64,000 nt of DNA from Nonomuraea guangzhouensis (GTDB taxonomy: Bacteria; Actinomycetota; Actinomycetes; Streptosporangiales; Streptosporangiaceae): positions 124,001 through 188,000 of the forward strand of contig NZ_JAHKRM010000008.1 in the NCBI RefSeq assembly GCF_019396345.1. Reading direction: 5' to 3'. The translations under genes and the position numbers were made by a program. This document shows positions 1 to 64,000 of the stretch, in pieces. The notes under the pieces are model-generated. The model worked only from the letters and a program-made list of their open reading frames with translations. It ran no database searches and was not told the origin of the DNA. The first letter of the stretch is position 1. Each line of letters opens with the position of its first letter.

Positions 1-192
1 GAGCTGGGCCGCCACGCCGCGGACCGTGTGCGCGACCGCGTCCCAGACGGAGTCCATGTCCTGCTCGGTCTGGCCGGGGGCGGGCCGGGAGACGCTGGTC
101 CCGTGCCGGACGACGGCCGCCTCGGCGCCCGTCTCGTCGTACCCCACGGCCTTGATCACCGTGGTCCCCGCGTCGACGCAGATGACCGCCAT
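1..192 (-). CDS. FGGY-family carbohydrate kinase, N-terminal 64 residues (cut by window edge)
   Basis: The first 64 codons read MAVICVDAGTTVIKAVGYDE and onward, the N-terminal phosphate-binding motif (DAGTT..K) of FGGY kinases such as xylulokinase. The rest lies outside the window. The ATG shares one base with the TGA stop of the permease upstream (TGATG), so it is translationally coupled and is the last visible gene of the sugar ABC operon. It probably phosphorylates the imported pentose, or its isomerised ketose, in the cytoplasm. The exact sugar cannot be read from this fragment. Confidence 0.85.
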   Translation of the reverse strand, partial: MAVICVDAGTTVIKAVGYDETGAEAAVVRHGTSVSRPAPGQTEQDMDSVWDAVAHTVRGVAAQL

Positions 193-1427
193 CAGGCGCG
201 TCCGTGGGAGGTCCGCGACTTGCGGGCGATCGAGTCGACGACGACCGCGAGCAGCAGGACGATGCCCGTGACCATGAACCGGATGGAGGAGTCGAGGTTG
301 AGCAGCGTCAGCCCGCTGGAGATCGACTGGATGACGATGATGCCGAGCAGCGCGCCGAAGGCGGTGCCGCGCCCGCCGAACAGGCTCGTCCCGCCGATCA
401 CGGCCGCGGCGATGGCGTTGAGGTTGACGTCGCCCGCGCCGCTGCTCTGGTTCGCCGCCGCCAGCCGGGCCGCGGCCAGGATGCCGCCCACCGCCGCGAA
501 CGTCGAGCAGAGCACGAAGACAGAGGTGTAGACGGCCTTGACGTTGATGCCCGCCCGGCGCGCGGCTTCCACGTTGCCGCCGACCGCGTAGACGGCCCGG
601 CCCCACTTCGTACGCGACAGCATGTAGTGCATGATCAGCACGAGGCCCACGAAGAACATGAACATCCAGCCCACGCCGCGGGTCTGCCCGAGGTAGTAGA
701 CGACGAAGGCCAGCACGGCCAGCAGCGCCACGCTCCTGATGAGCAGCGTGGACAGGTTCCTGGCCGACAGCCCGGCGCGCCGCCGCTCCTGGGCGTGCAG
801 GTAGCCGCTGGCGAACAGCCAGATGGCCGCGATCACCGCGAAGCAGTACGACAGCCACGGCGGCACGAAGTCGAGCTGCGCGAAGTTCACCAGGCCCGAG
901 TCGAACGGCAGGTTGATCGAGCCCTTGCTGCCCAGCACGTACAGCTGCAGCCCGAGGAAGGCCAGCAGCCCGGCCATCGTGATGACGAAGCTCGGCACCC
1001 CGAACCGGTTGAACAGCTGCGCGTACACCCAGCCGATCACCGCGCCCATGATGACCGCGGCCAGGATGGCCAGCCACACCGGCAGCCCGTTGCTGACGAA
1101 CAGGACGGCGAGCACGGCTCCCGACAGGCCGCTGACCGAGCCGACCGACAGGTCGATCTGGCCGACCAGCAGCACGCAGACGATGCCCAGCGCGATGATG
1201 CCGACCGCGGCCGACTCCAGCGTGAGGTTCACCAGGTTCGCGCTGGACAGGAAGATCGGGTTGAGGATCTGCAGCACCGTCCAGATGACGATGAGCCCCA
1301 CCACGACGGGGATCACGCCGAGGTCGCCGCCGCGGGCCCGCTCGAGCACGTCGGCGATCGCGCCGCGCAGCCCTTCGCGCCCGCTCAGCCGCTCGTCCTG
1401 GCGGTCCGTGGTGAGCGTGCTGTTCAT
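192..1427 (-). CDS. Sugar ABC transporter permease (XylH/RbsC family)
   Basis: A 411-residue integral membrane protein with about ten hydrophobic segments. It carries the BPD_transp_2 signatures GQIDLSVGSVSG in the middle and AAAVIGGTSLFGGRGT near the C-terminus, typical of pentose permeases. The length fits the XylH group, which is longer than RbsC. The chosen ATG at 1427 overlaps the ATPase stop by four bases (ATGA); longer readings run into the ATPase gene. It forms the membrane channel with the ATPase and lipoprotein encoded just upstream on the same strand. The substrate is probably D-xylose or a similar pentose, inferred from the family and from the FGGY kinase that follows. Confidence 0.93.
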   Translation of the reverse strand: MNSTLTTDRQDERLSGREGLRGAIADVLERARGGDLGVIPVVVGLIVIWTVLQILNPIFLSSANLVNLTLESAAVGIIALGIVCVLLVGQIDLSVGSVSGLSGAVLAVLFVSNGLPVWLAILAAVIMGAVIGWVYAQLFNRFGVPSFVITMAGLLAFLGLQLYVLGSKGSINLPFDSGLVNFAQLDFVPPWLSYCFAVIAAIWLFASGYLHAQERRRAGLSARNLSTLLIRSVALLAVLAFVVYYLGQTRGVGWMFMFFVGLVLIMHYMLSRTKWGRAVYAVGGNVEAARRAGINVKAVYTSVFVLCSTFAAVGGILAAARLAAANQSSGAGDVNLNAIAAAVIGGTSLFGGRGTAFGALLGIIVIQSISSGLTLLNLDSSIRFMVTGIVLLLAVVVDSIARKSRTSHGRA

Positions 1428-2215
1428 GAGGGGAGCCCTTCCTTGCGGCGCGCCTGGCGCTGGGAGACCGCATTGTCGGTGGCGCCGGTGATGGCGGCGA
1501 TGATCTCCTCGGTGGAGACCGCGCCCACGTCGAACACCCCGTTGTTCCGGCCGAGCCGGAGCACCGCCACGGTGTCGGCCACGGCCTGCACGTCGGCCAT
1601 GTTGTGGCTGATCATGATGACGCCGAGGCCGTTCTCGCGGAGCCGCTCGACCAGGTTGAGCACCTCCGCCGTCTGGGCGACGCCCAGGGCGGCGGTCGGC
1701 TCGTCGAGGATGATCACCTTGGGATCGCCGAGCAGCGACCTGGCGATGGCCACCGTCTGCCGCTGGCCGCCGGAGAGCGCGGCGACCGGCACGCGGACGC
1801 TGGGGATCTTCGCGGAGAGCTGGCGGAGCAGCTCCCAGGAGCGGGTCTCCATCGCCACGTCGTTCAGCCGGAGCGGGCGGACCTCCTGACCCAGGAACAG
1901 GTTCTGGATCACGTTGAGGTTCTCGCACAGCGCGAGGTCCTGGAAGACGGTGGCGATGCCGAGCTTGTGCGCCGCCGCCGGCGTCGGGATCTGGATCTCC
2001 CGCGACTCGAAGGTGATCGTCCCCGAATCGGGCGGGTGCACCCCCGACAGGATCTTGACCAGCGTCGACTTGCCCGCGCCGTTGTCGCCGACGATGGCCA
2101 TGACCTGACCGGCCGCGACATCGAGCTCGATGTCGGTCAGCGCGGCGACCGCGCCGAACGTCTTGCTGATCCCCCGCAGGGACAGCACGCTGTCCGCTTG
2201 CTCTGTAGGCGACAA
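1424..2215 (-). CDS. Sugar ABC transporter ATP-binding protein (single-domain, FrcA/XylG-like)
   Basis: A 263-residue protein with one ABC domain: Walker A GDNGAGKS at residues 43-50, signature LSGGQ at 147-151, Walker B IILDEP at 168-173 and a switch histidine in ISHN. Classical RbsA/XylG proteins carry two ABC domains and are near 500 residues. The single-domain form is the usual actinobacterial version and should act as a homodimer. The gene lies between the binding protein (67 bp upstream) and the permease (4-bp overlap), so it powers this importer. The run GGGAGGAG upstream of the start is a good ribosome-binding site. Confidence 0.94.
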   Translation of the reverse strand: MSPTEQADSVLSLRGISKTFGAVAALTDIELDVAAGQVMAIVGDNGAGKSTLVKILSGVHPPDSGTITFESREIQIPTPAAAHKLGIATVFQDLALCENLNVIQNLFLGQEVRPLRLNDVAMETRSWELLRQLSAKIPSVRVPVAALSGGQRQTVAIARSLLGDPKVIILDEPTAALGVAQTAEVLNLVERLRENGLGVIMISHNMADVQAVADTVAVLRLGRNNGVFDVGAVSTEEIIAAITGATDNAVSQRQARRKEGLPS

Positions 2216-2230
2216 GACGGCTCCTCCCTC

Positions 2231-2290
2231 GCCCTACTCGATTCGTTGAGCCCTACTTGATTGAGCCTTGCTTGAGGACCCGCTACTTGA
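2231..2290. repeat. Degenerate repeats of the binding-protein stop region
   Basis: The heptamer tacttga around the lipoprotein stop codon (2284-2290) recurs exactly at 2254-2260 and, with changes, at 2234-2241 and 2269-2275. Spacing is 15-20 bp. On the coding strand each copy resembles CAAGTAG, that is Lys-stop. It looks like slippage duplication of the 3' end of the gene. No function is evident. Confidence 0.5.
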
Positions 2291-3383
2291 TGCCGAGCTC
2301 GGCGCAGCCCTTGGCGTACTCGCCGGTGCACGCTTCGGCGGCCTTCATGATGCCGCTCTGGAACAGCACCTCATTGATGTTCTCCTTGGTCACGACCGTG
2401 GGGACGAACAGCTGCGAGGGGGTGTTGTAGAGCGTGGTCTTGCCCGCGGGCTTCTTGCCCTGCATGAACTGGTAGGCGACGTCGGCCGACGCCTCCGCCA
2501 CGATCTTGATCGGCTTGGAGATCGTGTTGTACTGGTCGCCGGCGATGATCCGCTGGGCGGCGGCCAGCTCGGCGTCGTTGCCCGTGACCGGCGGCACCTT
2601 CACACCGGCCGCCTTGAACGCGGCGATCGCGCCGCCGCCGGTGCCGTCGTTGGCCGCGACCACGCCGGCGATCTGGTCCTTGAACTGCGTGATCTGGCCG
2701 CTGACCCAGGTCTGCGCCTTCTCCGGCTGCCAGTCGGGGGTGTCGTACTCGGCCAGCAGCTTGAAGCCGCTCGGGTCGATCGCGCTGTGGATGCCCTTCT
2801 TGATCAGGCCGGCCGCCGCGTCCGTGGGCGAGCCGTTGACCTCCAGGATGCCGCCCTTGGCGTTCTCCTTCTTGAGGTGGTCGACCAGGGACTGGGCGAT
2901 CATGTTGCCGATCTTCTCGTTGTCGAACGAGATGTAGTAGTCGGCGGGCGTGGCCGGGACCGGCCGGTCGTAGGCGATGACCGGGATCTGCTGCGACTGC
3001 GCCGTCTTGACGATCGTGGCCGCGGCCGCCGAGTCGACCGGGTCGATCACGATGGCCTTGACGCCCTGGGCCATCGCCGAGTTGGCCTGTTGCTGCTGCT
3101 TGGCGGCGTCGGAGTCGGCGTTCTGGTAGATGACCGTGCAGCTCGGGCAGAGCTGCTTCATCTTGGCCTCGAAGAGCGGCTTGTCGGCCAGCTCGTACCT
3201 GGTGGAGGCGAGGTCGGGCATGAGGAAGGCCACCTTGGCGTTCTCCGCGCCGCCTCCGCCGCCGCTGCTGCTGCTGGAGCCGCTGTCACCGCCGGTGGAA
3301 CCGGAGCCGCAGGCGGCCAGCGCCGACCCTGCGATGACGACAACCGCGGCGAACGCGGAGGTCCGCATCTGAACTCTCTTCAC
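2283..3383 (-). CDS. Sugar ABC transporter substrate-binding lipoprotein (XylF-like)
   Basis: A 366-residue exported lipoprotein. The hydrophobic signal ends in a lipobox LAAC with the lipidated cysteine at residue 25, followed by a Ser/Gly-rich tether and a periplasmic-binding-protein type I fold (pfam Peripla_BP_4). The stretch around QQQQANSAMAQGVKAIVIDP is typical of xylose-binding XylF proteins. GTG at 3383 is chosen because AGGAAAG lies six bases upstream; a GTG at 3398 would place that site inside the gene. It captures sugar at the membrane surface for the permease and ATPase that follow. Pentose specificity is inferred from family resemblance. Confidence 0.92.
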   Translation of the reverse strand: MKRVQMRTSAFAAVVVIAGSALAACGSGSTGGDSGSSSSSGGGGGAENAKVAFLMPDLASTRYELADKPLFEAKMKQLCPSCTVIYQNADSDAAKQQQQANSAMAQGVKAIVIDPVDSAAAATIVKTAQSQQIPVIAYDRPVPATPADYYISFDNEKIGNMIAQSLVDHLKKENAKGGILEVNGSPTDAAAGLIKKGIHSAIDPSGFKLLAEYDTPDWQPEKAQTWVSGQITQFKDQIAGVVAANDGTGGGAIAAFKAAGVKVPPVTGNDAELAAAQRIIAGDQYNTISKPIKIVAEASADVAYQFMQGKKPAGKTTLYNTPSQLFVPTVVTKENINEVLFQSGIMKAAEACTGEYAKGCAELGIK

Positions 3384-3491
3384 GGGTTCTTTCCTCACTC
3401 GCTACGTCCTCACGGACTCGCTGATCGCGTCGCTCCCCCGAAACACCACGGGAGACATGTCACTCACAACCGGTCACGTCCTGTGGTGCGG

Positions 3492-3507
3492 CTCACGCTA
3501 GCGCGAG
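3492..3507. promoter_or_regulatory. Near-perfect palindrome upstream of the sugar operon
   Basis: CTCACGCTAGCGCGAG reads as its own complement at 14 of 16 positions. It lies about 110 bp upstream of the lipoprotein start, beside the AT-rich stretch 3508-3540 in which GTTCAG occurs twice. The neighbouring SorC regulator is the obvious candidate to bind here, but that assignment is an inference. Confidence 0.4.
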
Positions 3508-3604
3508 TTCAGAATAATTGTCCAGCAAAAATGTTCAGGGCAGGTGCCTGGTTTTGGTCAAGAAGTAGTCGTTTGCCGTTCGTCTGTGGTTCGTCGGGTG
3601 TTCG

Positions 3605-4570
3605 TCAGGAACGCCGGGCCGCGGCGAGGAGGCCCTCGGCGGTCAGGACATCGGTGACCAGCTGGTTGAAGTAGCCGCCCCGGGCGCCCGCGATGATGGA
3701 CAGCACCTTCTCGGCGCCCACCGCGACCGCGATCGACGTCGGGATGCTGCGTAGTTGCTGCAGGCCGGGGGCCACCAGGCGCTCGCTGCCCGGGTAGGAG
3801 ACCGGCTCCCCCGCACGGTTGTACACCCGCATGCAGACATCGCCCACGGCCTCGCGCAGGCTCTCCGCGTCACGAGGCATGAACGCGGGCACGACCTGCC
3901 GCATCAGCGGCGCGGAGCCGACGCCGACGATGGCGCACTTGGCGTGCGCCCACAGGTCCATGACCTTGCGCACCGACGGCTCGTGCTGAAGGGAGTAGAA
4001 CAGTTCGGGTCCCGGCAGCGCGGGCGCGTACAGGTAACTGGGCACGCCGCCGACGCGTTCGGCCAGGATGCGGGTGGTCTCGTTGGTCTGGAACCACGGC
4101 TGCGGCTCCTCCTGGCCGCCCACGGCCGGCGCGATCGTGACGCCGGGGAACTGCCCGAGGCCCTCGCGCGCGCACTCGTAGACCGTGCTGCCGGACGAGA
4201 CCAGCACCACGTCGCCCGACTCCAGCCCGACCCCGGCCAGGGCGCGGGCCAGCCCGGGAGCCAGCCAGGGACCCAGCGCCGGGCCGCTGACCTTGGGGAC
4301 CAGGTGCACGCGCTTCAGCCGGAGCGCCTCGGCCACCTCGGCGGCCAGGGGGCCCTCCTCGAGGGTGGCGGGCCGGTGCACCCGGATCTCGACGATGCCC
4401 TGCCTGCGGGCCTCGGTGAGCAGCCGGCTCACGGTCGCCCTGCTGACGCCCAGCCGTTTGGCGATGTCGGCTTGGGTGGCGTCATCGAGGTAGTACTGCG
4501 ACGCCGCCGCGTACATCAGATCGTGCGGGAAACGGGCCTGCGCCTCCGGCGCGTCCTCGGCGGCCTTCAT
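3605..4570 (-). CDS. SorC-family sugar-responsive transcriptional regulator
   Basis: A 321-residue regulator. The N-terminal helix-turn-helix (about residues 29-55, ATQADIAKRLGVSRATVSRL) is followed by the SorC sugar-binding domain, related to glucosamine-6-phosphate isomerases, with VLVSSGSTVYE and AIVGVGS loops. Members bind phosphorylated sugars and control the adjacent catabolic operon. The ATG at 4570 is preceded by GAGGGAG. An open frame continues upstream but lacks domain similarity and codon support. The gene sits 220 bp upstream of, and parallel to, the sugar ABC operon and is its probable regulator. Confidence 0.9.
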   Translation of the reverse strand: MKAAEDAPEAQARFPHDLMYAAASQYYLDDATQADIAKRLGVSRATVSRLLTEARRQGIVEIRVHRPATLEEGPLAAEVAEALRLKRVHLVPKVSGPALGPWLAPGLARALAGVGLESGDVVLVSSGSTVYECAREGLGQFPGVTIAPAVGGQEEPQPWFQTNETTRILAERVGGVPSYLYAPALPGPELFYSLQHEPSVRKVMDLWAHAKCAIVGVGSAPLMRQVVPAFMPRDAESLREAVGDVCMRVYNRAGEPVSYPGSERLVAPGLQQLRSIPTSIAVAVGAEKVLSIIAGARGGYFNQLVTDVLTAEGLLAAARRS

Positions 4571-5057
4571 GCGCGCACTCCCTCGGCCTGAACACTTGTG
4601 CTGGACGGATGTGACTATACCTCCGCGTCCTCCGGCTGGACGGCTATCAAGCTCGCCGAACAAAAATCGCCCCAGGGGCAACGTCCCACCGATCGGCCCG
4701 TGCTGCCGCTGATCGGTTGAGGTCCTTTCTGGCTGAGCGGGCCGTGTCTCAGGCCCCCACCGTCTTGCCCCACGGGCGCGGCGGGCCGGATGGGGCCGTA
4801 TCGGGGCGATCGCGCTCCCGCTGCGGTCGCTCGGGCTGCCTTCTTGGGGCCCTTTCGCTCCGGCCATGGGGCGGGAACGTAGCCGGTGACCGTGCGCGCG
4901 TCACGGCGGGGTGGTGGCGCGGCCGGTGAGCGTGACCCTGGAATGTCGTCCGCGCACGACGGCGGATGGGCCTTCCCGTGCTTGCCGTACAGGATGGTGG
5001 GGGTTTGCGGAGAGCATCACAAGTGGCCGGTGACCAGCGCAGGGTTTGTGGAGAGCG
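4571..5057. other. 487-bp gap between sorC-type and arsR-type genes
   Basis: I see no gene here. On the minus strand TATAGT (4614-4619) is a good -10 element for the SorC gene, about 44 bp before its start, but no convincing -35 is visible. The middle (4700-4960) is GC-rich with no domain-like translation in any frame. The right end contains one copy of the 41-bp tandem duplication described at 5001-5081. Confidence 0.5.
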
Positions 5058-5081
5058 TCACAAGTTGCCGGCGACGAGCGC
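5001..5081. repeat. Tandem 41-bp duplication of the arsR 3' end
   Basis: Positions 5001-5040 and 5042-5081 match at 35 of 40 bases. The right copy contains the last codons and stop of the ArsR gene ([12 protein letters not shown]). The left copy would encode ALVTGHL-stop, but the 41-bp period puts it out of frame. It is a decayed slippage or recombination duplication downstream of the gene. Confidence 0.8.
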
Positions 5082-6038
5082 GTCGCCGAGCGGAGTGCGG
5101 GCGTACAAGACGGTGCGGCCTGTGCGGGTGCCTGTGATGAGGCCGGTGCCGCGTAGGGCGGCCAGGTGGCCGCCGGTGGTGCCGAGGCTGTGCCCGAGCA
5201 GGGCGGCGAGGTGGGTGGTGGTGGCGGGCACGGCGAGCTCGGTGAGGATGCGGGCGCGGGTGCGGCCGATCAGCACCGCCAGGCCCGCGCCCGTCACGGG
5301 CGGCTCGGCGCCCGTGCCACGGGCCGGGTACGTGAGCGCGTACGGCCAGGCGTCCTCCAGGTAGGCGCCCACGCGGGGCACGAACGCCGACGGCAGGAAC
5401 AGCAGCCCCTTGCCGCCCAGCCGGCGCCGCTCCTCGCCCTTGCCCATCCGGACCTCGATGTACCCGTCGCCGTGCCACCGGACCTGCTCGCTCAGGTCGT
5501 CGAGCGCCGCCGCCCAGCCGTACGCCGCCAGCCGGCCCGCCCGCTGCACCACGTCGCGTTCCAGGATCGCCTGGAAGCGCGGCCAGTCCTTGGACAGGAT
5601 CTCCGTCCACAGCGCCTCATAGGCGTCGGCCAGCACCTGGACGACGTCGGGGCCGAGCAGCAGCGCCCTGGTCCACTCCGGCACGGGCGGCCGAGCGGCC
5701 AGGACGGTGGCGATCTCCGCGTGCGCCTGCCCGACCGGCGTGGTGCGCATGGTGGCCAGCTCGGTCTCGAACGGCACGCTCATCCCGGCGGGCGGCGGGG
5801 CGATGAAGTCGACGTTGGCGCTGCCCTTGTTGCCGGTGATCGCCGCCAGGGCGCGCAGTGCCGGATGGTGGTCGACCAGCTTCTTGTACGGTTCGCGCCA
5901 CTTGTCGGCCCAGCGGCGATGCGCGCCCGCCGCGGTGCGGCCTTCGATCACCCACTGCGCGTGCATGGTCTCGATCAGCGGCGAGATGGCGAACCGGCTG
6001 GCCACCATGTCCTGCGGAGTGACCTCGATCCTGAACAC
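5058..6038 (-). CDS. ArsR-type regulator with large N-terminal domain (DUF5937-like)
   Basis: A 326-residue protein. The long N-terminal region (residues 1-235, starting [20 protein letters not shown]) resembles DUF5937. The C-terminal 80 residues form an ArsR winged helix ([20 protein letters not shown], then [20 protein letters not shown]). Classical ArsR proteins are near 100 residues, so this is the extended actinobacterial form, and no metal-binding cysteine cluster is visible. The GTG start at 6038 abuts an inverted repeat (6039-6058). It is transcribed divergently from an MFS exporter, so it probably represses itself and that exporter. The ligand is unknown. Confidence 0.82.
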
Positions 6039-6058
6039 CTTTCGTTTATATCCGAAAG
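6039..6058. promoter_or_regulatory. ArsR-type operator candidate
   Basis: Perfect inverted repeat CTTTCG-N8-CGAAAG with an AT-rich centre (tttatatc), directly abutting the ArsR start and lying in the divergent gap before the MFS gene. Position and AT-rich core fit an autoregulatory ArsR operator. Confidence 0.6.
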
Positions 6059-6150
6059 TGTCGCCTCCGCCGGGAGCGTTCCCGCAGCATCGTGTCCGGC
6101 GGTCCCGAGGCCTCCCTTCGGGATCGCCCTTTCTTACGTGGGGGTGCGGG

Positions 6151-7557
6151 TTGACGGAGCGTGGAGCCACCTTCGGGCAGGTGTTCGCGGTGCGGGAGTT
6201 CCGGGTGCTGTTCGGCAGTTTCGCGCTGCTGATCTCCGGTGACTCGATCAAGATGCTGGCGCTGTCGGTGCTGGTGTACGCGGAGACGGGGTCGCCCGGG
6301 CTCTCGGCCGCGGCGTACATGGCCGGCTGGCTGCCGTACATCGTGGGCGGGATGTTCCTGCTCTCCTTGGCCGACCGGCTGCCGCCTCGGGCGGTGATGG
6401 TCGTGGGGGAACTGGTCAGGGTGGTGGTCTGCCTGCTGCTGGCCTTCGCCGGGTTGTCGGTGCCGGTGATGCTCGGGCTGGTGCTGGTGACGGGGCTGTT
6501 CGCGCCGGTGTTCGGGGCGGCGCGGAGTGCGTTGCTGCCTGACGTGCTGCCTGGGGACGCGTTCGTGCTGGCCCGGTCGCTGATGGGGGTCACGTCGGCG
6601 AGCGCCCAGATCGCGGGGCTCGCGGTCGGGGGCGCCTTCCTGGCGATGGCGGGACCGCGCGGGGCGCTGGCGGTCACGGCGGCGCTCTCGGCGGTGGCCG
6701 CCTTGGTGCTCCGGTACGGCCTGCCGTACCGGCCCGCCCGAGGCGCGGCAACGCACGGGACGCCCACCGCTCGTGACACGCCCTCAGATGGCGTGCCCTC
6801 GTACGACACGGCTGCCCAGGACGCCGTTGGGCGTGCGGTGGTGCGCGGTGGAGCGGTGCGGGTGACGTTGCGGGTGAATCGGTTGCTGCTGGTCGATCGG
6901 CGGGTGCGAGGGCTGCTGCTGGCGAGTTGGTTGCCGTGTATGTGCCTGGCGGGGGCCGAGGCGATGATCGTGCCCTATCTGGGTGGGCAGGGGCAGGCGG
7001 GGGTGGTGCTGGCGTTGGCGGCGGGTGGGATGGCGGTCGGCGAGTTCGGTGTGGGGCGGTTCGCGGCTCCGGTGCTCAGGGAGCGGTTGTCGCTGCCGCT
7101 GGCGGTGCTGGTCGGGCTGCCGTGGCTGGCGTTCCTGGCGGCGCCCGGCGTGGCGTGGGCGGCGGTGATCGCCGCCGTGGCCGCCGCCGGGCTGTCCTAC
7201 CAGCTTGGGCTGCAGCGGCGCTTCGTCGAGTCGGTGCCGGAGGAGGTGCGCGGGCAGGCGTTCGGGCTGCTGTCGGCCGGGCTGATGACCGGGCAGGCGA
7301 TCGGTGCGGCGGCGATCGGCGCCCTGAGCGAGTCGATCGGCCCGGGACCGGCCATCGTCGCGGCGGGCCTCGCGGGCGTCCTCGCCGCCCTGGCCCTGTC
7401 AGGCACCCTACGCCCGGACGCCCGCCCGGTCTCAGGCGGAGACGCTCCATTCGTGTCTGGCGGAGACGGCCGGTCGGCCGCCGTTCATTCGGAGATCACG
7501 CGTGCGGATGCGGCCCCGGAGGTCACGGAGACAGTTCGCCCGAGCCCCGGGGGATGA
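6151..7557 (+). CDS. MFS efflux transporter (EntS-like)
   Basis: About 468 residues with roughly twelve hydrophobic segments. The opening [20 protein letters not shown] matches the EntS/multidrug-exporter branch of the major facilitator superfamily. A hydrophilic central loop (about residues 195-240) separates the two six-helix halves, and the C-terminal tail past about residue 425 is polar. The start is uncertain: TTG at 6151 follows a G-rich run, and GTG at 6181 is the alternative. The gene is divergent from the ArsR regulator and shares its operator. It overlaps the convergent LacI gene by 35 bp at its 3' end. Confidence 0.82.
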
Positions 7558-8503
7558 GGCGCACCGGCAGCTGGACGTGCTCCGACGGCCCGCCGTCCCC
7601 GGACAGGCGGCGGAACAGCAGTTCGGCGGCCACCCGCCCCATCCCGGCCGGGTCCTGCGCCACCACCGTCACCCCGGGCGACAGCAGGTCGGCCAGTTCG
7701 AAGTCGTCGAACCCGATCAGCCCCATCCGCCGCCCGCCGAGCGCGCGCAGCGCGGTCACGGTGAGACGGCCGTTGCCGGTGAACAGGGCGGTCGGCGGCG
7801 AGTCGAGTGCCAGCATGCGCTCCAGGTCCGTACGGACCGTCTCGGGCGTGGGGGCGCGCATCGCCACCAGCCGGGGGTCGAAGAGCTGGCCGAGGGCCGA
7901 GCGGTAGCCCGCCAGCCGCTCGGCCGCGGTGAAGATCGACGGATGGTCGCCGAGCATGGCGATCCGGCGGTGGCCGTGCGCCAGGAGGTGGCCGACGGCC
8001 TCCATGGCGCCGCCCGCGTTGTCGCTGAGCACGGTGTCGACGTCCAGCCCGGGCCCGGGCGGCCGGTCCGCGAACACCGCGGGCGTCCCGGCGTCGAGCT
8101 CGGGGCGCAGGTAGGAGTGGTCGTCACCGGCGGGCACCACGATCAGCCCGTCGACCCGGCGGGCGCAGAACGTGCGGACCAGCTCGCGCTCCCTGGCCGG
8201 CTTCTCGCCGGACGAGCCGCTCAGCAGCAGGCAGCCCTCGACGATGGTCACCTCCTCGACAGCCCGGCTCAGCCCCGCGTAGAACGGGTCGGCGACGTCC
8301 TCGATGACCAGTCCGACAGTCGCGGTGCGGCCCCTGCGCAGCACTCTGGCGCTCTCGTTGCGGCTGTAGCCCAGCCGCTCGATGGCCTCGCGCACCCGTT
8401 CGGCCGTCGCCGGATTGACGCCCGGCTCGCCGTTGACGACGCGCGAGACCGTCTTGAGCGCCACGCCGGCGGCCAAGGCGACGTCCTTCATCGTCGGTCT
8501 CAC
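7523..8503 (-). CDS. LacI-family transcriptional regulator
   Basis: A 326-residue LacI/GalR repressor. The N-terminal HTH (MKDVALAAGVALKTVSRVVN) and hinge helix (NESARVLRRGRTATVGLVI) precede a periplasmic-binding-protein-like effector domain. GTG at 8503 is preferred because AAAGGA lies about five bases upstream; ATG at 8521 is possible. It is divergent from a CynX-type transporter, with a perfect 12-bp palindrome between them, so it probably represses both genes until an unknown small ligand binds. Confidence 0.92.
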   Translation of the reverse strand: MRPTMKDVALAAGVALKTVSRVVNGEPGVNPATAERVREAIERLGYSRNESARVLRRGRTATVGLVIEDVADPFYAGLSRAVEEVTIVEGCLLLSGSSGEKPARERELVRTFCARRVDGLIVVPAGDDHSYLRPELDAGTPAVFADRPPGPGLDVDTVLSDNAGGAMEAVGHLLAHGHRRIAMLGDHPSIFTAAERLAGYRSALGQLFDPRLVAMRAPTPETVRTDLERMLALDSPPTALFTGNGRLTVTALRALGGRRMGLIGFDDFELADLLSPGVTVVAQDPAGMGRVAAELLFRRLSGDGGPSEHVQLPVRLIPRGSGELSP

Positions 8504-8533
8504 TCTTGGATCCTTTCCCATGTAGGACGGCCA

Positions 8534-8545
8534 GACAACGTTGTC
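8534..8545. promoter_or_regulatory. LacI-type operator
   Basis: GACAACGTTGTC is a perfect 12-bp palindrome with the central CG typical of LacI-family operators. It lies 30 bp upstream of the LacI start and 27 bp upstream of the MFS start. Confidence 0.78.
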
Positions 8546-8572
8546 AGAGCGTTATGCGAGAGTAGGGGTTCT

Positions 8573-9745
8573 ATGTCCCTGAGATCCGCACTGCTCGTCG
8601 CCGGGTTCGTGCTGGCCGCGCTGAACCTGCGGCCCGCGATCGCCGGCATCTCCCCGCTCCTCGACGAGATCATGAAGGACGTCGGCCTCACGCCCGCCGG
8701 CGGTGGCGGGATCACCACGGTCATGGTGGTCTGCCTGGGCGTGTTCGGGCCGATCGCGCCGCTGCTCGCGCGCCGGATCGGGCTGGACCGTACGCTACTC
8801 GCCGGGCTCCTCGTGCTGGCCGCCGGCGTGGTGCTGCGCGGCCTCGACGGCGTCCCCACCCTCTACGCGGGCTCGGCGATCGCGGCGGTCGCCATCGCCG
8901 TGATGAACGTGGCCATGCCCGGCATCACCAAGCAGTACTTTCCCGACCGGGTCAACCTGATGACCGGCGTCTACAGCTCCGCGATCGTGGGCGGCGCCGC
9001 GACCGCCTCGGCGCTGGTGATCCCCATCGAGCACGCCACGGGCTACGGCTGGCGCGGCGTCTCGGCGCTGATGGCCGTACCCGCGCTGCTGGCCGCCTTG
9101 CTGTGGCTGCCGCAGGCGCTGCGCGGGCAGGCGGGGCCGCAGAACGGGCCGCGGCCGTTCGGGGTGGTGCTGCGCAGCCGGGTGACCTGGTACGTGACCG
9201 CGTTGATGCGCCTGCAGTCGCTCACCTTCTACGTGATGCTGGCCTGGCTGCCGACGATCTTCCACGACGCCGGGCTGCCCGCGGACCAGGGCGGCTACCT
9301 GCTCAGCGTGACGAACCTGGTCCAGGTGGGCGCCACGCTCGCGGTGCCGATCCTGGCCGGGCGGCGGCCGTCGCAGGTGCCGTTCGTGATGGGGGCCGGG
9401 CTGATGACCGTGGCCGGATACCTCGGCATGCTGCTGGCCCCGGTCGCCGCGCCGTGGCTGTGGATGGTCGTGCTCGGCATCGGGCAGGGCGCCTCGTTCG
9501 CGCTGGCGCTGCTGCTGATCGCGCTGCGTGCGCCCGACCCGGCGTCGGTGACCGCGCTCTCGTCGGTCGCGCAGTCGGTGGGGTACGCGGTGGCCGCGTT
9601 GGGGCCGGTGCTGTTCGGGCTGCTCAGGCAGGTGTCCGGCGGGTGGACGGTGCCCTTGCTGGCGGGGCTCGGGGCGCTGGGGGCGCAGTTGCTGGCCGGC
9701 TGGTTCGCCGGGCGCCCTGCTACGGTTGGTAAGGCTTACCGGTAG
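8573..9745 (+). CDS. MFS transporter, CynX/NimT family
   Basis: A 390-residue membrane protein with about twelve hydrophobic helices. The opening LNLRPAIAGISPLLDEI is the hallmark of the CynX (cyanate) / NimT (nitroimidazole) transporters. The ATG at 8573 is preceded by AGTAGGGG. Expression is probably controlled by the divergent LacI regulator through the palindrome at 8534. The substrate is unknown; CynX homologues move small anions or drugs. The iron-box-like sequence in its last codons belongs to the next gene. Confidence 0.88.
   Translation: MSLRSALLVAGFVLAALNLRPAIAGISPLLDEIMKDVGLTPAGGGGITTVMVVCLGVFGPIAPLLARRIGLDRTLLAGLLVLAAGVVLRGLDGVPTLYAGSAIAAVAIAVMNVAMPGITKQYFPDRVNLMTGVYSSAIVGGAATASALVIPIEHATGYGWRGVSALMAVPALLAALLWLPQALRGQAGPQNGPRPFGVVLRSRVTWYVTALMRLQSLTFYVMLAWLPTIFHDAGLPADQGGYLLSVTNLVQVGATLAVPILAGRRPSQVPFVMGAGLMTVAGYLGMLLAPVAAPWLWMVVLGIGQGASFALALLLIALRAPDPASVTALSSVAQSVGYAVAALGPVLFGLLRQVSGGWTVPLLAGLGALGAQLLAGWFAGRPATVGKAYR
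9728..9740. promoter_or_regulatory. DtxR/IdeR-like iron box
   Basis: GGTAAG-G-CTTACC is a perfect odd palindrome. Over 19 bp it matches the DtxR/IdeR/DmdR consensus (TTAGGTTAGSCTAACCTAA) at about 11 of 18 flanking positions. It lies 19 bp upstream of an FhuF-like gene, where an iron-responsive repressor would be expected. Confidence 0.5.
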
Positions 9746-9758
9746 CGGAGGGACTCAC

Positions 9759-10421
9759 GTGCTGACCGAGGCGCTCCAGCGGCTGGCCGACGGGCGCGGC
9801 GGGGTGATCGGGGTCGAACCTGGCCTGGTCATCGAGCCCGACGAGACCTGGACGGCCGCCTCGGAGCTGCTGCGCCCGCCGTACACACTGCTGGGGGAGC
9901 TGGTCGACGAGACGGCGGCGCGCTGGAACGCTCCGCGGCACGTCGGCGCCGCGCTGTTCTGGAAGACCTACGGCTACTGGCACACGATGCCGATGGCGCT
10001 CGGCTGGGCGCTCGACGGGCGGGTGCCGACCATGCGGCTGGCCGACACTTACTTCAAGGTCTCAGGGGCGGGCGTGACGATCGCGGCCACGCGCGTGAGC
10101 TGGGGGTCCGGCGCCGCGCCGATCAGGGAGGCGCTGGCCGAGTCGCAGGAGCCGCTCGTCCGGGTCATCAGCCGGATGGTCAAGGTGGGTGAGCGGACGC
10201 TCTGGGGGTCGACCGCGGAGGCGTTCGCCCACCCGTTGACGCAGTTCGTGGCGGGTGACTACATGAGGCTGCTGGCCGAGATCGGCAAGCCGGTCGACGG
10301 GCTGATCGAGCCCGCCGACGACGGCTACTTCCGTCGGACCTGCTGCCTGTGGATCGTGCTGCCCGATGTGGAGCCCTGCGCGAGCTGCTGCGTACTCAGG
10401 CCCCCGCCACACCGTTCCTAG
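9759..10421 (+). CDS. FhuF-like ferric-siderophore reductase / (2Fe-2S) protein
   Basis: A 220-residue cytoplasmic protein. It ends in CC-x10-C-x2-C (TCCLWIVLPDVEPCASC), the C-terminal [2Fe-2S] ligand pattern of FhuF-type ferric siderophore reductases. The N-terminal part (LGELVDETAARWNAPRHVGA) matches the actinobacterial members. GTG at 9759 follows GCGGAGGG. The enzyme would release iron from imported siderophores by reduction, consistent with the iron-box-like palindrome upstream. Its TAG stop interlocks with the TAG stop of the convergent gene in a shared CTAG. Confidence 0.82.
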   Translation: MLTEALQRLADGRGGVIGVEPGLVIEPDETWTAASELLRPPYTLLGELVDETAARWNAPRHVGAALFWKTYGYWHTMPMALGWALDGRVPTMRLADTYFKVSGAGVTIAATRVSWGSGAAPIREALAESQEPLVRVISRMVKVGERTLWGSTAEAFAHPLTQFVAGDYMRLLAEIGKPVDGLIEPADDGYFRRTCCLWIVLPDVEPCASCCVLRPPPHRS

Positions 10422-10975
10422 GCCACTGCGGCGTCGTCCATGGGACGCAGCTCGTCGGCGTAGCTGACCGAGACACGGCGCATGACGCCGGTGTCGTCGA
10501 TGGAGTACTGGCCCAGCCGCCACAGCGGCGGCGAGTAGGCGTGGATCGAGACGCTGTTGTCCACGGCGCCGTTGAGCCGGTGGATGTGGTCCGGGCCGAA
10601 CGAGAACGACTGGCCCTCCGTCACCACGGTCTCCAGGTGCTCGCCGCCGATGCGCGGGTTGCATTCGGCCAGCGCGCCCTGCACCACGTGGACCGCGCCG
10701 GAGGAGATGTCGTGGTCGTGCCAGCCCGTGTCGTCCTCGGGCCGCCAGCACAGGAGCCAGACGTCGACGTACGCGTCACGGTAGAGCGAGGCGTAGTGCC
10801 GACCGCCGTCGGCGGGGAACTCCACCTGCTCCCGCCACTCGGCCGGGTTGGCGGCCAGCTCGTTCACCAGCTCGCGCAGCTCGCGCCGGTCCAGTGTGCG
10901 TTCCGGGAGCCGAGCACAGGCCCCCCCGTCCTGGGTTTGATTCGTGCCGGTGTGTTCGAGAATCTGCTCGCTCAC
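10418..10975 (-). CDS. Cysteine dioxygenase family cupin
   Basis: A 185-residue cupin. WHDHD near residue 88 and the downstream FGPDHIHRL supply the three-histidine iron site of cysteine dioxygenase type I, and SVSIHAYSPPL is another family motif. Such enzymes oxidise cysteine, or related thiols, to sulfinates. The start GTG overlaps the upstream amidohydrolase stop by four bases (GTGA), so the two genes are co-translated. The amidohydrolase partner suggests a related carboxylate substrate is possible. Confidence 0.85.
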   Translation of the reverse strand: MSEQILEHTGTNQTQDGGACARLPERTLDRRELRELVNELAANPAEWREQVEFPADGGRHYASLYRDAYVDVWLLCWRPEDDTGWHDHDISSGAVHVVQGALAECNPRIGGEHLETVVTEGQSFSFGPDHIHRLNGAVDNSVSIHAYSPPLWRLGQYSIDDTGVMRRVSVSYADELRPMDDAAVA

Positions 10976-11832
10976 TTACGGGTCTCCTTTCGGCCGAGTA
11001 GACGACGGGGATTGGTGACCCGGATGGCGTGGGCGGCTGCCTCGCCGAGGCCCGGGTCGGGTGCGGTGGCATAGGGGGCGTCGGAGCCGTTGACGACGAC
11101 GTCGACGCCGAGCTCGCGGACGATCGCGTCGATCGCGCGCGGGCCGTACGAGGAGGTCTCCACGAAGCAGCCGGGGTCCACCAGGCCCCGGCCCGTGCCG
11201 CCCCTCGCGATCAGTCGCTCCGAGTGGAGCGGGGCCAGCCCGGCCAGCAGCGCGAAGCACACGCGCAGCCGGGGGTGGCGCGGCCTGACGACCGCGTGGA
11301 AGTAGTGCCAGGACGCGTGCATTTGCTGGACGTACGGCACCAGCGCGGGCCACCAGGACGGTGTGCCGGGGGCGGGCGCGGCCGGGCCCGGATGGATGAA
11401 CAGCGGCAGGTCCCGCTCCGTGAGCACGTCCAGCAGGCGGTCGTCGGGCAGGGCGGTCGCCGGGATCTGCAGTCCGGCGAACCCGCGGTCGAGGTCCTTG
11501 GCCAGGCGCTCGGGATCGGGCTCGCTGTGGCAGGTCGACGCCCACGCGCCGAACGGCGCGGGCAGCGCGAGCGCGCCCTCGTGATAGGCGTCGAGCAGCG
11601 GCCACGCCTCCTCCGGAGGCAGGAACTCGATGCCGAGCGGGCTGGACAGCGAGACCAGGGCCAGCTCCAGCCCGGTGACGTCCCGGTCCTCGTGGTCGGC
11701 GGGGTCGACCTCGTAGGGCGGTTCGCCGTCGAGGATCAACGTCCAGCCGTCGAGGTACGGAGAGACGGTCCGGCCGCGGAGCGCTTCGACGAACGAACGG
11801 GTCCACAGATGCTGATGGATGTCGATGCTCAC
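10972..11832 (-). CDS. Amidohydrolase-family metal-dependent hydrolase
   Basis: A 286-residue TIM-barrel hydrolase of the Amidohydro_2 type. The first metal motif is DIHQHLW, FIHPGP lies mid-chain, and VVNGSDAPYA carries the late catalytic aspartate, as in the ACMSD and 2-pyrone-4,6-dicarboxylate hydrolase groups. GTG at 11832 is chosen because GGAGG lies seven bases upstream; a GTG six bases earlier is too close. It is the first gene of an operon with the cysteine dioxygenase-like gene and diverges from a LacI regulator. Substrate not identifiable. Confidence 0.85.
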   Translation of the reverse strand: MSIDIHQHLWTRSFVEALRGRTVSPYLDGWTLILDGEPPYEVDPADHEDRDVTGLELALVSLSSPLGIEFLPPEEAWPLLDAYHEGALALPAPFGAWASTCHSEPDPERLAKDLDRGFAGLQIPATALPDDRLLDVLTERDLPLFIHPGPAAPAPGTPSWWPALVPYVQQMHASWHYFHAVVRPRHPRLRVCFALLAGLAPLHSERLIARGGTGRGLVDPGCFVETSSYGPRAIDAIVRELGVDVVVNGSDAPYATAPDPGLGEAAAHAIRVTNPRRLLGRKETRK

Positions 11833-11895
11833 GGCCACACCTCCCTCTATTTCCTACTAGTATTGCAGGTAAACCTATCACGCTGGCGATTCGAG

Positions 11896-11941
11896 CTTGT
11901 GAAGCGATTCAGTGATACGGTTCAGTGAACCGCTTCACAAG
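11896..11941. promoter_or_regulatory. Paired LacI-type operators in divergent promoter
   Basis: Two imperfect palindromes, TGAAGCGATTCA (11900-11911) and TGAACCGCTTCA (11926-11937), lie 26 bp centre to centre. Together they are framed by the perfect 11-bp inverted repeat CTTGTGAAGCG / CGCTTCACAAG. They fall between the amidohydrolase operon and the LacI gene, so they are probable binding sites of that LacI protein. Confidence 0.72.
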
Positions 11942-12045
11942 ACAAATGTCAACGGCAGGCCGCTAGCCCCCGGACGGGGATGAACCACGCCAGCGGCTCC
12001 TTCGGCATGCGAGCTTCTGTCGGTGGCAAGCAATAGGCTGGCTTA

Positions 12046-13038
12046 ATGCCACGGAAGAGAGCGACGATCCGGGAAGTGGCGCAGGCGACCGGGCTGTCGC
12101 CGGCCGCTGTGTCCTACGCGCTGCGTGGCATGCAGGTCTCGGAGGAGACCATGGAGCGCGTGCGCGCCGCCGCGGCCGAGCTGGGCTACGAGGCCGACCC
12201 CATCGCCAGGGCGCTGGCCAGCGGGCGCACCAACATGATCGGGCTGCTCTGCGGCTCCCTCGAAGACCTTTGGCAGCAGTCGCTGGCCGTCGGCATCAGC
12301 AGGGGCCTGCGGGAGAAGGACCGCTACGCGCTGATCCTCGACGCGGTCGGTGACCCGGCCCGCGAGCGGGCCCTCGCCCAGCAACTACGCGACCAGCGGG
12401 TCGACGGCATGATCGTGCAGCCCGTCGATCCGGCGGCGCCGTTCTGGGCGGACCTGTGCGAGTCGCTGCCGGTGGTGGCGATCGGCGACTCACTGGCCGG
12501 CACCGCCGGAGAAGTGGTCTTCGACAACCGCCGCGGCGTCAGCCTCGCCCTCGAACACCTCCATGCCATGGGCCACCGGCGGATCACCGTGCTGACGCCG
12601 ACCTTGACCAGCACCCCCGACCGACCGGCCGACGTGCTCGTCACCTCCGAAGCCGACCGCCTCGGCCTCGACGTCGAGTTGGCCACCGCGTCCCACGGGC
12701 TGGCGGCGGCCACCGAGGCGGCCCACCGCACCCTGGGCGCCGACCGGCCGAGCGCGGTGTTCTGCTTCGCCGACTCGATCGCCTACGGCGTCTACGCGGC
12801 GGCGGCCGAGCTGGGATTGTCGATCCCGGGCGACGTCTCGGTCATGGGCTACGACAACCACCCGATGTCGGGCCTGATCACGCCCGGGCTCACGACGGTG
12901 GACTGGGACATCGACGGCATCGTGCGGGCGGCCGTACGCCTCATGTCGGCGGCGGCCGACGGGGGGACGCGGCGCCGCCGGGTCGTGCAACAGCCGACGC
13001 TCCGCGAACGCGGCTCGGTGGGCAGGGTGGAGAAATAG
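12046..13038 (+). CDS. LacI-family transcriptional regulator
   Basis: A 330-residue repressor. The HTH (TIREVAQATGLSPAAVSYAL) and hinge helix (PIARALASGRTNMIGLL) are at the N-terminus, followed by a type I periplasmic-binding-like sensor with CFADSIAYGVYAAAAELG and the terminal GYDN loop. It is transcribed away from the amidohydrolase/cysteine dioxygenase operon, with paired operators between, so it probably controls that operon and itself. No clear Shine-Dalgarno sequence precedes the ATG. Confidence 0.92.
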   Translation: MPRKRATIREVAQATGLSPAAVSYALRGMQVSEETMERVRAAAAELGYEADPIARALASGRTNMIGLLCGSLEDLWQQSLAVGISRGLREKDRYALILDAVGDPARERALAQQLRDQRVDGMIVQPVDPAAPFWADLCESLPVVAIGDSLAGTAGEVVFDNRRGVSLALEHLHAMGHRRITVLTPTLTSTPDRPADVLVTSEADRLGLDVELATASHGLAAATEAAHRTLGADRPSAVFCFADSIAYGVYAAAAELGLSIPGDVSVMGYDNHPMSGLITPGLTTVDWDIDGIVRAAVRLMSAAADGGTRRRRVVQQPTLRERGSVGRVEK

Positions 13039-13070
13039 GGCGGGCCGTGGCGGCGGGGTCCCCGTGCGGG

Positions 13071-14453
13071 TCAGCGGCCGTCCTCCTGGAGGCCCTCAGC
13101 CCGGTGCGGCGGGTGGCGGGTGCCCACGGCTTGCCGTACAAGATGGAAATTGTTGGAGATCAGCGCACGCGTGGCGTCCAGATCATCCGTAAGGGGACGG
13201 TCGGGGACATCGGGGGCTCTGGTGGCGGCCAGGCGCTCGCAGGCGAGCACGATCTCCAGTGGCTCCACGCAGCGCAGCGCGTAGCGCGCGGCCTGCGTCG
13301 CGAAGCCCGCGTGGTCCTCGGTCCCCCGGGAGATGACGGCGGTCCCGGCCGTGACCGGGTTCGCGAGGTGGCGTAGCTCGGCCAGCGCGTCCTGGGCCAC
13401 ATACTCCAGGATCATCGCCCCCGACCCGCCCGGCCGCGCCGCCAGGAACGGCAGCCGCCCCGTGTAGGCGGGCTCCATGAGCGTGGCCAGCCGGGCCGTG
13501 CTGAGCTGGGCCGTCGGCACCAGCGCCGCGCGCAGCGCGTCGAGCGCCAGCGCGACCGGGGCCGAGTGGAAGTTGCCGTTGTGCCAGGCCAGCGAGTCGG
13601 CGATGAGCGGGTTCTCGGCGGCGGCGTTCAGGTCGGTCTCGACGGCCCGCTCGGCGCGGTCGAGCGCGTCCAGCGCGGCGCCGTGCACCTGGGCGAAGGC
13701 GCGGTAGCCGTACGGGTCCTGGAGGCGGGCGGCGAACTCCCGCGAGAGCAGCCCGCGCAGACGGGCGGCCGCCGCGGCCTGGCCGGGCTGCGGCCGGACC
13801 TCCTGTACGACGGCGGCCAGCGGCTCGGCCGAGGCGGACACCGCGACGAAGCTCAACGCCGCCACGTCGACGGCGGCCTCCAGCAGGACACGCAGCCGGT
13901 GCACGGCGATGGCGGCGTCGGCCAGCGTCGCGGCCCCGGAGCTGATGAACGGCAACGCGTCACCGGACGCCAGCGGATATCGGGGCCCGCCCGCAGTCGG
14001 CCCCTGCCAGGACATCTCCCCCAGGAGACACAGCGCGGTGGTGGCGAGAGCCGTCAGATCGCCGGTCCCGATGGCGCCGTAGGTGCGGATCGGGGGAGTG
14101 AAGCCGTCGTTGATCGCCCCCGCCAGCACCGGCAGCACGCCCGGATCGACGCCCGAGCCGCCCGCCAGCAGCTGGTTGAGCCGCACCGCCAGCATCGCCC
14201 TGGCCCGCTCGGGCGCGAGGAGTGGCCCCGCCCCGCCCGCGTGGCTGCGCAGCAGGTCGAGCCCGCCGCCCGCCACACCCACGTCCTTGTTGGCCCCGAC
14301 TCCGGTGCTCTGCCCGTAGACGGGCCCGGTCAGCTCCTGGACCGCCCCCCACGCCGCCCGGGCCCGATCCAGTGAGGCGATCGTGACCCGGGCCGTGCCG
14401 TACGCCACCGTGTGGACCTGCGCGCAGGTCAGACCGGCACCGTGGAGTTCCAT
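13071..14453 (-). CDS. Histidine/phenylalanine ammonia-lyase family protein with altered MIO triad
   Basis: A 460-residue HAL/PAL-family protein. The fold markers are present: VYGQSTGVG with the catalytic-type tyrosine (Y46), RLNQLLAGGSGV, QDPYGYRAFAQVHG, ENPLIADS and GNFHSAPVALALD. Where HutH has Ala-Ser-Gly before DL, which cyclises to the MIO electrophile, this protein has Gly129-Thr130-Gly131. It may therefore lack MIO chemistry or use a threonine-derived variant, so the substrate and even lyase activity are open. It starts five bases after the stop of a small membrane protein gene, suggesting co-transcription. Confidence 0.82.
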   Translation of the reverse strand: MELHGAGLTCAQVHTVAYGTARVTIASLDRARAAWGAVQELTGPVYGQSTGVGANKDVGVAGGGLDLLRSHAGGAGPLLAPERARAMLAVRLNQLLAGGSGVDPGVLPVLAGAINDGFTPPIRTYGAIGTGDLTALATTALCLLGEMSWQGPTAGGPRYPLASGDALPFISSGAATLADAAIAVHRLRVLLEAAVDVAALSFVAVSASAEPLAAVVQEVRPQPGQAAAAARLRGLLSREFAARLQDPYGYRAFAQVHGAALDALDRAERAVETDLNAAAENPLIADSLAWHNGNFHSAPVALALDALRAALVPTAQLSTARLATLMEPAYTGRLPFLAARPGGSGAMILEYVAQDALAELRHLANPVTAGTAVISRGTEDHAGFATQAARYALRCVEPLEIVLACERLAATRAPDVPDRPLTDDLDATRALISNNFHLVRQAVGTRHPPHRAEGLQEDGR

Positions 14454-14458
14454 CGAGC

Positions 14459-14839
14459 TCAGTCGTTGTCGGGGATGAACAGGCCGAGCAGCCAGCTGAC
14501 CACGCTGATGATGATCGCGCCCCAGAAGGCGGCCGGATAGAAGTTGCTGACATGGAAGGGGATGTCGAGCTGGCCGGAGATCCAGCTCGTCAGGAGCAGC
14601 ATGGCCGCGTTGATGACGAGGAGGAACAACCCCAGCGTCAGCACGATCAGGGCACAGCCGAGCCCCTTGACGATCGGCTTCACGATGGCGTTGATGAGGC
14701 CGAAGATCAGGGCGACGATGAGCAGGGTGCCCCAGTAGGTGGGGGTGTTCTGGGGGCCGGTGATCTGGATGCCATCGATGAACTGGATGGCTACCCAGAG
14801 GGCGACCGCGGCCGCCAGGGTTCTGATGATGAATCTCAC
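14459..14839 (-). CDS. Small 4-TM membrane protein, phage-holin-4 superfamily (PF04020-like)
   Basis: About 126 residues with four hydrophobic segments, including ALWVAIQFIDGI, LIFGLINAIVKPI, ALIVLTLGLFLLVINAAMLLL and a C-terminal helix ending LFIPDND. This is the bacterial YvlD/PF04020 type often called phage holin family; it is chromosomal and is not evidence of a phage. GTG at 14839 has GGAGGA nine bases upstream; ATG at 14857 is an alternative. Function unknown. Homologues often sit near stress or envelope genes. Confidence 0.82.
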   Translation of the reverse strand: MRFIIRTLAAAVALWVAIQFIDGIQITGPQNTPTYWGTLLIVALIFGLINAIVKPIVKGLGCALIVLTLGLFLLVINAAMLLLTSWISGQLDIPFHVSNFYPAAFWGAIIISVVSWLLGLFIPDND

Positions 14840-14980
14840 GCTGGTTGATCCTCCCATTACCCATCGGTGGTCCGATAGAGGCTCACCGTGATGACCGGAT
14901 ATGTGCATTCCGGCCACGCACTGTGATAGGCGTTATCGATGGGCAACGATGGGCAGAGACGTGCGGGGGAGGGGAGCGAG

Positions 14981-15256
14981 ATGGAGTCCGAGGGTTTCGA
15001 ATCGCTGTCGGCCAGTGAATTGCACGACCGAGCCGTCAGTTATGCCGTGCGCCACGGCGATCTGGGTTTCCTGTGGAACCTGCTGAGGGTGATCCCGGCG
15101 GCGGAGGCCGCCAGCGGTCACGACACAGAAACCGCCAACGACCTCAGCCGGGTGTCCGCACTGCTCAGCGATGCCCTCGCGGCGGGCGAGGGTGAGCTCG
15201 GCGAGGCGCTGCGACCGGTTTACCTCGAATACCTGAGCAAACATCCCGACGCCTGA
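14981..15256 (+). CDS. Small conserved hypothetical protein
   Basis: A 91-residue acidic, helical, soluble protein, with a strong ribosome-binding site (ggggagggg) before the ATG at 14981. Repeated helical blocks (SASELHDRAVSYAVRHGDLG, then LSRVSALLSDALAAGEGELG) suggest a small alpha-helical bundle. I do not recognise the family. There is no signal peptide, membrane segment or metal motif. It is convergent with ApbE and appears to be a stand-alone transcript. Confidence 0.65.
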   Translation: MESEGFESLSASELHDRAVSYAVRHGDLGFLWNLLRVIPAAEAASGHDTETANDLSRVSALLSDALAAGEGELGEALRPVYLEYLSKHPDA

Positions 15257-15285
15257 CCTGTGCCTGACCGCGCCTGACCCGCGCG

Positions 15286-16059
15286 TCAGCCCGCCAGCTG
15301 GGTTTCGGCGCCGTAGTGGGCGAAGCCGGGCGTGCTGATCTCCTGCCCGTCACGGCTGATGATCATGGTCTGGTACTCCTCGGCCTCCGCGAGTTCCATG
15401 GCGAAGCGCCTGGCCAGCACCGGGCCCATGGCGTACATCGCGGTGGCGTAGGCGTCGGCGGCGCCCAGGTCGGGGCCGAGCACGGTGACCGAGCCGAGCT
15501 TGTCCTGCTTGACGCCGGTGCGCGGGTCGACGACGTTCGCGCCGCCCGAGGTGGCGATGCCCATGTCGTGGGTGAAGACGACTTTGCGTACCAGGCCGGT
15601 GCGCGGGTCACGGACGCTGATGTGCCAGCGCTTGCCGGGGGCGGCCGAGCCGCGCACCCTGATGTCCCCGCCGGCGGTGATGCGGTGATCGACGGCGCCC
15701 GCGCTGGCCAGCGCGCGGGAGAGCCGTTCGAGCGCCCAGCCCTTGATGTAGCCCGAGGTGTCGATGACGCCGTTGATCCGGGATTCGAACCAGCCGCCGG
15801 TGGCCTCGCTGAGCTCGTCGCAGCGGTGCAGCACCTCGATGAGCTCCGGGATCTGCCTGATCGTCCCGCCGCGGTTCAGCCGGCTGATCTGGCTGTCCTC
15901 CCTGGCGGGGTTGAACGTCTCGTCCACCCAGCGCAGCCAGGCGAAGGCGTCGTCGAGTACGGGAGCCAGCTCCCGCCGCGGCAGGGCCGTACGGATATCC
16001 ACGCTGACGGGTATGCCCATGACCATCTCGACACGGGCGCTTCCGGGGAAAGTCGTCAC
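15286..16059 (-). CDS. apbE: FAD:protein FMN transferase
   Basis: A 257-residue ApbE-family enzyme, which covalently attaches FMN from FAD to a Thr or Ser in partner flavoproteins. Seen motifs are FNPAREDSQISRLN, DTSGYIKGWALE, ITAGGDIRVRG (metal/pyrophosphate site) and ATSGGANVVDPRTG. GTG at 16059 has an ideal AGGAGG. No lipoprotein signal is present, so this is the cytoplasmic form. The 49-bp gap to the upstream membrane protein suggests one operon. The expected FMN-binding substrate protein is not in the window. Confidence 0.9.
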   Translation of the reverse strand: MTTFPGSARVEMVMGIPVSVDIRTALPRRELAPVLDDAFAWLRWVDETFNPAREDSQISRLNRGGTIRQIPELIEVLHRCDELSEATGGWFESRINGVIDTSGYIKGWALERLSRALASAGAVDHRITAGGDIRVRGSAAPGKRWHISVRDPRTGLVRKVVFTHDMGIATSGGANVVDPRTGVKQDKLGSVTVLGPDLGAADAYATAMYAMGPVLARRFAMELAEAEEYQTMIISRDGQEISTPGFAHYGAETQLAG

Positions 16060-16108
16060 CTTGCCTCCTTGTTCGCAGCAACCGTCCCACGGCGCGCGTA
16101 ATGCCTTG

Positions 16109-16822
16109 TTAAACGAACGGCCTACGTTTGAAGCGAGTTGTCCTGACCTGCGCCTTCGGTACGGACAAGCGGGTGAGGGCGCCCCGGACGTACCGCTGGA
16201 AGGGCCGCGGGCCGGCGACGATCACCGTGCGTTCGGCGATGTCGGGCACCTGACGGCTCAGCCCCGAGGCGCTGAGCCGCTCCTTGGCCCGGGGGTCGTG
16301 TTCCCGGCCGGCGACGACCACCAGGCCGTGCTCGGCCTCCAGCTCGCGTAGCTCGTCGGTCACCCGGTCGGTCCGGTAGACGGTCACCGTGTCGCCCGTG
16401 TGGGTGGCGAGCAGGTCGCGCAGCCCGGCGGGTTCGAGGTCGGCGACGATGAGCAGGGAGCCTCTGGTCGTGGCCCGTACGGCGTGGTGCCAGACGGCCA
16501 TCACGGCCGCGATGCCGTACAGGAGGAGTGAGCCGGCGCGGCTCGCGGTGGTCACGTACGCGGTGGAGCTGAGCTGGTGTGTCACCAGCACCGTGCCCAC
16601 CACGTATCCGGCCAGGCGCAGGCGCTGCCTGGCCTGCTCCGACCGGAGGATCTCCGGCACCTTGACCGACAGCAGCCCGAGCGCCACCAGCAACCCGGCG
16701 ACGGCCCACGCGGAGAGATGCCACGGGTACCCGAACCCCGGCTGGATCGCACCGAACTCGGCGACCGCGACACCGCACCAGAACACGATGAGAGGCTGAT
16801 TCGCCTTTGCCTCGCTAGCCAT
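16109..16822 (-). CDS. Membrane protein with ferredoxin-reductase-like NAD-binding half
   Basis: A 237-residue protein. About four hydrophobic segments occupy residues 10-120. The C-terminal 110 residues (SLLIVADLEPAG, VTVYRTD, LSASGLSRQVPDIAERTVIV, AGPRPFQRYV, AQVRTTRF) follow the layout of the NAD(P)H-binding domain of ferric/ferredoxin reductases, including the GP near the end. The FAD-binding beta-barrel that normally sits between membrane and NAD domains is missing, so electron transfer would need a separate flavin carrier. The apbE neighbour suggests a flavin-linked membrane redox chain. Confidence 0.68.
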   Translation of the reverse strand: MASEAKANQPLIVFWCGVAVAEFGAIQPGFGYPWHLSAWAVAGLLVALGLLSVKVPEILRSEQARQRLRLAGYVVGTVLVTHQLSSTAYVTTASRAGSLLLYGIAAVMAVWHHAVRATTRGSLLIVADLEPAGLRDLLATHTGDTVTVYRTDRVTDELRELEAEHGLVVVAGREHDPRAKERLSASGLSRQVPDIAERTVIVAGPRPFQRYVRGALTRLSVPKAQVRTTRFKRRPFV

Positions 16823-16874
16823 GGGATAGACGATGCGCGCCGAACATGAGAGGCGTCTGAGTAGTGTCTGAAAC

Positions 16875-17267
16875 ATGGCTAACGTACGAGTTGAGCGGAC
16901 CGAAGATGGCGGCTTCCGGGCCACGAACGCCCGTGGCGCGGAGGTGCGGATCGGAGGCGGCGAGGAGGAGGGCGTGTTCACGCCCGTCGAGCTGCTGCTC
17001 GCGGCGGTGGGTGGGTGCAACATCGTGACGGTGGAGCCGCTGACCGCCAAGCGCGGGCAAAGGCTGATCCGCCTGGCGATGACCGTCGAATCGGAGAAGA
17101 TCGAGCCGAACCTGCTGGGTCCCGTCACGGTGACCTATGACGTCGAAGTCCCGTCCGAGCAGGCGGATGAGGTCTTCCGGGCGGTGGCCGATCGGGTGCA
17201 CGCGAAGTACTGCACGGTCAGCCGTTCCCTCCAGGAAGGGACGGAGGTCCGTTTGGAGATCCCTTAG
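16875..17267 (+). CDS. OsmC-family peroxiredoxin-like protein
   Basis: A 130-residue OsmC/Ohr-superfamily protein. The two expected cysteines are present, C48 (AVGGCNIVT) and C113 (HAKYCTVSR), so organic hydroperoxide reduction is plausible. The form is the short OsmC-like subtype rather than Ohr. It diverges from the reductase-like membrane protein gene with about 50 bp between starts, consistent with redox-related expression. Confidence 0.88.
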   Translation: MANVRVERTEDGGFRATNARGAEVRIGGGEEEGVFTPVELLLAAVGGCNIVTVEPLTAKRGQRLIRLAMTVESEKIEPNLLGPVTVTYDVEVPSEQADEVFRAVADRVHAKYCTVSRSLQEGTEVRLEIP

Positions 17268-17414
17268 CCGGATTAGGCGGACATTCGACCCCGCTATGGC
17301 ACGTTCGTTGCATTCGCCTCGGTAGTGTCGAGGCAGGTCAAGAGTCCTGCGACTGACTTGCAGACTTTTACCGAAGCGGACGCGGAGGGGGACCGCTGTT
17401 CGCAGTGCGGGACC

Positions 17415-17491
17415 GCCGGCGTTTTTGGGGGAAATCGCCGGCCTGGACCGCCCTCGGTCGGGGCCGGACAGTTGGGGGACTGTCCGGCCCC
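17415..17491 (+). terminator. Two tandem hairpins upstream of the nucleoside hydrolase
   Basis: Hairpin A: GCCGGCG (17415-17421) pairs with CGCCGGC (17436-17442). Hairpin B: GGGGCCGGACAGT (17460-17472), a six-base G-rich loop, then the perfect 13-bp complement (17479-17491). They follow the OsmC gene by 150 bp and end 24 bp before the hydrolase start. No U-tract follows, so they may be a terminator or a 5' regulatory structure. Confidence 0.55.
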
Positions 17492-17515
17492 GATTCATGC
17501 GTATTGTTCGGTTCT

Positions 17516-18439
17516 GTGACAAAGGTCCTCATTGACTGCGATCCCGGCATCGACGACGCGCTCGCCCTGGCGCTGGTGGCGGGCACCCCGGCCCTGGAGC
17601 TGGTCGGCATCACCACGGTCGGCGGCAACGTCGACCTCGCGCTGACCACGGCCAACGCGCTGGCACTCAGGGAGTTCCTCGACCTCGGCGACGTTCCGGT
17701 CGTTCCGGGCAGCGCGGGCGCGCTGGTGCGCGACACGGTCCGCGCCGCCGACGTCCACGGCCTGTCCGGCCTGGGCGACGCCGTCCTCCCACCGGCCACC
17801 CGCCCCGTTTCCGACGGCCACGCGGTGGACTTCATCGTGGAGACCCTGCGGGCCGCGCCGGGCGAGATCACCCTGGTCGCCATCGGCCCACTGACCAACA
17901 TCGCGCTGGCCGTACGCCGGGAGCCACGCGTCGTGGAGTGGGCCCGCGACTTCGTGATCATGGGCGGCTCCTTCACCCGCGGCAACACCAATCCCGCGGC
18001 GGAGTTCAACATGCTGGCCGACCCGGAGGCGGCGGCGATCGCCTTCGACGCCGGCTGGACGGTGAAGATGCTCGGCCTCGACGTGACCCTCACGGCCATG
18101 GTGACCAGCGAACTCCTGGACCGGATGCGCCCACTCGGCCGTCTGTCCGAGCTCCTGGTGCCCGCCGCGCAGTTCTATGGCCTGGTCACGGCGGACGGCG
18201 GACCGGCCATCCATGACGCGTGTGCCGTGGCGTACGTGATCGACCCTTCGCTGTTCACCTGCGTACCGGCACGGGTGAACGTGGAGACGGCCGGGCGGTA
18301 CACCTCGGGGATGACCGTCACGGACTTCAAACTCCGCGACGGCCGGCCCAACGCCCAGGTGGCGACGTCGCTGGACGTGAAGCGGTTCTGGGACATGGTT
18401 CTGGGGGCGTACGAGGGGCTGGGGGAGCGGCTCGGATGA
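17516..18439 (+). CDS. Nucleoside hydrolase (IunH/URH1 family)
   Basis: A 307-residue N-ribohydrolase. The calcium/ribose site DCDPGIDDALAL is at residues 7-18, NPAAEFNMLADPEAA follows in the middle, and HDACAVAYVIDP near residue 240 supplies the late catalytic histidine. It cleaves nucleosides to base plus ribose for salvage. GTG at 17516 has no Shine-Dalgarno, but TATTGT eight bases upstream could be the -10 of a leaderless transcript. Confidence 0.93.
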   Translation: MTKVLIDCDPGIDDALALALVAGTPALELVGITTVGGNVDLALTTANALALREFLDLGDVPVVPGSAGALVRDTVRAADVHGLSGLGDAVLPPATRPVSDGHAVDFIVETLRAAPGEITLVAIGPLTNIALAVRREPRVVEWARDFVIMGGSFTRGNTNPAAEFNMLADPEAAAIAFDAGWTVKMLGLDVTLTAMVTSELLDRMRPLGRLSELLVPAAQFYGLVTADGGPAIHDACAVAYVIDPSLFTCVPARVNVETAGRYTSGMTVTDFKLRDGRPNAQVATSLDVKRFWDMVLGAYEGLGERLG

Positions 18440-18485
18440 TGTGCTGGGGGGTGCGTGGCGGCTGCTACAGTTACTTCTGTTGCGG

Positions 18486-18559
18486 GCGCCGCTAGCTCAG
18501 TTGGTTAGAGCAGCTGACTCTTAATCAGCGGGTCCGGGGTTCGAGTCCCTGGCGGCGCA
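18486..18559 (+). tRNA. tRNA-Lys (anticodon CUU)
   Basis: Full cloverleaf. The acceptor stem GCGCCGC pairs with GCGGCGC, the D arm is GCTC-N9-GAGC, the anticodon stem is GCTGA/TCAGC with loop CTCTTAA (anticodon CTT), and the T arm is CGGGG-TTCGAGT-CCCTG with discriminator A. The 3' CCA is not encoded. Confidence 0.97.
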
Positions 18560-18566
18560 CCCACAA

Positions 18567-18603
18567 GGAAGCCCCAGCTCATGTATGTGAGCTGGGGCTT
18601 CTT
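18567..18603 (+). terminator. Terminator after tRNA-Lys
   Basis: GAAGCCCCAGCTCA (18568-18581), a six-base loop and its perfect 14-bp complement (18588-18601) begin nine bases after the tRNA. It can also serve the convergent SDR gene. Confidence 0.85.
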
Positions 18604-18606
18604 CCA

Positions 18607-19371
18607 TTATCCGAGCGGACCGAGGAACATGCCGCCGGTGGCGTCCAGGACGTTCGCGGTGATCCAGCGGGCGTCGTCCGAGGCGAGGAAGGCGACGGCG
18701 TCGGCGATGTCGGCCGGTCGGCCTATCCGGCCTAGTGCGGTGATCGACGTTATGGCGGCCCTGGTCTCCGGGGCGTGCAGGGCGTCGTTCACGTTGGTGT
18801 CGGTCGCGCCAGGGACCACCGCGTTCACCGTGATGCCGCGTGCGCCGAGGGTGTTGGCCAACGTTCGGGTCATGACCTCCACAGCGCCCTTGCTCATCGC
18901 GTAGGCGATCTGGGTGGACATCGCGATCCGGGTGGACGGCGAGGAGATGTTGATGACGCGCCCGCCGTCGCGCAGCAGCGGCAGTACGGCCTGGACGAGG
19001 AAGAAGGGCGTCTTGACGTTGATCGCGAAGACCTCGTCGAACTGCCGCGGCGTCAGCCGGTCGATCGAGCCGGCGAACAGCGTGTCCAGGTTCCCGCAGG
19101 CGGCGTTGTTGACCAGGATGTCCAGCGGCTGCCCGCCCAGGCCCGTCACGAGCGCGTCCACGTCGCCCGGGACGCCGAACTCGGCCTGGATCGGGAAGGC
19201 GCTGCCGCCGGACCGTTCGATCGCGGACACCGTCTCCTTGGCCGCGTCGACGCTGGTGGCGTAGTGGACGGCCACCCGGGCGCCGTCGGCGGCCAGGCGC
19301 TGGGCGATGGCGCGGCCCATGCCCCGCGATGCGCCCGTGACCAGCGCGGTCTTTCCGGTGAGGTTCGGCAA
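18607..19371 (-). CDS. Short-chain dehydrogenase/reductase (classical SDR)
   Basis: A 254-residue NAD(P)-dependent oxidoreductase. Cofactor motif TGASRGMG is at residues 13-20, NNAA near 90, catalytic serine in NISSPS, and YAMSK as the Tyr-x3-Lys pair. The start is TTG at 19371, supported by GGAG seven bases upstream. The arginine in the glycine motif and the overall sequence resemble FabG/3-oxoacyl reductase-like members. The real substrate cannot be deduced. It stands alone between the tRNA terminator and the SARP gene. Confidence 0.88.
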   Translation of the reverse strand: MPNLTGKTALVTGASRGMGRAIAQRLAADGARVAVHYATSVDAAKETVSAIERSGGSAFPIQAEFGVPGDVDALVTGLGGQPLDILVNNAACGNLDTLFAGSIDRLTPRQFDEVFAINVKTPFFLVQAVLPLLRDGGRVINISSPSTRIAMSTQIAYAMSKGAVEVMTRTLANTLGARGITVNAVVPGATDTNVNDALHAPETRAAITSITALGRIGRPADIADAVAFLASDDARWITANVLDATGGMFLGPLG

Positions 19372-19454
19372 GGTGAACTCCAGTCAGTCAGTGATCGGTG
19401 TGTGCCCCCACCCTCGACGCGGCCACTCACCGAACGCTCTCCATCCGCTGGCAG

Positions 19455-22358
19455 TCACGCTCGCGGCGGGCCGAGAAAGGCCGCGGCCATGGCTTCCGCC
19501 GCGATGGTCGCGGCCGGCAGGTTCCCGTGAACGAGTGCGGCGGTGAGGGCCTGGTGGCTGTACGACTGCGCCAGGCGGGCGTCGTTCTCGCTCTGGGCGA
19601 TCCGGCTCAGCCCGAAGAGGATCTGCCACCGCGTCCATCGGGTGCTCATCGACTCCCGTTCGCACCCGTCCATCGCCAGCTCGTACAGCTCGCGGGCCCG
19701 GGCGAGGTCGCCGTCCAGACGCGCGAGGTCGGCGAGCCCTCGCTGCGCGTCCGCCTGCGCCTCGGGCAGGCCGGTCCCGCGGGCGAGCTCGGCGGCCCGC
19801 TCGTAGTCCGCCCGCGCGGCGGCGGGCCGGCCGGCCGTGGCCAGCGCGTCGGCGTTCCTGACGAGCATCCGTGTCATGTCCTCCACCGCGCCCAACTGGC
19901 CCGCCAAGTCCAGGGCCTCAGCCATCAGCGGTACGAAAGCCGCTTCGTCCCCTTGCGAGCCGGTGAGCCAGGCCAGGTGGTCCAGCGCCGTCGCGATTCC
20001 CCAGCGGTCGCCGACCGCGCGGAAGCCGCCGAGCGCCGCGCGGAACGCCCGCTCCGCCGCTGCCTGATCTCCGTCGAGCAGCCCCCTGGTGCCCGCTGCC
20101 AACCGGGCGAAGGCCCGGGACCACGGATCGGACCCGAACACCTCGTCCTGGCGAGGTCCGAGCACCATGAACCGGAGTACGGCCAGGAACGGGTATCGCG
20201 GCCCGGCCGAGGTCAGGGTCGACGGCAGGCGGTCCAGCCACAGGCGTAGTTCGCGGTCGTAGCCGCCGCACGCCGCCGCCGCGTGCGCGAGGCACAGGGT
20301 GTACTCCTCCTCCAGACCGGCGGGAGGAGGGGAGCCGATCACCTTGAGGAGTTCGGCGGCCATCGGGCCGCGTCCGCCGCTCAGTCCCCGCAACTGCCCG
20401 TGCCACGACAGGGCGGTGATCAGCTGGACGGCGCGCATCGGGTCGGCGCGTACGGCCCAGCGCAGCGCGGCGTCGAGATTGCCGCGCTCGGCGTCGAGCC
20501 TGGCCAGCCAGTGCAGCTGGTCCGGGCCGCGCAGGTGGGGTTCGGCGGTCCGGGCCAGGTCGAGGAAGTACGCCGCGTGCGCCGCCCGCAGCCGCTCGCC
20601 TTCCCCGGTGCTAGCGAGCCGTTCGGCGCAGAACTCGCGGACCGTCTCCAGCATGCGGTAGCGTCCGTCGCCGGTCTCGACCAGGGATTTGTCGACGAGG
20701 TCGGCCAGCCGTTCGACGACCTCGGCATCGGGCAGCCCGCAGACCTGCGAGGCCGCGTGGAGAGTGGCGCCGTCGCTGAACACCGTCAGCCGCGCCGCCA
20801 GCGCCTGCTCGTCCCGGCTGAGCAGGTCCCAGCTCCAGGCCACGACCGAACGGAGGGTCTGATGCCGGGGCGCCGCCGTACGGTCGCCGCGGGACAGCAG
20901 CCCGAACCGGTCGTCGAGCCGTACCGCGACGTCGTCGAGTGTCAGCGAACGCAGCCGGGCGGCGGCGAGCTCGATCGCCAGCGGCAGCCCGTCGAGCGTC
21001 CGGCAGACGCGGAGCACCAGGGAGATGTTGGCGTCGCCGACCGCGAAACCGGGACGGACGGCGGCGGCCCGGTCGGCGAACAGCCGCACCGCCGGAAGGC
21101 CGAACCCGTCCGAGACCGCGGCCTCGGGCAGCGGGACGGCGAGGGGCGCGACCTGGCACAGCGTCTCACCGGTGACATCGAGCCGCTCCCTGCTGGTGAC
21201 CAGGATCCGCAGGCCACGGCAGGCGGCCAGCAGGTGGCGGGCGAGCCGGGCGACCTCGTCCAGGACGTGCTCGCAGTTGTCCAGGATGAGCAGCAGCCGT
21301 TGCCCGGCCAGCCCCGCGACCAGCCGGTCGACTGCGTCGAGCGGACCGGACAGCGATGGCACCAGCCCGGCTTCCCGCAGGCCCAGCGCGCCGATCAGGG
21401 CTCGCGCGACGTCGGAGACCGGGGCCAGGTCGACGAATCGCACCTCTCCCGGCTCCCGCGCGGCCGCCTCGATGGCCAGCCGGGTCTTCCCGACGCCGCC
21501 CGGCCCGGTGAGCGTGATCAGCCGGCCCCTTCTGAGGAGCTCGCCGACCCGTCCGAGCTCCTCCCCACGCCCCACGAAACTGGTGAGCTGAGCGGGGACC
21601 CTGGCTCGCGGGACCTCGGCGAGCGTGCGTTCGGCGCGGACCACCGCAAGGTGGATGTTCTGCAGCTCCGGGGAAGGATCGACGCCGAGCTCGCCGGCCA
21701 GTGTCCGCCGTGCGTCCTCGTACACTTCGAGCGCCTCCGCTTGGCGGCCACTCCCGTACAGCGCGCGCATGAGCTGCCCGCGCAGGCGTTCCCGCAGCGG
21801 ATGCGCGGCCATGATCCCCGGCAGTTCCGCCGCCAGGTGATGGTGCTCTCCCAGGCCCAGCCGCGCCTCGATGTGGTCTTCGAGCGCGGCGATCCGCAAC
21901 TCCTCCAGGCGGGCGGCCTGCGGCTCGGCGAAGGGCGCGGTCATGACGTCGTTCAGCGCCGGTCCCCGCCACAGGTCCAGGGCCGCCCGTGTCGACGACG
22001 CGGCCTTGGCGTGGTCCCCGGCCGTGAGCGCCCGCCGTCCCTCGGCGGCGAGCCGCTCGAACCGGTGAACGTCGACGTCCTCGGGATCGACCGCCAGCCG
22101 ATAACCGGCGGGACCGAACTCGACCAGCTCGCCACCCGCCGCCCGGAGCCCGCGGCGCAGGCGGGACACCTGGGTCTGCAGCGCGTGCGCGGAATCGCTC
22201 CGGCCGTACAGGCCCTCGACGAGCAGCCGCACGCTCACCTCCTGGCCCGCGTCCAGCAGCAGCATCGCCAGCAGCGAACGTACGCGCGGGCCGCCGACGG
22301 TCATCAGCCCGCCGTCGTCGGACCGCACCTCCACCGCGCCCAGGACACCGAACCACAT
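19455..22358 (-). CDS. Large SARP/AfsR-type regulator with NB-ARC and TPR region
   Basis: A 967-residue regulator. The OmpR-like winged helix (residues 1-90) is followed by the BTAD domain (95-245), both typical of Streptomyces antibiotic regulatory proteins. The NB-ARC-type ATPase follows (Walker A GPGGVGKT at 285-292, Walker B LLLILDN near 350, SRERLD sensor). The C-terminal 400 residues are helical and TPR-like. AfsR-type proteins activate secondary metabolism or transport genes. The MFS/TetR pair lies next door but no biosynthetic genes are near, so the target is unknown. Confidence 0.92.
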   Translation of the reverse strand: MWFGVLGAVEVRSDDGGLMTVGGPRVRSLLAMLLLDAGQEVSVRLLVEGLYGRSDSAHALQTQVSRLRRGLRAAGGELVEFGPAGYRLAVDPEDVDVHRFERLAAEGRRALTAGDHAKAASSTRAALDLWRGPALNDVMTAPFAEPQAARLEELRIAALEDHIEARLGLGEHHHLAAELPGIMAAHPLRERLRGQLMRALYGSGRQAEALEVYEDARRTLAGELGVDPSPELQNIHLAVVRAERTLAEVPRARVPAQLTSFVGRGEELGRVGELLRRGRLITLTGPGGVGKTRLAIEAAAREPGEVRFVDLAPVSDVARALIGALGLREAGLVPSLSGPLDAVDRLVAGLAGQRLLLILDNCEHVLDEVARLARHLLAACRGLRILVTSRERLDVTGETLCQVAPLAVPLPEAAVSDGFGLPAVRLFADRAAAVRPGFAVGDANISLVLRVCRTLDGLPLAIELAAARLRSLTLDDVAVRLDDRFGLLSRGDRTAAPRHQTLRSVVAWSWDLLSRDEQALAARLTVFSDGATLHAASQVCGLPDAEVVERLADLVDKSLVETGDGRYRMLETVREFCAERLASTGEGERLRAAHAAYFLDLARTAEPHLRGPDQLHWLARLDAERGNLDAALRWAVRADPMRAVQLITALSWHGQLRGLSGGRGPMAAELLKVIGSPPPAGLEEEYTLCLAHAAAACGGYDRELRLWLDRLPSTLTSAGPRYPFLAVLRFMVLGPRQDEVFGSDPWSRAFARLAAGTRGLLDGDQAAAERAFRAALGGFRAVGDRWGIATALDHLAWLTGSQGDEAAFVPLMAEALDLAGQLGAVEDMTRMLVRNADALATAGRPAAARADYERAAELARGTGLPEAQADAQRGLADLARLDGDLARARELYELAMDGCERESMSTRWTRWQILFGLSRIAQSENDARLAQSYSHQALTAALVHGNLPAATIAAEAMAAAFLGPPRA

Positions 22359-22389
22359 GGCAGCGATTATCGACCTGTTCTGTACGAGG

Positions 22390-23925
22390 TCAGTGGGTGG
22401 CGACGGCCGGTTCTCGGTCGTCGATGACCTTGGGCACCTGGCGCAATGTGACGAGGGCCGCGATCGCCACCAGGGCGGCGAAGCAGGCGCTGCCGAGCAG
22501 GGCGACGTGCATGCCGTTCACGAAGGCGTCCCTGGCGGCCGTGGTGAGCTGCCCCGCGAGCGTTCCAGGCAGCTTGGCGGCGACCTGCAGCGCGGCGCCG
22601 AGGGAGTCGCCGGCCGCGCTCCGAGCCTCGGCGGTGAGTCCAGCGGGGGCTTCGAGGGTGGCGCGGTAGACGGCGTTGAGGATGCTGCCGAGTATGGCCA
22701 TGCCCAGTGCGCCGCCGAGCTCGGTTGCGGTCTCGGAGATGGCCGAGGCGGCTCCGGAGCGTTCCTTCGGCACCGAGGCCAGCACCGTGTCATTGGTGAT
22801 GGTGAGGGCCAGACCCATGGAGCCGCCGGAAAGGAGCATCGGAATCAGCAGCACCGGGTAGTTCGACTCCACGCCGGCCAGCAGGAACAGTGAGTAGGCC
22901 GCCGCGGCGACGATCAGGCCGACGGCGACGGCGCGGGCCCGGCCGAGCGCGTTGATCAGGACCGGTGCGAGAACACCCCCGCCGACCATCGAGGCCAGGG
23001 CGGCGGGCAGCCCGGCCAGGCCCGAGGTCAGCGGCGTCCAGCCGAGGACGAGCTGGAAGTACTGGGAGAAGATCAGCGACTGGGCGACCAGGGCGAACAT
23101 CGCGAAGAGGTTCGTGCTGATCGAGCCGGTGAACGCGGCCCGCCTGAAGAGGCTGATGTCGATGAGCGGGTCCGCCGCCCTGGCCTGCCGCATCAGGAAC
23201 AGGACCAGCCCGGCGACGCCGACGACGACGGAGATGACGACGTGCGCCTCGGCGAGGCCGTACAGGGCGGCCTCCTTGACCCCGTACACGATGCCCAGCA
23301 CGCCGACGGCGGACAGCGGCACGCTGAGCAGGTCGAGGCGGCCGGGCCGGGGGTTGCGCGCCTCGGGCAGCACGACCAGCCCGGCGACGAACGCCACGGC
23401 CATGATCGGCACGTTGATCAGGAACACCGCGCCCCACCAGAAGTGCGTCAGCAGCGCGCCGCCGAGTACCGGGCCGAGCCCGACCGCGAGCCCGCCGACC
23501 GCGCTGAAGATCCCGATCGCCGCCGTACGCTCCTTCGGCTCGGTGAACACCCGGCGGATGAGGGACAGCGCGGACGGCATGAGCGTGGCCCCCGCGACGC
23601 CGAGCAGCGCTCGCGCCGCGATCAGCAGCTCCGCGTTCGGGGTGAACGCGGTCAGCGCGGAGGCGGCGGCGAACCCCACGGCGCCGATGAGCAGCAGCTT
23701 CTTGTGGCCGATGCGGTCGCCGATCCCGCCCATCGTGACCAGCAGGGCGGCCAGCGCGAAGCCGTACGCGTCGGCGATCCACAGGATCTGGGTGGCCGAG
23801 GGGCGCAGGTCGTGGTTGAGGTTGGGGATGGCCAGGTTCAGGGCGGTCATGTCGATGTTGGGGATCACCGCGACAAGGCAGGCGATGACCAGCGTGCCCC
23901 ACTTTCGGGCGTTGGAGATGGGCAT
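22390..23925 (-). CDS. DHA2-family MFS drug exporter (14-TM type)
   Basis: A 511-residue transporter with about fourteen hydrophobic helices. The opening ACLVAVIPNIDMTALNLAIP and motif GDRIGHKK place it in the DHA2/EmrB-QacA group, which exports drugs and lipophilic cations by proton antiport. ATG at 23925 has AAAGG about ten bases upstream; the open frame extends upstream into the operators and is rejected. It is divergent from a TetR gene with two operators between, a classical inducible efflux pair. Confidence 0.93.
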   Translation of the reverse strand: MPISNARKWGTLVIACLVAVIPNIDMTALNLAIPNLNHDLRPSATQILWIADAYGFALAALLVTMGGIGDRIGHKKLLLIGAVGFAAASALTAFTPNAELLIAARALLGVAGATLMPSALSLIRRVFTEPKERTAAIGIFSAVGGLAVGLGPVLGGALLTHFWWGAVFLINVPIMAVAFVAGLVVLPEARNPRPGRLDLLSVPLSAVGVLGIVYGVKEAALYGLAEAHVVISVVVGVAGLVLFLMRQARAADPLIDISLFRRAAFTGSISTNLFAMFALVAQSLIFSQYFQLVLGWTPLTSGLAGLPAALASMVGGGVLAPVLINALGRARAVAVGLIVAAAAYSLFLLAGVESNYPVLLIPMLLSGGSMGLALTITNDTVLASVPKERSGAASAISETATELGGALGMAILGSILNAVYRATLEAPAGLTAEARSAAGDSLGAALQVAAKLPGTLAGQLTTAARDAFVNGMHVALLGSACFAALVAIAALVTLRQVPKVIDDREPAVATH

Positions 23926-23946
23926 AGGGGGCGCCTTTCGATAACT

Positions 23947-23979
23947 GTGTCCGACGGACACGCGGTGTACGATAGACAC
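23947..23979. promoter_or_regulatory. Twin TetR operators
   Basis: GTGTCCGACGGACAC (23947-23961, a perfect odd palindrome) and GTGTACGATAGACAC (23965-23979) match at 12 of 15 bases and start 18 bp apart. They are framed by the inverted repeat AACTGTGTC / GACACAGTT. They lie between the exporter and TetR starts. Confidence 0.8.
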
Positions 23980-24014
23980 AGTTTCAGAATGGCGCAATGC
24001 GAAGGGGAGCTGGG

Positions 24015-24767
24015 ATGGCGGCGAAGAAGGACGGCGAGTCGGGGCCCAGGGATCAGGCGAGCGCCCTGGGGCTGCTCTGGGGGGCGGTCGGCCGGCCGAC
24101 CCGGGGGCCCAAGCCCGCGCTCAGCCCCGAACGCATCGCGCGGGCGGCCATCGACATCGCCGACGCCGAAGGGCTCGCGATGGTCTCCATGCAACGGGTC
24201 GCCGCCGACCTCGACTTCACGAAGATGTCGCTGTACCGGTACTTTCCCGGCAAGACCGAGCTGATCGCCTTCATGATCGACACGGCTCTGGGGGAGCCGT
24301 CCGCCCTGGGCGAGGGGGACTGGCGGGCCAAGCTGAGGGAGTGGGCGGGGCGGTTCTGGGCGGTCCTCCAGCAGCACCCTTGGCTGCTCCAGGTCACCGT
24401 GGGCCAGCGGGCGGTCGGCCCCAACGAGCTCGGCTGGCTGGAGTACGCCGTCGAGGCGCTCGCCCCGACCGGGCTCGACGGGGCCGAGCAGCTGGACGCG
24501 GTCGTCCTCGTGACGGGTCACGTTCGCAACCTCGCGCAGCAGGCGCTGACCACGGTGACGCCGGCGGGCGTGCGGGCGGGCGGCACCGAGGAGAAGCTGA
24601 TCTCGGTTCTGGTCGAGCTGCTGGAGGTGCACGGCGAGCGATTCCCCGCCCTCACGACCGCCGTCGCGTCCGCCGCCGCCGGGTCCGCCCAGGACGACGC
24701 GCTCGACTTCGGGCTGAACCGCATCTTCGACGGCCTGGAGCTGCTGATCGCCCAGCGCGCGAAATAG
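24015..24767 (+). CDS. TetR-family regulator of the adjacent MFS exporter
   Basis: A 250-residue TetR-type repressor. The HTH follows the N-terminal Pro-rich segment (IARAAIDIADAEGLAMVSMQ, then RVAADLDFTKMSLYRYFPGK), and the C-terminal half matches the TetR_C/VibT ligand-binding domain. ATG at 24015 has GGGGAG upstream. Its position opposite the DHA2 exporter, with twin operators between, indicates drug-inducible repression of efflux and autoregulation. Confidence 0.92.
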   Translation: MAAKKDGESGPRDQASALGLLWGAVGRPTRGPKPALSPERIARAAIDIADAEGLAMVSMQRVAADLDFTKMSLYRYFPGKTELIAFMIDTALGEPSALGEGDWRAKLREWAGRFWAVLQQHPWLLQVTVGQRAVGPNELGWLEYAVEALAPTGLDGAEQLDAVVLVTGHVRNLAQQALTTVTPAGVRAGGTEEKLISVLVELLEVHGERFPALTTAVASAAAGSAQDDALDFGLNRIFDGLELLIAQRAK

Positions 24768-24776
24768 CCCGGGGGG

Positions 24777-25982
24777 TCAGGCCGAGGTCTGGGTCTGTCG
24801 TACGCCGCACCGCCAGATGTCGGCGATGGCGCGGGTGTCGGTGATGTCCCGGGTCGGGTCGCCGTCGACGAGCAGCAGGTCGGCGCGGAGGCCCGGGGCG
24901 ATCCTGCCCCGGTCGGAGAGCCCGAAGTGGCGGGCCGGGAGGCTGGTGGCCGCCGCGAGCGCCTCCGCCGGCGTCAGTCCGGCCTCGGTCAGCAGCAACA
25001 GCTCGTGGTGCAGGCCGGCGCCGTGCGGCGGCCCGAACGGGGTGCAGTCGGTGCCCGCCAGCAGCGGTACCCCGGCGCGGAAGAGAGCCAGGGCCGCGTG
25101 CGAGGCGTTCGTCACGCCTTCGGAGTGCAGGGGGATGTCGCTGTACTCCCGGTTGAAGGTGGCCTTCGACCGCTCCGACATCCGGGCCGCGACCCGCGGG
25201 TCACGCAGGAGCTCCGTGCCCCCGGGATCGCCGGTGACGGCCTCCATGTACGTGATCGTGCTGATGACGAACGCGTCGTACGCCGCGATCCGGACGGCCA
25301 TCTCCTCGGCCTCGCCGGGACCGGTGTCGGCGTACAGGTGCGCCAGCCCGTCGACGCCCACGTCCAGGGCGATCATCGCCTCCCGCGCGGTGACCGTGTG
25401 CGCGATGGCCTTGATCCCGGCGGCGTGCGCCGCTTCGACCAGGACGGCGGCCAGCTCCGGGCTGAGCACGGGCAGCCGCGTCCCGCCCGAGGCGCCGTCG
25501 TCGACCGCGATCTTCAGGTAGTCGGCGCCCTCCGCCAGCCGGGCCTCCACGAACGCCTTGGCCTGGCCGGAGTCGGCGACGGTGTCGATCGTGGCGTCCG
25601 TGCCCAGCATCTTCAGCACATCGGGGGTCATGATCTGGGTCGGGTGCCCGCCGGGCGCGGTGGCGATGACGCTTGAGCTGCGCAGGTCGGCGACGTCGTC
25701 GCGGTCGGCGGCCAACCGGCGCTGCTCGGCCAGGAGGGGCGGCAGGTTGTTCAGGTCGAGCTCGGTGGTGACGCCGAACCGCAGCGCCTCGGCGAGGTCT
25801 CCGGCGAAGGCGTGCGCGTGCGCGTCGATCAGGCCGGGGAGCAGGGTCTTCCCGGTGCCGTCGAGCTCGATGTCGGCGGGGCCGCCCGGCTCGCCGATGC
25901 GGTCGCCGTCGATCAGCACATCGGCACGGGGGATGGTCCGCTCGCCGTCGAAGACGCGGACGTTATTGATCAGAGTACGCAT
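24777..25982 (-). CDS. Amidohydrolase-family protein (imidazolonepropionase/prolidase-like)
   Basis: A 401-residue metal-dependent hydrolase. DAHAHAF is the N-terminal metal site. YLKIAVDDG carries a lysine in the position often carboxylated to bridge two metals. AHTVTA and AHLYAD provide further histidines and GTDCTPFG the late aspartate. This group includes Xaa-Pro dipeptidases and related hydrolases. ATG at 25982 has AGGAG four bases before it. It diverges from the HD-domain gene through a shared operator region. Substrate unknown. Confidence 0.88.
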   Translation of the reverse strand: MRTLINNVRVFDGERTIPRADVLIDGDRIGEPGGPADIELDGTGKTLLPGLIDAHAHAFAGDLAEALRFGVTTELDLNNLPPLLAEQRRLAADRDDVADLRSSSVIATAPGGHPTQIMTPDVLKMLGTDATIDTVADSGQAKAFVEARLAEGADYLKIAVDDGASGGTRLPVLSPELAAVLVEAAHAAGIKAIAHTVTAREAMIALDVGVDGLAHLYADTGPGEAEEMAVRIAAYDAFVISTITYMEAVTGDPGGTELLRDPRVAARMSERSKATFNREYSDIPLHSEGVTNASHAALALFRAGVPLLAGTDCTPFGPPHGAGLHHELLLLTEAGLTPAEALAAATSLPARHFGLSDRGRIAPGLRADLLLVDGDPTRDITDTRAIADIWRCGVRQTQTSA

Positions 25983-25994
25983 GTCACTCCTGAA

Positions 25995-26047
25995 TTTGAT
26001 TCGACATCAAACTAGACGCACCGCAGATAGTACGACGTCAAACTATC
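25995..26047. promoter_or_regulatory. Divergent operator region with direct repeats
   Basis: CGACATCAAACTA (26002-26014) and CGACGTCAAACTA (26033-26045) are direct repeats 31 bp apart, near three helical turns. The first lies in TTTGAT-N5-ATCAAA, the second in GATAGT-N10-ACTATC. The regulator is not in an obvious position; the nearby FadR-type protein is a candidate. Confidence 0.6.
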
Positions 26048-26048
26048 T

Positions 26049-26663
26049 ATGTCCACTAGCATCTGGAGCGTGACTGAGGTCTTCACGAGCTGGAAGTCCT
26101 GGCAGGACGCCGTGCGGCCGCTCGCCGCGGCGCTGCCGGAGGAGACGGTCGAGGCGCTGGAAGGGGCCGTGGCCTTCGCCGTACGGCAGCACGGTGATCA
26201 GCGGCGGCCGACCGGTGTGCCGTACGTGGAGCATCTGCTGGAGGCGCTGGAGATCGCGGTGATCGGGGCGCAGATGCGTGATCCCGACGTACTGGTGGCG
26301 ATCGTGCTGCACGACGTCGTCGAGGACACCCCGTGCACGCGCGCGGAGATCGCCGAGCGGTTCGGGGAGCACGTCGCCGAGCTGGTCGCGTGGGTGACCA
26401 AGCCCGGCGTGGCCCCCGGGCAGGACAAGGCGGCGGTGAAGGCGGCCTACCTGCGGGCGCTGGCGGGGGCGCCGGAGCAGGCCGTACTCGTCAAGCTGGC
26501 CGACCGGGTGAGCAACGTCCAGGAACTGCACCGGATGCCGGTGGAGTTCCAGCGGCGATACCACCGGGAGACGGTGGCGCACGTCGTGCCGCTGGCGGCG
26601 GCGTCACCGTGGTTCGCCCGCTGGTTCGCCGAATGGAGAGACGACTACCGGGCGTTCGAGTAA
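26049..26663 (+). CDS. HD-domain phosphohydrolase (RelA/SpoT hydrolase-like, MESH1 type)
   Basis: A 204-residue HD protein. PYVEHLLEALEIAVIG, VAIVLHDVVEDT (the HD pair) and VLVKLADRVSNVQEL match the N-terminal hydrolase domain of SpoT and the stand-alone MESH1 enzymes that remove pyrophosphate from (p)ppGpp or related nucleotides. No synthetase, TGS or ACT domain follows. ATG at 26049 lacks a Shine-Dalgarno and sits against the operator, so it may be leaderless; GTG at 26070 is an alternative with a site too close to be ideal. Confidence 0.8.
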   Translation: MSTSIWSVTEVFTSWKSWQDAVRPLAAALPEETVEALEGAVAFAVRQHGDQRRPTGVPYVEHLLEALEIAVIGAQMRDPDVLVAIVLHDVVEDTPCTRAEIAERFGEHVAELVAWVTKPGVAPGQDKAAVKAAYLRALAGAPEQAVLVKLADRVSNVQELHRMPVEFQRRYHRETVAHVVPLAAASPWFARWFAEWRDDYRAFE

Positions 26664-26670
26664 GGGCCGG

Positions 26671-27387
26671 TCAAGAGAAGCGGGTGGGCAGGCGGGCCAG
26701 GCGGTTGCGGACGCCGTCGAAGTGGGCGTAGACCGCCGCGACCGCCGCGCTCTTGTCCCCGGCCTGTACGGCCGCGTAGATGTCGCGGTGCCGCTTGGCC
26801 ACGTCCGCCGGCGGCTCGTCCGGCGCGCCGAGCTGGTCGCGCAGCTGGTGGTACACATCCCAGAACGCCCCGAGCAGCTGGCTGACCAGCGGGTTGCCGA
26901 GCGGCCGGTAGAGCAGGTCGTGGAAGAGCCGGTCCGTCTCCGGTGACACGTCGCCGACCAGCGCCTCGCTCTCCATGCGCGCCATCACGTCGGCGACCGG
27001 CGTCAGGTCGGCCTCCGGGCCCAGATCGATGAGCCGCTGGACCAGGCCGGCCTCCAGGATCTCGCGGATCTCGGTGAGGTGGGCGAGGTGGTTCTTGCCG
27101 TCCTGGAGGGTGATGCGGCTGTGGAAGGCCAGCTCGTCGACCAGCCCGGCCAGCGACATCCGGCCCACGAACATGCCGAAGCCGTGGCGGATGTCGACGA
27201 TCCCGACCGCCTGCAGCGCCTTGAGCGCCTCCCGGACGGAGTTGCGGCTGACCTGGAGCTCTTCCATGAGCTCGGTTTCGGTGGGCAGGGGATCACCCGC
27301 CACGAGCCCGCGCTGGAGGATGAGCTCTTTGACGCCCTCCTGGGCCTCGACTGCGCGGCTGGGCCGCGAGCGCGGGACAGTGGTCAT
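26671..27387 (-). CDS. FadR-subfamily GntR transcriptional regulator
   Basis: A 238-residue regulator. The winged helix (LPTETELMEELQVSRNSVREAL) is followed by an FCD ligand domain rich in helices, with D, H and R residues typical of carboxylate-binding members. It is divergent from the oligopeptide-type ABC operon and is its likely regulator. An inverted repeat (CTAAG-N6-CTTAG) lies 13 bp upstream of its start, consistent with autoregulation. The end approaches the HD gene tail to tail. Confidence 0.9.
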   Translation of the reverse strand: MTTVPRSRPSRAVEAQEGVKELILQRGLVAGDPLPTETELMEELQVSRNSVREALKALQAVGIVDIRHGFGMFVGRMSLAGLVDELAFHSRITLQDGKNHLAHLTEIREILEAGLVQRLIDLGPEADLTPVADVMARMESEALVGDVSPETDRLFHDLLYRPLGNPLVSQLLGAFWDVYHQLRDQLGAPDEPPADVAKRHRDIYAAVQAGDKSAAVAAVYAHFDGVRNRLARLPTRFS

Positions 27388-27399
27388 GAATGATCCCTT

Positions 27400-27503
27400 C
27401 TAAGTATGCGCTTAGGTAACATTCCGGAAATCTCCTGTTGACCTCAACCGGGCCCGGCCCATAGCGTCCACCCTACGCACAACATAGGACATGGGACGTC
27501 CTA
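27400..27503 (+). promoter_or_regulatory. Divergent promoter region of fadR-type gene and ABC operon
   Basis: CTAAG-N6-CTTAG (27400-27415) and TAGGAC-N7-GTCCTA (27485-27503) are inverted repeats at the two ends. Between them TTGACC (27438-27443) is a good -35, with TAGCGT 18 bp downstream (27462-27467) as a weak -10 for the ABC operon. The second repeat would lie in the 5' leader. Confidence 0.5.
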
Positions 27504-27526
27504 CGTTCCAGTTCCAGGAGGCATCC

Positions 27527-29134
27527 GTGAGCTCTGAGTTCAGCCGCCGTGACTTCCTGCGCTACAGCGGGGCCACGGGTGCGGCGGCGTTAATCGCGTC
27601 CACCCTGTCCGCCTGCTCGGGCGGGCCGGCCTCGACCGGTTCGGTCGGCGCCGGATCCAACAAAGACCTGGTCACCGCGGTCATCGGCTATGGCAACGAC
27701 GGGAGCTGGGACCCGACGCAGACGGCCTCGGCCTTCGCGATGGCCGGCATCCAGCACATGTACGAGGGCCTGCTCGACACCGACCCGATCACCCGCGAGC
27801 CGTTCCCGGCCCTGGCGACCGCGCTGCCCACGGACCTGAACGCCACCTCGTGGAAGTTCACCCTCCGCGACGGCGCGAAGTGGCACGACGGCCAGCCGGT
27901 GACCGCCGACGACGTGGTCTTCACCTTCGAGCGCATCCTCGACCCCCAGGCGAACGTGCTGACCGGCAACTTCTTCAGGTCCTGGCTCCAGGAAGTGAAG
28001 AAGATCGACGACAAGAACGTGGAGCTGGTCTTCAAGTTCGCCTTCCCCGACGCGGCGCCGCGGCTGACCATCGCCAAGATCATGCCCAAGCACGTCTTCA
28101 GCCAGCCCGGCGCCTGGGACGCGGCCAAGACCGGCAAGGCCGTCGGCTCGGGGCCGTACAAGCAGACGGCGCACAACCCCAAGAGCAACACCACCTTCGA
28201 GGCGTTCGCCGACTACAACGGGCCGCGCCCGGCCACCGTCAAGAAGATGAACTGGCTGACGATCGTGGACGCGGCGGCCCGCGTCGCGAAGATCTCCGGC
28301 GGCTCGGCCGAGGCGCAGATCGCCGACAACATCCCGTACGCCAACGTCGACCAGCTCAAGCAGCAGGGGCTGACCGTCGAGGGCGGCGCGGGCATGAACC
28401 ACATGTTCCTGATGTTCAACACCGCCACCAAGCCGTTCGACGACGTCCGCGTACGGCAGGCGCTGCACTACGCGATCGACAAGAAGAAGCTGATCGACGT
28501 GGCCCTCAAGGGGCACGGCACCGCCTCCAGCTCCTTCCTCAACGAGGGCCACCCCGACCACAAGCGGGCCTCGGTCGTCTACGACTACGACCAGGAGAAG
28601 GCCAAGGCCCTGCTCAAAGAGGCGGGCGTGACCAACCTGACGATCAACCTGATGGCCGTCAACGTGAGCTGGATCGCCGACTGCCTGCCGACCCTCGCCG
28701 CCTCCTGGGAGGCGATCGGCGTCAAGACGACGCTGGAGCCGCAGGACACGGCCGCGCTGTTCACCAAGATGGACCAGTTCCAGGACTACCAGGTGGTCGC
28801 GGCGGCCTCGAACCCCAACCAGTTCGGCATGGACGCCGACCTGATCATGCGCTACAACTTCGTGCCCGGCGGCCTGTGGATGAAGTACAGCCACTGGGGC
28901 GAGAGCAAGGACGCCAAGTCCCTGTTCGCGCAGATGGACGAGGCCACCAAAGAGCCCGACAAGGCAGCCAAGACCGCGAAGGTCCAGAAATATCTGGATC
29001 TCATCGCGGAGCAGGCGGTCCTCTACCCCGTCGTCCACACCGAGCTGATGACCGCCTGGGACCCCAAGAAGCTGTCCGGCATCCGCGCGCAGGCTTACCC
29101 GGGCATCAACCTGCTCCAGGCCAAGCGCACCTGA
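27527..29134 (+). CDS. ABC transporter substrate-binding lipoprotein, family 5 (DppA/OppA-like), Tat-type signal
   Basis: A 535-residue binding protein. The signal carries a twin-arginine motif (SRRDFLRYSG) and a lipobox (LSAC), so it is probably exported folded and then lipidated. The SBP_bac_5 fold is clear (LRDGAKWHDGQPVTADDVVF, VRQALHYAIDKKKLI). Family members bind peptides, nickel, opines or sugar-acid derivatives. GTG at 27527 has an ideal AGGAGG. It is the first gene of a five-gene operon whose last gene is a DapA-family aldolase, suggesting a 2-keto-acid-generating substrate. Confidence 0.93.
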   Translation: MSSEFSRRDFLRYSGATGAAALIASTLSACSGGPASTGSVGAGSNKDLVTAVIGYGNDGSWDPTQTASAFAMAGIQHMYEGLLDTDPITREPFPALATALPTDLNATSWKFTLRDGAKWHDGQPVTADDVVFTFERILDPQANVLTGNFFRSWLQEVKKIDDKNVELVFKFAFPDAAPRLTIAKIMPKHVFSQPGAWDAAKTGKAVGSGPYKQTAHNPKSNTTFEAFADYNGPRPATVKKMNWLTIVDAAARVAKISGGSAEAQIADNIPYANVDQLKQQGLTVEGGAGMNHMFLMFNTATKPFDDVRVRQALHYAIDKKKLIDVALKGHGTASSSFLNEGHPDHKRASVVYDYDQEKAKALLKEAGVTNLTINLMAVNVSWIADCLPTLAASWEAIGVKTTLEPQDTAALFTKMDQFQDYQVVAAASNPNQFGMDADLIMRYNFVPGGLWMKYSHWGESKDAKSLFAQMDEATKEPDKAAKTAKVQKYLDLIAEQAVLYPVVHTELMTAWDPKKLSGIRAQAYPGINLLQAKRT

Positions 29135-29135
29135 C

Positions 29136-30095
29136 ATGGTCGTCATCGCCAGAATGCTCCTCCGGCGGATTCTCGTCCTGGTCCCGCTGGTGCTCGGGGT
29201 CGCCGCGTTCGTGTTCATCGTGATGCGTTTCTCCAACAGCAAGCCGGAGTACGCCTACTTCCAGGGCGCGAACCCGACCCCCGAGCAGATCCACCAGTTC
29301 CAGGTCGAGAACGGCCTGCTCGACCCGTTGCCGCTGCGCTACCTGCGCTTCATCGGCGACCTGGCCAGGGGTGACCTGGGCACCAGCGTGCTCACCAAGA
29401 AGCCGGTGCTCGAATCGGTCACGACCGCGCTGCCGCTGACGCTCCAGCTCACGCTGCTCGGCCTGCTCATCGCGGTCGTGCTGGCGCTGGTCTTCGGCGT
29501 CGCCGGGGCGCTGTTCCGTGACCGCTGGCCCGACCAGGTGATCCGCGTCGTGTCGCTGGTCGGGGTGGCGGCTCCGGCGTTCTGGCTGGCGCTGCTGATG
29601 ATCCAGTGGCTGGCCGTGGGGCAGGGCCTGTTCCCGACCGGCGGCTACATCAATCCGGCCGACTCGACGAGCGGCTGGCTGCGCTCGATGACGCTGCCCG
29701 CCCTGTCCCTGTCGCTGCCGGTCGCGGCCCAGCTCACCAGGATCATCCGTACGTCGATGGTCGAGGAGCTGGACCGCGACTACGTACGCACCGCGATCGG
29801 CAGCGGGCTGCCGCCGATCGTGGTGGTCGGTCGCAACGTGCTGCGTAACGCACTGATCAACCCGCTGACCGTGCTCGGCCTGCGCATCGGCTACCTGATC
29901 GGCGGCGCGGTGGTCATCGAGCAGATCTACGGCCTGCCGGGCATGGGTCAGCTCATGATCAACGCGGTGCGCGACGGTGACCCCGCGGTCGTGCAGGGTG
30001 TCGTGCTGACCGTCGCGATCGGCTTCATGGTCGTCAACCTGCTGGTCGACGTCCTGTACCTGCTGGTCAACCCCAGGCTCAGGAGCGCCGCCTGA
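29136..30095 (+). CDS. ABC transporter permease (DppB type)
   Basis: A 319-residue inner-membrane permease with about six helices. The N-terminal LLRRILVLVPLVLGVAAFVF and the late GGAVVIEQIYGLPGMGQLM (EAA-like loop) are typical of DppB/OppB subunits. Its start follows the stop of the binding protein directly, and it overlaps the next gene by one base (TGATG). It pairs with the permease half of the following fusion protein. Confidence 0.93.
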   Translation: MVVIARMLLRRILVLVPLVLGVAAFVFIVMRFSNSKPEYAYFQGANPTPEQIHQFQVENGLLDPLPLRYLRFIGDLARGDLGTSVLTKKPVLESVTTALPLTLQLTLLGLLIAVVLALVFGVAGALFRDRWPDQVIRVVSLVGVAAPAFWLALLMIQWLAVGQGLFPTGGYINPADSTSGWLRSMTLPALSLSLPVAAQLTRIIRTSMVEELDRDYVRTAIGSGLPPIVVVGRNVLRNALINPLTVLGLRIGYLIGGAVVIEQIYGLPGMGQLMINAVRDGDPAVVQGVVLTVAIGFMVVNLLVDVLYLLVNPRLRSAA

Positions 30096-32029
30096 TGAGA
30101 CGTGGACTGACGGAACGCCTGTCCAAGCCGGGCGTCGCCTTCAAGCGGCTGCGGCCGATGTCGTGGGTCGCCGTGGGCGTCGTCGCCGTGGTCGTACTGG
30201 CCGCGCTGCTCGCGCCGCTGATCTCGCCGCACTCGCCGCTCTTCCAGGAGGCCGCCGGCGGCGGCCCGTCCGCGAGTCACTGGATGGGACTCGACAGCGC
30301 CAACCGCGACATCCTGTCCAGGCTCCTGTACGGCGCGCGCTGGTCGCTGATCATCGGCCTCGGCGCGACCGGCCTGGCCCTGGTCGTGGGGGCCGTCATC
30401 GGCGCCGTCGCGGCCACCTCCCGCCGGGCCGTCGACGAGACGATCATGCGCCTGCTCGACGTGATCATGGCCTTCCCCGGCATCGCGCTGGCCGCCGTGC
30501 TGGTGGCGGTGTTCGGCGGCAGCATTCCGGTGCTGGTGATGGCGATGGCCTTCCTCTACATGCCGTCGGTGGCCCGGGTCGTGCGGGCCAACGTGATCGC
30601 CCAGTACGGCGAGGACTACGTCGCGGCCGAGCGGATCATCGGCGCCCGCACCCCGCACATCCTGCTCCGGCACATCGCCATCAACTGCGCCGCGCCGGTG
30701 CTGGTGTTCTGTACGGTGATGGTGGCCGACGCGATCGTCTTCGAGGCGTCGCTGTCGTTCATCGGAGCCGGGGTACGCCCGCCGAACCCGTCGTGGGGCA
30801 GTGTCATCGCCGACGGCAAGAACATGGTGCTCCTCGGCGGCTGGTGGGCCACGGTCTTCCCCGGCCTGCTCATCCTGATCACCGTGCTCGCCCTGAACAT
30901 CCTCTCCGAGGGCATCTCCGACGCCTGGGCCGCGCCCACCACGCGCAAGGCCGCGATCAAGAAGGACGACGCTTTCGAGGCGGCCCGGCCGGGCTCCGGC
31001 GAGATCGTCGAGCTGCCGGGACTGGCCGAGGCCGCCCGCAGGCTGGCGGAACGGGCCCGCCCGCTGCCCTCGGGCCCGCCGATCCTCTCGGTGGAGCGGC
31101 TGCGGATCGGCTTCACCGAGGGCGTGGACATCGTCGACGGCATCGCCTTCGAGGTGCGGCCGGGCGAGGTGCTCGGGCTGGTCGGCGAGTCCGGCTGCGG
31201 CAAGTCGCTGACCGCGCTGACCATCATGGGCCTGCAGCCCCGCGACGCCCGCGTCAGCGGCCATGTCCGCTTCGACCAGCAGGAACTCCTCGCGCTGCCG
31301 CGCCGCGCCCGCCGCCGCCTGCTCGGCCACGAGATGGCGATGATCTACCAGGACGCGCTCTCGTCGCTGAACCCGGCCATGACCATCAAGTCCCAGCTCA
31401 AGCAGGTCACCCGCCGCGGTGGCCGCCGGTCACCGGCCGAACTGCTCGAACTGGTCGGCCTGGACGCCCGCCGTACCCTGTCCTCCTACCCGCACGAGCT
31501 GTCCGGCGGGCAGCGGCAGCGGGTGCTGATCGCGATGGCGCTGTCGCGCGAGCCCAAGCTGATCGTCGCCGACGAGCCCACCACCGCGCTCGACGTGACC
31601 GTCCAGGCGCAGGTCATCGAGCTGCTGCTGAAGCTGCGCGAGGAGCTCGGGTTCGCGCTGATCCTCGTCTCCCACGACCTCGCGCTGATCGCCGACGTCA
31701 CCGACCGCGTGGTCGTCATGTACGGCGGGCAGATCGTGGAGACCGGCGCCACGGCGACGCTGGTCGGCGCGCCCGCCCACCACTACGCCCGCGGGCTGCT
31801 CGGCTCCGTGCTGTCGCTGGAGTCTGGGGCCGAGCGGCTCACCCAGATTCCCGGCGTGGTGCCCGCGCCGGCGGACTTCCCGGCCGGCTGCCGCTTCGCC
31901 GACCGGTGCCCGATGGTCACGGACGTGTGCCGTACCGACGTACCGGAGCTGGAGGGGGACGCCCGGCAGCACGCCGTGGCGTGTCACCATCCCGCTGTCG
32001 TCCTCGTGGGGAGTGATCAGCGTGCTTGA
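30095..32029 (+). CDS. Fused ABC permease (DppC) and ATP-binding protein (DppD)
   Basis: A 644-residue fusion. Residues 1-290 are a DppC permease (MGLDSANRDILSRLLYGARW, EASLSFIGAGVRPPNPSWG). A Glu/Arg-rich linker (about 290-330) leads to a full ABC ATPase: Walker A VGESGCGKS, signature LSGGQRQR, Walker B LIVADEPTTALD, and the C-terminal oligopeptide/dipeptide domain with CRFADRCPM. Normally these are separate genes. The fusion fixes one permease to one ATPase 1:1. The start overlaps the upstream stop by one base, and the end overlaps the next gene. Confidence 0.95.
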   Translation: MRRGLTERLSKPGVAFKRLRPMSWVAVGVVAVVVLAALLAPLISPHSPLFQEAAGGGPSASHWMGLDSANRDILSRLLYGARWSLIIGLGATGLALVVGAVIGAVAATSRRAVDETIMRLLDVIMAFPGIALAAVLVAVFGGSIPVLVMAMAFLYMPSVARVVRANVIAQYGEDYVAAERIIGARTPHILLRHIAINCAAPVLVFCTVMVADAIVFEASLSFIGAGVRPPNPSWGSVIADGKNMVLLGGWWATVFPGLLILITVLALNILSEGISDAWAAPTTRKAAIKKDDAFEAARPGSGEIVELPGLAEAARRLAERARPLPSGPPILSVERLRIGFTEGVDIVDGIAFEVRPGEVLGLVGESGCGKSLTALTIMGLQPRDARVSGHVRFDQQELLALPRRARRRLLGHEMAMIYQDALSSLNPAMTIKSQLKQVTRRGGRRSPAELLELVGLDARRTLSSYPHELSGGQRQRVLIAMALSREPKLIVADEPTTALDVTVQAQVIELLLKLREELGFALILVSHDLALIADVTDRVVVMYGGQIVETGATATLVGAPAHHYARGLLGSVLSLESGAERLTQIPGVVPAPADFPAGCRFADRCPMVTDVCRTDVPELEGDARQHAVACHHPAVVLVGSDQRA

Positions 32030-33011
32030 GCTCAAGGACGTTCATGTCGTGCACAAGGCCCGCTCGGGCGGGCTGTTCTCGCGGGACCGCGTCCACGCGC
32101 TGACCGCGGCGAACCTCACGATCAGCGCCGGCGAGACGGTCGGCGTCGTGGGGGAGTCGGGCTGCGGCAAGTCCACGCTGGCCAAGGTGCTGGTGGCGCT
32201 GCAACGGCCGACGTCGGGCACCGTGACCTTCCGCGGCAAGGACCTGTGGGCGCTCAAGGACGCCGAGCGGCGGGACATGATCGGGTCGAGCGTCGGGATG
32301 ATATTTCAGGACCCGTCCACGGCGCTCAACCGGCGGCTGCCCATCAGGCAGGTGCTCCGTGACCCGCTCAACGTGCACGGCCGCGGCACCCCGGCCGAGC
32401 GGGACGCCCGCGTGCGCGAGCTCCTCGACCTCGTCGGCCTGCCCGCCGGCGCGGCGGACCTGCTGCCGGGCCAGCTCTCCGGCGGTCAGCGGCAGCGCGT
32501 GGCCATCGCCAGGGCGCTCGCCCTCGAACCCGGCCTGCTCATCGCCGACGAGCCGACCAGCGCCCTTGACGTCTCGGTGCGGGCGCAGATACTCAACCTG
32601 CTGCTCGATCTGAAGGAGCGGCTCGGGCTGGCGCTGGTGTTCGTCTCGCACGACATCCAGACCGTCCGGCGGATGAGCGACCGGGTGGTGACGATGTACC
32701 TGGGCAGGATCGTCGAGCAGACCCCCGCGCACGCCGTACCCCTGAACGCCCGGCACCCCTACACGCGGGCGCTGTTCTCCGCCACGCCTGGGCTGATCTC
32801 GCCGATCAACCCGATCCCGCTGGTCGGCGTCGTGCCCTCGGCCACGAGGCCGCCGAGCGGCTGCCCGTTCCGCACCCGGTGCTGGCGGGCCGACGAGGAG
32901 TGCGGCGCCGCCTGGCCCGCGGCGCGGAGCGACGCCGACCACCTCTACCACTGCCACCACCCGGTGGCGGCGGGGGCCACCGATCTCGAACTGATCCAGG
33001 AGCGTGCATGA
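32022..33011 (+). CDS. ABC transporter ATP-binding protein (DppF type)
   Basis: A 329-residue ATPase. Walker A GESGCGKST, signature LSGGQRQRVAIA, Walker B LLIADEPTSALD, H-loop VFVSHD, and the C-terminal oligo_HPY domain with CPFRTRCWRADEEC. GTG at 32022 has GGGGAG about nine bases upstream; GTG at 32013 is possible. It overlaps the fused gene by eight bases and the aldolase gene by four (ATGA). It is the second nucleotide-binding subunit of the heteromeric importer. Confidence 0.94.
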   Translation: MLELKDVHVVHKARSGGLFSRDRVHALTAANLTISAGETVGVVGESGCGKSTLAKVLVALQRPTSGTVTFRGKDLWALKDAERRDMIGSSVGMIFQDPSTALNRRLPIRQVLRDPLNVHGRGTPAERDARVRELLDLVGLPAGAADLLPGQLSGGQRQRVAIARALALEPGLLIADEPTSALDVSVRAQILNLLLDLKERLGLALVFVSHDIQTVRRMSDRVVTMYLGRIVEQTPAHAVPLNARHPYTRALFSATPGLISPINPIPLVGVVPSATRPPSGCPFRTRCWRADEECGAAWPAARSDADHLYHCHHPVAAGATDLELIQERA

Positions 33012-33931
33012 CGAAGAAGTCCGTGACGAAGCTGACCGGTGTGATTCCCCCGGTCTGCACCCCGATGACCTCCGATGGCCAGGTGGACGCCGACTCGCTG
33101 ATCCGGCTGGTCGACCACCTGATCGAGGGCGGGGTGGACGGGCTGTTCGTGCTCGGGTCGTCGTCAGAGGTGGCCTACCTCACCGACGCACAGCGCCGGG
33201 TGGTGCTCGACACCGTGGCCGGCCATGTGGGCGGACGGGTGCCGGTGCTGGCGGGGGTGATCGACATGACGACGCCGCGGGTGCTCGAACACGTGCGTGT
33301 CGCCGTCGAGGCCGGGGTGTCGGGACTGGTGGCGACCGCGCCGTTCTACACGCGCACCCATCCCACCGAGATCCGCACCCATTTCCGGACCATCAGTGCT
33401 GAGAGTGGATTGCCGGTCTATGCCTATGATCTGCCGGTTGCCGTACACACCAAGTTGACCGCCGAACTCCTGCTGGGACTGGCCGCCGAAGGGGTCTTGG
33501 CCGGGGTCAAGGATTCGAGTGGGGACGACGGCGGCCTGCGGCAGGTGATCCTCGGGCGCGAGGCGCCGTTCAGCGTGCTGACCGGGTCCGAGGTGACGGT
33601 GGACTCCGCCCTGTGGATGGGCGCCGACGGCGTGGTGCCCGGCTTGGGCAATGTGGATCCCCACGGGTACGTCCGGCTCTATCAGGCGGCCCGGCAGGGC
33701 GACTGGGAGGCGGCCCGGCTGGAGCAGGAGCGGCTGGTGCGGCTGTTCGAGATCGTCACGGTCGGCGGTGGCCGGATGGGCGGGAGCTCGTCGGGGCTCG
33801 GCGCCTTCAAGGCCGCGCTGCACCTGCGCGGCGTCATCGACCACCCGGCCACCGCGCTGCCGCAGGTCCCGCTGAACGACGAGGAGACCGCTCGCATCGG
33901 CAAGCACCTGGCCACCGCGGGCCTGCTGTAA
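33008..33931 (+). CDS. Dihydrodipicolinate synthase / N-acetylneuraminate lyase family aldolase
   Basis: A 307-residue TIM-barrel class I aldolase. The Schiff-base lysine lies in AGVKDSSGD (about residue 170), YAYDLP carries the catalytic tyrosine, and the GSSSEVAYLT loop corresponds to the pyruvate-binding GTTGE motif. Family members cleave or form 2-keto acids with pyruvate. Its place at the end of a solute importer operon argues for catabolism (sialate-, ketodeoxysugar- or opine-like) rather than lysine synthesis. Confidence 0.9.
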   Translation: MTKKSVTKLTGVIPPVCTPMTSDGQVDADSLIRLVDHLIEGGVDGLFVLGSSSEVAYLTDAQRRVVLDTVAGHVGGRVPVLAGVIDMTTPRVLEHVRVAVEAGVSGLVATAPFYTRTHPTEIRTHFRTISAESGLPVYAYDLPVAVHTKLTAELLLGLAAEGVLAGVKDSSGDDGGLRQVILGREAPFSVLTGSEVTVDSALWMGADGVVPGLGNVDPHGYVRLYQAARQGDWEAARLEQERLVRLFEIVTVGGGRMGGSSSGLGAFKAALHLRGVIDHPATALPQVPLNDEETARIGKHLATAGLL

Positions 33932-33945
33932 CGATCCGGCAGGCC

Positions 33946-34320
33946 CTACGCGCGCCGGTCCTTGGGCGGGAAGACCTGCAGCGCCGCCTCCAGCGCGGTG
34001 GCCTCCTCCGGGGTGAGGCGTTCGAGGAAGTGCACGAGCGTGGCGGCCTGGTTGCCGCTGCCGGCCAGGGCGCGGCGCATCAGGTCGGCCGTGTAGGCCT
34101 CCTTGGAGGCGATCGGCTCGTAGACGTACGCACGGCCGACGGGCTTGCGCTTGAGCAGGCCCTTGGTGTGGAGCTTGTCCATCACGGTCATCACCGTGGT
34201 GTAGGCGATCTCCCGCTCTCCGCGCAGGTCTTCGAGCACCTCCCGGACGGAGGCGGGCCTGCGGTAGGACCACATCCTGTCCATGATGGTGGACTCGAGC
34301 TCTCCCAGGCCGCGGTTCAT
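33946..34320 (-). CDS. BlaI/MecI/CopY-family repressor
   Basis: A 124-residue winged-helix repressor (LGELESTIMDRMWSY, VREVLEDLRGEREIAYTTVM, LKRKPVGRAYVYEP). BlaI proteins are cleaved by an M56 sensor protease to induce beta-lactamase or respiratory genes. No BlaR/M56 partner is visible here, so it is an orphan. It is divergent from the hemerythrin gene across only 66 bp and may regulate it. ATG at 34320 is chosen; GTG at 34326 is two codons longer. Neither has a clear Shine-Dalgarno. Confidence 0.88.
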   Translation of the reverse strand: MNRGLGELESTIMDRMWSYRRPASVREVLEDLRGEREIAYTTVMTVMDKLHTKGLLKRKPVGRAYVYEPIASKEAYTADLMRRALAGSGNQAATLVHFLERLTPEEATALEAALQVFPPKDRRA

Positions 34321-34386
34321 GAGCACATGCTACGGCTTGGATCAGCGGTCAATCATTTGGCAATCGGCGTCGCTCATCCTGTCCTC

Positions 34387-35073
34387 GTGAATATTGACAA
34401 CAGTCCTGCCATCTGGGAGATGGTGGTCGTCCACCGCGTGTTCCGCCGTGAGTTCAGGCTGGCCCCTGAGCTCATCCGGCAGGTGGCCCCCGGCGACACC
34501 GAGCGGGCCGGCACGCTGGCCGCGTACCTGAGCGAGATGCTGACCGGCCTGCACCACCACCATGAGGCCGAGGACAAGCTGCTCTGGCCGGTGCTGCTCG
34601 GCCGGGTGCGGCTGGAGAGCGACCTCATCCACACGATGGAGGAGCAGCACGAGCGCGTCGCCGGGCACATCTCGGCGCTGGAGGAGTTGCTGCCCGCCTG
34701 GCGCGCCGAGGCCGACGCCGACCGCCGGGACCGGCTCGCCGACACGCTGCTCGACCTGCACGAGGAGCTGCTCGTCCACCTGGACCAGGAGGAGGAGCGC
34801 ATCCTGCCGCTGGTGGCCGAGCACCTGACCAAGGCCGAGTGGGACACGCTGTCGGAGTACGCCCGCGCGCAGCTGCCCAAGGACCGGCTGCTGATCCAGC
34901 TCGGCGCGCTGCTGGAGGACGCCACGCCGTGGGAGCAGGAGGCGTTTCTCGCTCTGATGCCGATGGCCGCCCGGGTCCTGTGGAGACTGGTCGGGCAGCG
35001 GCAATACCGGCGCGAATGCCAGAAAATCCGGCGTAGAACTGTTGTCGCGTTTCACGCGTCGAAACACACATGA
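34387..35073 (+). CDS. Hemerythrin HHE-domain protein
   Basis: A 228-residue protein with a four-helix hemerythrin domain. VVHRVFRREF supplies the first histidine, HHHHEAEDKLLWP the second pair, EEQHERV the third helix and HLDQEEERILP the last. This is the full di-iron ligand set, so oxygen or NO binding or redox sensing is plausible. The C-terminal 60 residues resemble other actinobacterial hemerythrin proteins. GTG at 34387 has no Shine-Dalgarno. The stop overlaps the start of the DUF4232 gene (ATGATG). Confidence 0.87.
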   Translation: MNIDNSPAIWEMVVVHRVFRREFRLAPELIRQVAPGDTERAGTLAAYLSEMLTGLHHHHEAEDKLLWPVLLGRVRLESDLIHTMEEQHERVAGHISALEELLPAWRAEADADRRDRLADTLLDLHEELLVHLDQEEERILPLVAEHLTKAEWDTLSEYARAQLPKDRLLIQLGALLEDATPWEQEAFLALMPMAARVLWRLVGQRQYRRECQKIRRRTVVAFHASKHT

Positions 35074-35567
35074 TGAAGTTGAGGATCGCCGTACTCGTGG
35101 GCGGGCTGCTGCTGGCCGGCGGCGCCGCCCCCGCCTTGGCGCAGGAGACCGCGCAGCCGGCCCAGGCTCCGGGGCGCTGCACCACGTCGCAGCTCCAGGT
35201 GCGGCTGGGCAGGGTGGACGCCGGGGCGGGCAACCGCAACGTGCCGCTGGTGTTCACCAACCGGTCGCGGGCCGCGTGCACCCTGCAGGGCTATCCCGGG
35301 CTGGTGATGTTCGACAAGCAGGGTGACGCCCTGCGGACCCGCGTCCGCCGGACGCCGGGAGCGCGGCCGAAGGTGACGCTCAAGCCTGGTGGCAGCGCCC
35401 GCGCGAACCTCCACTGGACCGTCGTGGAGACCGGCACCGAGACCACCTGTCCCGGCTCGGCCCGGCTGATGATCATCCCGCCGGACGAGCGGGCGCACAC
35501 GGAGATCCCGTTCGTCACCGACCGCGTGTGCGACCAGGGCCGACTGGACGTCACACCGATCAGGTGA
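35070..35567 (+). CDS. Secreted DUF4232-like protein
   Basis: A 165-residue exported protein. The signal peptide (KLRIAVLVGGLLLAGGAAPA) ends with ALAQ-type cleavage near residue 25. The mature part has the DUF4232 pattern: NVPLVFTNRSRAACTLQGYP, four cysteines (two disulfides likely) and a beta-sandwich outline. The function of the family is unknown; members are cell-wall or secreted proteins in actinomycetes. Its ATG lies inside the hemerythrin stop, so the genes are co-translated. Confidence 0.85.
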   Translation: MMKLRIAVLVGGLLLAGGAAPALAQETAQPAQAPGRCTTSQLQVRLGRVDAGAGNRNVPLVFTNRSRAACTLQGYPGLVMFDKQGDALRTRVRRTPGARPKVTLKPGGSARANLHWTVVETGTETTCPGSARLMIIPPDERAHTEIPFVTDRVCDQGRLDVTPIR

Positions 35568-35610
35568 CCGACCGGCGCGGGCGCGGCCGTGCAGGGGTGG
35601 GGTGGGGTGG

Positions 35611-36555
35611 CTAGCGGCTGACGCCGTCGGCGGGGCGCTGGAGCAGGTTCAGGTCGGCCCGGCTGGGCAGGCTCTCCCAGTCGCCCTGCGAGGTCACCGC
35701 GAACGCCCCGGCCGCGCACGCCGTGCGCAGCCGCTGCTCGGCGTCCGCGCCGGCCAGCCAGTCAGCGAGCCACCCGGCCGCGAACGCGTCCCCGGCGCCC
35801 ACCGGGTCGACCTCCGTCACCTGGAACGGCCGAGCCTGCCGCACCGAGCCGCCGGAGAACTCCAGCGCCCCCTCGGCACCCGACTTGACCAGCACGTGCC
35901 CGGGACCGAGCGAGGCCAGCGCCTTGGCCAGGTCGGCGGCGTCTTCGACATCGGCGATCAGCCGGCCCTCCGGCACGGTCGCGAACAGCACGTCCACGTC
36001 GCCGACCGTCTCGCGTAGCCAGGCGCCTGCCTCCTCGGGCGTCCACAGCGCCCGGCGGTAGTTGATGTCCAGCGACACGAACACCCCGGCCGCCCGGGCC
36101 ACGGCGATCGCCTGCCGTACGGTCTCGCGCGCGGACGCCGACAGAGCCGGAGTGATCGCGGAGACGTGCAGCACCCGGGCGGTCTCGATGAGCGTGGGGT
36201 CTAGGTCGCCGGGCGTGAGTCGGGAGGCGGCACTCTTCGCCCGGTAGTAGCGGACGTCGACGAGGTCGGCCGTCCGCCGGCCCTTGATCATCAGCCCGGT
36301 CGGCGCGTCCGGGTCGGTGATCGCCCGGACGTCGACGCCCTCACCCTGGAGCGTGAAGCGGATCAGCTCGCCGAACTCGTCGGCCCCGACCCGGCTGATC
36401 CAGGTGGCGCTGTGGCCCAGGCGGGTGACGCCGATGGCGACGTTCGACTCGGCGCCGCCGACACCCAGGTCGAAGTCGCGGGCGAACCGCAGCGGACCGG
36501 TGCGCCGGGCCGCGAACAGCGCCATCGTCTCACCGAAGGTCACCAGATCGGTCAT
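35611..36555 (-). CDS. PfkB-family sugar kinase, probable 2-keto-3-deoxygluconate kinase
   Basis: A 314-residue ribokinase-fold enzyme. The first PfkB signature is GGAESNVAIGVTRLG, and the second DPVGAGDAFAAGW carries the catalytic aspartate and anion hole. FGETMALF and VRYYRAKSAAS resemble KdgK proteins, which phosphorylate 2-keto-3-deoxygluconate. ATG at 36555 follows AAGG. No Entner-Doudoroff or uronate genes are adjacent, although the DapA-family aldolase 2 kb away could make related keto-acids. Confidence 0.87.
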   Translation of the reverse strand: MTDLVTFGETMALFAARRTGPLRFARDFDLGVGGAESNVAIGVTRLGHSATWISRVGADEFGELIRFTLQGEGVDVRAITDPDAPTGLMIKGRRTADLVDVRYYRAKSAASRLTPGDLDPTLIETARVLHVSAITPALSASARETVRQAIAVARAAGVFVSLDINYRRALWTPEEAGAWLRETVGDVDVLFATVPEGRLIADVEDAADLAKALASLGPGHVLVKSGAEGALEFSGGSVRQARPFQVTEVDPVGAGDAFAAGWLADWLAGADAEQRLRTACAAGAFAVTSQGDWESLPSRADLNLLQRPADGVSR

Positions 36556-36609
36556 AAGCCAGCCTTCCGGGCGGTGCGGGCGGACCGGCGCAGCGTACCT
36601 CACGGGCTC

Positions 36610-37710
36610 TCAGGTCCTGGACGGATTGTCGAAGATCGCGAGATCGTGCTGGTCCTCCGGCGCCAGGAACTCCAGCAGCCGGGTCCCCTCCTCGATCACC
36701 GCGTCAAAGTCGGAGATCGGCCCCCACCGGTGGATGCCGAGCGTCGAGATGCCCTTGGCCCGGCGCACCGTCCAGTCGCCCACCGGGAACCCGTCGACCA
36801 GGATGATGCGCGGCACCACGTTCGTGCCCATGAAGCCGCCCAGCGCCGTGGCCGCCGCCTCGGTGATGACCCTCGACCGGTCGGCGTGCGACAGGAAGAG
36901 GTTGTCGAAGTCGTACATCAGCCGTACCGGCGCCGGCGTGTCCTCGCCGGGCCGTATCGCGTCCGGCAGGTCGTACAGCGTCCGGCCCGACGCGTCGCGG
37001 AACCGGACCAGGTCCATGGACTCCACCACCTCGCCCAGCCGGGTCAGCCCCGACCAGGTCTGCACGTCCATGACCGAGGCCGGCCCGAACGCCGTGAGGT
37101 AGCGCACCACCAGCTCGGCCGCCGTCATCGGGGGCACCGACAGTCCGAGCCACGATTCGGCGCTGGTGTGCGCGACCGGGCCGGCCTGGCCCCACAGCCC
37201 GCGGGGCGGCACCTGCACCAGCGGCACCAGCCACCGCACCCCCTGCCCCAGCGCGTGCGGGTCGTTGTCCGGCCACCGCTCGGCCAGGGCCTTCCCGAGC
37301 TGGGCGAAGGTCATCGGCCGGGCTTCGAGCAGCGCCCGGCCGGCTGTGGCGAGCTCGTCGAGGTCCACCCCGCGCAGGCGTTTGCCGAACGTGCTCCTGG
37401 TCATCCGCTCGGTGACGATCTGCACCAGCGGCCGCATGGCGAGGCAGTCACGCGCGCTCACCAGGTGGATCGTCGAGCGCTGCAACGCGATGCGGACGAG
37501 CGCCCGCGAGGCCAGCAGGTCGGAGGCGGCCTTGGCCTGGAAGCCCGCGACGCGGTTCCACAGGCCGGTGTACCAGGTGTGCGGGGTCTGCGCCTGGAGC
37601 CCGCCGAGGCGCTCGACGACGTCGAGCACGGGCAGGTCCGTACGGCGGAGCAGCAACTGCCGGTCGAGGGTGGCCCGGTTGAGTGCCCGACGGCTGAGAA
37701 GGGGGTCCAT
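36610..37710 (-). CDS. Winged-helix HTH_42 protein, AlkZ-like DNA glycosylase candidate
   Basis: A 366-residue protein of the HTH_42 superfamily (formerly DUF1006), with tandem winged helices. The N-terminal LGGLQAQ gives a Q39-A40-Q41 motif in the position of the QxQ catalytic motif of AlkZ/YcaQ DNA glycosylases, which unhook crosslinked or alkylated bases. GLWNRV and the later WTVRRAKG are family landmarks. Activity is inferred. It starts just before the clostripain-gene terminator and is probably a separate transcript. Confidence 0.78.
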   Translation of the reverse strand: MDPLLSRRALNRATLDRQLLLRRTDLPVLDVVERLGGLQAQTPHTWYTGLWNRVAGFQAKAASDLLASRALVRIALQRSTIHLVSARDCLAMRPLVQIVTERMTRSTFGKRLRGVDLDELATAGRALLEARPMTFAQLGKALAERWPDNDPHALGQGVRWLVPLVQVPPRGLWGQAGPVAHTSAESWLGLSVPPMTAAELVVRYLTAFGPASVMDVQTWSGLTRLGEVVESMDLVRFRDASGRTLYDLPDAIRPGEDTPAPVRLMYDFDNLFLSHADRSRVITEAAATALGGFMGTNVVPRIILVDGFPVGDWTVRRAKGISTLGIHRWGPISDFDAVIEEGTRLLEFLAPEDQHDLAIFDNPSRT

Positions 37711-37723
37711 GCGACACAAGGTA

Positions 37724-37760
37724 GGGGCTATCGCGGCCGGTCCCTGGCCGCGATAGCCCC
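37724..37760 (-). terminator. Strong hairpin terminator
   Basis: GGGGCTATCGCGGCC (37724-37738), a seven-base loop and its perfect 15-bp complement (37746-37760) lie 25 bp past the stop of the clostripain-type gene, reading on the minus strand. No U-tract is present, as is usual in actinomycetes. Confidence 0.85.
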
Positions 37761-37784
37761 GATGTCACCGGCACCGTCGCCGGA

Positions 37785-39353
37785 TCATGGTCGGCGTGGT
37801 CTCCTCCCGCCGATGCCCCGGGCGTCGGCGTATTCCTTGAGGAACCTGTCCCATTCGGTGTCCCGGGCGATCTGCAGGTCCGCGTAGTACGGGGAGATCG
37901 TCCGCTCCATCGGGAAGTACGCGCTGAGCCCGCCGCAGTCCTCCACCTTGGCGCCCTGCCGGTCCTCGTGGATGACGAAACCGCCCGGGTTGTGCAGGGC
38001 GATCATCTTGTCCGCGACGGAGGCCAGCGTGGGGTCCGTCCGGGTGTCGGCGATCAGCGCCAGGCAGAGCGTACGCAGGTCGATCAGCGACCGGTCGGTG
38101 TGGAACCGGGTGGCGACCGACTGCACGCTGTCCACGACCGACCGGTTGGCGTGCACCTGCCCGCGCAGGGACTCGGCGAGGGTCTCGAACTCCCGCATGA
38201 ACTCCTCGATCCGCGTCGCGTCCACCGCGCACTGCGTGACGGTCGTCGGACTGGCCCGGTAGGACCGCAGGTACTCCTCGACGACGGTCCGGCCGAGGTC
38301 CCTGGCGTCCATCCGCGGGTTGCCCGCGAGCGTGGTGAGGATCTCCGTGTACGGCCAGCCCTCGTTGGGCTCCGTCTCCTCCGAGCCCACCACGACGCCG
38401 ACGTGCTCGCGGATCTGGTAGCACACCTCCAGACAGCTCATCAGGCAGGCGTCCATGCCCAGCAGGTCGATCGGCCGGCCCAGGTCGGTGTGCAGCTGCC
38501 GCAGCACGTTGTACAGCTCGACGGTGTCCATCGAGTGCAGCGTGCCGTCGTCGCTGGAGATGGCCCGGGCGTGGCCGGTGGGCAGGGTCAGGAGCCGGCG
38601 CAGGGACGTGGAGAACACGCACTTGCTGATCTCGGGCGTCTCGGTCAGCCGGGCCAGCTCGGAGAACGACGGCTCGCCCTCGGCCGGGGCGGCGCGGGGC
38701 ACCCGCCGGATGTAGCCCTGCTCGACGTCGCGCCGCACGGCCCGTCCCCTGACCTGCGTGTAGAGCTGGTTCAGGTCGTCCGGGCCCCAGCCGCCGCCGT
38801 GGTTCCAGATCACCAGCGCGTAGCGCTCGGCGGGCGCGCGCCTGACGGTCCAGCGGGCGAAGTCGACGAGCGTCTGCGGATGGCCGGAGTCGACCGGGGG
38901 AGCGAGCTCCTCGACCAGGTCCCGCGTGCCTCCCGGGCTGAGCTCCATGTGCTGGGCCCGGCCCTGGATGCCATGGCGTTTGACGAAGGCGGTGACCCGG
39001 ACGCCGTTGTACGACGCGAGGGCGCGCAGCTCCTCAAGATCCCGGCCGGCCGCGTCGGACAGGCTGTTGTTGCCCGCCATGTAGACCATGAACGTCCACG
39101 GGGCCGGTCCCCGGGGCGTGCTCTCCTGCTCGGCGGGGTCGCTGCGGGTCTCCCCGAGCGCCCGCCAGGTGGCGGCACCCGCGATGCCGTCGGCGGGGAT
39201 CCGATGGCGCTGCTGGAAGCCGAGCACCGCGCCGTAGGTCGAGCCGCCGAAGTAGCCGTCGGCCTGGATGCGGTAGCCGCGGCTGCGCAGCAGTTCCTGG
39301 AGCCGCCGGACCTCTTCTCCTCTGCTGCCGAGCCGCAGCGGGGTCTCGGCCAT
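37785..39353 (-). CDS. Clostripain-family (C11) cysteine protease with peptidoglycan-binding domain
   Basis: A 522-residue protein. Residues 1-70 form a PG_binding_1 domain (LRLGSRGEEVRRLQELLRSR). The rest is a peptidase C11 domain with the catalytic histidine in VIWNHGGGW and cysteine in GMDACLMSC. C11 enzymes cut after arginine or lysine and are usually autoactivated. No signal peptide is visible, which is odd for a wall-binding protease. ATG at 39353 shares a base with the upstream stop (TGATG), tying it to the uncharacterised partner gene. Confidence 0.88.
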   Translation of the reverse strand: MAETPLRLGSRGEEVRRLQELLRSRGYRIQADGYFGGSTYGAVLGFQQRHRIPADGIAGAATWRALGETRSDPAEQESTPRGPAPWTFMVYMAGNNSLSDAAGRDLEELRALASYNGVRVTAFVKRHGIQGRAQHMELSPGGTRDLVEELAPPVDSGHPQTLVDFARWTVRRAPAERYALVIWNHGGGWGPDDLNQLYTQVRGRAVRRDVEQGYIRRVPRAAPAEGEPSFSELARLTETPEISKCVFSTSLRRLLTLPTGHARAISSDDGTLHSMDTVELYNVLRQLHTDLGRPIDLLGMDACLMSCLEVCYQIREHVGVVVGSEETEPNEGWPYTEILTTLAGNPRMDARDLGRTVVEEYLRSYRASPTTVTQCAVDATRIEEFMREFETLAESLRGQVHANRSVVDSVQSVATRFHTDRSLIDLRTLCLALIADTRTDPTLASVADKMIALHNPGGFVIHEDRQGAKVEDCGGLSAYFPMERTISPYYADLQIARDTEWDRFLKEYADARGIGGRRPRRP

Positions 39354-40333
39354 CAGCCGGCTGCCCAGTGGAAGGTGAAGCACTTGGCGTCGGGCGACAG
39401 GTCGCCGGTCGGGATGACGTACATCGGGGTGTGGACGCCGAACATCTTGGCCTTCCACAGCACGATGCTGCCGCCCGTCTGGACGGACCTGGAGTCGAAC
39501 CCGGCCTGGTCCGCGCCGCCGGTCTCGACGAAGCAGATCTGCCGATCGGTGTCGTCGGTGACCTGCACGCCCTTCCACCACAGGCCGTGGGGGGCGGTGC
39601 TGACGCGGACCTCGGTGGTGCCGGGCGGCGCCGGCGTCTCGGTCAGGTAGATCACGTCGCCGTCGTGCATGCGGTGGCCGTTGAGCAGGTCGTTCCTGCT
39701 GATGCGGATCAGCTGGAACAGGCCGCGGCCGGGCATCCGCTCGTAGCGGACGGGCGAGCGCTGGTCGCCGTGCACGATGGCGAGCAGCTCGGGCAGCGCG
39801 GACACGATGGCGGGCAGCACGGCCTGCGTGATCGGCCCGAAGAAGCGCTGGTTGAGCTCCCGGTCGGTGACGCGTACCGGCTGCTCGCCGCGGTGGCCGG
39901 CCATGTTCTGCAGCAGGCCAGGCAGGAGCTGCACGACGATCGGCGCGAGCGTGCCGACGAGCTGCGGCGCGAACTGGAGGAAGCGGTCCTCCTCGTTCTG
40001 GTCGATGTCCGGCTTGGGCGGGCCGAACGAGAGCAGCTGCTCGACGAGCGGCGGCATGAGCGCCTGTACGGTCGGTACGGCCACGGAGATGAGATCCATG
40101 AACGACCGGTCCGTCGCCAACTGCGACGGCATGGGGAAGAAGGGGCTCTGCTGCGTGAGGTTCCGCTGTTCCGCGACGGGCCAGGCCGGCATCGGCGGCG
40201 TGGCGATCGGGGGCGCGCCGAACTGGTTGGCGGCCGGATAGGTCAGCTGGAGGTTCTGGAGGATGGTGGGAAGGAGCACATTGAGCATCCGTGCTTCCGT
40301 TCCCCGCTGCTCCTCAGCGATGTAGGACGGCAT
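39353..40333 (-). CDS. Uncharacterised protein co-translated with the clostripain-type protease
   Basis: About 326 residues; no family recognised. The middle is hydrophobic and proline-rich (VPTVQALMPPLVEQLLSFG, then QLVGTLAPIVVQLLPGLLQN) with amphipathic helices. The C-terminal 130 residues look like a beta-sandwich (GDVIYLTETPAPPGTTEVRV, HGLWWKGVQVTD, MYVIPTG). No signal peptide is visible. ATG at 40333 follows GGGAG. In-frame ATGs at 40360 and 40402 are possible. The one-base overlap with the protease gene suggests a complex, substrate or inhibitor, which is an inference. Confidence 0.72.
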   Translation of the reverse strand: MPSYIAEEQRGTEARMLNVLLPTILQNLQLTYPAANQFGAPPIATPPMPAWPVAEQRNLTQQSPFFPMPSQLATDRSFMDLISVAVPTVQALMPPLVEQLLSFGPPKPDIDQNEEDRFLQFAPQLVGTLAPIVVQLLPGLLQNMAGHRGEQPVRVTDRELNQRFFGPITQAVLPAIVSALPELLAIVHGDQRSPVRYERMPGRGLFQLIRISRNDLLNGHRMHDGDVIYLTETPAPPGTTEVRVSTAPHGLWWKGVQVTDDTDRQICFVETGGADQAGFDSRSVQTGGSIVLWKAKMFGVHTPMYVIPTGDLSPDAKCFTFHWAAG

Positions 40334-40527
40334 GTCATCTCCCGGCGTCTTTGGCGGCATTCGTCCTCGTTGGACGCTATGAACGGTGGTCACTTCGGAC
40401 ATCCGGGAACGCCCTGGGGATAACCCCGGGGCTCCTCCCTAGGGATCGAATCGGGTGACTCAGGCCAAACAGTGACTAGACGCTCGGCGGCCTAAGGCTC
40501 ACCATGAGTTGGTCTGGGGGTGAGTCC

Positions 40528-43269
40528 ATGACAGCCCGCGCCGTACTCACCGGACCAGAGCGCTCCCGCGACGAGCAGTTCGTCGGCCGAGGCCGGGAGC
40601 TGGCGGTCCTTCACGCCCAGCTCGGCCGCGCCTTCGAGAGCCGGTCCGGTCTGGTGGTGGTGGAGGGACCTGCGGGGATCGGCAAGACCGCGCTGGTGCA
40701 CGAGTTCCTCGCCAACGTCGAAAGAGCGCTGGTTCTGGATGTGAGCGGAGAGGAGAGCGAGGCCGAACTGCCGTACGGGGTGCTGGGCCAGCTCGGTGCC
40801 CAGGCCCAGCCCGTACCGGAGCCGCTGGCCCAGTTGCCGTCCATGGGCGAGCCCGAGCACCCCGACCCGCTGGTGGTCGGGGCGGCGCTGCTCGACCTGC
40901 TCCGCCAGCTCCAGCGGGTGGCCCCGGTGGTCATGGTGGTCGACGGCGGCGGCTGGGCGGACCTGCTGTCGCTGCAGGCGCTGACGTTCGCGCTGCGCAG
41001 GCTGCGTAACGACCGGGTGCTCGCCATCGTCATCGCCAGGGAGAGCGACCATCCCCGGCTGCCCGACGGCCTGCGCCGGCTGCTGCGCGGCAGCTCCGCG
41101 CTCCGCCTGCCGCTCGGCGGGCTGAGCGTGCGTGAGCTGCAGGCGCTGAGCGGGCGGCTCGGCCCGGTGCGCCTGACGCCCCAGGCGGCCGAGCGGCTGC
41201 ACCGGCACACCAAGGGGGTACCGCTGCACGTCCGCGCGCTGCTCCAGCAGGTACGCCCGGAGACCCTGGCCGACGTGGACGCCCCGCTGCCCGCACCCCG
41301 GTCCTACACCGCCCTGGTACGCGGCCGGCTGGCCAAGTGCGGCCCGCCGGCCCAGCGGCTGGTCACCGCGGCCGCGGTGCTCGGCACCTCGGCCCCGCTG
41401 CACCTGGTGGCCCGGATGGCCGAGCTGGACGAGCCGCTCCCCGCCCTGGAGCAGGCCGTCGCCGTCGGCCTGCTCGTCGAATGGCGCACCGGCGCCGGGG
41501 TGTCGCTCGGCTTCCCCAATCCGCTGGTCAGGGCCGCCATCTACGACGATCTCGGCCCGGCCACCCGGCGCCGGCTGCACCTGCTGGCCGCCGACCTCGT
41601 CGCCGACGTGGTGCACCGGCTGCATCACCGGCTCTCGGCCGCAGACCGGGTGGACGACGCGCTGGTGGGCGAGGTGGCCGAGATCGGGCGCAGCCAGGCC
41701 GCGGCCGGGCTCTGGTCGAACGCCTGCGGCTGCCTGGCGCGGGCCGTACAGCTCACCCAGGAGGGGACCGAGCGGGACCGGCTCATCGCGGAGGCCGTGG
41801 AGGCGCTCGTCGCGGCCGGCCGGCCGGGTGAGGCGGCCGAGCTGGCCGCGCAGGTGGCGCCCGCTGCCGATCCCGGGGTGCGCGACTACGCGCTCGGGTC
41901 CGTGGCGCTGGTCAACGGGCGGCTCGACGAGGCGGGCAGGCACCTCGACACCGCCTGGCCGCACGCCAAGCGGCAGTGCGGGCTGGCGGCCGGGATCGCC
42001 GGTCGGCAGGCCATGGCCGCGCTCGCGGGCGGGCGCGGCGCCGACGCGGTGCGCTGGGCCGAGCAGGCCGGCGGCGACCTGGTGCGGTTCGCCGAGCTCG
42101 TCGGGCTGGGACTGGCCGGTCGTGTGGAGGAGGGGCTGGCGCGCTCCGGCAATCTGCCCGCCGCCGCGCAGAGCGACTCCGGCGAGCTCGACGCGCTGCT
42201 CGGCCGGGGCATGCTGCGCCTGTGGAGTGACGATCTCTCAGGAGCGCACGAGGACCTGGCCGGCGTGCTGGCCGTGGGAAACGGCCGCTCCGCGGCCTTC
42301 CAGCTGCTGGTGGAGACCGCGCTGGCCCAGGTTGACTACCGGCTGGGGCGGTGGGACGAGGCCGTCATGCACGCCGAGTCCGGCGCGCTGGCCGCCGACG
42401 ACTTCGGCCAGCTCTGGCTGGCCGCCTACGCGCACGCCGTGGCCGCGCTGGTGCCCGCCGCCCGTGGCGAGTGGGACCGCGCCACCGCCCACGTACGCGC
42501 CGCCCGCGCCGCGGGCCACCCGGACAACCTCATCGCCCAGCTCAGTACGGCCAGCGCCGACGGCCTGGCCGCCACGGCCCGCGGCGACCACGAAGCGGTG
42601 ATCGCCGCGCTCACCCCGCTGACCAGGACGCACCTGCCCTGGGAACCGGCGATGGCGTTCTGGCCGGGGCTCCTGGCCGACGCGCTGGTCAATGCCGGCG
42701 ACCCGGACGAGGCCGAGAACGTGCTCGGGCCGTGGGAGCGGCAGGCGAGGGACCAGGAGCGGCGCAGCGCGCTGGCCGCCACCGCCCGTGCCAGGGCCGC
42801 GCTGCAGGCCGCCAGGCACGCCTCGGTCGAGGCCGAGTCCGCGTTCCAGACCGCGCTCGAGCACTCGGCCAAGGTCGACATGCCGTTCGAGGAGGCCAGG
42901 ATCCAGCTCGCCTACGGTACGTTCCTGCGGCGCAGGGGGCGCCGGGCCGCCGCGGCCGAGCAACTGGAGGCGGCCCAGGTCACGCTCTCCAGGCTGGGCG
43001 CGCTGCCGTACCTGGAGCAGTGCGGTCTGGAGCTGGCCGCGAGCGGCCGGTCGGCGCCGCGCCCACGGGACACGGCGCGGCTCGGGCTGACCCCGCAGGA
43101 GCACACCGTGGCGGTGCTGATCAGCCGCGGGCTGACGAACCGGCAGGCCGCGCGGAAACTGGTGCTCAGCGTCAAGACCGTCGAGTACCACCTGAGCCAC
43201 ATCTACACCAAGCTCGGCATCACCTCGCGTACCGCGCTGATCGGCCGGCTGAGCGATCTTCGGGAGTAA
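40528..43269 (+). CDS. LAL-type LuxR regulator (large ATP-binding)
   Basis: A 913-residue MalT-like regulator. The N-terminal AAA ATPase has Walker A GPAGIGKT at residues 47-54 and Walker B VVMVVDGG near 135. A long TPR-like helical region (about 330-830) follows, then a LuxR HTH at the C-terminus (LTPQEHTVAVLISRGLTNRQ, KTVEYHLSHIYTKLGI). ATG at 40528 follows GGGGGTGA; ATG at 40504 with AAGG is an alternative. LAL proteins activate pathway or transport genes. No dedicated target is evident nearby. Confidence 0.92.
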   Translation: MTARAVLTGPERSRDEQFVGRGRELAVLHAQLGRAFESRSGLVVVEGPAGIGKTALVHEFLANVERALVLDVSGEESEAELPYGVLGQLGAQAQPVPEPLAQLPSMGEPEHPDPLVVGAALLDLLRQLQRVAPVVMVVDGGGWADLLSLQALTFALRRLRNDRVLAIVIARESDHPRLPDGLRRLLRGSSALRLPLGGLSVRELQALSGRLGPVRLTPQAAERLHRHTKGVPLHVRALLQQVRPETLADVDAPLPAPRSYTALVRGRLAKCGPPAQRLVTAAAVLGTSAPLHLVARMAELDEPLPALEQAVAVGLLVEWRTGAGVSLGFPNPLVRAAIYDDLGPATRRRLHLLAADLVADVVHRLHHRLSAADRVDDALVGEVAEIGRSQAAAGLWSNACGCLARAVQLTQEGTERDRLIAEAVEALVAAGRPGEAAELAAQVAPAADPGVRDYALGSVALVNGRLDEAGRHLDTAWPHAKRQCGLAAGIAGRQAMAALAGGRGADAVRWAEQAGGDLVRFAELVGLGLAGRVEEGLARSGNLPAAAQSDSGELDALLGRGMLRLWSDDLSGAHEDLAGVLAVGNGRSAAFQLLVETALAQVDYRLGRWDEAVMHAESGALAADDFGQLWLAAYAHAVAALVPAARGEWDRATAHVRAARAAGHPDNLIAQLSTASADGLAATARGDHEAVIAALTPLTRTHLPWEPAMAFWPGLLADALVNAGDPDEAENVLGPWERQARDQERRSALAATARARAALQAARHASVEAESAFQTALEHSAKVDMPFEEARIQLAYGTFLRRRGRRAAAAEQLEAAQVTLSRLGALPYLEQCGLELAASGRSAPRPRDTARLGLTPQEHTVAVLISRGLTNRQAARKLVLSVKTVEYHLSHIYTKLGITSRTALIGRLSDLRE

Positions 43270-43273
43270 GGGA

Positions 43274-45127
43274 TCAGCCGAAGATCTGGTGCTCGCGCCG
43301 GGTGTAGCCCGGCCTGGTGGCGGCTGCCATCAGGCGCAGCGGCCAGCCCTTGAGCAGCCGCGCGGCCTCCTCCGGCGTGGCGTGGCGGAGCAGCCATGGT
43401 GCGGTGAAGGTCAGCTCGCGCCGCATGGCCCGCTTGGCGACCCGCTTCTCCACCCGCACAAAAGCATCGAACGGCACGAACCGCAAGACGATCGGGAACA
43501 GCTCGGACTCCTTCTGGGTGATGTGCTCGTCGAGCGGTCCCAGCAGCTCGCCCAGCTGCCGGCCGAGCGCGCCCAGGTCGCCGGTCAGCGCGGCGCGGCA
43601 GCGGTCCAGCAGCGGGTCGAGCGCCTGGTGGCCGTCGGTGTAGGGGGTCAGGTCGACGGCCTGGCCCGCGGCGCGCTCGATGACCGGCCACAGCAGGTCG
43701 TCCTCGTTGGCGTGGTGGTGGTCGATCTCCGTCAGCAGCGCGGCCGTGTAGCCGCGCACGGCCCTGCTCCTGGGGTCGCCGAGCTGGGCGGGCCGGGCCA
43801 GCAGCTCGATGAGCCGCCGCAGGTCGGTCAGCATGGCGCGGTGGATGACGTACATGGAGGTGAGGTCGGGGCTGGGCGCGCCGTCTTCGCGGGTGGCGGC
43901 AGCGGGGATCTTCTGTACGGCGCGCGCCGGCGCGGGGTCCGGTCGCCGGGCAGCGGAGTCGTCCGATCGCCGTGCGGAGGAGTCGTCCGGTTGCCGGGCA
44001 AGGGAGCCGTGCGATCGCCGTGCGGGGGAGCCGCTTGAGTGCTGCCGGGCCGCCGAGTCCTGGGCCGACCAGCCGCGCAGCCGTGGCCAGGCGCGGAAGA
44101 GCGCGGCGCTGGCCGGGGCGACCCGGTCGTCGCTGATCGCCACCAGCTTGCCCACCTCGGTCGTGGTGGGCTCGACCCGGACGCTGAGCCGTACCAGCAG
44201 GCCGGCGGCCACCAGGCGGGTCAGCACGCCGCCTTCGTCGCCGTCGTCCTTGACCTCCTCGCCGTCGAGCAGGCGCAGCAGCAGGCCGGGCAGCTCGCCC
44301 TGCTGCGCCGGGGTGAGTGCGGCGTACGCCTCCTCGGCCACCTCGCCCAGCGAGCGCGGCCCGGTCATCCCGGCGGGCGGGCGCAACTCGGTGCGGCCGC
44401 CGACCAGCAGCTCCGCGGCGGAGGGACGGTCCGCGGGGTTCTTGGCCAGGGCGCGTCCGGCCAGGTCGCGCAGCGGCTGCGGCAGGTCGCCCAGGTCCGG
44501 GTCGACGGTCAGCAGCCGGTGCATGATCCCGCCGAGGCTCTCGCCCTGGAACGGGTCGCGGCCGGTGGCCGCGTAGAGCACGACCGCGCCCCAGGCGAAC
44601 ACGTCGGCCGCTGCCCCGGCCCGCTGCCCGGTGAGCACCTCGGGCGCCAGGTAGGTGTATCGCCCGCCGACCGGGTCGCCGGCCGCCATGCCGTAGTCGA
44701 TCACCCGCGGCCCGTCCGGGGCCAGCAGGACGTTCTCGGGCTTCAGGTCGCGGTGCGCGATGCCCGCCTCGTGCAGCGTGCTGAGCGCGGTCGCCAGCGC
44801 GGTCGCCAGCGCGAGCAGCTCGTCGCCCGCGTACGGCCCATGAACGGCCACCGCCTGCCGCAGGTCGGGCCCGTCGGCGAACTCGCTGACGATGTACGGG
44901 CTCTCGCTGTCGAGCCCGACGCCGACCACCCGGGCCAGATAACGCGGCTTTACCAGGCCGACGGCCTCGGCGAGCTGCCTGGTGACCTCGCCGCGCGGCA
45001 CCTTGATCGCGAACCGGCGGCCTTCGTCGTTGTAGGCGTCGTAGACCACGCCGCGGCCGCCCGCGCCGAGCCGCCCGGCCAGCCAGTAGCCGCCAAGTCT
45101 CTCGGGGTCACCGGGCACCAAGCGCAT
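43274..45127 (-). CDS. Ser/Thr protein kinase fused to nSTAND-type winged helix and hemerythrin domain
   Basis: A 617-residue chimera. Residues 12-250 are a Hanks-type kinase: K42 in FAIKVP, HRDLKPEN near 125-132, DYG in place of DFG, and YLAPEVL. Residues 268-355 resemble the winged-helix part that follows the ATPase in nSTAND1 proteins (ending ALFRAWPRLRGW). A repeat-built Ser/Arg linker (365-400) leads to a C-terminal hemerythrin domain (VIHRAMLTDL, DHHHANEDDLLWP, HQALDP, LDEHITQKESELFP). No transmembrane helix is seen, so it is probably a cytoplasmic oxygen- or redox-responsive kinase. ATG at 45127 is chosen; GTG at 45133 is possible. Confidence 0.85.
   Translation of the reverse strand: MRLVPGDPERLGGYWLAGRLGAGGRGVVYDAYNDEGRRFAIKVPRGEVTRQLAEAVGLVKPRYLARVVGVGLDSESPYIVSEFADGPDLRQAVAVHGPYAGDELLALATALATALSTLHEAGIAHRDLKPENVLLAPDGPRVIDYGMAAGDPVGGRYTYLAPEVLTGQRAGAAADVFAWGAVVLYAATGRDPFQGESLGGIMHRLLTVDPDLGDLPQPLRDLAGRALAKNPADRPSAAELLVGGRTELRPPAGMTGPRSLGEVAEEAYAALTPAQQGELPGLLLRLLDGEEVKDDGDEGGVLTRLVAAGLLVRLSVRVEPTTTEVGKLVAISDDRVAPASAALFRAWPRLRGWSAQDSAARQHSSGSPARRSHGSLARQPDDSSARRSDDSAARRPDPAPARAVQKIPAAATREDGAPSPDLTSMYVIHRAMLTDLRRLIELLARPAQLGDPRSRAVRGYTAALLTEIDHHHANEDDLLWPVIERAAGQAVDLTPYTDGHQALDPLLDRCRAALTGDLGALGRQLGELLGPLDEHITQKESELFPIVLRFVPFDAFVRVEKRVAKRAMRRELTFTAPWLLRHATPEEAARLLKGWPLRLMAAATRPGYTRREHQIFG
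43937..44032. repeat. Four tandem 24-bp repeats in the kinase linker
   Basis: Units begin at 43937, 43961, 43985 and 44009. Alternate units are most alike, giving a 48-bp higher-order period. They are in frame and encode an eight-residue Ser/Asp/Arg-rich motif such as DDSAARRP. Confidence 0.88.
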
Positions 45128-45219
45128 CGTCACTGCTGCTTAGATGCACGAAATCGTGATTTGGTTGCAAGACGTCACAGGTCCCCCGCGCGCCACGGAG
45201 GACCCGTGCGTCATGATCA

Positions 45220-45774
45220 TTATGTCAGGCTTCCATGTAGTGGCCGCCACTCAGGTCGCAGCACCGACATGGTGATGGCGTCGTGCCATTCGCCGTCCCA
45301 GAGCAGCGCGTCGCGCTGCACGCCCTCCTCGACGAATCCCGCCTTCTTGTAGACGTGCCTGGCGCGGTCGTTGAAGGCGAAGACCTCCAGGCCGATCCGG
45401 TGCAGCCGTGTCGTGGTGAAGGCGTGGCGGAGCAGCAGGTCGATGGCCTCCGTGCCGTAGCCCCTGCCGAACGCGCGGGCGCCGATCAGCGCGATGCGCA
45501 TGCTGCACGCGAGGTTGCCCTCGTCGAGCTCGTTGAGCACGATCTCGCCCACGAAGGCGCCGTTCGCGATGATCGCCAGATCGAGGCGGTCGGCGTGCTG
45601 ACTCCTCGTCGCGTACCAGTGGCGGCTGGCCTCCCGGTCGAACTCACCGTGCGAGCCGGTCAGCCGCCGTACTTCGGGGTCGGTGACCAGCTCGAACAGG
45701 TCGTCGGCGTATTCGGGGCCGACCGGGCGCAGCGTCACTCGGTCGCCCTGGAGGGTGGGCTTGTCAGCGAACAT
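45220..45774 (-). CDS. GNAT-family N-acetyltransferase (RimJ/RimL-like)
   Basis: A 184-residue acetyltransferase of the Acetyltransf_3 type. It opens LQGDRVTLRPVGPEYADDLF. The acetyl-CoA loop is ARAFGRGYGTEAIDLLLRHA, and VFAFNDRARHVYKKAGFVEE forms the C-terminal helix-strand. RimJ/L-like members acetylate protein N-termini, amino acids or antibiotics. The substrate is not predictable. It stands alone between the kinase and the stress island. Confidence 0.9.
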   Translation of the reverse strand: MFADKPTLQGDRVTLRPVGPEYADDLFELVTDPEVRRLTGSHGEFDREASRHWYATRSQHADRLDLAIIANGAFVGEIVLNELDEGNLACSMRIALIGARAFGRGYGTEAIDLLLRHAFTTTRLHRIGLEVFAFNDRARHVYKKAGFVEEGVQRDALLWDGEWHDAITMSVLRPEWRPLHGSLT

Positions 45775-45952
45775 TCCCTCTGACTATCAACCCTGATCAG
45801 CCCACGGCAAACCCAATTCCGCGGCGCGGGCGCCGAGCAGGCCGCTGAGCAGGCGACTCATGGCCATCCTGGGGGACTCCAACAGCCTGGCCTTGACGAC
45901 TGGTTTGTTTTCCGACCTGGGGATAGAGGTTCATCTCGTCAAGGAGGTAATC

Positions 45953-46237
45953 ATGACCATCGCCGGAAGCATCATCCTCATCATGCTCGGCGCGATCCTG
46001 ACCTGGGCCGTCGAATTCGATCTGGCCGGGCTCGACATCAACGTGGTCGGCGTCATCCTCATGCTCGGGGGTGTGGTGGGGCTGCTGTTCGGGATCTACC
46101 GGATCAGCGTGACCCGCAGGGCCGTGGCCCCGATCGACGAGCCGGTTCACCGTCACGAGGTCTACGACGAGCCCGAGGCTCGCCGGACCACGGTGTACGA
46201 GGAGCGCGCCCGCCGCTACGACGAGCCGCCCCTGTAG
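45953..46237 (+). CDS. DUF6458-like small membrane protein
   Basis: A 94-residue protein. Two hydrophobic helices (IILIMLGAILTWAV, VVGVILMLGGVVGLLFGIYR) are followed by a charged cytoplasmic tail rich in Glu, Arg and Tyr. The first 50 residues match actinobacterial DUF6458. ATG at 45953 has AAGGAGGT; an in-frame ATG at 45860 is not supported. GTTT-N13-GGGATA (45903-45925) upstream is a weak sigma-B-like promoter. The role is unknown; membrane stress is likely from context. Confidence 0.85.
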   Translation: MTIAGSIILIMLGAILTWAVEFDLAGLDINVVGVILMLGGVVGLLFGIYRISVTRRAVAPIDEPVHRHEVYDEPEARRTTVYEERARRYDEPPL

Positions 46238-46294
46238 AGCGATGAACCCCCGTAACAAACCCCCATAACGACACCGTCGTAGGAGGTGACCGAC

Positions 46295-46681
46295 ATGCCA
46301 GCCAGCGAAGAGCTGCCGTCGACCATCCGCCGTTCACCGAAGAAGGCGCGGGACACGTGGATGAAGGCGCATGACTCCGCTGTCCAGACGTACGGGGAGG
46401 GCCGCCGCGCTCACATGACGGCCTTCTCCGCGTTGAAGCACACCTTCGAGAAGGTCGGCGACCACTGGGAGCCGAAGTCGAAGAAGGGGCCGTCCGACAA
46501 GGGCGCCACGGACCGGTCCGGCCGGACGGCCGAGGGCGTCAACGCGAACGCGACCAAGGAGCACCTGATGGGCGTGGCCGCCAAGCTCGACGTGCGCGGC
46601 CGGTCCAGGATGACCAAGCAGGAGCTCGTGGACGCCATCAAGAAGGCCAACCGCCGGGCCACCGCCAAGGCCCGCGGCTGA
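46295..46681 (+). CDS. ChaB-family protein with C-terminal Rho_N/SAP-like domain
   Basis: A 128-residue basic protein. The N-terminal ChaB domain (LPSTIRRSPKKARDTWMKAH, then AHMTAFSALKHTFEKVGDHW) is followed by a Lys/Gly-rich linker and a C-terminal helical hairpin (HLMGVAAKLDVRGRSRMTKQ) resembling Rho N-terminal/SAP DNA-binding modules. ChaB was named for a cation-transport locus, but stand-alone actinobacterial forms are stress-induced. ATG at 46295 has AGGAGG nine bases upstream. Nucleic-acid binding is an inference from the tail. Confidence 0.88.
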   Translation: MPASEELPSTIRRSPKKARDTWMKAHDSAVQTYGEGRRAHMTAFSALKHTFEKVGDHWEPKSKKGPSDKGATDRSGRTAEGVNANATKEHLMGVAAKLDVRGRSRMTKQELVDAIKKANRRATAKARG

Positions 46682-46690
46682 CCCGACCCT

Positions 46691-48517
46691 TCACAGCACC
46701 CGCTTGACCGCCTCGGCTATCGCGTGGCGGTCTATGCGGGCGTCTGCCAGCTGTTCCTCCGGTGTCGCCGACCCGGGCAGGTCCCGGACGGCCAGCTTCA
46801 CCACACGCGGCCCGAGCTCGCCGACGGCGTCGAGCACGGCGTCGCCCAGCCCGCCCTCCGGCCGGTGGTCCTCCACCGTGATGAGGGTGCCCGTGGTGGT
46901 GGCCGCCTCGGTCAGCGCGGCCGTGTCGATCGGCTTGATCGAGTACATGTCGAGCACGCCCACCTGGATGCCCTCCCGGCCCAGCTCGTCGGCCGCGGCC
47001 AGCGCCTCGTGCACGGTCACCCCGGCCGCCACGATCGTGGCCCGGTCCTCCGCCGACTGCCGCAGCACGGACGAGCCGCCCACAGGGAAGCGCTCGCCCG
47101 GCTGGTAGATCACCGGCGTGTCGCCACGGGTGGTGCGCAGGTACGACACCCCGGAGATGTCGGCCATCGCGGCGGTCAGGGCGGCGGTCTGGTTGGCGTC
47201 GCAGGGGTAGAGCACGGTGCTGCCGTAGACCGTGCGCATCATGGCGAGGTCCTCCAGCCCCATCTGCGAGGGGCCGTCCTCGCCGATCGACACGCCGGCG
47301 TGCGAGCCGACCAGCCTGATCGACGCCCGGCTCACCCCGGCCATCCTGATGAAGTCGTACGCCCTGGTGAAGAAGGCCGCGAACGTGGCGCCGTAGGGGA
47401 TCCAGCCCCGTACCTGGAGGCCGACCGCCATCGCGACCAGCTGCTGCTCGGCGATGTAACACTCGACGAAGCGCTCGGGGAACTCCTTGGCGAACGCCTC
47501 GGCCTTGGTGGAGTCGGCCACCTCGCCGTCGACCACGACCACCTCGCCGCGGGCCGCGCCCACGGCGACCAGCGCCGCGCCGAACCCGGTCCGGGTGGCC
47601 ACCTTGTCACCGACCTTGTACGCGGGCAGCGTCAGCTCGCCGTCGTGGAAGCGGAACGGCTCGCCGGTGGGCTCGGGCGGGAGCACCTCGACCCGCAGGT
47701 CCCGCGCGCCGCCCAGCTCGCTGATGGCCTTGTCCGGGTCCTTGAGCGGCTTGCCGTGGGCGCCCTCGCGGTTCTCCACCTCCAGGACGCCCTCGCCCTT
47801 GCGGGTCTTGGCGAGGATCGCGGTCGGCCGTCTGCGTGTGTTGCAGGCGTCGTTCATGGCGAAGTCGATCTGCCCCGGGTCGTGGCCGTCGATCTCGATC
47901 GTGTGCCAGCCGAACGCGCCGAACCTGCGGGCGTACGCGCCGGTGTCCCAGCCGTGCCTGGTGGGGCCGTGCTGACCCAGCCGGTTGATGTCCACGATCA
48001 GTGTCAGGTTGGCCAGCCCCTCGACCCCCGCGTGCTCGGCGGCTTCCCAGATGGACCCCTCGGCCAGCTCGCTGTCCCCGCAGAGCACCCACACCCGGTA
48101 CGGCAGGCGCTCCAGCCGACCGGCCGTCGCCACCCCGACCCCGACGGGCAGCCCTTGGCCGAGCGAGCCTGTGGCCACGTCCACCCACGGCAGGTCGGGC
48201 GTCGGGTGGCCCTCCAGCCGGCTGCCCCGCTTCCTGAACGACAGCAGCTCCTCGTCGCTGATCGCGCCCGCGGCCTTGTACAGCGAGTAGAGCAGCGGCG
48301 AGGCGTGACCCTTGGAGAAGATCAGGTGGTCGTTGCCGGGGTTGTCCGGAGCCTGGAAGTCATAGCGCAGATGGCAGGCGAACAGGACGGCCATCAGGTC
48401 GGCCGCCGACATCGACGAGGTCGGGTGGCCGGACCCGGCGGCGGCCGAGCTGCGTACGGAGTCCACACGTAGCTGGGCGGCGAGTTCGGACAGGAAACGC
48501 AGATCGCGTTCGGACAT
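46691..48517 (-). CDS. tkt: Transketolase (single-chain)
   Basis: A 608-residue thiamine diphosphate enzyme. GSGHPTSSMSAADLMAVLF, SKGHASPLLY and GDSELAEGSIWEA (the GDG-like ThDP/Mg motif is here GDS) are N-terminal; the C-terminal half has the pyrimidine and transketolase_C domains. At 608 residues it is shorter than the usual 660-700 of actinobacterial Tkt and resembles the short archaeal/metazoan-type form. It interconverts pentose phosphate sugars. A GTTA-N13-GGGTAG promoter precedes it, so it is probably a stress-induced second copy. Confidence 0.92.
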   Translation of the reverse strand: MSERDLRFLSELAAQLRVDSVRSSAAAGSGHPTSSMSAADLMAVLFACHLRYDFQAPDNPGNDHLIFSKGHASPLLYSLYKAAGAISDEELLSFRKRGSRLEGHPTPDLPWVDVATGSLGQGLPVGVGVATAGRLERLPYRVWVLCGDSELAEGSIWEAAEHAGVEGLANLTLIVDINRLGQHGPTRHGWDTGAYARRFGAFGWHTIEIDGHDPGQIDFAMNDACNTRRRPTAILAKTRKGEGVLEVENREGAHGKPLKDPDKAISELGGARDLRVEVLPPEPTGEPFRFHDGELTLPAYKVGDKVATRTGFGAALVAVGAARGEVVVVDGEVADSTKAEAFAKEFPERFVECYIAEQQLVAMAVGLQVRGWIPYGATFAAFFTRAYDFIRMAGVSRASIRLVGSHAGVSIGEDGPSQMGLEDLAMMRTVYGSTVLYPCDANQTAALTAAMADISGVSYLRTTRGDTPVIYQPGERFPVGGSSVLRQSAEDRATIVAAGVTVHEALAAADELGREGIQVGVLDMYSIKPIDTAALTEAATTTGTLITVEDHRPEGGLGDAVLDAVGELGPRVVKLAVRDLPGSATPEEQLADARIDRHAIAEAVKRVL

Positions 48518-48545
48518 CAGGTCCTCCTCGTAGTTGCCCCGCCGC

Positions 48546-48568
48546 CTACCCCTTCTGGGGTGCTTAAC
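48546..48568 (-). promoter_or_regulatory. Sigma-B-like promoter of transketolase gene
   Basis: On the minus strand GTTA (48565-48568) and GGGTAG (48546-48551) are 13 bp apart, ending 28 bp before the ATG. The GTTT-N14-16-GGGTAY class is used by actinobacterial sigma-B-type factors. The spacing here is one base short. Confidence 0.5.
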
Positions 48569-48589
48569 GCTGACCGGCCCGAGGCTTCC

Positions 48590-49648
48590 TCAGGTCTTGG
48601 CCCGGCGGAAGAAGGCCGCGAGGCCGGTCGCCGTCGCGGCGGCGGCCAGGCCGAGCAGCACCAGGCGCCGGTGCTGCGACATCCACAGCTGCGGGCTGTG
48701 GGTCTTCGAGCGCTGGTCGAAGCCGCCGTGCGCGCCGTAGTCAAGGTCTTCGTCCGCGGGTTCCCAGAGGTTGGCCACACCGCTGCGCGGCTTCTCGTCC
48801 GTCTGCTGGGATTCCACGCCGGTCCGCGCCAGATAGCGGTCCACCAGGGCGGGCGCGATCCGCTGCGCGAGCAGGGTGGCCGCGGTCGTGACGCCGACCC
48901 AGTACTCCTTGCGTTCCGGGTGCTCGGCGGCGTACACGATGCCGTGGGCCGCCACCTCGGGCTGGTAGATCGGCGGGACCGGCTGCGGGTGGCGGCGCAG
49001 CTTGCTGAGCACCCAGTCGAACTGGGGAGTGTTCACCGCGGGCAGCTGCACCATGGTGATCTTGATGTTGCTGTGGTCCGCCATGAGCTCGACGCGCACC
49101 GACTCGGAGAAGCCCTTGATCGCGTGCTTGGCCCCGCAGTACGCGGACTGCAGAGGGATCGCCCGATACGACAGGGCCGAGCCGGTCTGTACGATGACGC
49201 CCCGGTTGCGGGGACGCATCAGCTCAAGGGCCACTTTGGTGCCCCAGACGTAGCCGAGGTAGGTGACCTGAGTCGTCCGCTCGAACTCCTCGGGGGAGAT
49301 GTCGGCGAACCGGGCGAACACCGAGGAGAACGCCACGTTGATCCACACGTCGATCGGGCCGATCTCCGCCTCGACGCGTTCGCCCGCCTGCCGTACCTGG
49401 TCATAGTCGGCCACGTCCGCCTCATAGACCTGCCCGCTCCCGTCGGCGGCGCCGACGTCCACGGCCGCGGCGCCCAGGCCGGTCGTCCCGCGGGCGATCA
49501 GCGCGACCTTGGCGCCCTTCGCGCCGAGCTCGCGTACCACCGCGCGGCCCACCCCGCCGCTCGCGCCCGTCACCACGACCACGCGTCCGCGCAGGTCGTC
49601 GGTGATGTCCGTCTTTGTCATGAGATTCTCGGCACTCTGTGGCGCCAT
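48590..49648 (-). CDS. SDR-family oxidoreductase with C-terminal membrane anchor
   Basis: A 352-residue short-chain dehydrogenase. TGASGGVGRA is near residue 30, and the catalytic site is GSALSYRAIPLQSAYCGAKH. A 100-residue extension includes a tail helix (LVLLGLAAAATATGLAAFF) followed by RRAKT, anchoring it to the membrane. Stress-linked SDRs of this shape are common in actinomycetes. ATG at 49648 is chosen (ATG at 49621 is possible). It is separated by five bases from the small membrane protein gene upstream, so they form an operon. Confidence 0.87.
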   Translation of the reverse strand: MAPQSAENLMTKTDITDDLRGRVVVVTGASGGVGRAVVRELGAKGAKVALIARGTTGLGAAAVDVGAADGSGQVYEADVADYDQVRQAGERVEAEIGPIDVWINVAFSSVFARFADISPEEFERTTQVTYLGYVWGTKVALELMRPRNRGVIVQTGSALSYRAIPLQSAYCGAKHAIKGFSESVRVELMADHSNIKITMVQLPAVNTPQFDWVLSKLRRHPQPVPPIYQPEVAAHGIVYAAEHPERKEYWVGVTTAATLLAQRIAPALVDRYLARTGVESQQTDEKPRSGVANLWEPADEDLDYGAHGGFDQRSKTHSPQLWMSQHRRLVLLGLAAAATATGLAAFFRRAKT

Positions 49649-49653
49649 GAGGG

Positions 49654-49917
49654 TCAACCCGCCTCTTCTGATCTGCCGCGGCGCTGCCGTCGGATGGCCA
49701 GCACGATGTCGATGACCACGGCGATCGCCGCCACGACGGCGATGCCGGTCATCACCGGAGCTCTGGCGACGAGGCCGAGCACGGCGAACGCGAACAGGAA
49801 CACCAGGATGAAGGAGCCCACCATGATGTGCGCCACATCGCGCGGTGTCGCGGGAACCATCGCGTGGGATCGCTCGTCCCGGCTCTCTTCCCAATCGTCG
49901 TTGGTGTTCTCTGGCAT
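49654..49917 (-). CDS. Small two-TM membrane protein
   Basis: An 87-residue protein. An acidic, polar N-terminus (ENTNDDWEESRDERSH) precedes two hydrophobic helices (VGSFILVFLFAFAVLGLV, VMTGIAVVAAIAVVIDIVLA) and an Arg-rich tail. No family recognised beyond generic small actinobacterial membrane proteins. ATG at 49917 follows AGGTGAG. It is first in an operon with the SDR gene and shares a divergent promoter region with the BON gene. Confidence 0.75.
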   Translation of the reverse strand: MPENTNDDWEESRDERSHAMVPATPRDVAHIMVGSFILVFLFAFAVLGLVARAPVMTGIAVVAAIAVVIDIVLAIRRQRRGRSEEAG

Positions 49918-49937
49918 GCCGCTCACCTGCCCTCGCC

Positions 49938-49962
49938 GTTTGCCACTTAACGCCCCGGGTAG
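49938..49962 (+). promoter_or_regulatory. Sigma-B-like promoter of BON/phosphoesterase operon
   Basis: GTTT (49938-49941), 15 bp, GGGTAG (49957-49962), ending 26 bp before the BON start with AAGGAGG between. It matches the actinobacterial sigma-B-type consensus GNNT-N14-16-GGGTAY except for the last base. Confidence 0.68.
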
Positions 49963-49988
49963 CGGCCTCGGAGAAGGAGGAATCTGCG

Positions 49989-50237
49989 ATGGAAGCTCCG
50001 CAGTACGTCGCGGCCAGGGTCCAGCGAGCGCTGGCGGAGGACGCGCGCACGCACGAGCTCGGCATCCGCGTCGACATCAGAGGCGATCAGCTGTTCCTGC
50101 GCGGCCAGGTGGAAGGGGCCGAACAGCGTGAGCGGCTCGGGGCGGTGGCCCACGAGACCGCGCCGGCCCTCCACCTGCACAACGAGATCAGGGTCGTCGA
50201 CATCACCGAGCCCGGAGAGGATGAGCACCTTGACTGA
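49989..50237 (+). CDS. BON-domain protein
   Basis: An 82-residue protein that is almost entirely one BON domain (VQRALAEDARTHELGIRVDI, LFLRGQVEGAEQRERLGAVA, then a conserved HLHNEIRVVD end). BON domains bind phospholipid or other hydrophobic surfaces in osmotic-shock proteins such as OsmY. No signal peptide is present, so it is cytoplasmic. ATG at 49989 has AAGGAGG. The 3' end overlaps the phosphoesterase gene by 17 bases, so they are co-expressed. Confidence 0.87.
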   Translation: MEAPQYVAARVQRALAEDARTHELGIRVDIRGDQLFLRGQVEGAEQRERLGAVAHETAPALHLHNEIRVVDITEPGEDEHLD

Positions 50238-50955
50238 CCTCCGCATAGCGGCAGTAGGCGACATCCACCTGGGCGAGGACCTGAAGGGCCGATACCGGAA
50301 ACACCTGGAGGGCATCGAGGAGCGCGCCGACGTGCTGATGCTGGCGGGCGACCTGACCCGCCACGGCACGCTGGAGGAGGGCCGGGTGGTGGCCGACGAG
50401 TTCCGCGACCTGCCGGTGACCGTCGTGGCCGTGCTCGGCAACCACGACTACCACTCCGACCTGCAGTACGAGATCGCCGGGGAGTTGCGCGACGCCGGGA
50501 TCACCGTGCTCGACGACGACGGCGCCGTGCTCCAGTGCGGCGAGACGAAGCTGGGCGTGGTCGGCGGCAAGGGCTTCGGCGGCGGGTTCGCGGGCAAGAG
50601 CGCGAGCGAGTTCGGCGAGCGGGAGATCAAGAACTTCGTGGCGCACACCCGCTACATCGCCGAGGCGTGGAAGGTGGCGCTGAAGGAGGTCCAGGCCGAC
50701 CACCGCGTGGTGCTGTCGCACTACTCGCCGGTCAAGGAGACGCTGGAGGGTGAGCCGCCCGAGATCTACCCGTTTCTCGGCAGCTACCTGCTGGCCGAGG
50801 CCGTCGACACCGCCGGGGCCGACCTGTTCCTGCACGGGCACGCGCACAAGGGCACCGAGAAGGGCATGACGCCGGGCGGGATCAGGGTACGCAACGTGGC
50901 CCTGCCGGTGCTCGGCAGAGCCTACGGCGTCTACTGCATCGACGACTGCGACTGA
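50221..50955 (+). CDS. Metallophosphoesterase (calcineurin-like)
   Basis: A 244-residue enzyme. All metal-binding motifs are present: GDIHLG (residues 13-18), GDLTRHG, GNHDYH, a later SHYSP histidine and HGHAHKG. The family hydrolyses phosphomonoesters, diesters or cyclic nucleotides. No membrane segment is seen. It overlaps the BON gene and shares its sigma-B-like promoter. A stress-nucleotide substrate is possible but unproven. Confidence 0.9.
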   Translation: MSTLTDLRIAAVGDIHLGEDLKGRYRKHLEGIEERADVLMLAGDLTRHGTLEEGRVVADEFRDLPVTVVAVLGNHDYHSDLQYEIAGELRDAGITVLDDDGAVLQCGETKLGVVGGKGFGGGFAGKSASEFGEREIKNFVAHTRYIAEAWKVALKEVQADHRVVLSHYSPVKETLEGEPPEIYPFLGSYLLAEAVDTAGADLFLHGHAHKGTEKGMTPGGIRVRNVALPVLGRAYGVYCIDDCD

Positions 50956-50959
50956 TCGG

Positions 50960-52744
50960 CTACAGGACCCGGGCGGCGGCGATGCAGACGTCGTCGTCGG
51001 TGCCCCGGCCGTCCAGGTGGGCCAGCACGCAGTCGATCACCTTCTCCGGGTCGGCGCAGCCGCACTGGCCCGCGGCCTGGGCTAGGGCGGTGATCCCGGC
51101 GTCGAGGTCCTGGCCACGCCGTTCGATGACGCCGTCGGTGTAGAGCACCAGGACGTCGTCGGCTTCCAGTTGCGTCGTCGCCAGGCCGTACTCGGCTTTC
51201 TCGAAGGCGCCCAGCATGGTGCCGGGCACGCCTTCGAGCAGCTCGGCCCGGCCGTGCCTGATCAGGAGCGGCGGCGGATGGCCGGCGTTCGTCCAGGTCA
51301 GCGTGCGGTCCGCGGGGTCGAAGTGGCCGACGATCGCGGTGCCGGTCACGGTCACGCCGTTGTTGGAGTGGACGAGCAGGTCGTTCAGCCAGGTGGCGAT
51401 CTGGTTGGCGGGCGCCTGCGTGTAGGCCAGGCCGGCCAGTGCCGAGCGCATCTGCAGCATCAGGGCCGCCGCGGCCAGCCCGTGGCCCATGGCGTCGCCG
51501 ATGCCCAGCAGCACCCGGCCGTTGGGAATGGGACGGGCCTTGAACCAGTCGCCGCCCAGCCGGGCCAGCTCCTCGCTGGGCAGGTAGCGCACCCCGATGG
51601 ACAGGCCGGGCAGCTGCATCAGTCCCCGGCGTACCGGCAGGATCGTGTTCTGGAGCTGCACGGCGACGCGGTGCTCCTCCTCGGCCCGCTCCCGCTGCAG
51701 GGAGGCCTGCGCGTGGGCCACGGCCAGGGCCCGCTCCCTGCGCCGGTTCTTGGTCACGTCCTGGACGAGGAAGCGCACCTTGACGGGCAGCCCCTCGGTG
51801 TCGAGCACCGGCTCACTGACCACGCTGAGATGCCGCAGCCCGTGCCGGTGCTGGATGCGGAACTCGGTCTCGACCGCCTCGCTGTGCTCCAGGAGCGTGC
51901 GCAACTGGTCGTCCACGACGGGCAGGTCGTCCGGCACCACCACGAGAGGCAGGTCCTCAAGGGGCATCGGCCCCTCGCCGCGCTCCCTGCCGAACATCTC
52001 GTACATCTGCGGCGTCCACAGCGTCTGCTGGGTGGCCAGGTTCCACTCGCCCCAGCCCAGCTCGGCCAGTCGTTGCGCCCGCTCCCAGCCGGCGACCAGC
52101 ACTTCCTCGTCGTCGAGCGCGGACCAGGTGACCAGCAGCCCGCCCTCGATGCGTACCGCGCGGACGCTCATCGTGGCCGGCCAGAGCTGATGGTGCCGCA
52201 CCTCGACGAACTCGAGCGAGCCCCGGTACAGCGTCTCACCGGTCTCGAAGGCGTTCAGGAAGTCGTCGAACAGCCCCGAGCCGGCCGCGCCGGGGCTGGT
52301 CTCGATGAGGCGGCGTCCGCGCAGCTCCGCGGCCGTCCGCCCGGCCACGTCACCGGCGTGCTGGTTGGCCGCCGCGATCAGGAAGTCCACGACGCGGCCC
52401 GCGGCGTCGCGGACGGGCGTGAGGAAACACGCCGAGATGTGCACGGTTTCCAGGACCCCGGTGATCCAGTCGGGCAGCACCGGCGGCTCGATCGCCCGAT
52501 CGGGCGGCTTGTCGATCCCCCTGGCGATCTCGACCAGCGCGAGCCCGCTGTCCTGGGCCATGTGGGAGAGCTGGTCGGCCGCTTCCGCGGGCCTGATGTT
52601 CAGCCGGGTCGCCAGCCGGGCCGTTGCCTCGTCGACGATCGCCTCGTTGCGCATCCGGCGACGCAACCGCGTCAGCAGCTCGCGAATCCCGGCGGCCGCC
52701 GCGCCACAGTCATAGCGGCCGCCGAACGGCGGGTAATTGCTCAC
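50960..52744 (-). CDS. PP2C-type SpoIIE phosphatase with ANTAR-like and PAS domains
   Basis: A 594-residue signalling phosphatase. An N-terminal ANTAR-like helical segment (VDEATARLATRLNIRPAEAA, about residues 37-70) precedes two PAS-type sensor regions (about 95-215 and 220-350), then a SpoIIE/PP2C domain (GGDWFKARPI, GIGDAMGHGLAAAALM, TNAGHPPPLLI, YTDGVIERRG). Such proteins dephosphorylate anti-anti-sigma factors and activate sigma-B-like responses. Its location in the stress island supports that. No anti-sigma partner is encoded nearby. GTG at 52744 is the start. Confidence 0.9.
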   Translation of the reverse strand: MSNYPPFGGRYDCGAAAAGIRELLTRLRRRMRNEAIVDEATARLATRLNIRPAEAADQLSHMAQDSGLALVEIARGIDKPPDRAIEPPVLPDWITGVLETVHISACFLTPVRDAAGRVVDFLIAAANQHAGDVAGRTAAELRGRRLIETSPGAAGSGLFDDFLNAFETGETLYRGSLEFVEVRHHQLWPATMSVRAVRIEGGLLVTWSALDDEEVLVAGWERAQRLAELGWGEWNLATQQTLWTPQMYEMFGRERGEGPMPLEDLPLVVVPDDLPVVDDQLRTLLEHSEAVETEFRIQHRHGLRHLSVVSEPVLDTEGLPVKVRFLVQDVTKNRRRERALAVAHAQASLQRERAEEEHRVAVQLQNTILPVRRGLMQLPGLSIGVRYLPSEELARLGGDWFKARPIPNGRVLLGIGDAMGHGLAAAALMLQMRSALAGLAYTQAPANQIATWLNDLLVHSNNGVTVTGTAIVGHFDPADRTLTWTNAGHPPPLLIRHGRAELLEGVPGTMLGAFEKAEYGLATTQLEADDVLVLYTDGVIERRGQDLDAGITALAQAAGQCGCADPEKVIDCVLAHLDGRGTDDDVCIAAARVL

Positions 52745-52817
52745 ATCCTTCCCATTCCCTACCAGAGGACGGGAAAGAGGTGCATACGTTGCGATATTTC
52801 AGCAAAAAGTAGACGGT

Positions 52818-52850
52818 CCACTGGGCCGAACTCGGAGACCGGCCCAGTGG
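52818..52850 (-). terminator. Hairpin terminator
   Basis: CCACTGGGCCG (52818-52828) pairs perfectly with CGGCCCAGTGG (52840-52850) around an 11-base loop. It lies 31 bp past the stop of the small GPGG protein on the minus strand and insulates the SpoIIE phosphatase gene. Confidence 0.85.
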
Positions 52851-52880
52851 AGGGGACGGTGAATCGGGGCGTCTGGCCCC

Positions 52881-53030
52881 TTACACATTGAAGATGCTGA
52901 CCCCACCGGGACCCACCAGGAAGCCGAGAACGATGAGGACGATTCCCCAGAGGAGGTCGCGCCGGGCCAGGATCACGTAGATCCCGGAGATGACGAGTAT
53001 TACGGCGATGATCCAGAGCAAAGTAGCCAT
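52881..53030 (-). CDS. 49-residue GPGG-motif small transmembrane protein
   Basis: A tiny gene. ATG at 53030 (GAGGCGG upstream) begins MATLLWIIAVILVISGIYVI. One hydrophobic helix is followed by ARRDLLWG, a second helix (IVLIVLGFLV) and the terminal GPGGVSIF-NV, then TAA at 52881-52883. The GPGG ending is characteristic of a small actinobacterial membrane peptide group of unknown function. A terminator follows the gene, confirming a discrete transcription unit within the stress island. Confidence 0.85.
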   Translation of the reverse strand: MATLLWIIAVILVISGIYVILARRDLLWGIVLIVLGFLVGPGGVSIFNV

Positions 53031-53114
53031 GAGCCGCCTCTGCCCTCAGCGATCGGCCTTTAACGTGCCTTCCAGTGAAACGCCAGGTTAGAAGGGGTCT
53101 ATAGCCTTATTTCG

Positions 53115-53240
53115 CTAATCGGTGGCCTTGATGAGCTCGCCGATCGTGTTGCGGGGCGTCTCATCCAGCTCGGCGGGCCCGCTCACGCCCTCGTAGCGGG
53201 CGAAGGGGGCGCGCAGCAGGCAGGCTCTACTCTCGGCCAC
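53115..53240 (-). pseudogene. Short ORF, possible N-terminal remnant of a Holin-X-type membrane protein
   Basis: A 41-codon ORF from GTG at 53240 to TAG at 53115. The end reads ELDETPRNTIGELIKATD, resembling the start of actinobacterial Holin-X/superfamily-III proteins, where a GELI/GELV helix precedes the membrane part. Here a stop follows at once and the expected hydrophobic segments are absent in all frames downstream. No clear ribosome-binding site. It may be a decayed gene, a short peptide or chance. Confidence 0.3.
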
Positions 53241-53277
53241 TGGGTCTACTCGGCGATCGTGCGGGTAGCCAGAGCAC

Positions 53278-53874
53278 ATGGGCAGCCATAGTCATGCGGT
53301 CACCGATGCCATCCTCGACACACTCAAGCGTGCGAGCTCTGGATTGAAGGATGCCGGGGTGAAGTTCGCCCTGGCGGGCGGGTGCGCCGCCTACGCGAGA
53401 GGCGCGGCTCCCTCGTTGCACGACGTCGACTTCGTGTTGACCGAGCACGATGTGCCGGCCGCGCTCGAGGCTCTGCGGGGGATCGGCTTCACCACCGCCA
53501 AACCGCCCGAGGACTGGCTGGTCAAGGCGTACGACGAGGACCGGCTGGTCGATCTGATCTTCCGGGTGTCCGACCAGCCGATCACTGACGAACTGCTCGA
53601 CCGGGCCGAGCCGATGACGGCGTCGGCGGTCATCGTGCCGGTGCTGGAGGCGACCGACCTGGTGATCTCCTGGCTGCTGCCGCTGTCGGAGCACGCCTGC
53701 GACTACGGAGCGCTGCTGCCCCAGGTGCGGGCCCTGCGCGAGCAGGTCAACTGGCCCAGGGTGGCCGCGGTGGTGGCCGGATCGCCGTACGCCACCACGT
53801 TCCTCACGCTGCTCGAACGCCTGGCCGTACTGGAGGCACCGGTGCGGGCCGACGGCGACCCGCACTGGCCCTGA
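53278..53874 (+). CDS. Nucleotidyltransferase-like protein
   Basis: A 198-residue protein with a minimal nucleotidyltransferase fold. FALAGGCAAYARG corresponds to the GG/GS loop and LHDVDFVLTEHD to the DxD metal site, and the rest is helical (ALEALRGIGFTT, LVDLIFRVSD). Such proteins act as aminoglycoside-nucleotidyltransferase-like or toxin-like (AbiEii/MNT) enzymes. No antitoxin partner is adjacent. The ATG has no strong Shine-Dalgarno. Confidence 0.78.
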   Translation: MGSHSHAVTDAILDTLKRASSGLKDAGVKFALAGGCAAYARGAAPSLHDVDFVLTEHDVPAALEALRGIGFTTAKPPEDWLVKAYDEDRLVDLIFRVSDQPITDELLDRAEPMTASAVIVPVLEATDLVISWLLPLSEHACDYGALLPQVRALREQVNWPRVAAVVAGSPYATTFLTLLERLAVLEAPVRADGDPHWP

Positions 53875-53897
53875 TCCCCGTTCCCTGCTTCGTACGC

Positions 53898-53931
53898 CGA
53901 GAGCCGCGCCCCGGTCGGGACGCGGCTCTCG
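53898..53931. terminator. Bidirectional hairpin terminator
   Basis: CGAGAGCCGCG (53898-53908) and its perfect complement CGCGGCTCTCG (53921-53931) lie between the convergent nucleotidyltransferase and PRC-barrel genes. Confidence 0.85.
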
Positions 53932-53946
53932 ATTCGTGCGGGGAGC

Positions 53947-54291
53947 TTAGTGCGGGAAGCGGCCGTAGTAGTCACCCAGCCGCGTCCTGTACTCGGGCTC
54001 CTTGAATCTGCCCTCGTCGAACTCGGGCGCGTCCTTGATCTCGGCCTTGGTACGCGAGACGTGGACGTTGCGCTCCTGCGGGTCGATACGTGTGACGACC
54101 TTCGCGGGGAGCATGACCTTCTTGCCGAAGATCCACGGTCCGGTGTCGACGATGATGTAGCTCTCGCCGACCTCGTACGTGGCCTCATCGACGGACCCGA
54201 TCTTCCCGTCCGTCGCCTGCACGTGGTAACCCACGAGGTCCAGGGCCTGGCCGCGGTTGTAGACATCAGACTGATAGTCCCAGAGCTCCAT
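53947..54291 (-). CDS. PRC-barrel domain protein
   Basis: A 114-residue protein with one PRC-barrel (VGYHVQATDGKIGSVDEATY, SYIIVDTGPWIFGKKVMLPA) and a polar tail (SRTKAEIKDAPEFDEGRFKE). PRC-barrels occur in RimM and photosynthetic reaction centre H; stand-alone forms are stress-induced in actinomycetes. ATG at 54291 follows AGAGGA. A well-formed GTTT-N14-GGGTAG promoter lies 47 bp upstream. Confidence 0.88.
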   Translation of the reverse strand: MELWDYQSDVYNRGQALDLVGYHVQATDGKIGSVDEATYEVGESYIIVDTGPWIFGKKVMLPAKVVTRIDPQERNVHVSRTKAEIKDAPEFDEGRFKEPEYRTRLGDYYGRFPH

Positions 54292-54337
54292 GGCTCATCC
54301 TCTCTCGGTCTTTCGTCTTTCTCGGGCAGGCATTCCG

Positions 54338-54379
54338 CTACCCCGCCTGTCTCCGCTAAACACTGTCTCCGCTAAACAC
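54338..54379 (-). promoter_or_regulatory. Sigma-B-like promoter with tandemly duplicated -35 region
   Basis: On the minus strand GTTT (54358-54361), 14 bp, GGGTAG (54338-54343). A perfect 16-bp tandem duplication (54348-54363 and 54364-54379, TGTCTCCGCTAAACAC) repeats the GTTT element, leaving an extra -35 16 bp upstream. Confidence 0.7.
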
Positions 54380-54457
54380 CGCGCTCTCGTATAGCGGCCT
54401 TCAATGGGGCGTCAAGCCGGCTCCGTCACCCTCCTCATGACGAAGGGGGACGGATTC

Positions 54458-55528
54458 ATGCGGAACAGACTGTACGAACTCGACGGGCTCCGGTTGCTGG
54501 CGGCGCTCTGCGTGGTGTTCTTCCACTACACGTTCTCGGGGTGGGCCGGTGGTCACAGCCCGGTCGTCTTCCAGGCCGAGAGCGTCTGGTCCAAGTACGG
54601 CTACCTGGGTGTGGACCTGTTCTTCATGATCAGCGGATTCGTGGTGCTGATGAGCGCTTGGGGCAGGACCCCGCGCGAGTTCGCGGTGTCGAGGGTGATC
54701 CGGCTCTACCCGGCGTACTGGGTGGGCATCGCCGTCACCACGCTGGTCACCGTAACGCTGGGAGCGGGGGTCTTCTCCGTCTCCTTCGGGCAGGTGCTGG
54801 CCAACCTCACGATGTTCCAGGCGGTGCCGGACGTGGCGAACGTCGACGTCGTCTACTGGACGCTCTGGGCTGAGATGCGGTTCTACCTGCTCATCCTGGT
54901 GTTCGCCTGGATCGGGATGACCCGGGGGAGAGTGCTGGCGGGGCTGTGGGCGTGGCTGGGGCTGACGCTCGCGGTCGAGGCGGGGGTGCTGCCGCCGATG
55001 ATCGACCTGGTGGTGCAGTCGGAGTTCGCGCACTACTTCATCGCGGGGATGGCGCTGTTCATGCTGTACAAGTTCGGGCCCAGCAAGCAGGTGCTGGTGC
55101 TGGTGCCGCTCTGCCTGGGGAACGCCGTCTACCGCGCCATCGGCTACGCGACGGCGGTGGGGGAACGTTATTCGGTCGAGTACAGCCCGGTGGTGATCGC
55201 CCTGGTGGTCATGGCGCTCTTCGCGGTGATGACGCTGGTCGCGCTCCGGGTGACGGCGCCGCTGGCCATGCCGTGGCTGGCGACCGCGGGCGCGCTCACG
55301 TACCCGCTGTATCTGCTGCACGCGCACGTCGGTTTCATCGTGTTCGAGCGGATCGGTGGGGCGGTCGACAAGTACGTTCTGCTCTTCGGGCTCATCGCGG
55401 TGATGTGCGCGGCGGCGTACGCGGTGCACCGTTTCGTCGAACGGCCGCTGGCGCCCGCGCTCAAGCGCGTGATGGCTCCCCGGCGGCAGCCGGCGGTGCT
55501 GGTCAGAGGTTTCGGAATGGCCAGGTAG
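54458..55528 (+). CDS. Acyltransferase-3 family membrane protein
   Basis: A 356-residue integral membrane O-acyltransferase with about ten helices. RLYELDGLRLLAALCVVFFH carries the catalytic-type histidine, and the RVIRLYPAYWVGI motif is diagnostic of the family (OafA, NodX, MdoC). These enzymes add acetyl or other acyl groups to exported glycans, lipids or antibiotics. ATG at 54458 has AAGGGGG nine bases upstream. No polysaccharide genes are adjacent, so the acceptor is unknown. Confidence 0.92.
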   Translation: MRNRLYELDGLRLLAALCVVFFHYTFSGWAGGHSPVVFQAESVWSKYGYLGVDLFFMISGFVVLMSAWGRTPREFAVSRVIRLYPAYWVGIAVTTLVTVTLGAGVFSVSFGQVLANLTMFQAVPDVANVDVVYWTLWAEMRFYLLILVFAWIGMTRGRVLAGLWAWLGLTLAVEAGVLPPMIDLVVQSEFAHYFIAGMALFMLYKFGPSKQVLVLVPLCLGNAVYRAIGYATAVGERYSVEYSPVVIALVVMALFAVMTLVALRVTAPLAMPWLATAGALTYPLYLLHAHVGFIVFERIGGAVDKYVLLFGLIAVMCAAAYAVHRFVERPLAPALKRVMAPRRQPAVLVRGFGMAR

Positions 55529-55563
55529 CGGATAACATCCGCGTCACGGAAGAAGGGGGACAG

Positions 55564-56376
55564 GTGAGTCTCGGGTCCGAGTGGGCGCCTCCCGGCGTGG
55601 ACAGCACCACGGCGAGTGTCGCCCGCGTGCACGACGCGCTCCTGGGCGGCACCGAGAACTTCGCCGTGGACCGGGCCATCGCCCGCCGCCTGAAAGAGGC
55701 CGTGCCCGAAGTGGTCAACCTCGTCTGGTGCAACCGGGCCTTCATCGGCCGGGTCGTCGACTTCCTGGTCCGCGAGGCCGGGATCCGGCAGATCATCGAC
55801 CTGGGCGCCGGGCTGCCGACGATCGAGAACACCCACGAGGTCGCCCAGTTCGCCGACCCCAACGTACGGGTGGTGTACGTCGACTGCGATCCCATGGTCG
55901 AGCCGCACGCCCGGGCGATCCTGAACGGCAACGAGCACGCGCTGGCCATCACCGAGGACGCCAGGGACGCGGAGGCGGTGCTGCGGCATCCGAGGGTGGC
56001 GCGGCTCATCGACTTCTCGCAGCCCGTCGGGCTGATGGCGATCGGGCTGCTGCACCTGTTCTCCGACAAGGAAGACCCGCACGGGCTGGTCAAGCGCTAC
56101 ATGGCCGCGCTGCCGCCCGGGAGTTACCTGGCGGCCTCCAACATGCTGGCCTCGGTCAGCCCGCAGGCGCAGGCGCTGGAGGCCATGCTGCACGTGACGA
56201 TGGGGACGGGGCACTTCCGGCCGCGGGCGGAGATCGAGCGCTTCTTCGACGGGCTGGTGCTGGAGGAGCCCGGGGTGGTGCACTTTCCGGAGTGGCGGCC
56301 TGACGAGCGGTTGCCTGGGCCGTTGGCCACGTGGGAAGCGCTTTTGCTGGGGGGCGTGGCGCGCAAACCGGCCTGA
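55564..56376 (+). CDS. SAM-dependent methyltransferase (DUF574/Methyltransf_19 type)
   Basis: A 270-residue protein of the large actinobacterial Methyltransf_19 family. The N-terminal VARVHDALLGGTENFAVDRA signature, QIIDLGAGLPTIENTHEVAQ as the SAM motif I, and VVYVDCDP as motif II are present. Many paralogues exist per genome, and their substrates are mostly unknown. GTG at 55564 follows AAGGGGG. It lies 35 bp after the acyltransferase gene and may be co-transcribed. Confidence 0.92.
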   Translation: MSLGSEWAPPGVDSTTASVARVHDALLGGTENFAVDRAIARRLKEAVPEVVNLVWCNRAFIGRVVDFLVREAGIRQIIDLGAGLPTIENTHEVAQFADPNVRVVYVDCDPMVEPHARAILNGNEHALAITEDARDAEAVLRHPRVARLIDFSQPVGLMAIGLLHLFSDKEDPHGLVKRYMAALPPGSYLAASNMLASVSPQAQALEAMLHVTMGTGHFRPRAEIERFFDGLVLEEPGVVHFPEWRPDERLPGPLATWEALLLGGVARKPA

Positions 56377-56423
56377 GTTCCTTGTTGCTGGAAACGTGGG
56401 TGAATTGGGTGGTTCGTCGGCGC

Positions 56424-56429
56424 TAGGGT
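56424..56429 (+). promoter_or_regulatory. -10 element of the leader transcript
   Basis: TAGGGT lies seven bases before the GTG of the 13-codon leader ORF, the geometry of a leaderless mRNA. The -35 region is not clear. Confidence 0.5.
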
Positions 56430-56436
56430 GGTCGTC

Positions 56437-56478
56437 GTGCCGCATCGACTGATCTGTTCCCCTCCGCCCGCCAAGTAG
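56437..56478 (+). CDS. Leader peptide of EamA attenuator (13 residues)
   Basis: A short ORF, GTG to TAG, encoding VPHRLICSPPPAK. There is no room for a Shine-Dalgarno, and a -10 (TAGGGT) lies seven bases upstream, so it is probably read leaderless. Its Pro-Pro-Pro codons overlap the 5' arm of a terminator hairpin, and its stop codon TAG falls in the loop and at the edge of the 3' arm. Polyproline is a known cause of ribosome slowing (relieved by EF-P). The gene sits 101 bp upstream of the EamA transporter. No protein function is expected beyond sensing translation. Confidence 0.65.
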   Translation: MPHRLICSPPPAK

Positions 56479-56485
56479 CGGGCGG
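56464..56485 (+). terminator. Attenuator terminator
   Basis: CCGCCCGC (56464-56471), loop CAAGTA, GCGGGCGG (56478-56485), followed by CTTTT and a second T-run (56496-56500). It is the only hairpin I found here with a U-tract. It overlaps the leader ORF end. Confidence 0.8.
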
Positions 56486-56528
56486 CTTTTCCCGATTTTT
56501 CCGGATCTGACCAGGTCTGGGAGTGGCT

Positions 56529-56579
56529 GCTGCCCGCCTACCGGGCCCTTTCCCACCACTCCATCCGGAGAGATCAGTC
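56529..56579 (+). promoter_or_regulatory. Antiterminator strand and RBS-sequestering complement
   Basis: GCTGCCCGC (56529-56537) can pair with the terminator 3' arm GCGGGCGGC (56478-56486) with one G-U. AGATCAGTC (56571-56579), directly before the EamA ATG, is the exact complement of leader bases GACTGATCT (56447-56455). CGGAG (56566-56570), part of the ribosome-binding site, complements CTCCG (56462-56466). These are mutually exclusive pairings of an attenuator. Confidence 0.6.
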
Positions 56580-57860
56580 ATGTCGCACGTCTCCGCGCGG
56601 CGGGGCACCTTCTACGTGTCCGTCGCCGCGACCGCCTGGGGCACCGGCGGTGCCGCCGGGTCCCTGCTCTTCCAGTCGGGCGGGCTCGACCCGGTCGACG
56701 TCTCGTTCTGGCGCTACCTCCTGGGCGCCGCCTTCCTGTACGCCGCCGCCTGCCTGAGGTCGGCACTCACCCGCCCGACGTCACCCGCCGCCCGTCCTGG
56801 GTCGGCCACGGCCGGCCCTGGGTCGGCCATCACCCGCTGGGCGGCGGCAGTTTCCCGCCTGAGGTCGGTTATCACCCGCCTGAGGGCGGTCGCTGCCCCC
56901 ATCACGTCCGCCACCATCCAGTCCACGGCAGCCACTAACGGCCTTACGTCGGACGTCGTCCGGTCGGGTGATGTCGGCGGGTGGGGGCGTCGGCGTTCTC
57001 TGCCGAGTGGCGTCGGCGGGGGGCAGTGTCAGGGTTCTCTGCCGAGTGCTGTGGGCGCGTGGTGGCGTCCGAGTTCTCTGCCGGGCCGGGTTGGCGGAGG
57101 GCGGGGTTCTCTGCCGGGCCGGGTCGGCGGATGGCGAGGTTCCCTGCAGGGTCGGGTCAACCGGCGGGTCCTGGTCGTCGGTGTCGGGATGGCCATCTAT
57201 CAGACCGCCTACTTCGGCGCGATCGCGCAGTCCGGTGTCGCCATCGCCACGGTGGTCACGATGGGTGCCACGCCCGTGTTCACCGCTCTGGGAAGCCGGT
57301 TTCTCCTGCGGGAGCACCTGGGCCGCGCCGCCCTCGCCGCGCTGGCGACGGCGCTGGGCGGTCTGTTCCTTCTCACCGGCGAGAGCGCCATCTCCGCCGG
57401 GGACACCGGGAACGTCGGTGGCGGGCGGCCGGCCGGGATCGCGCTGGCGCTGGTGTCAGCCGCCGGGTACGCCGCCGTGACCCTCTACTCGCGCCGCCAT
57501 CACGACGACCCCCGGCGTACGGCCATGGGCGGGTTCGCCGTCGCGGCCGCCTGCCTCGCTCCGTTCGCCTTGGCCGGCGGGGTGCTGCCGGCAGCCGGGG
57601 TGACCCCGGTCGCACTGCTGCTCTATCTCGGCGCGGTGCCGACCGCACTCGCCTACGCGCTGTTCTTCCGAGCCCTGACCGCGCTCAACGCCACCACGGT
57701 CTCGATCATCTCGCTCGGCGAAGCCGTCGGCGCGGCGGTGCTCGGGGTGGTGGTGTTCGGCGAGCGTCTCGCGCTCCTGGCATGGTGCGGGTGCGCGTTG
57801 TTGCTGGCGGCCGTGGTGGTGCTGGCCGTACAAGCAGGGCGTATGACCGATAAGGATTAG
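56580..57860 (+). CDS. EamA/DMT transporter with repeat-built loop insertion
   Basis: A 426-residue transporter. The first half begins YVSVAATAWGTGGAAGSLLF, and the second half includes SGVAIATVVTMGATPVFTAL and VSIISLGEAVGAAVLGVVVF, both EamA repeats of the RhtA-like metabolite exporter group (usual length about 290-310). Residues 61-193 are an extra Arg/Ser/Gly-rich insertion between the second and third helices, built partly from tandem repeats and predicted to form a soluble loop. ATG at 56580 has GGAGAG. Expression is probably set by the leader attenuator upstream. Substrate unknown. Confidence 0.86.
   Translation: MSHVSARRGTFYVSVAATAWGTGGAAGSLLFQSGGLDPVDVSFWRYLLGAAFLYAAACLRSALTRPTSPAARPGSATAGPGSAITRWAAAVSRLRSVITRLRAVAAPITSATIQSTAATNGLTSDVVRSGDVGGWGRRRSLPSGVGGGQCQGSLPSAVGAWWRPSSLPGRVGGGRGSLPGRVGGWRGSLQGRVNRRVLVVGVGMAIYQTAYFGAIAQSGVAIATVVTMGATPVFTALGSRFLLREHLGRAALAALATALGGLFLLTGESAISAGDTGNVGGGRPAGIALALVSAAGYAAVTLYSRRHHDDPRRTAMGGFAVAAACLAPFALAGGVLPAAGVTPVALLLYLGAVPTALAYALFFRALTALNATTVSIISLGEAVGAAVLGVVVFGERLALLAWCGCALLLAAVVVLAVQAGRMTDKD
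56995..57150. repeat. In-frame tandem repeats in EamA loop
   Basis: The core GTTCTCTGCCG(A/G)G starts at 56995, 57034, 57073 and 57106, with a degenerate copy at 57139. Spacings are 39, 39, 33 and 33 bp, all multiples of three. They encode repeats of the type SLPGRVGG. Confidence 0.85.
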
Positions 57861-57909
57861 CGGTCGCGGAGCGGGGTGACGATTGCGGTCGTCCTATGAG
57901 TTAGGGTCC

Positions 57910-57932
57910 GGTACGGCGATGCTTGCCGTACC
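57910..57932. terminator. Hairpin after EamA
   Basis: GGTACGGC (57910-57917) pairs perfectly with GCCGTACC (57925-57932) around a seven-base loop. CGGAGCG and CGCTCCG flank it as a further inverted repeat. It lies 50 bp past the EamA stop and 75 bp before the SecA2 start. Confidence 0.65.
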
Positions 57933-58007
57933 GTCGCTCCGCTCCCCGATTGAGCACACTTGACACTAAATGGGAACGGCGCTGACAAAGCATGCGTTGG
58001 AGGGATT

Positions 58008-60209
58008 GTGGCGTCGATTTCCGGAATAGTGAGAAACCTCCTGGATCGTCCGGGCGGGGTGAATCTCGGCCCGTACAAAAAGATCGTCAAGGCGGCGGCC
58101 GGACGGGCCGAACGCATCGGTGCGCTCGAGGAGCTGCCCCAGCCGAAAATGGATGATCTGGCCGAGTTCTGTGCGGTAGCGCGGGAGGCCGCCGACAGGA
58201 CGCTCGGGCTCAGGCCGTACGACGTGCAGCTTCTGGGCACGCTCGCCCTCCTCGACGGGCAGATCGCCGAGATGGCGACCGGTGAGGGAAAGACGCTGTC
58301 GGGGGCGATGGCCGCGGCCGGGTACGCGCTGCAGGGCAAGCGGGTGCACGTGATGTCCGTCAACGACTACCTGGCCAGGCGCGACGCCGAGTGGATGGCG
58401 CCGTTCTACGAGGCGATGGGTGTCACGGTGGGCTGGATCGACCAGAACTCCACACCCGACGAGCGGCGCGCGGCCTATGCGAAGGACGTCACGTACGGAC
58501 CCGTCAGCGAGATGGGCTTCGACGTGCTGCGCGACCGGCTGCGTACCGACGCGGCGGAGATCATCGTGCCCGCGCCCGAGGTGGCGCTGGTCGACGAGGC
58601 CGACTCGGTGCTCGTGGACGAGGCACGGGTGCCGCTGGTCATGGCGGGGGCGGCCGACGAGGGCAGCGCCGTGCCCGAGATGGCGGCGCTGGTCAGGCAG
58701 CTGATCCGGGGCTACCACTACGAGATCGACGACCAGGCGCGTAACGTCTACCTGACGACCAAGGGCGCCGACAGCGTCGAGGGCATGCTGGATGTCGAGC
58801 TGTACGACGAGAACGAGCCCGGCACGCTGATCGAGCTGAACCTGGCCCTGCACGCCCACGCCCTGCTCACCCGCGACGTCGACTACATCGTGCGCGACGG
58901 CAAGGTCCAGTTGATCAACCCGTCGCGCGGCCGGGTGGCCGTGCTCCAGCGCTGGCCCGACGGCCTGCAGGCGGCCGTGGAGGCCAAGGAGACGCTGCCG
59001 CCCAGCGAGAAGGGCGAGATCCTCGACTCGATCACCGTCCAGGGCCTGATCAAGCGTTATCCGCAGATTTCCGGTATGACCGGCACGGCGGTGGCGGTCA
59101 GCGAGCAGCTCGGCGAGTTCTACGGCCTCAAGGTCGCGGTGATCCCGCCCAACCGGCCGTGTGTCCGGGAGGACGCGCCGGACCGTATCTATCCGACCGT
59201 TCCGGACAAGGACGCGGCGCTGGTCGAGGAGATCCAGGAGGCGCACGCCACCGGCCGGCCCATCCTCATCGGCACGCTCGACGTGGCCGAGTCGGAGAAC
59301 CTGGCCAAGCTCCTGCAGCGGCGCGGCATGGAGCCCGTCGTACTCAACGCCAAGAACGACGCCGAAGAGGCCGCGATCATCGCCAAGGCCGGCGAGCGCG
59401 ACGCCATCACCGTCTCCACGCAGATGGCGGGCCGCGGCACCGACATCCGCCTCGGCGAGGGCGTCGCCGAACTGGGCGGCCTGTACGTGATCGGCTCGGG
59501 CCGCCACGCGAGCAGCCGCCTCGACGACCAGTTGCGCGGGCGCGCGGGCCGTCAAGGCGATCCCGGCGGTTCGGTGTTCTTCGTCAGCATGAAGGATGAT
59601 CTCATCACCCAGTTCGTCCCCGACGAGCGGCCGCCCGCGGCCGACGCCGACGGCCTGGTACGCCACCGCCGCGGCGCCTACCTCGTGGGCCACGCCCAGC
59701 GGGTCGCCGAGGGCGTGAACCTGGAGATCCACCGCAACACCTGGCGCTACACCCGGCTGCTGGAGCACCAGCGCGAGCTCATCCTGGAGTGGCGCGACAA
59801 GGTCCTGCACAGCGACTCGGCGGCCAAGGCGCTGGCTGAGGCCGACCCCGAACGCTGGGAGGCGCTGCCGGAGGACACCCGCGACGAGACGGCCAGGCAG
59901 ATCGTGCTGCACGCGATCGACCGCTGCTGGACCGAGCACCTGGCGTTCCTGACCGACCTGCGCGAAGGCATCCACCTGCGGGCGCTCGGCCGGATGAGCC
60001 CGATCGACGAGTTCCATCGGGAGGCCGTGGCGGAGTACAAGGCGCTGCTGACGGAGGTCGAACGCCGCTCGATGGAGTCGTTCGAGGCGCCGGAGCCCGA
60101 CCTCAAGCGCCCCACCGCGACCTGGACCTATCTGGTGCAGGACAACCCGTTCGGCACGGAGTGGGACAGGATCCTCAAGCGGGTGACATCCGCCACACGT
60201 CGCGGCTAG
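58008..60209 (+). CDS. secA2: Accessory Sec translocase ATPase SecA2
   Basis: A 733-residue SecA-family protein, shorter than the housekeeping SecA (about 900 or more). Walker A is ATGEGKT at residues 90-96, Walker B VDEADSVLVDEA near 200, then VSTQMAGRGTDIRLGEGVAE and GRAGRQGDPGGS motifs, with scaffold and wing regions reduced. The C-terminal zinc-binding tail of SecA1 is absent. It would export a subset of proteins with the canonical SecYEG. No SecY2 or accessory Sec proteins are adjacent. GTG at 58008 follows GGAGGG. Confidence 0.93.
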   Translation: MASISGIVRNLLDRPGGVNLGPYKKIVKAAAGRAERIGALEELPQPKMDDLAEFCAVAREAADRTLGLRPYDVQLLGTLALLDGQIAEMATGEGKTLSGAMAAAGYALQGKRVHVMSVNDYLARRDAEWMAPFYEAMGVTVGWIDQNSTPDERRAAYAKDVTYGPVSEMGFDVLRDRLRTDAAEIIVPAPEVALVDEADSVLVDEARVPLVMAGAADEGSAVPEMAALVRQLIRGYHYEIDDQARNVYLTTKGADSVEGMLDVELYDENEPGTLIELNLALHAHALLTRDVDYIVRDGKVQLINPSRGRVAVLQRWPDGLQAAVEAKETLPPSEKGEILDSITVQGLIKRYPQISGMTGTAVAVSEQLGEFYGLKVAVIPPNRPCVREDAPDRIYPTVPDKDAALVEEIQEAHATGRPILIGTLDVAESENLAKLLQRRGMEPVVLNAKNDAEEAAIIAKAGERDAITVSTQMAGRGTDIRLGEGVAELGGLYVIGSGRHASSRLDDQLRGRAGRQGDPGGSVFFVSMKDDLITQFVPDERPPAADADGLVRHRRGAYLVGHAQRVAEGVNLEIHRNTWRYTRLLEHQRELILEWRDKVLHSDSAAKALAEADPERWEALPEDTRDETARQIVLHAIDRCWTEHLAFLTDLREGIHLRALGRMSPIDEFHREAVAEYKALLTEVERRSMESFEAPEPDLKRPTATWTYLVQDNPFGTEWDRILKRVTSATRRG

Positions 60210-60223
60210 CCGTACCTGACAGA

Positions 60224-60247
60224 GGGTGGCAGGTATGCCTGTCACCC
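60224..60247. terminator. Hairpin between secA2 and VOC gene
   Basis: GGGTGGCAGG (60224-60233), loop TATG, CCTGTCACCC (60238-60247), ten pairs with one G-T. It lies 14 bp past the SecA2 stop and ends eight bases before the VOC start, so it could also be an operator. Confidence 0.6.
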
Positions 60248-60254
60248 TCGAACC

Positions 60255-60629
60255 ATGACAACGAACGCGAAGCTCCTGGCCGTCACCATCGACTGCGCGG
60301 AGCCCAAGAGGATGGCCGAGTTCTGGCACCAGGTGACCGGGCTGGACATCCAGTACTCGGAGGACGAGTACGCCGCCGTGGGCGACGGTACGACGAACAT
60401 CTACTTCGGCCGCGTCCCTGACCGCAAGCCGGTGGAGTGGCCCAGCGCGGACAAGCAGTTCCACCTCGACTTCCGGGTGCCGGACGTGGAGCGGGCCGTG
60501 GAGCAGTACATTGCGCTGGGGGCCACGAAGCCGGCGTTCCAGCCCGGCGTGACGGAGGAGAAGGTCGGCTGGATCGTGCTGCAGGATCCGGAGGGGCACG
60601 TGTTCTGCGTCTGTCCTGAGCAGTCCTGA
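60255..60629 (+). CDS. VOC-family (glyoxalase/bleomycin-resistance-like) protein
   Basis: A 124-residue protein with the paired beta-alpha-beta-beta-beta modules of the VOC superfamily (LAVTIDCAEPKRMAEFWHQV, FHLDFRVPDVERAVEQYIAL, WIVLQDPEGHVFCV). Metal-ligand-like residues occur in HLDF and DPEGH. It matches the Glyoxalase_6 type, whose function is usually unknown. The ATG has no Shine-Dalgarno and follows the hairpin closely. Terminal cysteines may be incidental. Confidence 0.88.
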   Translation: MTTNAKLLAVTIDCAEPKRMAEFWHQVTGLDIQYSEDEYAAVGDGTTNIYFGRVPDRKPVEWPSADKQFHLDFRVPDVERAVEQYIALGATKPAFQPGVTEEKVGWIVLQDPEGHVFCVCPEQS

Positions 60630-60754
60630 CCCGTCTTGCGGAGGACCGTACCGGTACGGCAGGTACGTCCGTGATGAGAGGGATGTTTGGCCTAAAGGAT
60701 GATTGCAGCACTTAGCTTCCCTCATAAGCTGGTGCAATGCTCTTGGAAGGATCC

Positions 60755-60778
60755 ATGTCCCTGCGTGGGCGACGATGA
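60755..60778 (+). CDS. Seven-codon upstream ORF coupled to DMT transporter
   Basis: ATG at 60755 with a good ribosome-binding site (GGAAGG four bases before it) encodes MSLRGRR and stops at TGA 60776-60778, which overlaps the DMT start codon ATG (60775-60777) as ATGA. The DMT gene itself has no Shine-Dalgarno, so ribosomes probably load here and reinitiate. A promoter candidate (TTGCAG-N16-TAAGCT, 60703-60730) lies upstream. The three arginine codons may allow sensing, which is speculative. Confidence 0.6.
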   Translation: MSLRGRR

Positions 60779-61659
60779 CCTGGGTCGGCCTCGTGATCGC
60801 GCTGGCGGGGGCGCTCGGATACGCGTTCGGTGCGGCGCTGCAACAGTTCGAAGCCGTGGCGGAGGGCGCCTCCCTCAGACTGGTGAGGCGCCCTCGCTGG
60901 TGGATCGGCGGCGTCATCGGCTTCACCGGCGCGTGCCTGCACGCCGTGGCGCTGAGCTTCGCGCCGCTGGTCGCCGTACAGCCGATCAGCGTGGCCACGC
61001 TGGTGTTCGCCGTGCCGCTGGCCGCGCTGATGTACGGCCGCCGCCCGTACAAAGCGGAAATACTTGGCTCCATCGCGGTGGCGGTCGGGCTGCTCTGGCT
61101 GATGGTGCTGCTCCCGACGCACAACGTGACACCGAAGCTCGGCGACGGGGCCGCGATCGGGTTCATCGCCGTGATCGGCGTGATCGTCCTCGCCGCCGAA
61201 CTGATCGCCAACAGACTGCGCGGACCCGGCAAGGCCCTCATCCTGTCCGTGGGAGCCGGCGCCGTGACCGCGAGCGTGTCGACGTTCGTCCGGGCGGTCG
61301 GGGGTGGCATGCAGGGGGACTGGGGCCGGCTGTTGCACTGGTTCACACTCGCCGTGCCCGTGTTGCTGGTCTGCGCGGTCGTGCTGCTGCAACGCTCGTA
61401 CGCGGTGGGCTACTTCGGCGTCGCGTACGCGGGCGTGCAGGTCGTGGACCCGATCACCTCGGTACTCGCCGGCGCGATCCTCCTCGGCGAACCCCTCCCG
61501 ACCAACCCCTCCACCGCGATCCCCGCTGTGCTGGCGGCGGCGCTGACCATCGGCGGAACGATCACACTCAGCCGGTTGTCCCCTGATCATTCACATCCTG
61601 TGCAGGTGGACGCCACCCGAGAATCTCGTTCATTGACCGCAACATCAGATCTGGTGTGA
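60775..61659 (+). CDS. DMT-superfamily membrane transporter
   Basis: A 294-residue protein with about nine or ten helices, an EamA-like fold (LVIALAGALGYAFGAALQQF, VALSFAPLVAVQPISVATLV, VDPITSVLAGAILLGEPLP). ATG at 60775 is chosen because MTWVG begins the first helix and it is coupled to the short upstream ORF. In-frame ATG at 60703 would overlap the promoter. The substrate is unknown. Its last 92 bases overlap, antisense, the 3' end of the monooxygenase gene. Confidence 0.88.
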   Translation: MTWVGLVIALAGALGYAFGAALQQFEAVAEGASLRLVRRPRWWIGGVIGFTGACLHAVALSFAPLVAVQPISVATLVFAVPLAALMYGRRPYKAEILGSIAVAVGLLWLMVLLPTHNVTPKLGDGAAIGFIAVIGVIVLAAELIANRLRGPGKALILSVGAGAVTASVSTFVRAVGGGMQGDWGRLLHWFTLAVPVLLVCAVVLLQRSYAVGYFGVAYAGVQVVDPITSVLAGAILLGEPLPTNPSTAIPAVLAAALTIGGTITLSRLSPDHSHPVQVDATRESRSLTATSDLV

Positions 61660-63349
61660 GCCGCGAGGCCACCGCCACTCCCGCGTTCCGAAGTGCGACG
61701 GCCATCGGGTTACGCAGCTTGGTCATCTTGCAGAGGGTCATCGCCATGCGCACAATGCCTGCGGTCCGCTCCAGCCGCGCAGCGGTATAAGCGGCAAGCC
61801 GGTCTCTCACGTCGACGCGCCCACCCGCTAGCCACGCACCTGCTGGGCCCCTGACTGCTGGGCCCGCATCTGCCGGGTCCGTACCTGCTGGGCCCGCATC
61901 TGCCGGGTCCGTACCTGCTGGGCCCGCATCTGCCGGGTCCGTACCTGCTGGGCCCGCATCTGCCGGATCCGCATCCGCCGGACCCCCGGCTGCTGAGCCC
62001 TCGGCTGCTGGACCCCCACTTGCCAGGTTTCCGCCTCCTAGGCGCGCGCTTAGGAGGCCCGGATCCGCATCTACGTGCCCATTGCGGCTGTCCCTGTGTG
62101 GGCGGTCGGCGCCTGACAGGTTTTCGTCTGTGGGCCTCGCGTCTGGGAGGTTCCGGTGCGCGTTGATGCGGTCGCTGGGGATGTCCCTGGCTGGAGGGTC
62201 CGCGCGTGACGGATTGCCGTAGGGGAGGTCTGGGGCCGCATTGATGCGGCCGCCGAGGCTGTCCCCATCTGCGAGGCCGACACTTGGCCGGTCCCCTAGG
62301 GAAGGGGAATCGGTGGCGACTTCGGGGGCGGGCCGTGCGAGATCCCCACTCAGGCGGCGGCCACCTGCCGAGACCGTACCCGCGTGGAGATCACCTCTGG
62401 CCCGGAGCTCGCCCCCGACCGTGAGTTCCCCGTTGGCGGCGAGGGCGAGGATGATGGCGTCCTCGATGGCCTGGCAGGCGCCCTGGCCGAGGTTCGGGGT
62501 CATGGGGTGGGCCGCGTCCCCGATGAGCGCCACCCGGCCTCGGTGCATGGCGGGCAGCGGGGTGTCGAAGTAGTAGAGGTCGTTGCGGAGGATCCGCGCG
62601 TTGTCCGACGCGCGGATCAACGCGGGGATCGGATCGTGCCAGCCCCCGAACCTGCGCGACAACTCCTCGCGCTCGTCCGCGTGTACGGCTCCGGCGGGTG
62701 ACAGGTCCGTCGCGTAGTAGTAGACGAGTTCGTCCGTCATCTGATGAGCCCCGAACAACAGGCCCTTGCCCCACGTCTCCGTGCTCTGAATCTCCCGGTC
62801 GAGCGCGGGCACCAGCCCCCGCCAGGCGGTGACCCCCGAATACACCGGACCGGGATGGTCAGGGAACAGCGCGGCGCGCGTCGCCGAGTGGATGCCGTCG
62901 GCGGCCACGATCAGATCGGCCTCCATGTCACCATCGCCCGTACGGACGATGCCCCTGTCGGCGTCCACGCTGGTGACGGTGGTGTTCAAGCGCAGGTGTT
63001 CGTGGCCCAGAGCCTCCACGAGCACCTCCACGAGGTCGGCACGGAGCAGGATGACGACCGAGTCGCCGTACAGCTTCTGAGCCTTGTCCTCGGTGGTATG
63101 CGTCAGCCAGCGCCCGTTCTGATGTCGTACGCCGACCTGACCCTGGATCCTGGACAGCTTGCGCACGCGGTCGCCCAGGCCGATCACGTCGAGTGCCTTC
63201 AACGCGTTGGCGGCGACGGCCACGCCGGACCCGACCGGCTCCAGCTTGGGCGCGCGTTCGAGCACGAGCACGTCCCAGCCCTTGCGACGTAACGCGATCC
63301 CCGCGGTCAGCCCGCCGATGCCGCCACCGATCACCACGGCTCTGGCCAT
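61568..63349 (-). CDS. FAD-dependent monooxygenase with repeat-rich insertion
   Basis: A 593-residue flavoprotein of the PHBH/TetX group: GGGIGG at residues 8-13 (FAD ADP-binding), DGIHSATRA near 151 (the DG motif) and GDAAHPMTPNLGQG at 277-290 (the GD motif). Family members are about 390-400 residues. Here about 195 low-complexity residues (310-505) interrupt the chain before the final helices (DRLAAYTAARLERTAGIVRM). ATG at 63349 follows GGGAGG. It is divergent from a TetR gene through triple operators, so it is probably inducible detoxification, for example drug hydroxylation. Confidence 0.88.
   Translation of the reverse strand: MARAVVIGGGIGGLTAGIALRRKGWDVLVLERAPKLEPVGSGVAVAANALKALDVIGLGDRVRKLSRIQGQVGVRHQNGRWLTHTTEDKAQKLYGDSVVILLRADLVEVLVEALGHEHLRLNTTVTSVDADRGIVRTGDGDMEADLIVAADGIHSATRAALFPDHPGPVYSGVTAWRGLVPALDREIQSTETWGKGLLFGAHQMTDELVYYYATDLSPAGAVHADEREELSRRFGGWHDPIPALIRASDNARILRNDLYYFDTPLPAMHRGRVALIGDAAHPMTPNLGQGACQAIEDAIILALAANGELTVGGELRARGDLHAGTVSAGGRRLSGDLARPAPEVATDSPSLGDRPSVGLADGDSLGGRINAAPDLPYGNPSRADPPARDIPSDRINAHRNLPDARPTDENLSGADRPHRDSRNGHVDADPGLLSARLGGGNLASGGPAAEGSAAGGPADADPADAGPAGTDPADAGPAGTDPADAGPAGTDPADAGPAVRGPAGAWLAGGRVDVRDRLAAYTAARLERTAGIVRMAMTLCKMTKLRNPMAVALRNAGVAVASRLTPDLMLRSMNEILGWRPPAQDVNDQGTTG
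61861..61980. repeat. 30-bp tandem repeats in monooxygenase insertion
   Basis: Three identical 30-bp units (61861-61890, 61891-61920, 61921-61950) and one diverged unit (61951-61980). On the coding strand each encodes ten residues of the type DPADAGPAGT. Confidence 0.95.
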
Positions 63350-63362
63350 GCCCGCCTCCCCA

Positions 63363-63420
63363 ACTACGCCTGTAGTTTCACCATACTACGTCTGTAGTTC
63401 GGTGGCACTACCGGTGTAGT
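63363..63420. promoter_or_regulatory. Three phased TetR operators
   Basis: ACTAC-N4-GTAGT occurs at 63363-63376, 63385-63398 and 63407-63420, exactly 22 bp apart, between the monooxygenase and TetR starts. The third ends 10 bp before the TetR GTG. Confidence 0.9.
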
Positions 63421-63430
63421 CTTGGCGTTC

Positions 63431-64000
63431 GTGAAGCGCTCTGAGGTCGTCGCGGACGCGGCAATCACCCTGCTGGCGGAGCGTGGCATGCGCGGGCTCA
63501 CCCACCGAGCCGTCGACGAGGCCGCCGATCTCCCGCCCGGATCGACCTCCAACCTGGCCCGCACCCGCGCGGCCCTCCTGGAACTGACGCTTTCCCGCCT
63601 CACGGACCTGGAAGAACAGGCCTTGGCCTCGGTCTATCGTTTCCAGGGCCCAACCGCCCCGACCCGGTCGTCCGACGCGTTCCAGGGCTCAACCGCCCCG
63701 GCCCGTCCGTCCGAGGCGTTCCAGGGCTCAACCGCCCCGGCCCGTCCGTCCGAGGCGTTCCAGGGTTCGACCGCCTCGGCCCGGTCGTCCGAGGCGTTTC
63801 AGGGCTCGAACGCCTGGGGACGGTCGTCGGACGCGTTCCGGGAGTCTGGTTCGTCGGGTGGGGCGGCTGGTTCGCTTGCGGAGTCCGGTCCGTATGACGG
63901 GGCGGCTGAAGCGATTCTGGAGTCCGATTTGCCGGGGTTGGTGGCTGAGGCGCTGCACGTTCAGCTTGCCGATCGTAGGCGCACTCTGGCCCGGTACGAG
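63431..64000 (+). CDS. TetR-family regulator with repeat insertion (runs past window end)
   Basis: An incomplete gene, 190 codons visible. GTG at 63431 begins VKRSEVVADAAITLLAERGM, then GLTHRAVDEAADLPPGSTSN, a TetR DNA-binding domain (residues 1-50). After about residue 70 an insertion of five 13-residue repeats (FQGSTAPARPSEA type, residues 71-135) enters before the helices resume (AEAILESDLPGLVAEALHVQ). It is divergent from the monooxygenase and almost certainly binds the triple operator. Its ligand domain continues beyond the window. Confidence 0.87.
   Translation, partial: MKRSEVVADAAITLLAERGMRGLTHRAVDEAADLPPGSTSNLARTRAALLELTLSRLTDLEEQALASVYRFQGPTAPTRSSDAFQGSTAPARPSEAFQGSTAPARPSEAFQGSTASARSSEAFQGSNAWGRSSDAFRESGSSGGAAGSLAESGPYDGAAEAILESDLPGLVAEALHVQLADRRRTLARYE
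63641..63835. repeat. Five tandem 39-bp repeats in the TetR gene
   Basis: Units start at 63641, 63680, 63719, 63758 and 63797. Units two and three are identical and the others diverge slightly. In frame, 13 codons each. Confidence 0.95.

Follow-up and report, generated by a model that had tools for sequence, protein, structure and literature searches.

Short leader peptides that resemble the one studied here are described from several systems. In actinobacteria, the amino-acid leaders of trp, ilv and leuS, S. lividans included, combine a leaderless short ORF with competing hairpins, some without a U-stretch, as laid out in parts of PMC8079986 and PMC1262725. In those same parts, they are presented as leaders for Trp, Leu, Ile, Ala, Met, Thr and Cys that precede biosynthetic, tRNA-ligase and methionine-import genes. 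The present locus is similar in plan, but, compared with what those parts describe, its target is an EamA transporter, and there is no run of a single codon that matches a known product. The words "proline" and "EamA" have no occurrence in the main texts of PMC1262725 and PMC8079986. The LEU element of actinobacterial leuA shares candidate leader peptides and a conserved fold marking the Shine-Dalgarno box (described in part of PMC1262725), and it differs, in a comparison by description and Rfam scan only, by its leucine leader, its pseudoknot, and its biosynthetic gene. The Rfam scan gave no match at E ≤ 1 to a known RNA family, such as a riboswitch or T-box, between window positions 55000 and 58500.

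The erm, msrD and bmrCD attenuators, as outlined in the source excerpts, also have a short leader on which the position of the ribosome picks the hairpin, and their target is possibly an efflux protein. In contrast, the locus described here has a Pro-Pro peptide, is actinomycete and probably leaderless, and precedes another pump family. The mgtCBR leaders are reportedly linked to proline. Pro codons or Pro-Pro matter both in these Salmonella leaders and in RAPP-type arrest peptides, according to parts of PMC3641672 and PMC12992588, and in this respect they are like our leader; unlike them, it has no RAPP sequence, it is 10-16 residues long, and its target is neither a Mg transporter nor a protein-localisation gene. 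By the RAPP definition given in part of PMC12992588, a RAPP/RGPP-like C-terminal motif is absent from the leader peptides compared. A search of the open-access literature, a body that excludes most subscription journals and all of bioRxiv, found no description of this leader.

The leader ORF and RNA elements of the window

The window, which is the whole stretch of 64,000 nucleotides analysed here, belongs to a 13.7-Mb draft genome (G000) of a Nonomuraea. A leader ORF, an array of potential RNA pairings, and eamA follow each other on the forward strand (Table 1). A first-pass annotation had given coordinates and complementarities for this region, and all of them were confirmed by direct reading of the window.

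Table 1. Features of the leader region and of eamA, numbered from the first base of the window.
Feature	Position	Strand	Remarks
-10 hexamer TAGGGT	56424..56429	+	Putative promoter (direct reading), 7 nt 5' of the leader GTG
Leader ORF	56437..56478	+	13 codons, VPHRLICSPPPAK-stop; GTG 56437-56439, TAG 56476-56478
P1 5' strand GACTGATCT	56447..56455	+	Exact complement of AGATCAGTC 56571-56579
CTCCG	56462..56466	+	Exact complement of CGGAG 56566-56570; alternative P1 extension
A (segment 1) CCGCCCGC	56464..56471	+	Hairpin 5' arm; Pro-Pro-Ala codons; pairs with B
B (segment 2) GCGGGCGG	56478..56485	+	Hairpin 3' arm; begins with the final G of the TAG stop
T-rich stretch after hairpin	56487..56499	+	In the window's clade; unconserved
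Hairpin C	56499..56522	+	From the fold; two-sided changes in relatives
Hairpin D	56520..56562	+	Centroid structure; encloses E and E'; 3' arm CCACTCC ends 4 nt before the Shine-Dalgarno
E (segment 3) GCTGCCCGC	56529..56537	+	Rival of A for pairing with B
E' (segment 4) CGGGC	56542..56546	+	Partner of E within hairpin D
eamA Shine-Dalgarno GGAG	56567..56570	+	In the minimum-energy fold paired with CUCC 56559-56562
P1 3' strand AGATCAGTC	56571..56579	+	Directly 5' of the eamA ATG
eamA	56580..57860	+	EamA/DMT-family transporter, Pfam PF00892, E 1.2e-26, 426 aa

The 159-nt leader is predicted to fold with -67.3 kcal/mol, compared with a mean of -55.2 kcal/mol for shuffled sequences (z -3.0), and 1/200 shuffles was as good. 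The minimum-energy structure contains the GACUGAUCU:AGAUCAGUC helix and the hairpin, and the local CUCC:GGAG pairing stacks on the leader helix. The A:B hairpin consists of an 8-bp GC stem followed by CTTTTCCCGATTTTT, and the stop codon is situated in its loop. All four segments, A, B, E, and E', are present in the window in a 1:2/2:3/3:4 layout.

A covariance model derived from 41 Nonomuraea leaders matches a single place in genome G000. A Pro-Pro-Pro-Ala hairpin pattern occurs there at three places, one of which is this leader. Across both strands of the window and of 14 neighbourhoods (467,826 bases in all), a strict leader pattern has 15 matches, every one of them this leader.

Conservation of the leader in three families

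The 260 nt 5' of the EamA start were taken from 55 loci, nearly all from the genus of the window; one (L005) had too little flank and was left out. A leader with a C-terminal Pro-Pro motif is present in 54/54 Nonomuraea loci with flank, which comprise 41 distinct sequences and include the window itself (L001 and L002). Across the family of Nonomuraea, the covariance model matches 97 of 298 genomes, at one place each and in 16/68 genera, and 201 genomes are without a match. Of the matched genomes, 39 are of Nonomuraea and include much of the training set; the other 58 are from outside the genus. At 57 of the 58 places outside Nonomuraea, an EamA N terminus follows, and at the remaining one (L115) there is EamA-like sequence. 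The same kind of leader was found in 58/58 loci fetched from these other genera, one of which (L114) failed a stricter start test.

In a second family, probably the Streptomycetaceae, 49 of 81 genomes contain an EamA orthologue at E ≤ 1e-40; the best 30 loci were taken, and further loci of the family were added later. The loci of a third family come from four of the five genomes that have an orthologue. In these two families together, the leader is present in 84/84 loci (53 distinct sequences), on the coding strand and at most 700 nt upstream of EamA, with MHSTVLPPPAA, LVLPPPAA endings, and MSSTVLSPPAA as examples. The protein matches also named Micromonospora and Asanoa; among 394 sampled genomes of the class, none outside the three families was evidently related to these at E ≤ 1e-55.

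One genome of the second family (G599) contains two EamA paralogues at separate places (L209 and L210), one with the leader MQTFLTPPPPAV and the other with MHSTVLPPPAA. At two loci of one genus (L142 and L143), the leader LIVSPPPAR and the A:B hairpin are kept, and the RNA 3' of B is strongly diverged from the family consensus.

The leader is a coding sequence with a Pro-Pro motif

The following comparisons were made on 135 sequences: 41 from Nonomuraea, 58 from other genera of its family, 32 from the second family, and four from the third; two loci of the second family (L154 and L158) were left out. Counting codons back from the stop, Ser(-6), Pro(-5), Pro(-4), and Ala(-2) show zero entropy at codon positions 1 and 2 in both sets from the family of Nonomuraea (41 and 58 sequences), with 0.38-1.23 bits at the third positions. 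Differences in leader length 5' of the motif are multiples of three, so that insertions and deletions keep the frame. The leader is a coding sequence, a short ORF upstream of eamA, and is predicted to be translated.

A TANNNT hexamer is located 6-8 nt 5' of an in-frame ATG or GTG in 133/135 sequences, and in the remaining two (L119 and L120, from one genus) the spacing is 9 nt. For S. lividans, part of PMC8079986 gives TAnnnT as the -10 motif. Given the position of the hexamer, the mRNA would start at or next to the start codon of the leader, which is thus probably leaderless and translated from its first base. The earlier proposal of a real, probably leaderless ORF is borne out by its conservation and by the position of the hexamer.

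The leaders are 10-16 codons long and end in Pro-Pro followed by (x-)Ala/Val-x-stop. Pro(-4) is found in 135/135 sequences, always beside a Pro at -5 or -3, and Ala at -2 in 130/135. The motif takes the forms SPPxAx, LPPPAx, and LSPP(A/V)A, preceded by hydrophobic residues at -8/-7 in the family of Nonomuraea and by Val-Leu at -7/-6 in the second family. In 21 of the 58 leaders from other genera of the Nonomuraea family, Ala, Thr, or Val takes the place of the third Pro. Three prolines had been thought necessary, and this did not hold, as the endings SPPAA, SPPTA, SPPVA, and LSPPVA occur. As three consecutive Pro are not required, the aligned peptides suggest that what is read is a Pro-Pro peptide close to the stop and not the number of Pro codons. 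Counting of proline codons was rejected as a general cue, since the third Pro is not conserved; cysteine sensing was rejected as well, since Cys(-7) occurs in 38/41 Nonomuraea leaders and in 0/58 of the others from the family. The orthologue alignment that the first-pass annotation had suggested as a check shows a short leader in all loci examined, but the ending PPPAK is not general and the covariation terms given below are small.

RNA pairings across sequences

The consensus fold of the Nonomuraea sequences contains A:B, hairpins C and D, and a helix between the leader and the Shine-Dalgarno region. In a 49-sequence consensus of the family, part of A:B, part of B:E, hairpin C, and the leader-to-Shine-Dalgarno helix are found, and the outer stem of D is absent. 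Two-sided changes occur in C and D within Nonomuraea and in C across genera, where one pair is A-U in 14 sequences and G-C in 25. The covariation terms of the two consensus folds are -0.47 and -0.69 kcal/mol.

The first-pass annotation had also assigned an alternative partner to the 3' arm of the hairpin, and this partner is conserved. An E-like motif (a regular expression, with UGCCCGC as its shortest form) is present in 41/41 Nonomuraea, 48/58 other sequences of the family, 30/32 of the second family, and 4/4 of the third, 123/135 in total. The downstream pairing of B is better than with shuffled sequence, with mean z values of -3.1, -1.6, -1.3, and -0.4 in the same order; for B:E, the statistical support in the third family is weak. 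There, A:B pairing is on average no better than with a shuffled A, and in two of the four sequences it is worse. Segment A, and to some extent E, is constrained by the Pro and Ala codons.

Pairing of the leader with its own ribosome-binding region is better than with shuffled regions in all four groups (mean z -1.9, -2.1, -1.4, and -2.1). The leader:Shine-Dalgarno helix recurs at the same leader codons with changed bases, as GUCUCUCC/GGAGAGAC in L135 (Nonomuraea family), GUUCUUCCGC with GCGGGAGAAC in L157 (second family), and GCGCUCUCC with GGAGAGCGC in L205 (third family). Positions 3-6 of P1 differ between families in a compensatory manner, in a register that was picked by best match and therefore favours pairing. 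Only 59/135 sequences (11/41, 32/58, 12/28, 3/4, and 1/4) have their Shine-Dalgarno window as the best match to the leader segment, compared with 11/135 for a reversed-leader control. When leaders and ribosome-binding regions were swapped within groups, 316, 53, and 231 of 5000 permutations matched the native pairing; an earlier swap among Nonomuraea with longer segments gave 5/5000 permutations as good, and both tests leave the relatedness of the sequences in place. P1 is strong in the clade of the window and in some others, weak in many Nonomuraea, and absent in many species. The pairing claimed for the leader and the eamA ribosome-binding site is thus retained in so far as it recurs in other families with changed bases, but it is weak in many members of the genus itself.

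In several genera of the Nonomuraea family (loci L088, L097, L102, and L106), a second CTCTCC that is complementary to the eamA Shine-Dalgarno is located 3' of B; an example is the pairing of TCTCTCCAT with ATGGAGAGA in L106. From its complementarity, this element could be a second anti-Shine-Dalgarno.

Absence of a general terminator

A terminator scan of positions 56200-56800 found none, with 0.7 expected in shuffled sequences. We read the failure to call the hairpin of the window as due to its tail, which has only four T within the 8-nt tail window. Just 3' of B, some 8-nt stretch contains 4-5 T in 23/41 Nonomuraea and 25/58 other sequences of the family. The maximum per 8-nt stretch just after the hairpin is 0-3 T in 32/32 sequences of the second family and 0 in 4/4 of the third. 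The U-tail after A:B is therefore a trait of the window's clade that is weaker in the rest of its family and absent from the other two families. A conserved intrinsic terminator was rejected on the scan and on the lack of the U-tail in these two families, and because the tail is lineage-specific, intrinsic termination is not the general mechanism. The U-tailed terminator that the first-pass annotation had put forward for the window thus does not extend to the other two families. In the clade of the window, the short U-tail may add some termination at A:B.

Compared with a trp-type attenuator, the short leader ORF is there, the combination of a GC hairpin and a U-tract is partly present in the clade of the window and missing from the second and third families, and the codon run comprises two adjacent Pro in 135/135 sequences, with the third often replaced.

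Modelled accessibility of the Shine-Dalgarno

In 119/135 sequences (34/41, 57/58, 24/32, and 4/4), the Shine-Dalgarno is predicted to be more closed than with shuffled upstream RNA, and the folding models indicate that the ribosome-binding site is closed in free mRNA. Its median unpaired probability changes from 0.08 in free mRNA to 0.16 with the leader covered in Nonomuraea (n = 41) and from 0.01 to 0.18 in the rest of the family (n = 55); for the second and third families, the medians are 0.20 and 0.43 (n = 30) and 0.13 and 0.58 (n = 4). Five of the 135 sequences had no usable E and were dropped from this prediction. With the leader covered, the probability of downstream pairing of B is 0.45-0.66 for a stall at the second Pro and 0.14-0.32 at the third. 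A forced B:E pairing is 3-6 kcal/mol better than B left unpaired.

The unconstrained fold, in contrast, is more stable than the fold with B:E forced in the medians of three of the four groups. Access is higher with B:E forced than with B blocked in only 18/41, 40/55, 18/30, and 3/4 sequences, and with a stall modelled at the third Pro it increases in only 28/41, 33/58, and 19/28. In the window, this stall lowers access from 0.09 to 0.00, and UUUUUCCGGAU pairs with AUCCGGAGAGA. In the model, the site becomes about as open with a ribosome at the stop codon as with a stalled one. By folding, a ribosome on the leader thus opens the ribosome-binding site modestly on average and not at all in the window's own sequence. 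The idea that a slowed ribosome unmasks the eamA start is weakened by these results, since the rise in the medians is not shared by every sequence or by the window, and the stop-codon ribosome does as well as the stalled one. The direction in which eamA is on when the ribosome lingers is favoured by the models, weakly.

eamA and its neighbourhood

The EamA protein of the window has an insert of ~110-120 aa after about residue 60 (window 56770-57150) that is missing from most orthologues and consists partly of 33-39-bp tandem repeats (56973-57158). The orthologues of L003 and L032 align with it over their full length and so have a similar insert. For the L135 orthologue, no solved structure with a similar sequence was found. 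Directly 3' of eamA is a SecA2-type accessory Sec translocase (window 57960-60209; TIGR04221, E 2.1e-300), and a SecA2 cluster is near eamA in 5/14 other neighbourhoods. SecA2 and glyoxalase-like genes recur near eamA in some loci of the Nonomuraea family. In the second family, the neighbours are a MocR-like regulator, a pyridoxamine-oxidase-like gene, a LysR gene, and further EamA genes. In the 15 neighbourhoods, in three of which ORF picking missed eamA, no gene cluster beyond eamA spans the families, and the genomic context gives no clue to the signal.

Discussion

The leader is very likely real and regulatory in some way. As its function we favour, with limited confidence, a ribosome-controlled attenuator of the EamA transporter that would act mainly on translation, with eamA on when the ribosome lingers at Pro-Pro. 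This grading was weighed from the modelled covered-leader access and the gain from B:E pairing, set against the fold-stability, stall, and window results. When no ribosome lingers, A:B and D would form, and the ribosome-binding region would be shut by P1, by the local CUCC:GGAG hairpin, or by both. A ribosome held at Pro-Pro would mask A and the 5' strand of P1; B, once freed, would pair with E, D would open, and the eamA start would become accessible. The ribosome might linger because EF-P activity is low, because charged tRNA-Pro is scarce, or because a small molecule binds the ribosome and causes arrest at the nascent peptide, and the data favour no one of the three.

As a special case of this translational switch, the leader might be a drug or metabolite arrest peptide of the erm/cat/bmr kind, where a molecule exported by EamA arrests the ribosome at LIxSPP or VLPPP. 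The whole peptide is conserved and not just the number of Pro, the sources name the target a DMT/DME drug/metabolite transporter, and 10-16 codons is a size found among known drug leaders. The residues before Pro-Pro, however, vary between families, and neither ligand nor substrate has a candidate, so we regard this special case as doubtful. Classical transcription attenuation, with A:B as intrinsic terminator, B:E as antiterminator, and proline supply (or EF-P) setting the balance, would fit the 1:2/2:3/3:4 layout, which is the classical one, the GC stem and the bases behind it in the window, and the T runs 3' of B in the Nonomuraea family. It is nevertheless unlikely: in the other two families, the leader, B, and the E-like motif persist although the U-tail is absent, the hairpin of the window was not called by the terminator scan, and the third Pro is replaced in a good part of the leaders from other genera of the Nonomuraea family.

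There could also be coupling only, in which ribosomes that finish the leader exclude Rho or re-initiate at eamA, release is slowed by Pro-Pro, and no signal switch is involved. The probably leaderless ORF and the two families without a U-tail agree with it, and re-initiation at bacterial leader peptides has been proposed (in part of PMC4833913). However, about 95-220 nt separate the leader stop from the eamA start, which is far for direct re-initiation, and the conserved partner E and the strict conservation of the peptide would be superfluous, which makes coupling only quite improbable.

Returning to the translational switch, we tentatively suggest, at somewhat less than an even chance, that these loci form an undescribed actinomycete class: a leaderless Pro-Pro arrest peptide of 10-16 residues, fixed to one EamA/DMT exporter in three families, that would monitor Pro-Pro translation (EF-P status or an exported ribosome-binding metabolite) and switch translation of the exporter through a four-segment RNA. 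If it works as proposed, the leader would be a sensor of Pro-Pro translation that is widespread in actinomycetes and simple to test, and through it the substrate and the inducer of this otherwise anonymous exporter could be approached. The layout is that of a classical attenuator, without a terminator in two of the three families, and this bears on the evolution of attenuation in high-GC actinomycetes.
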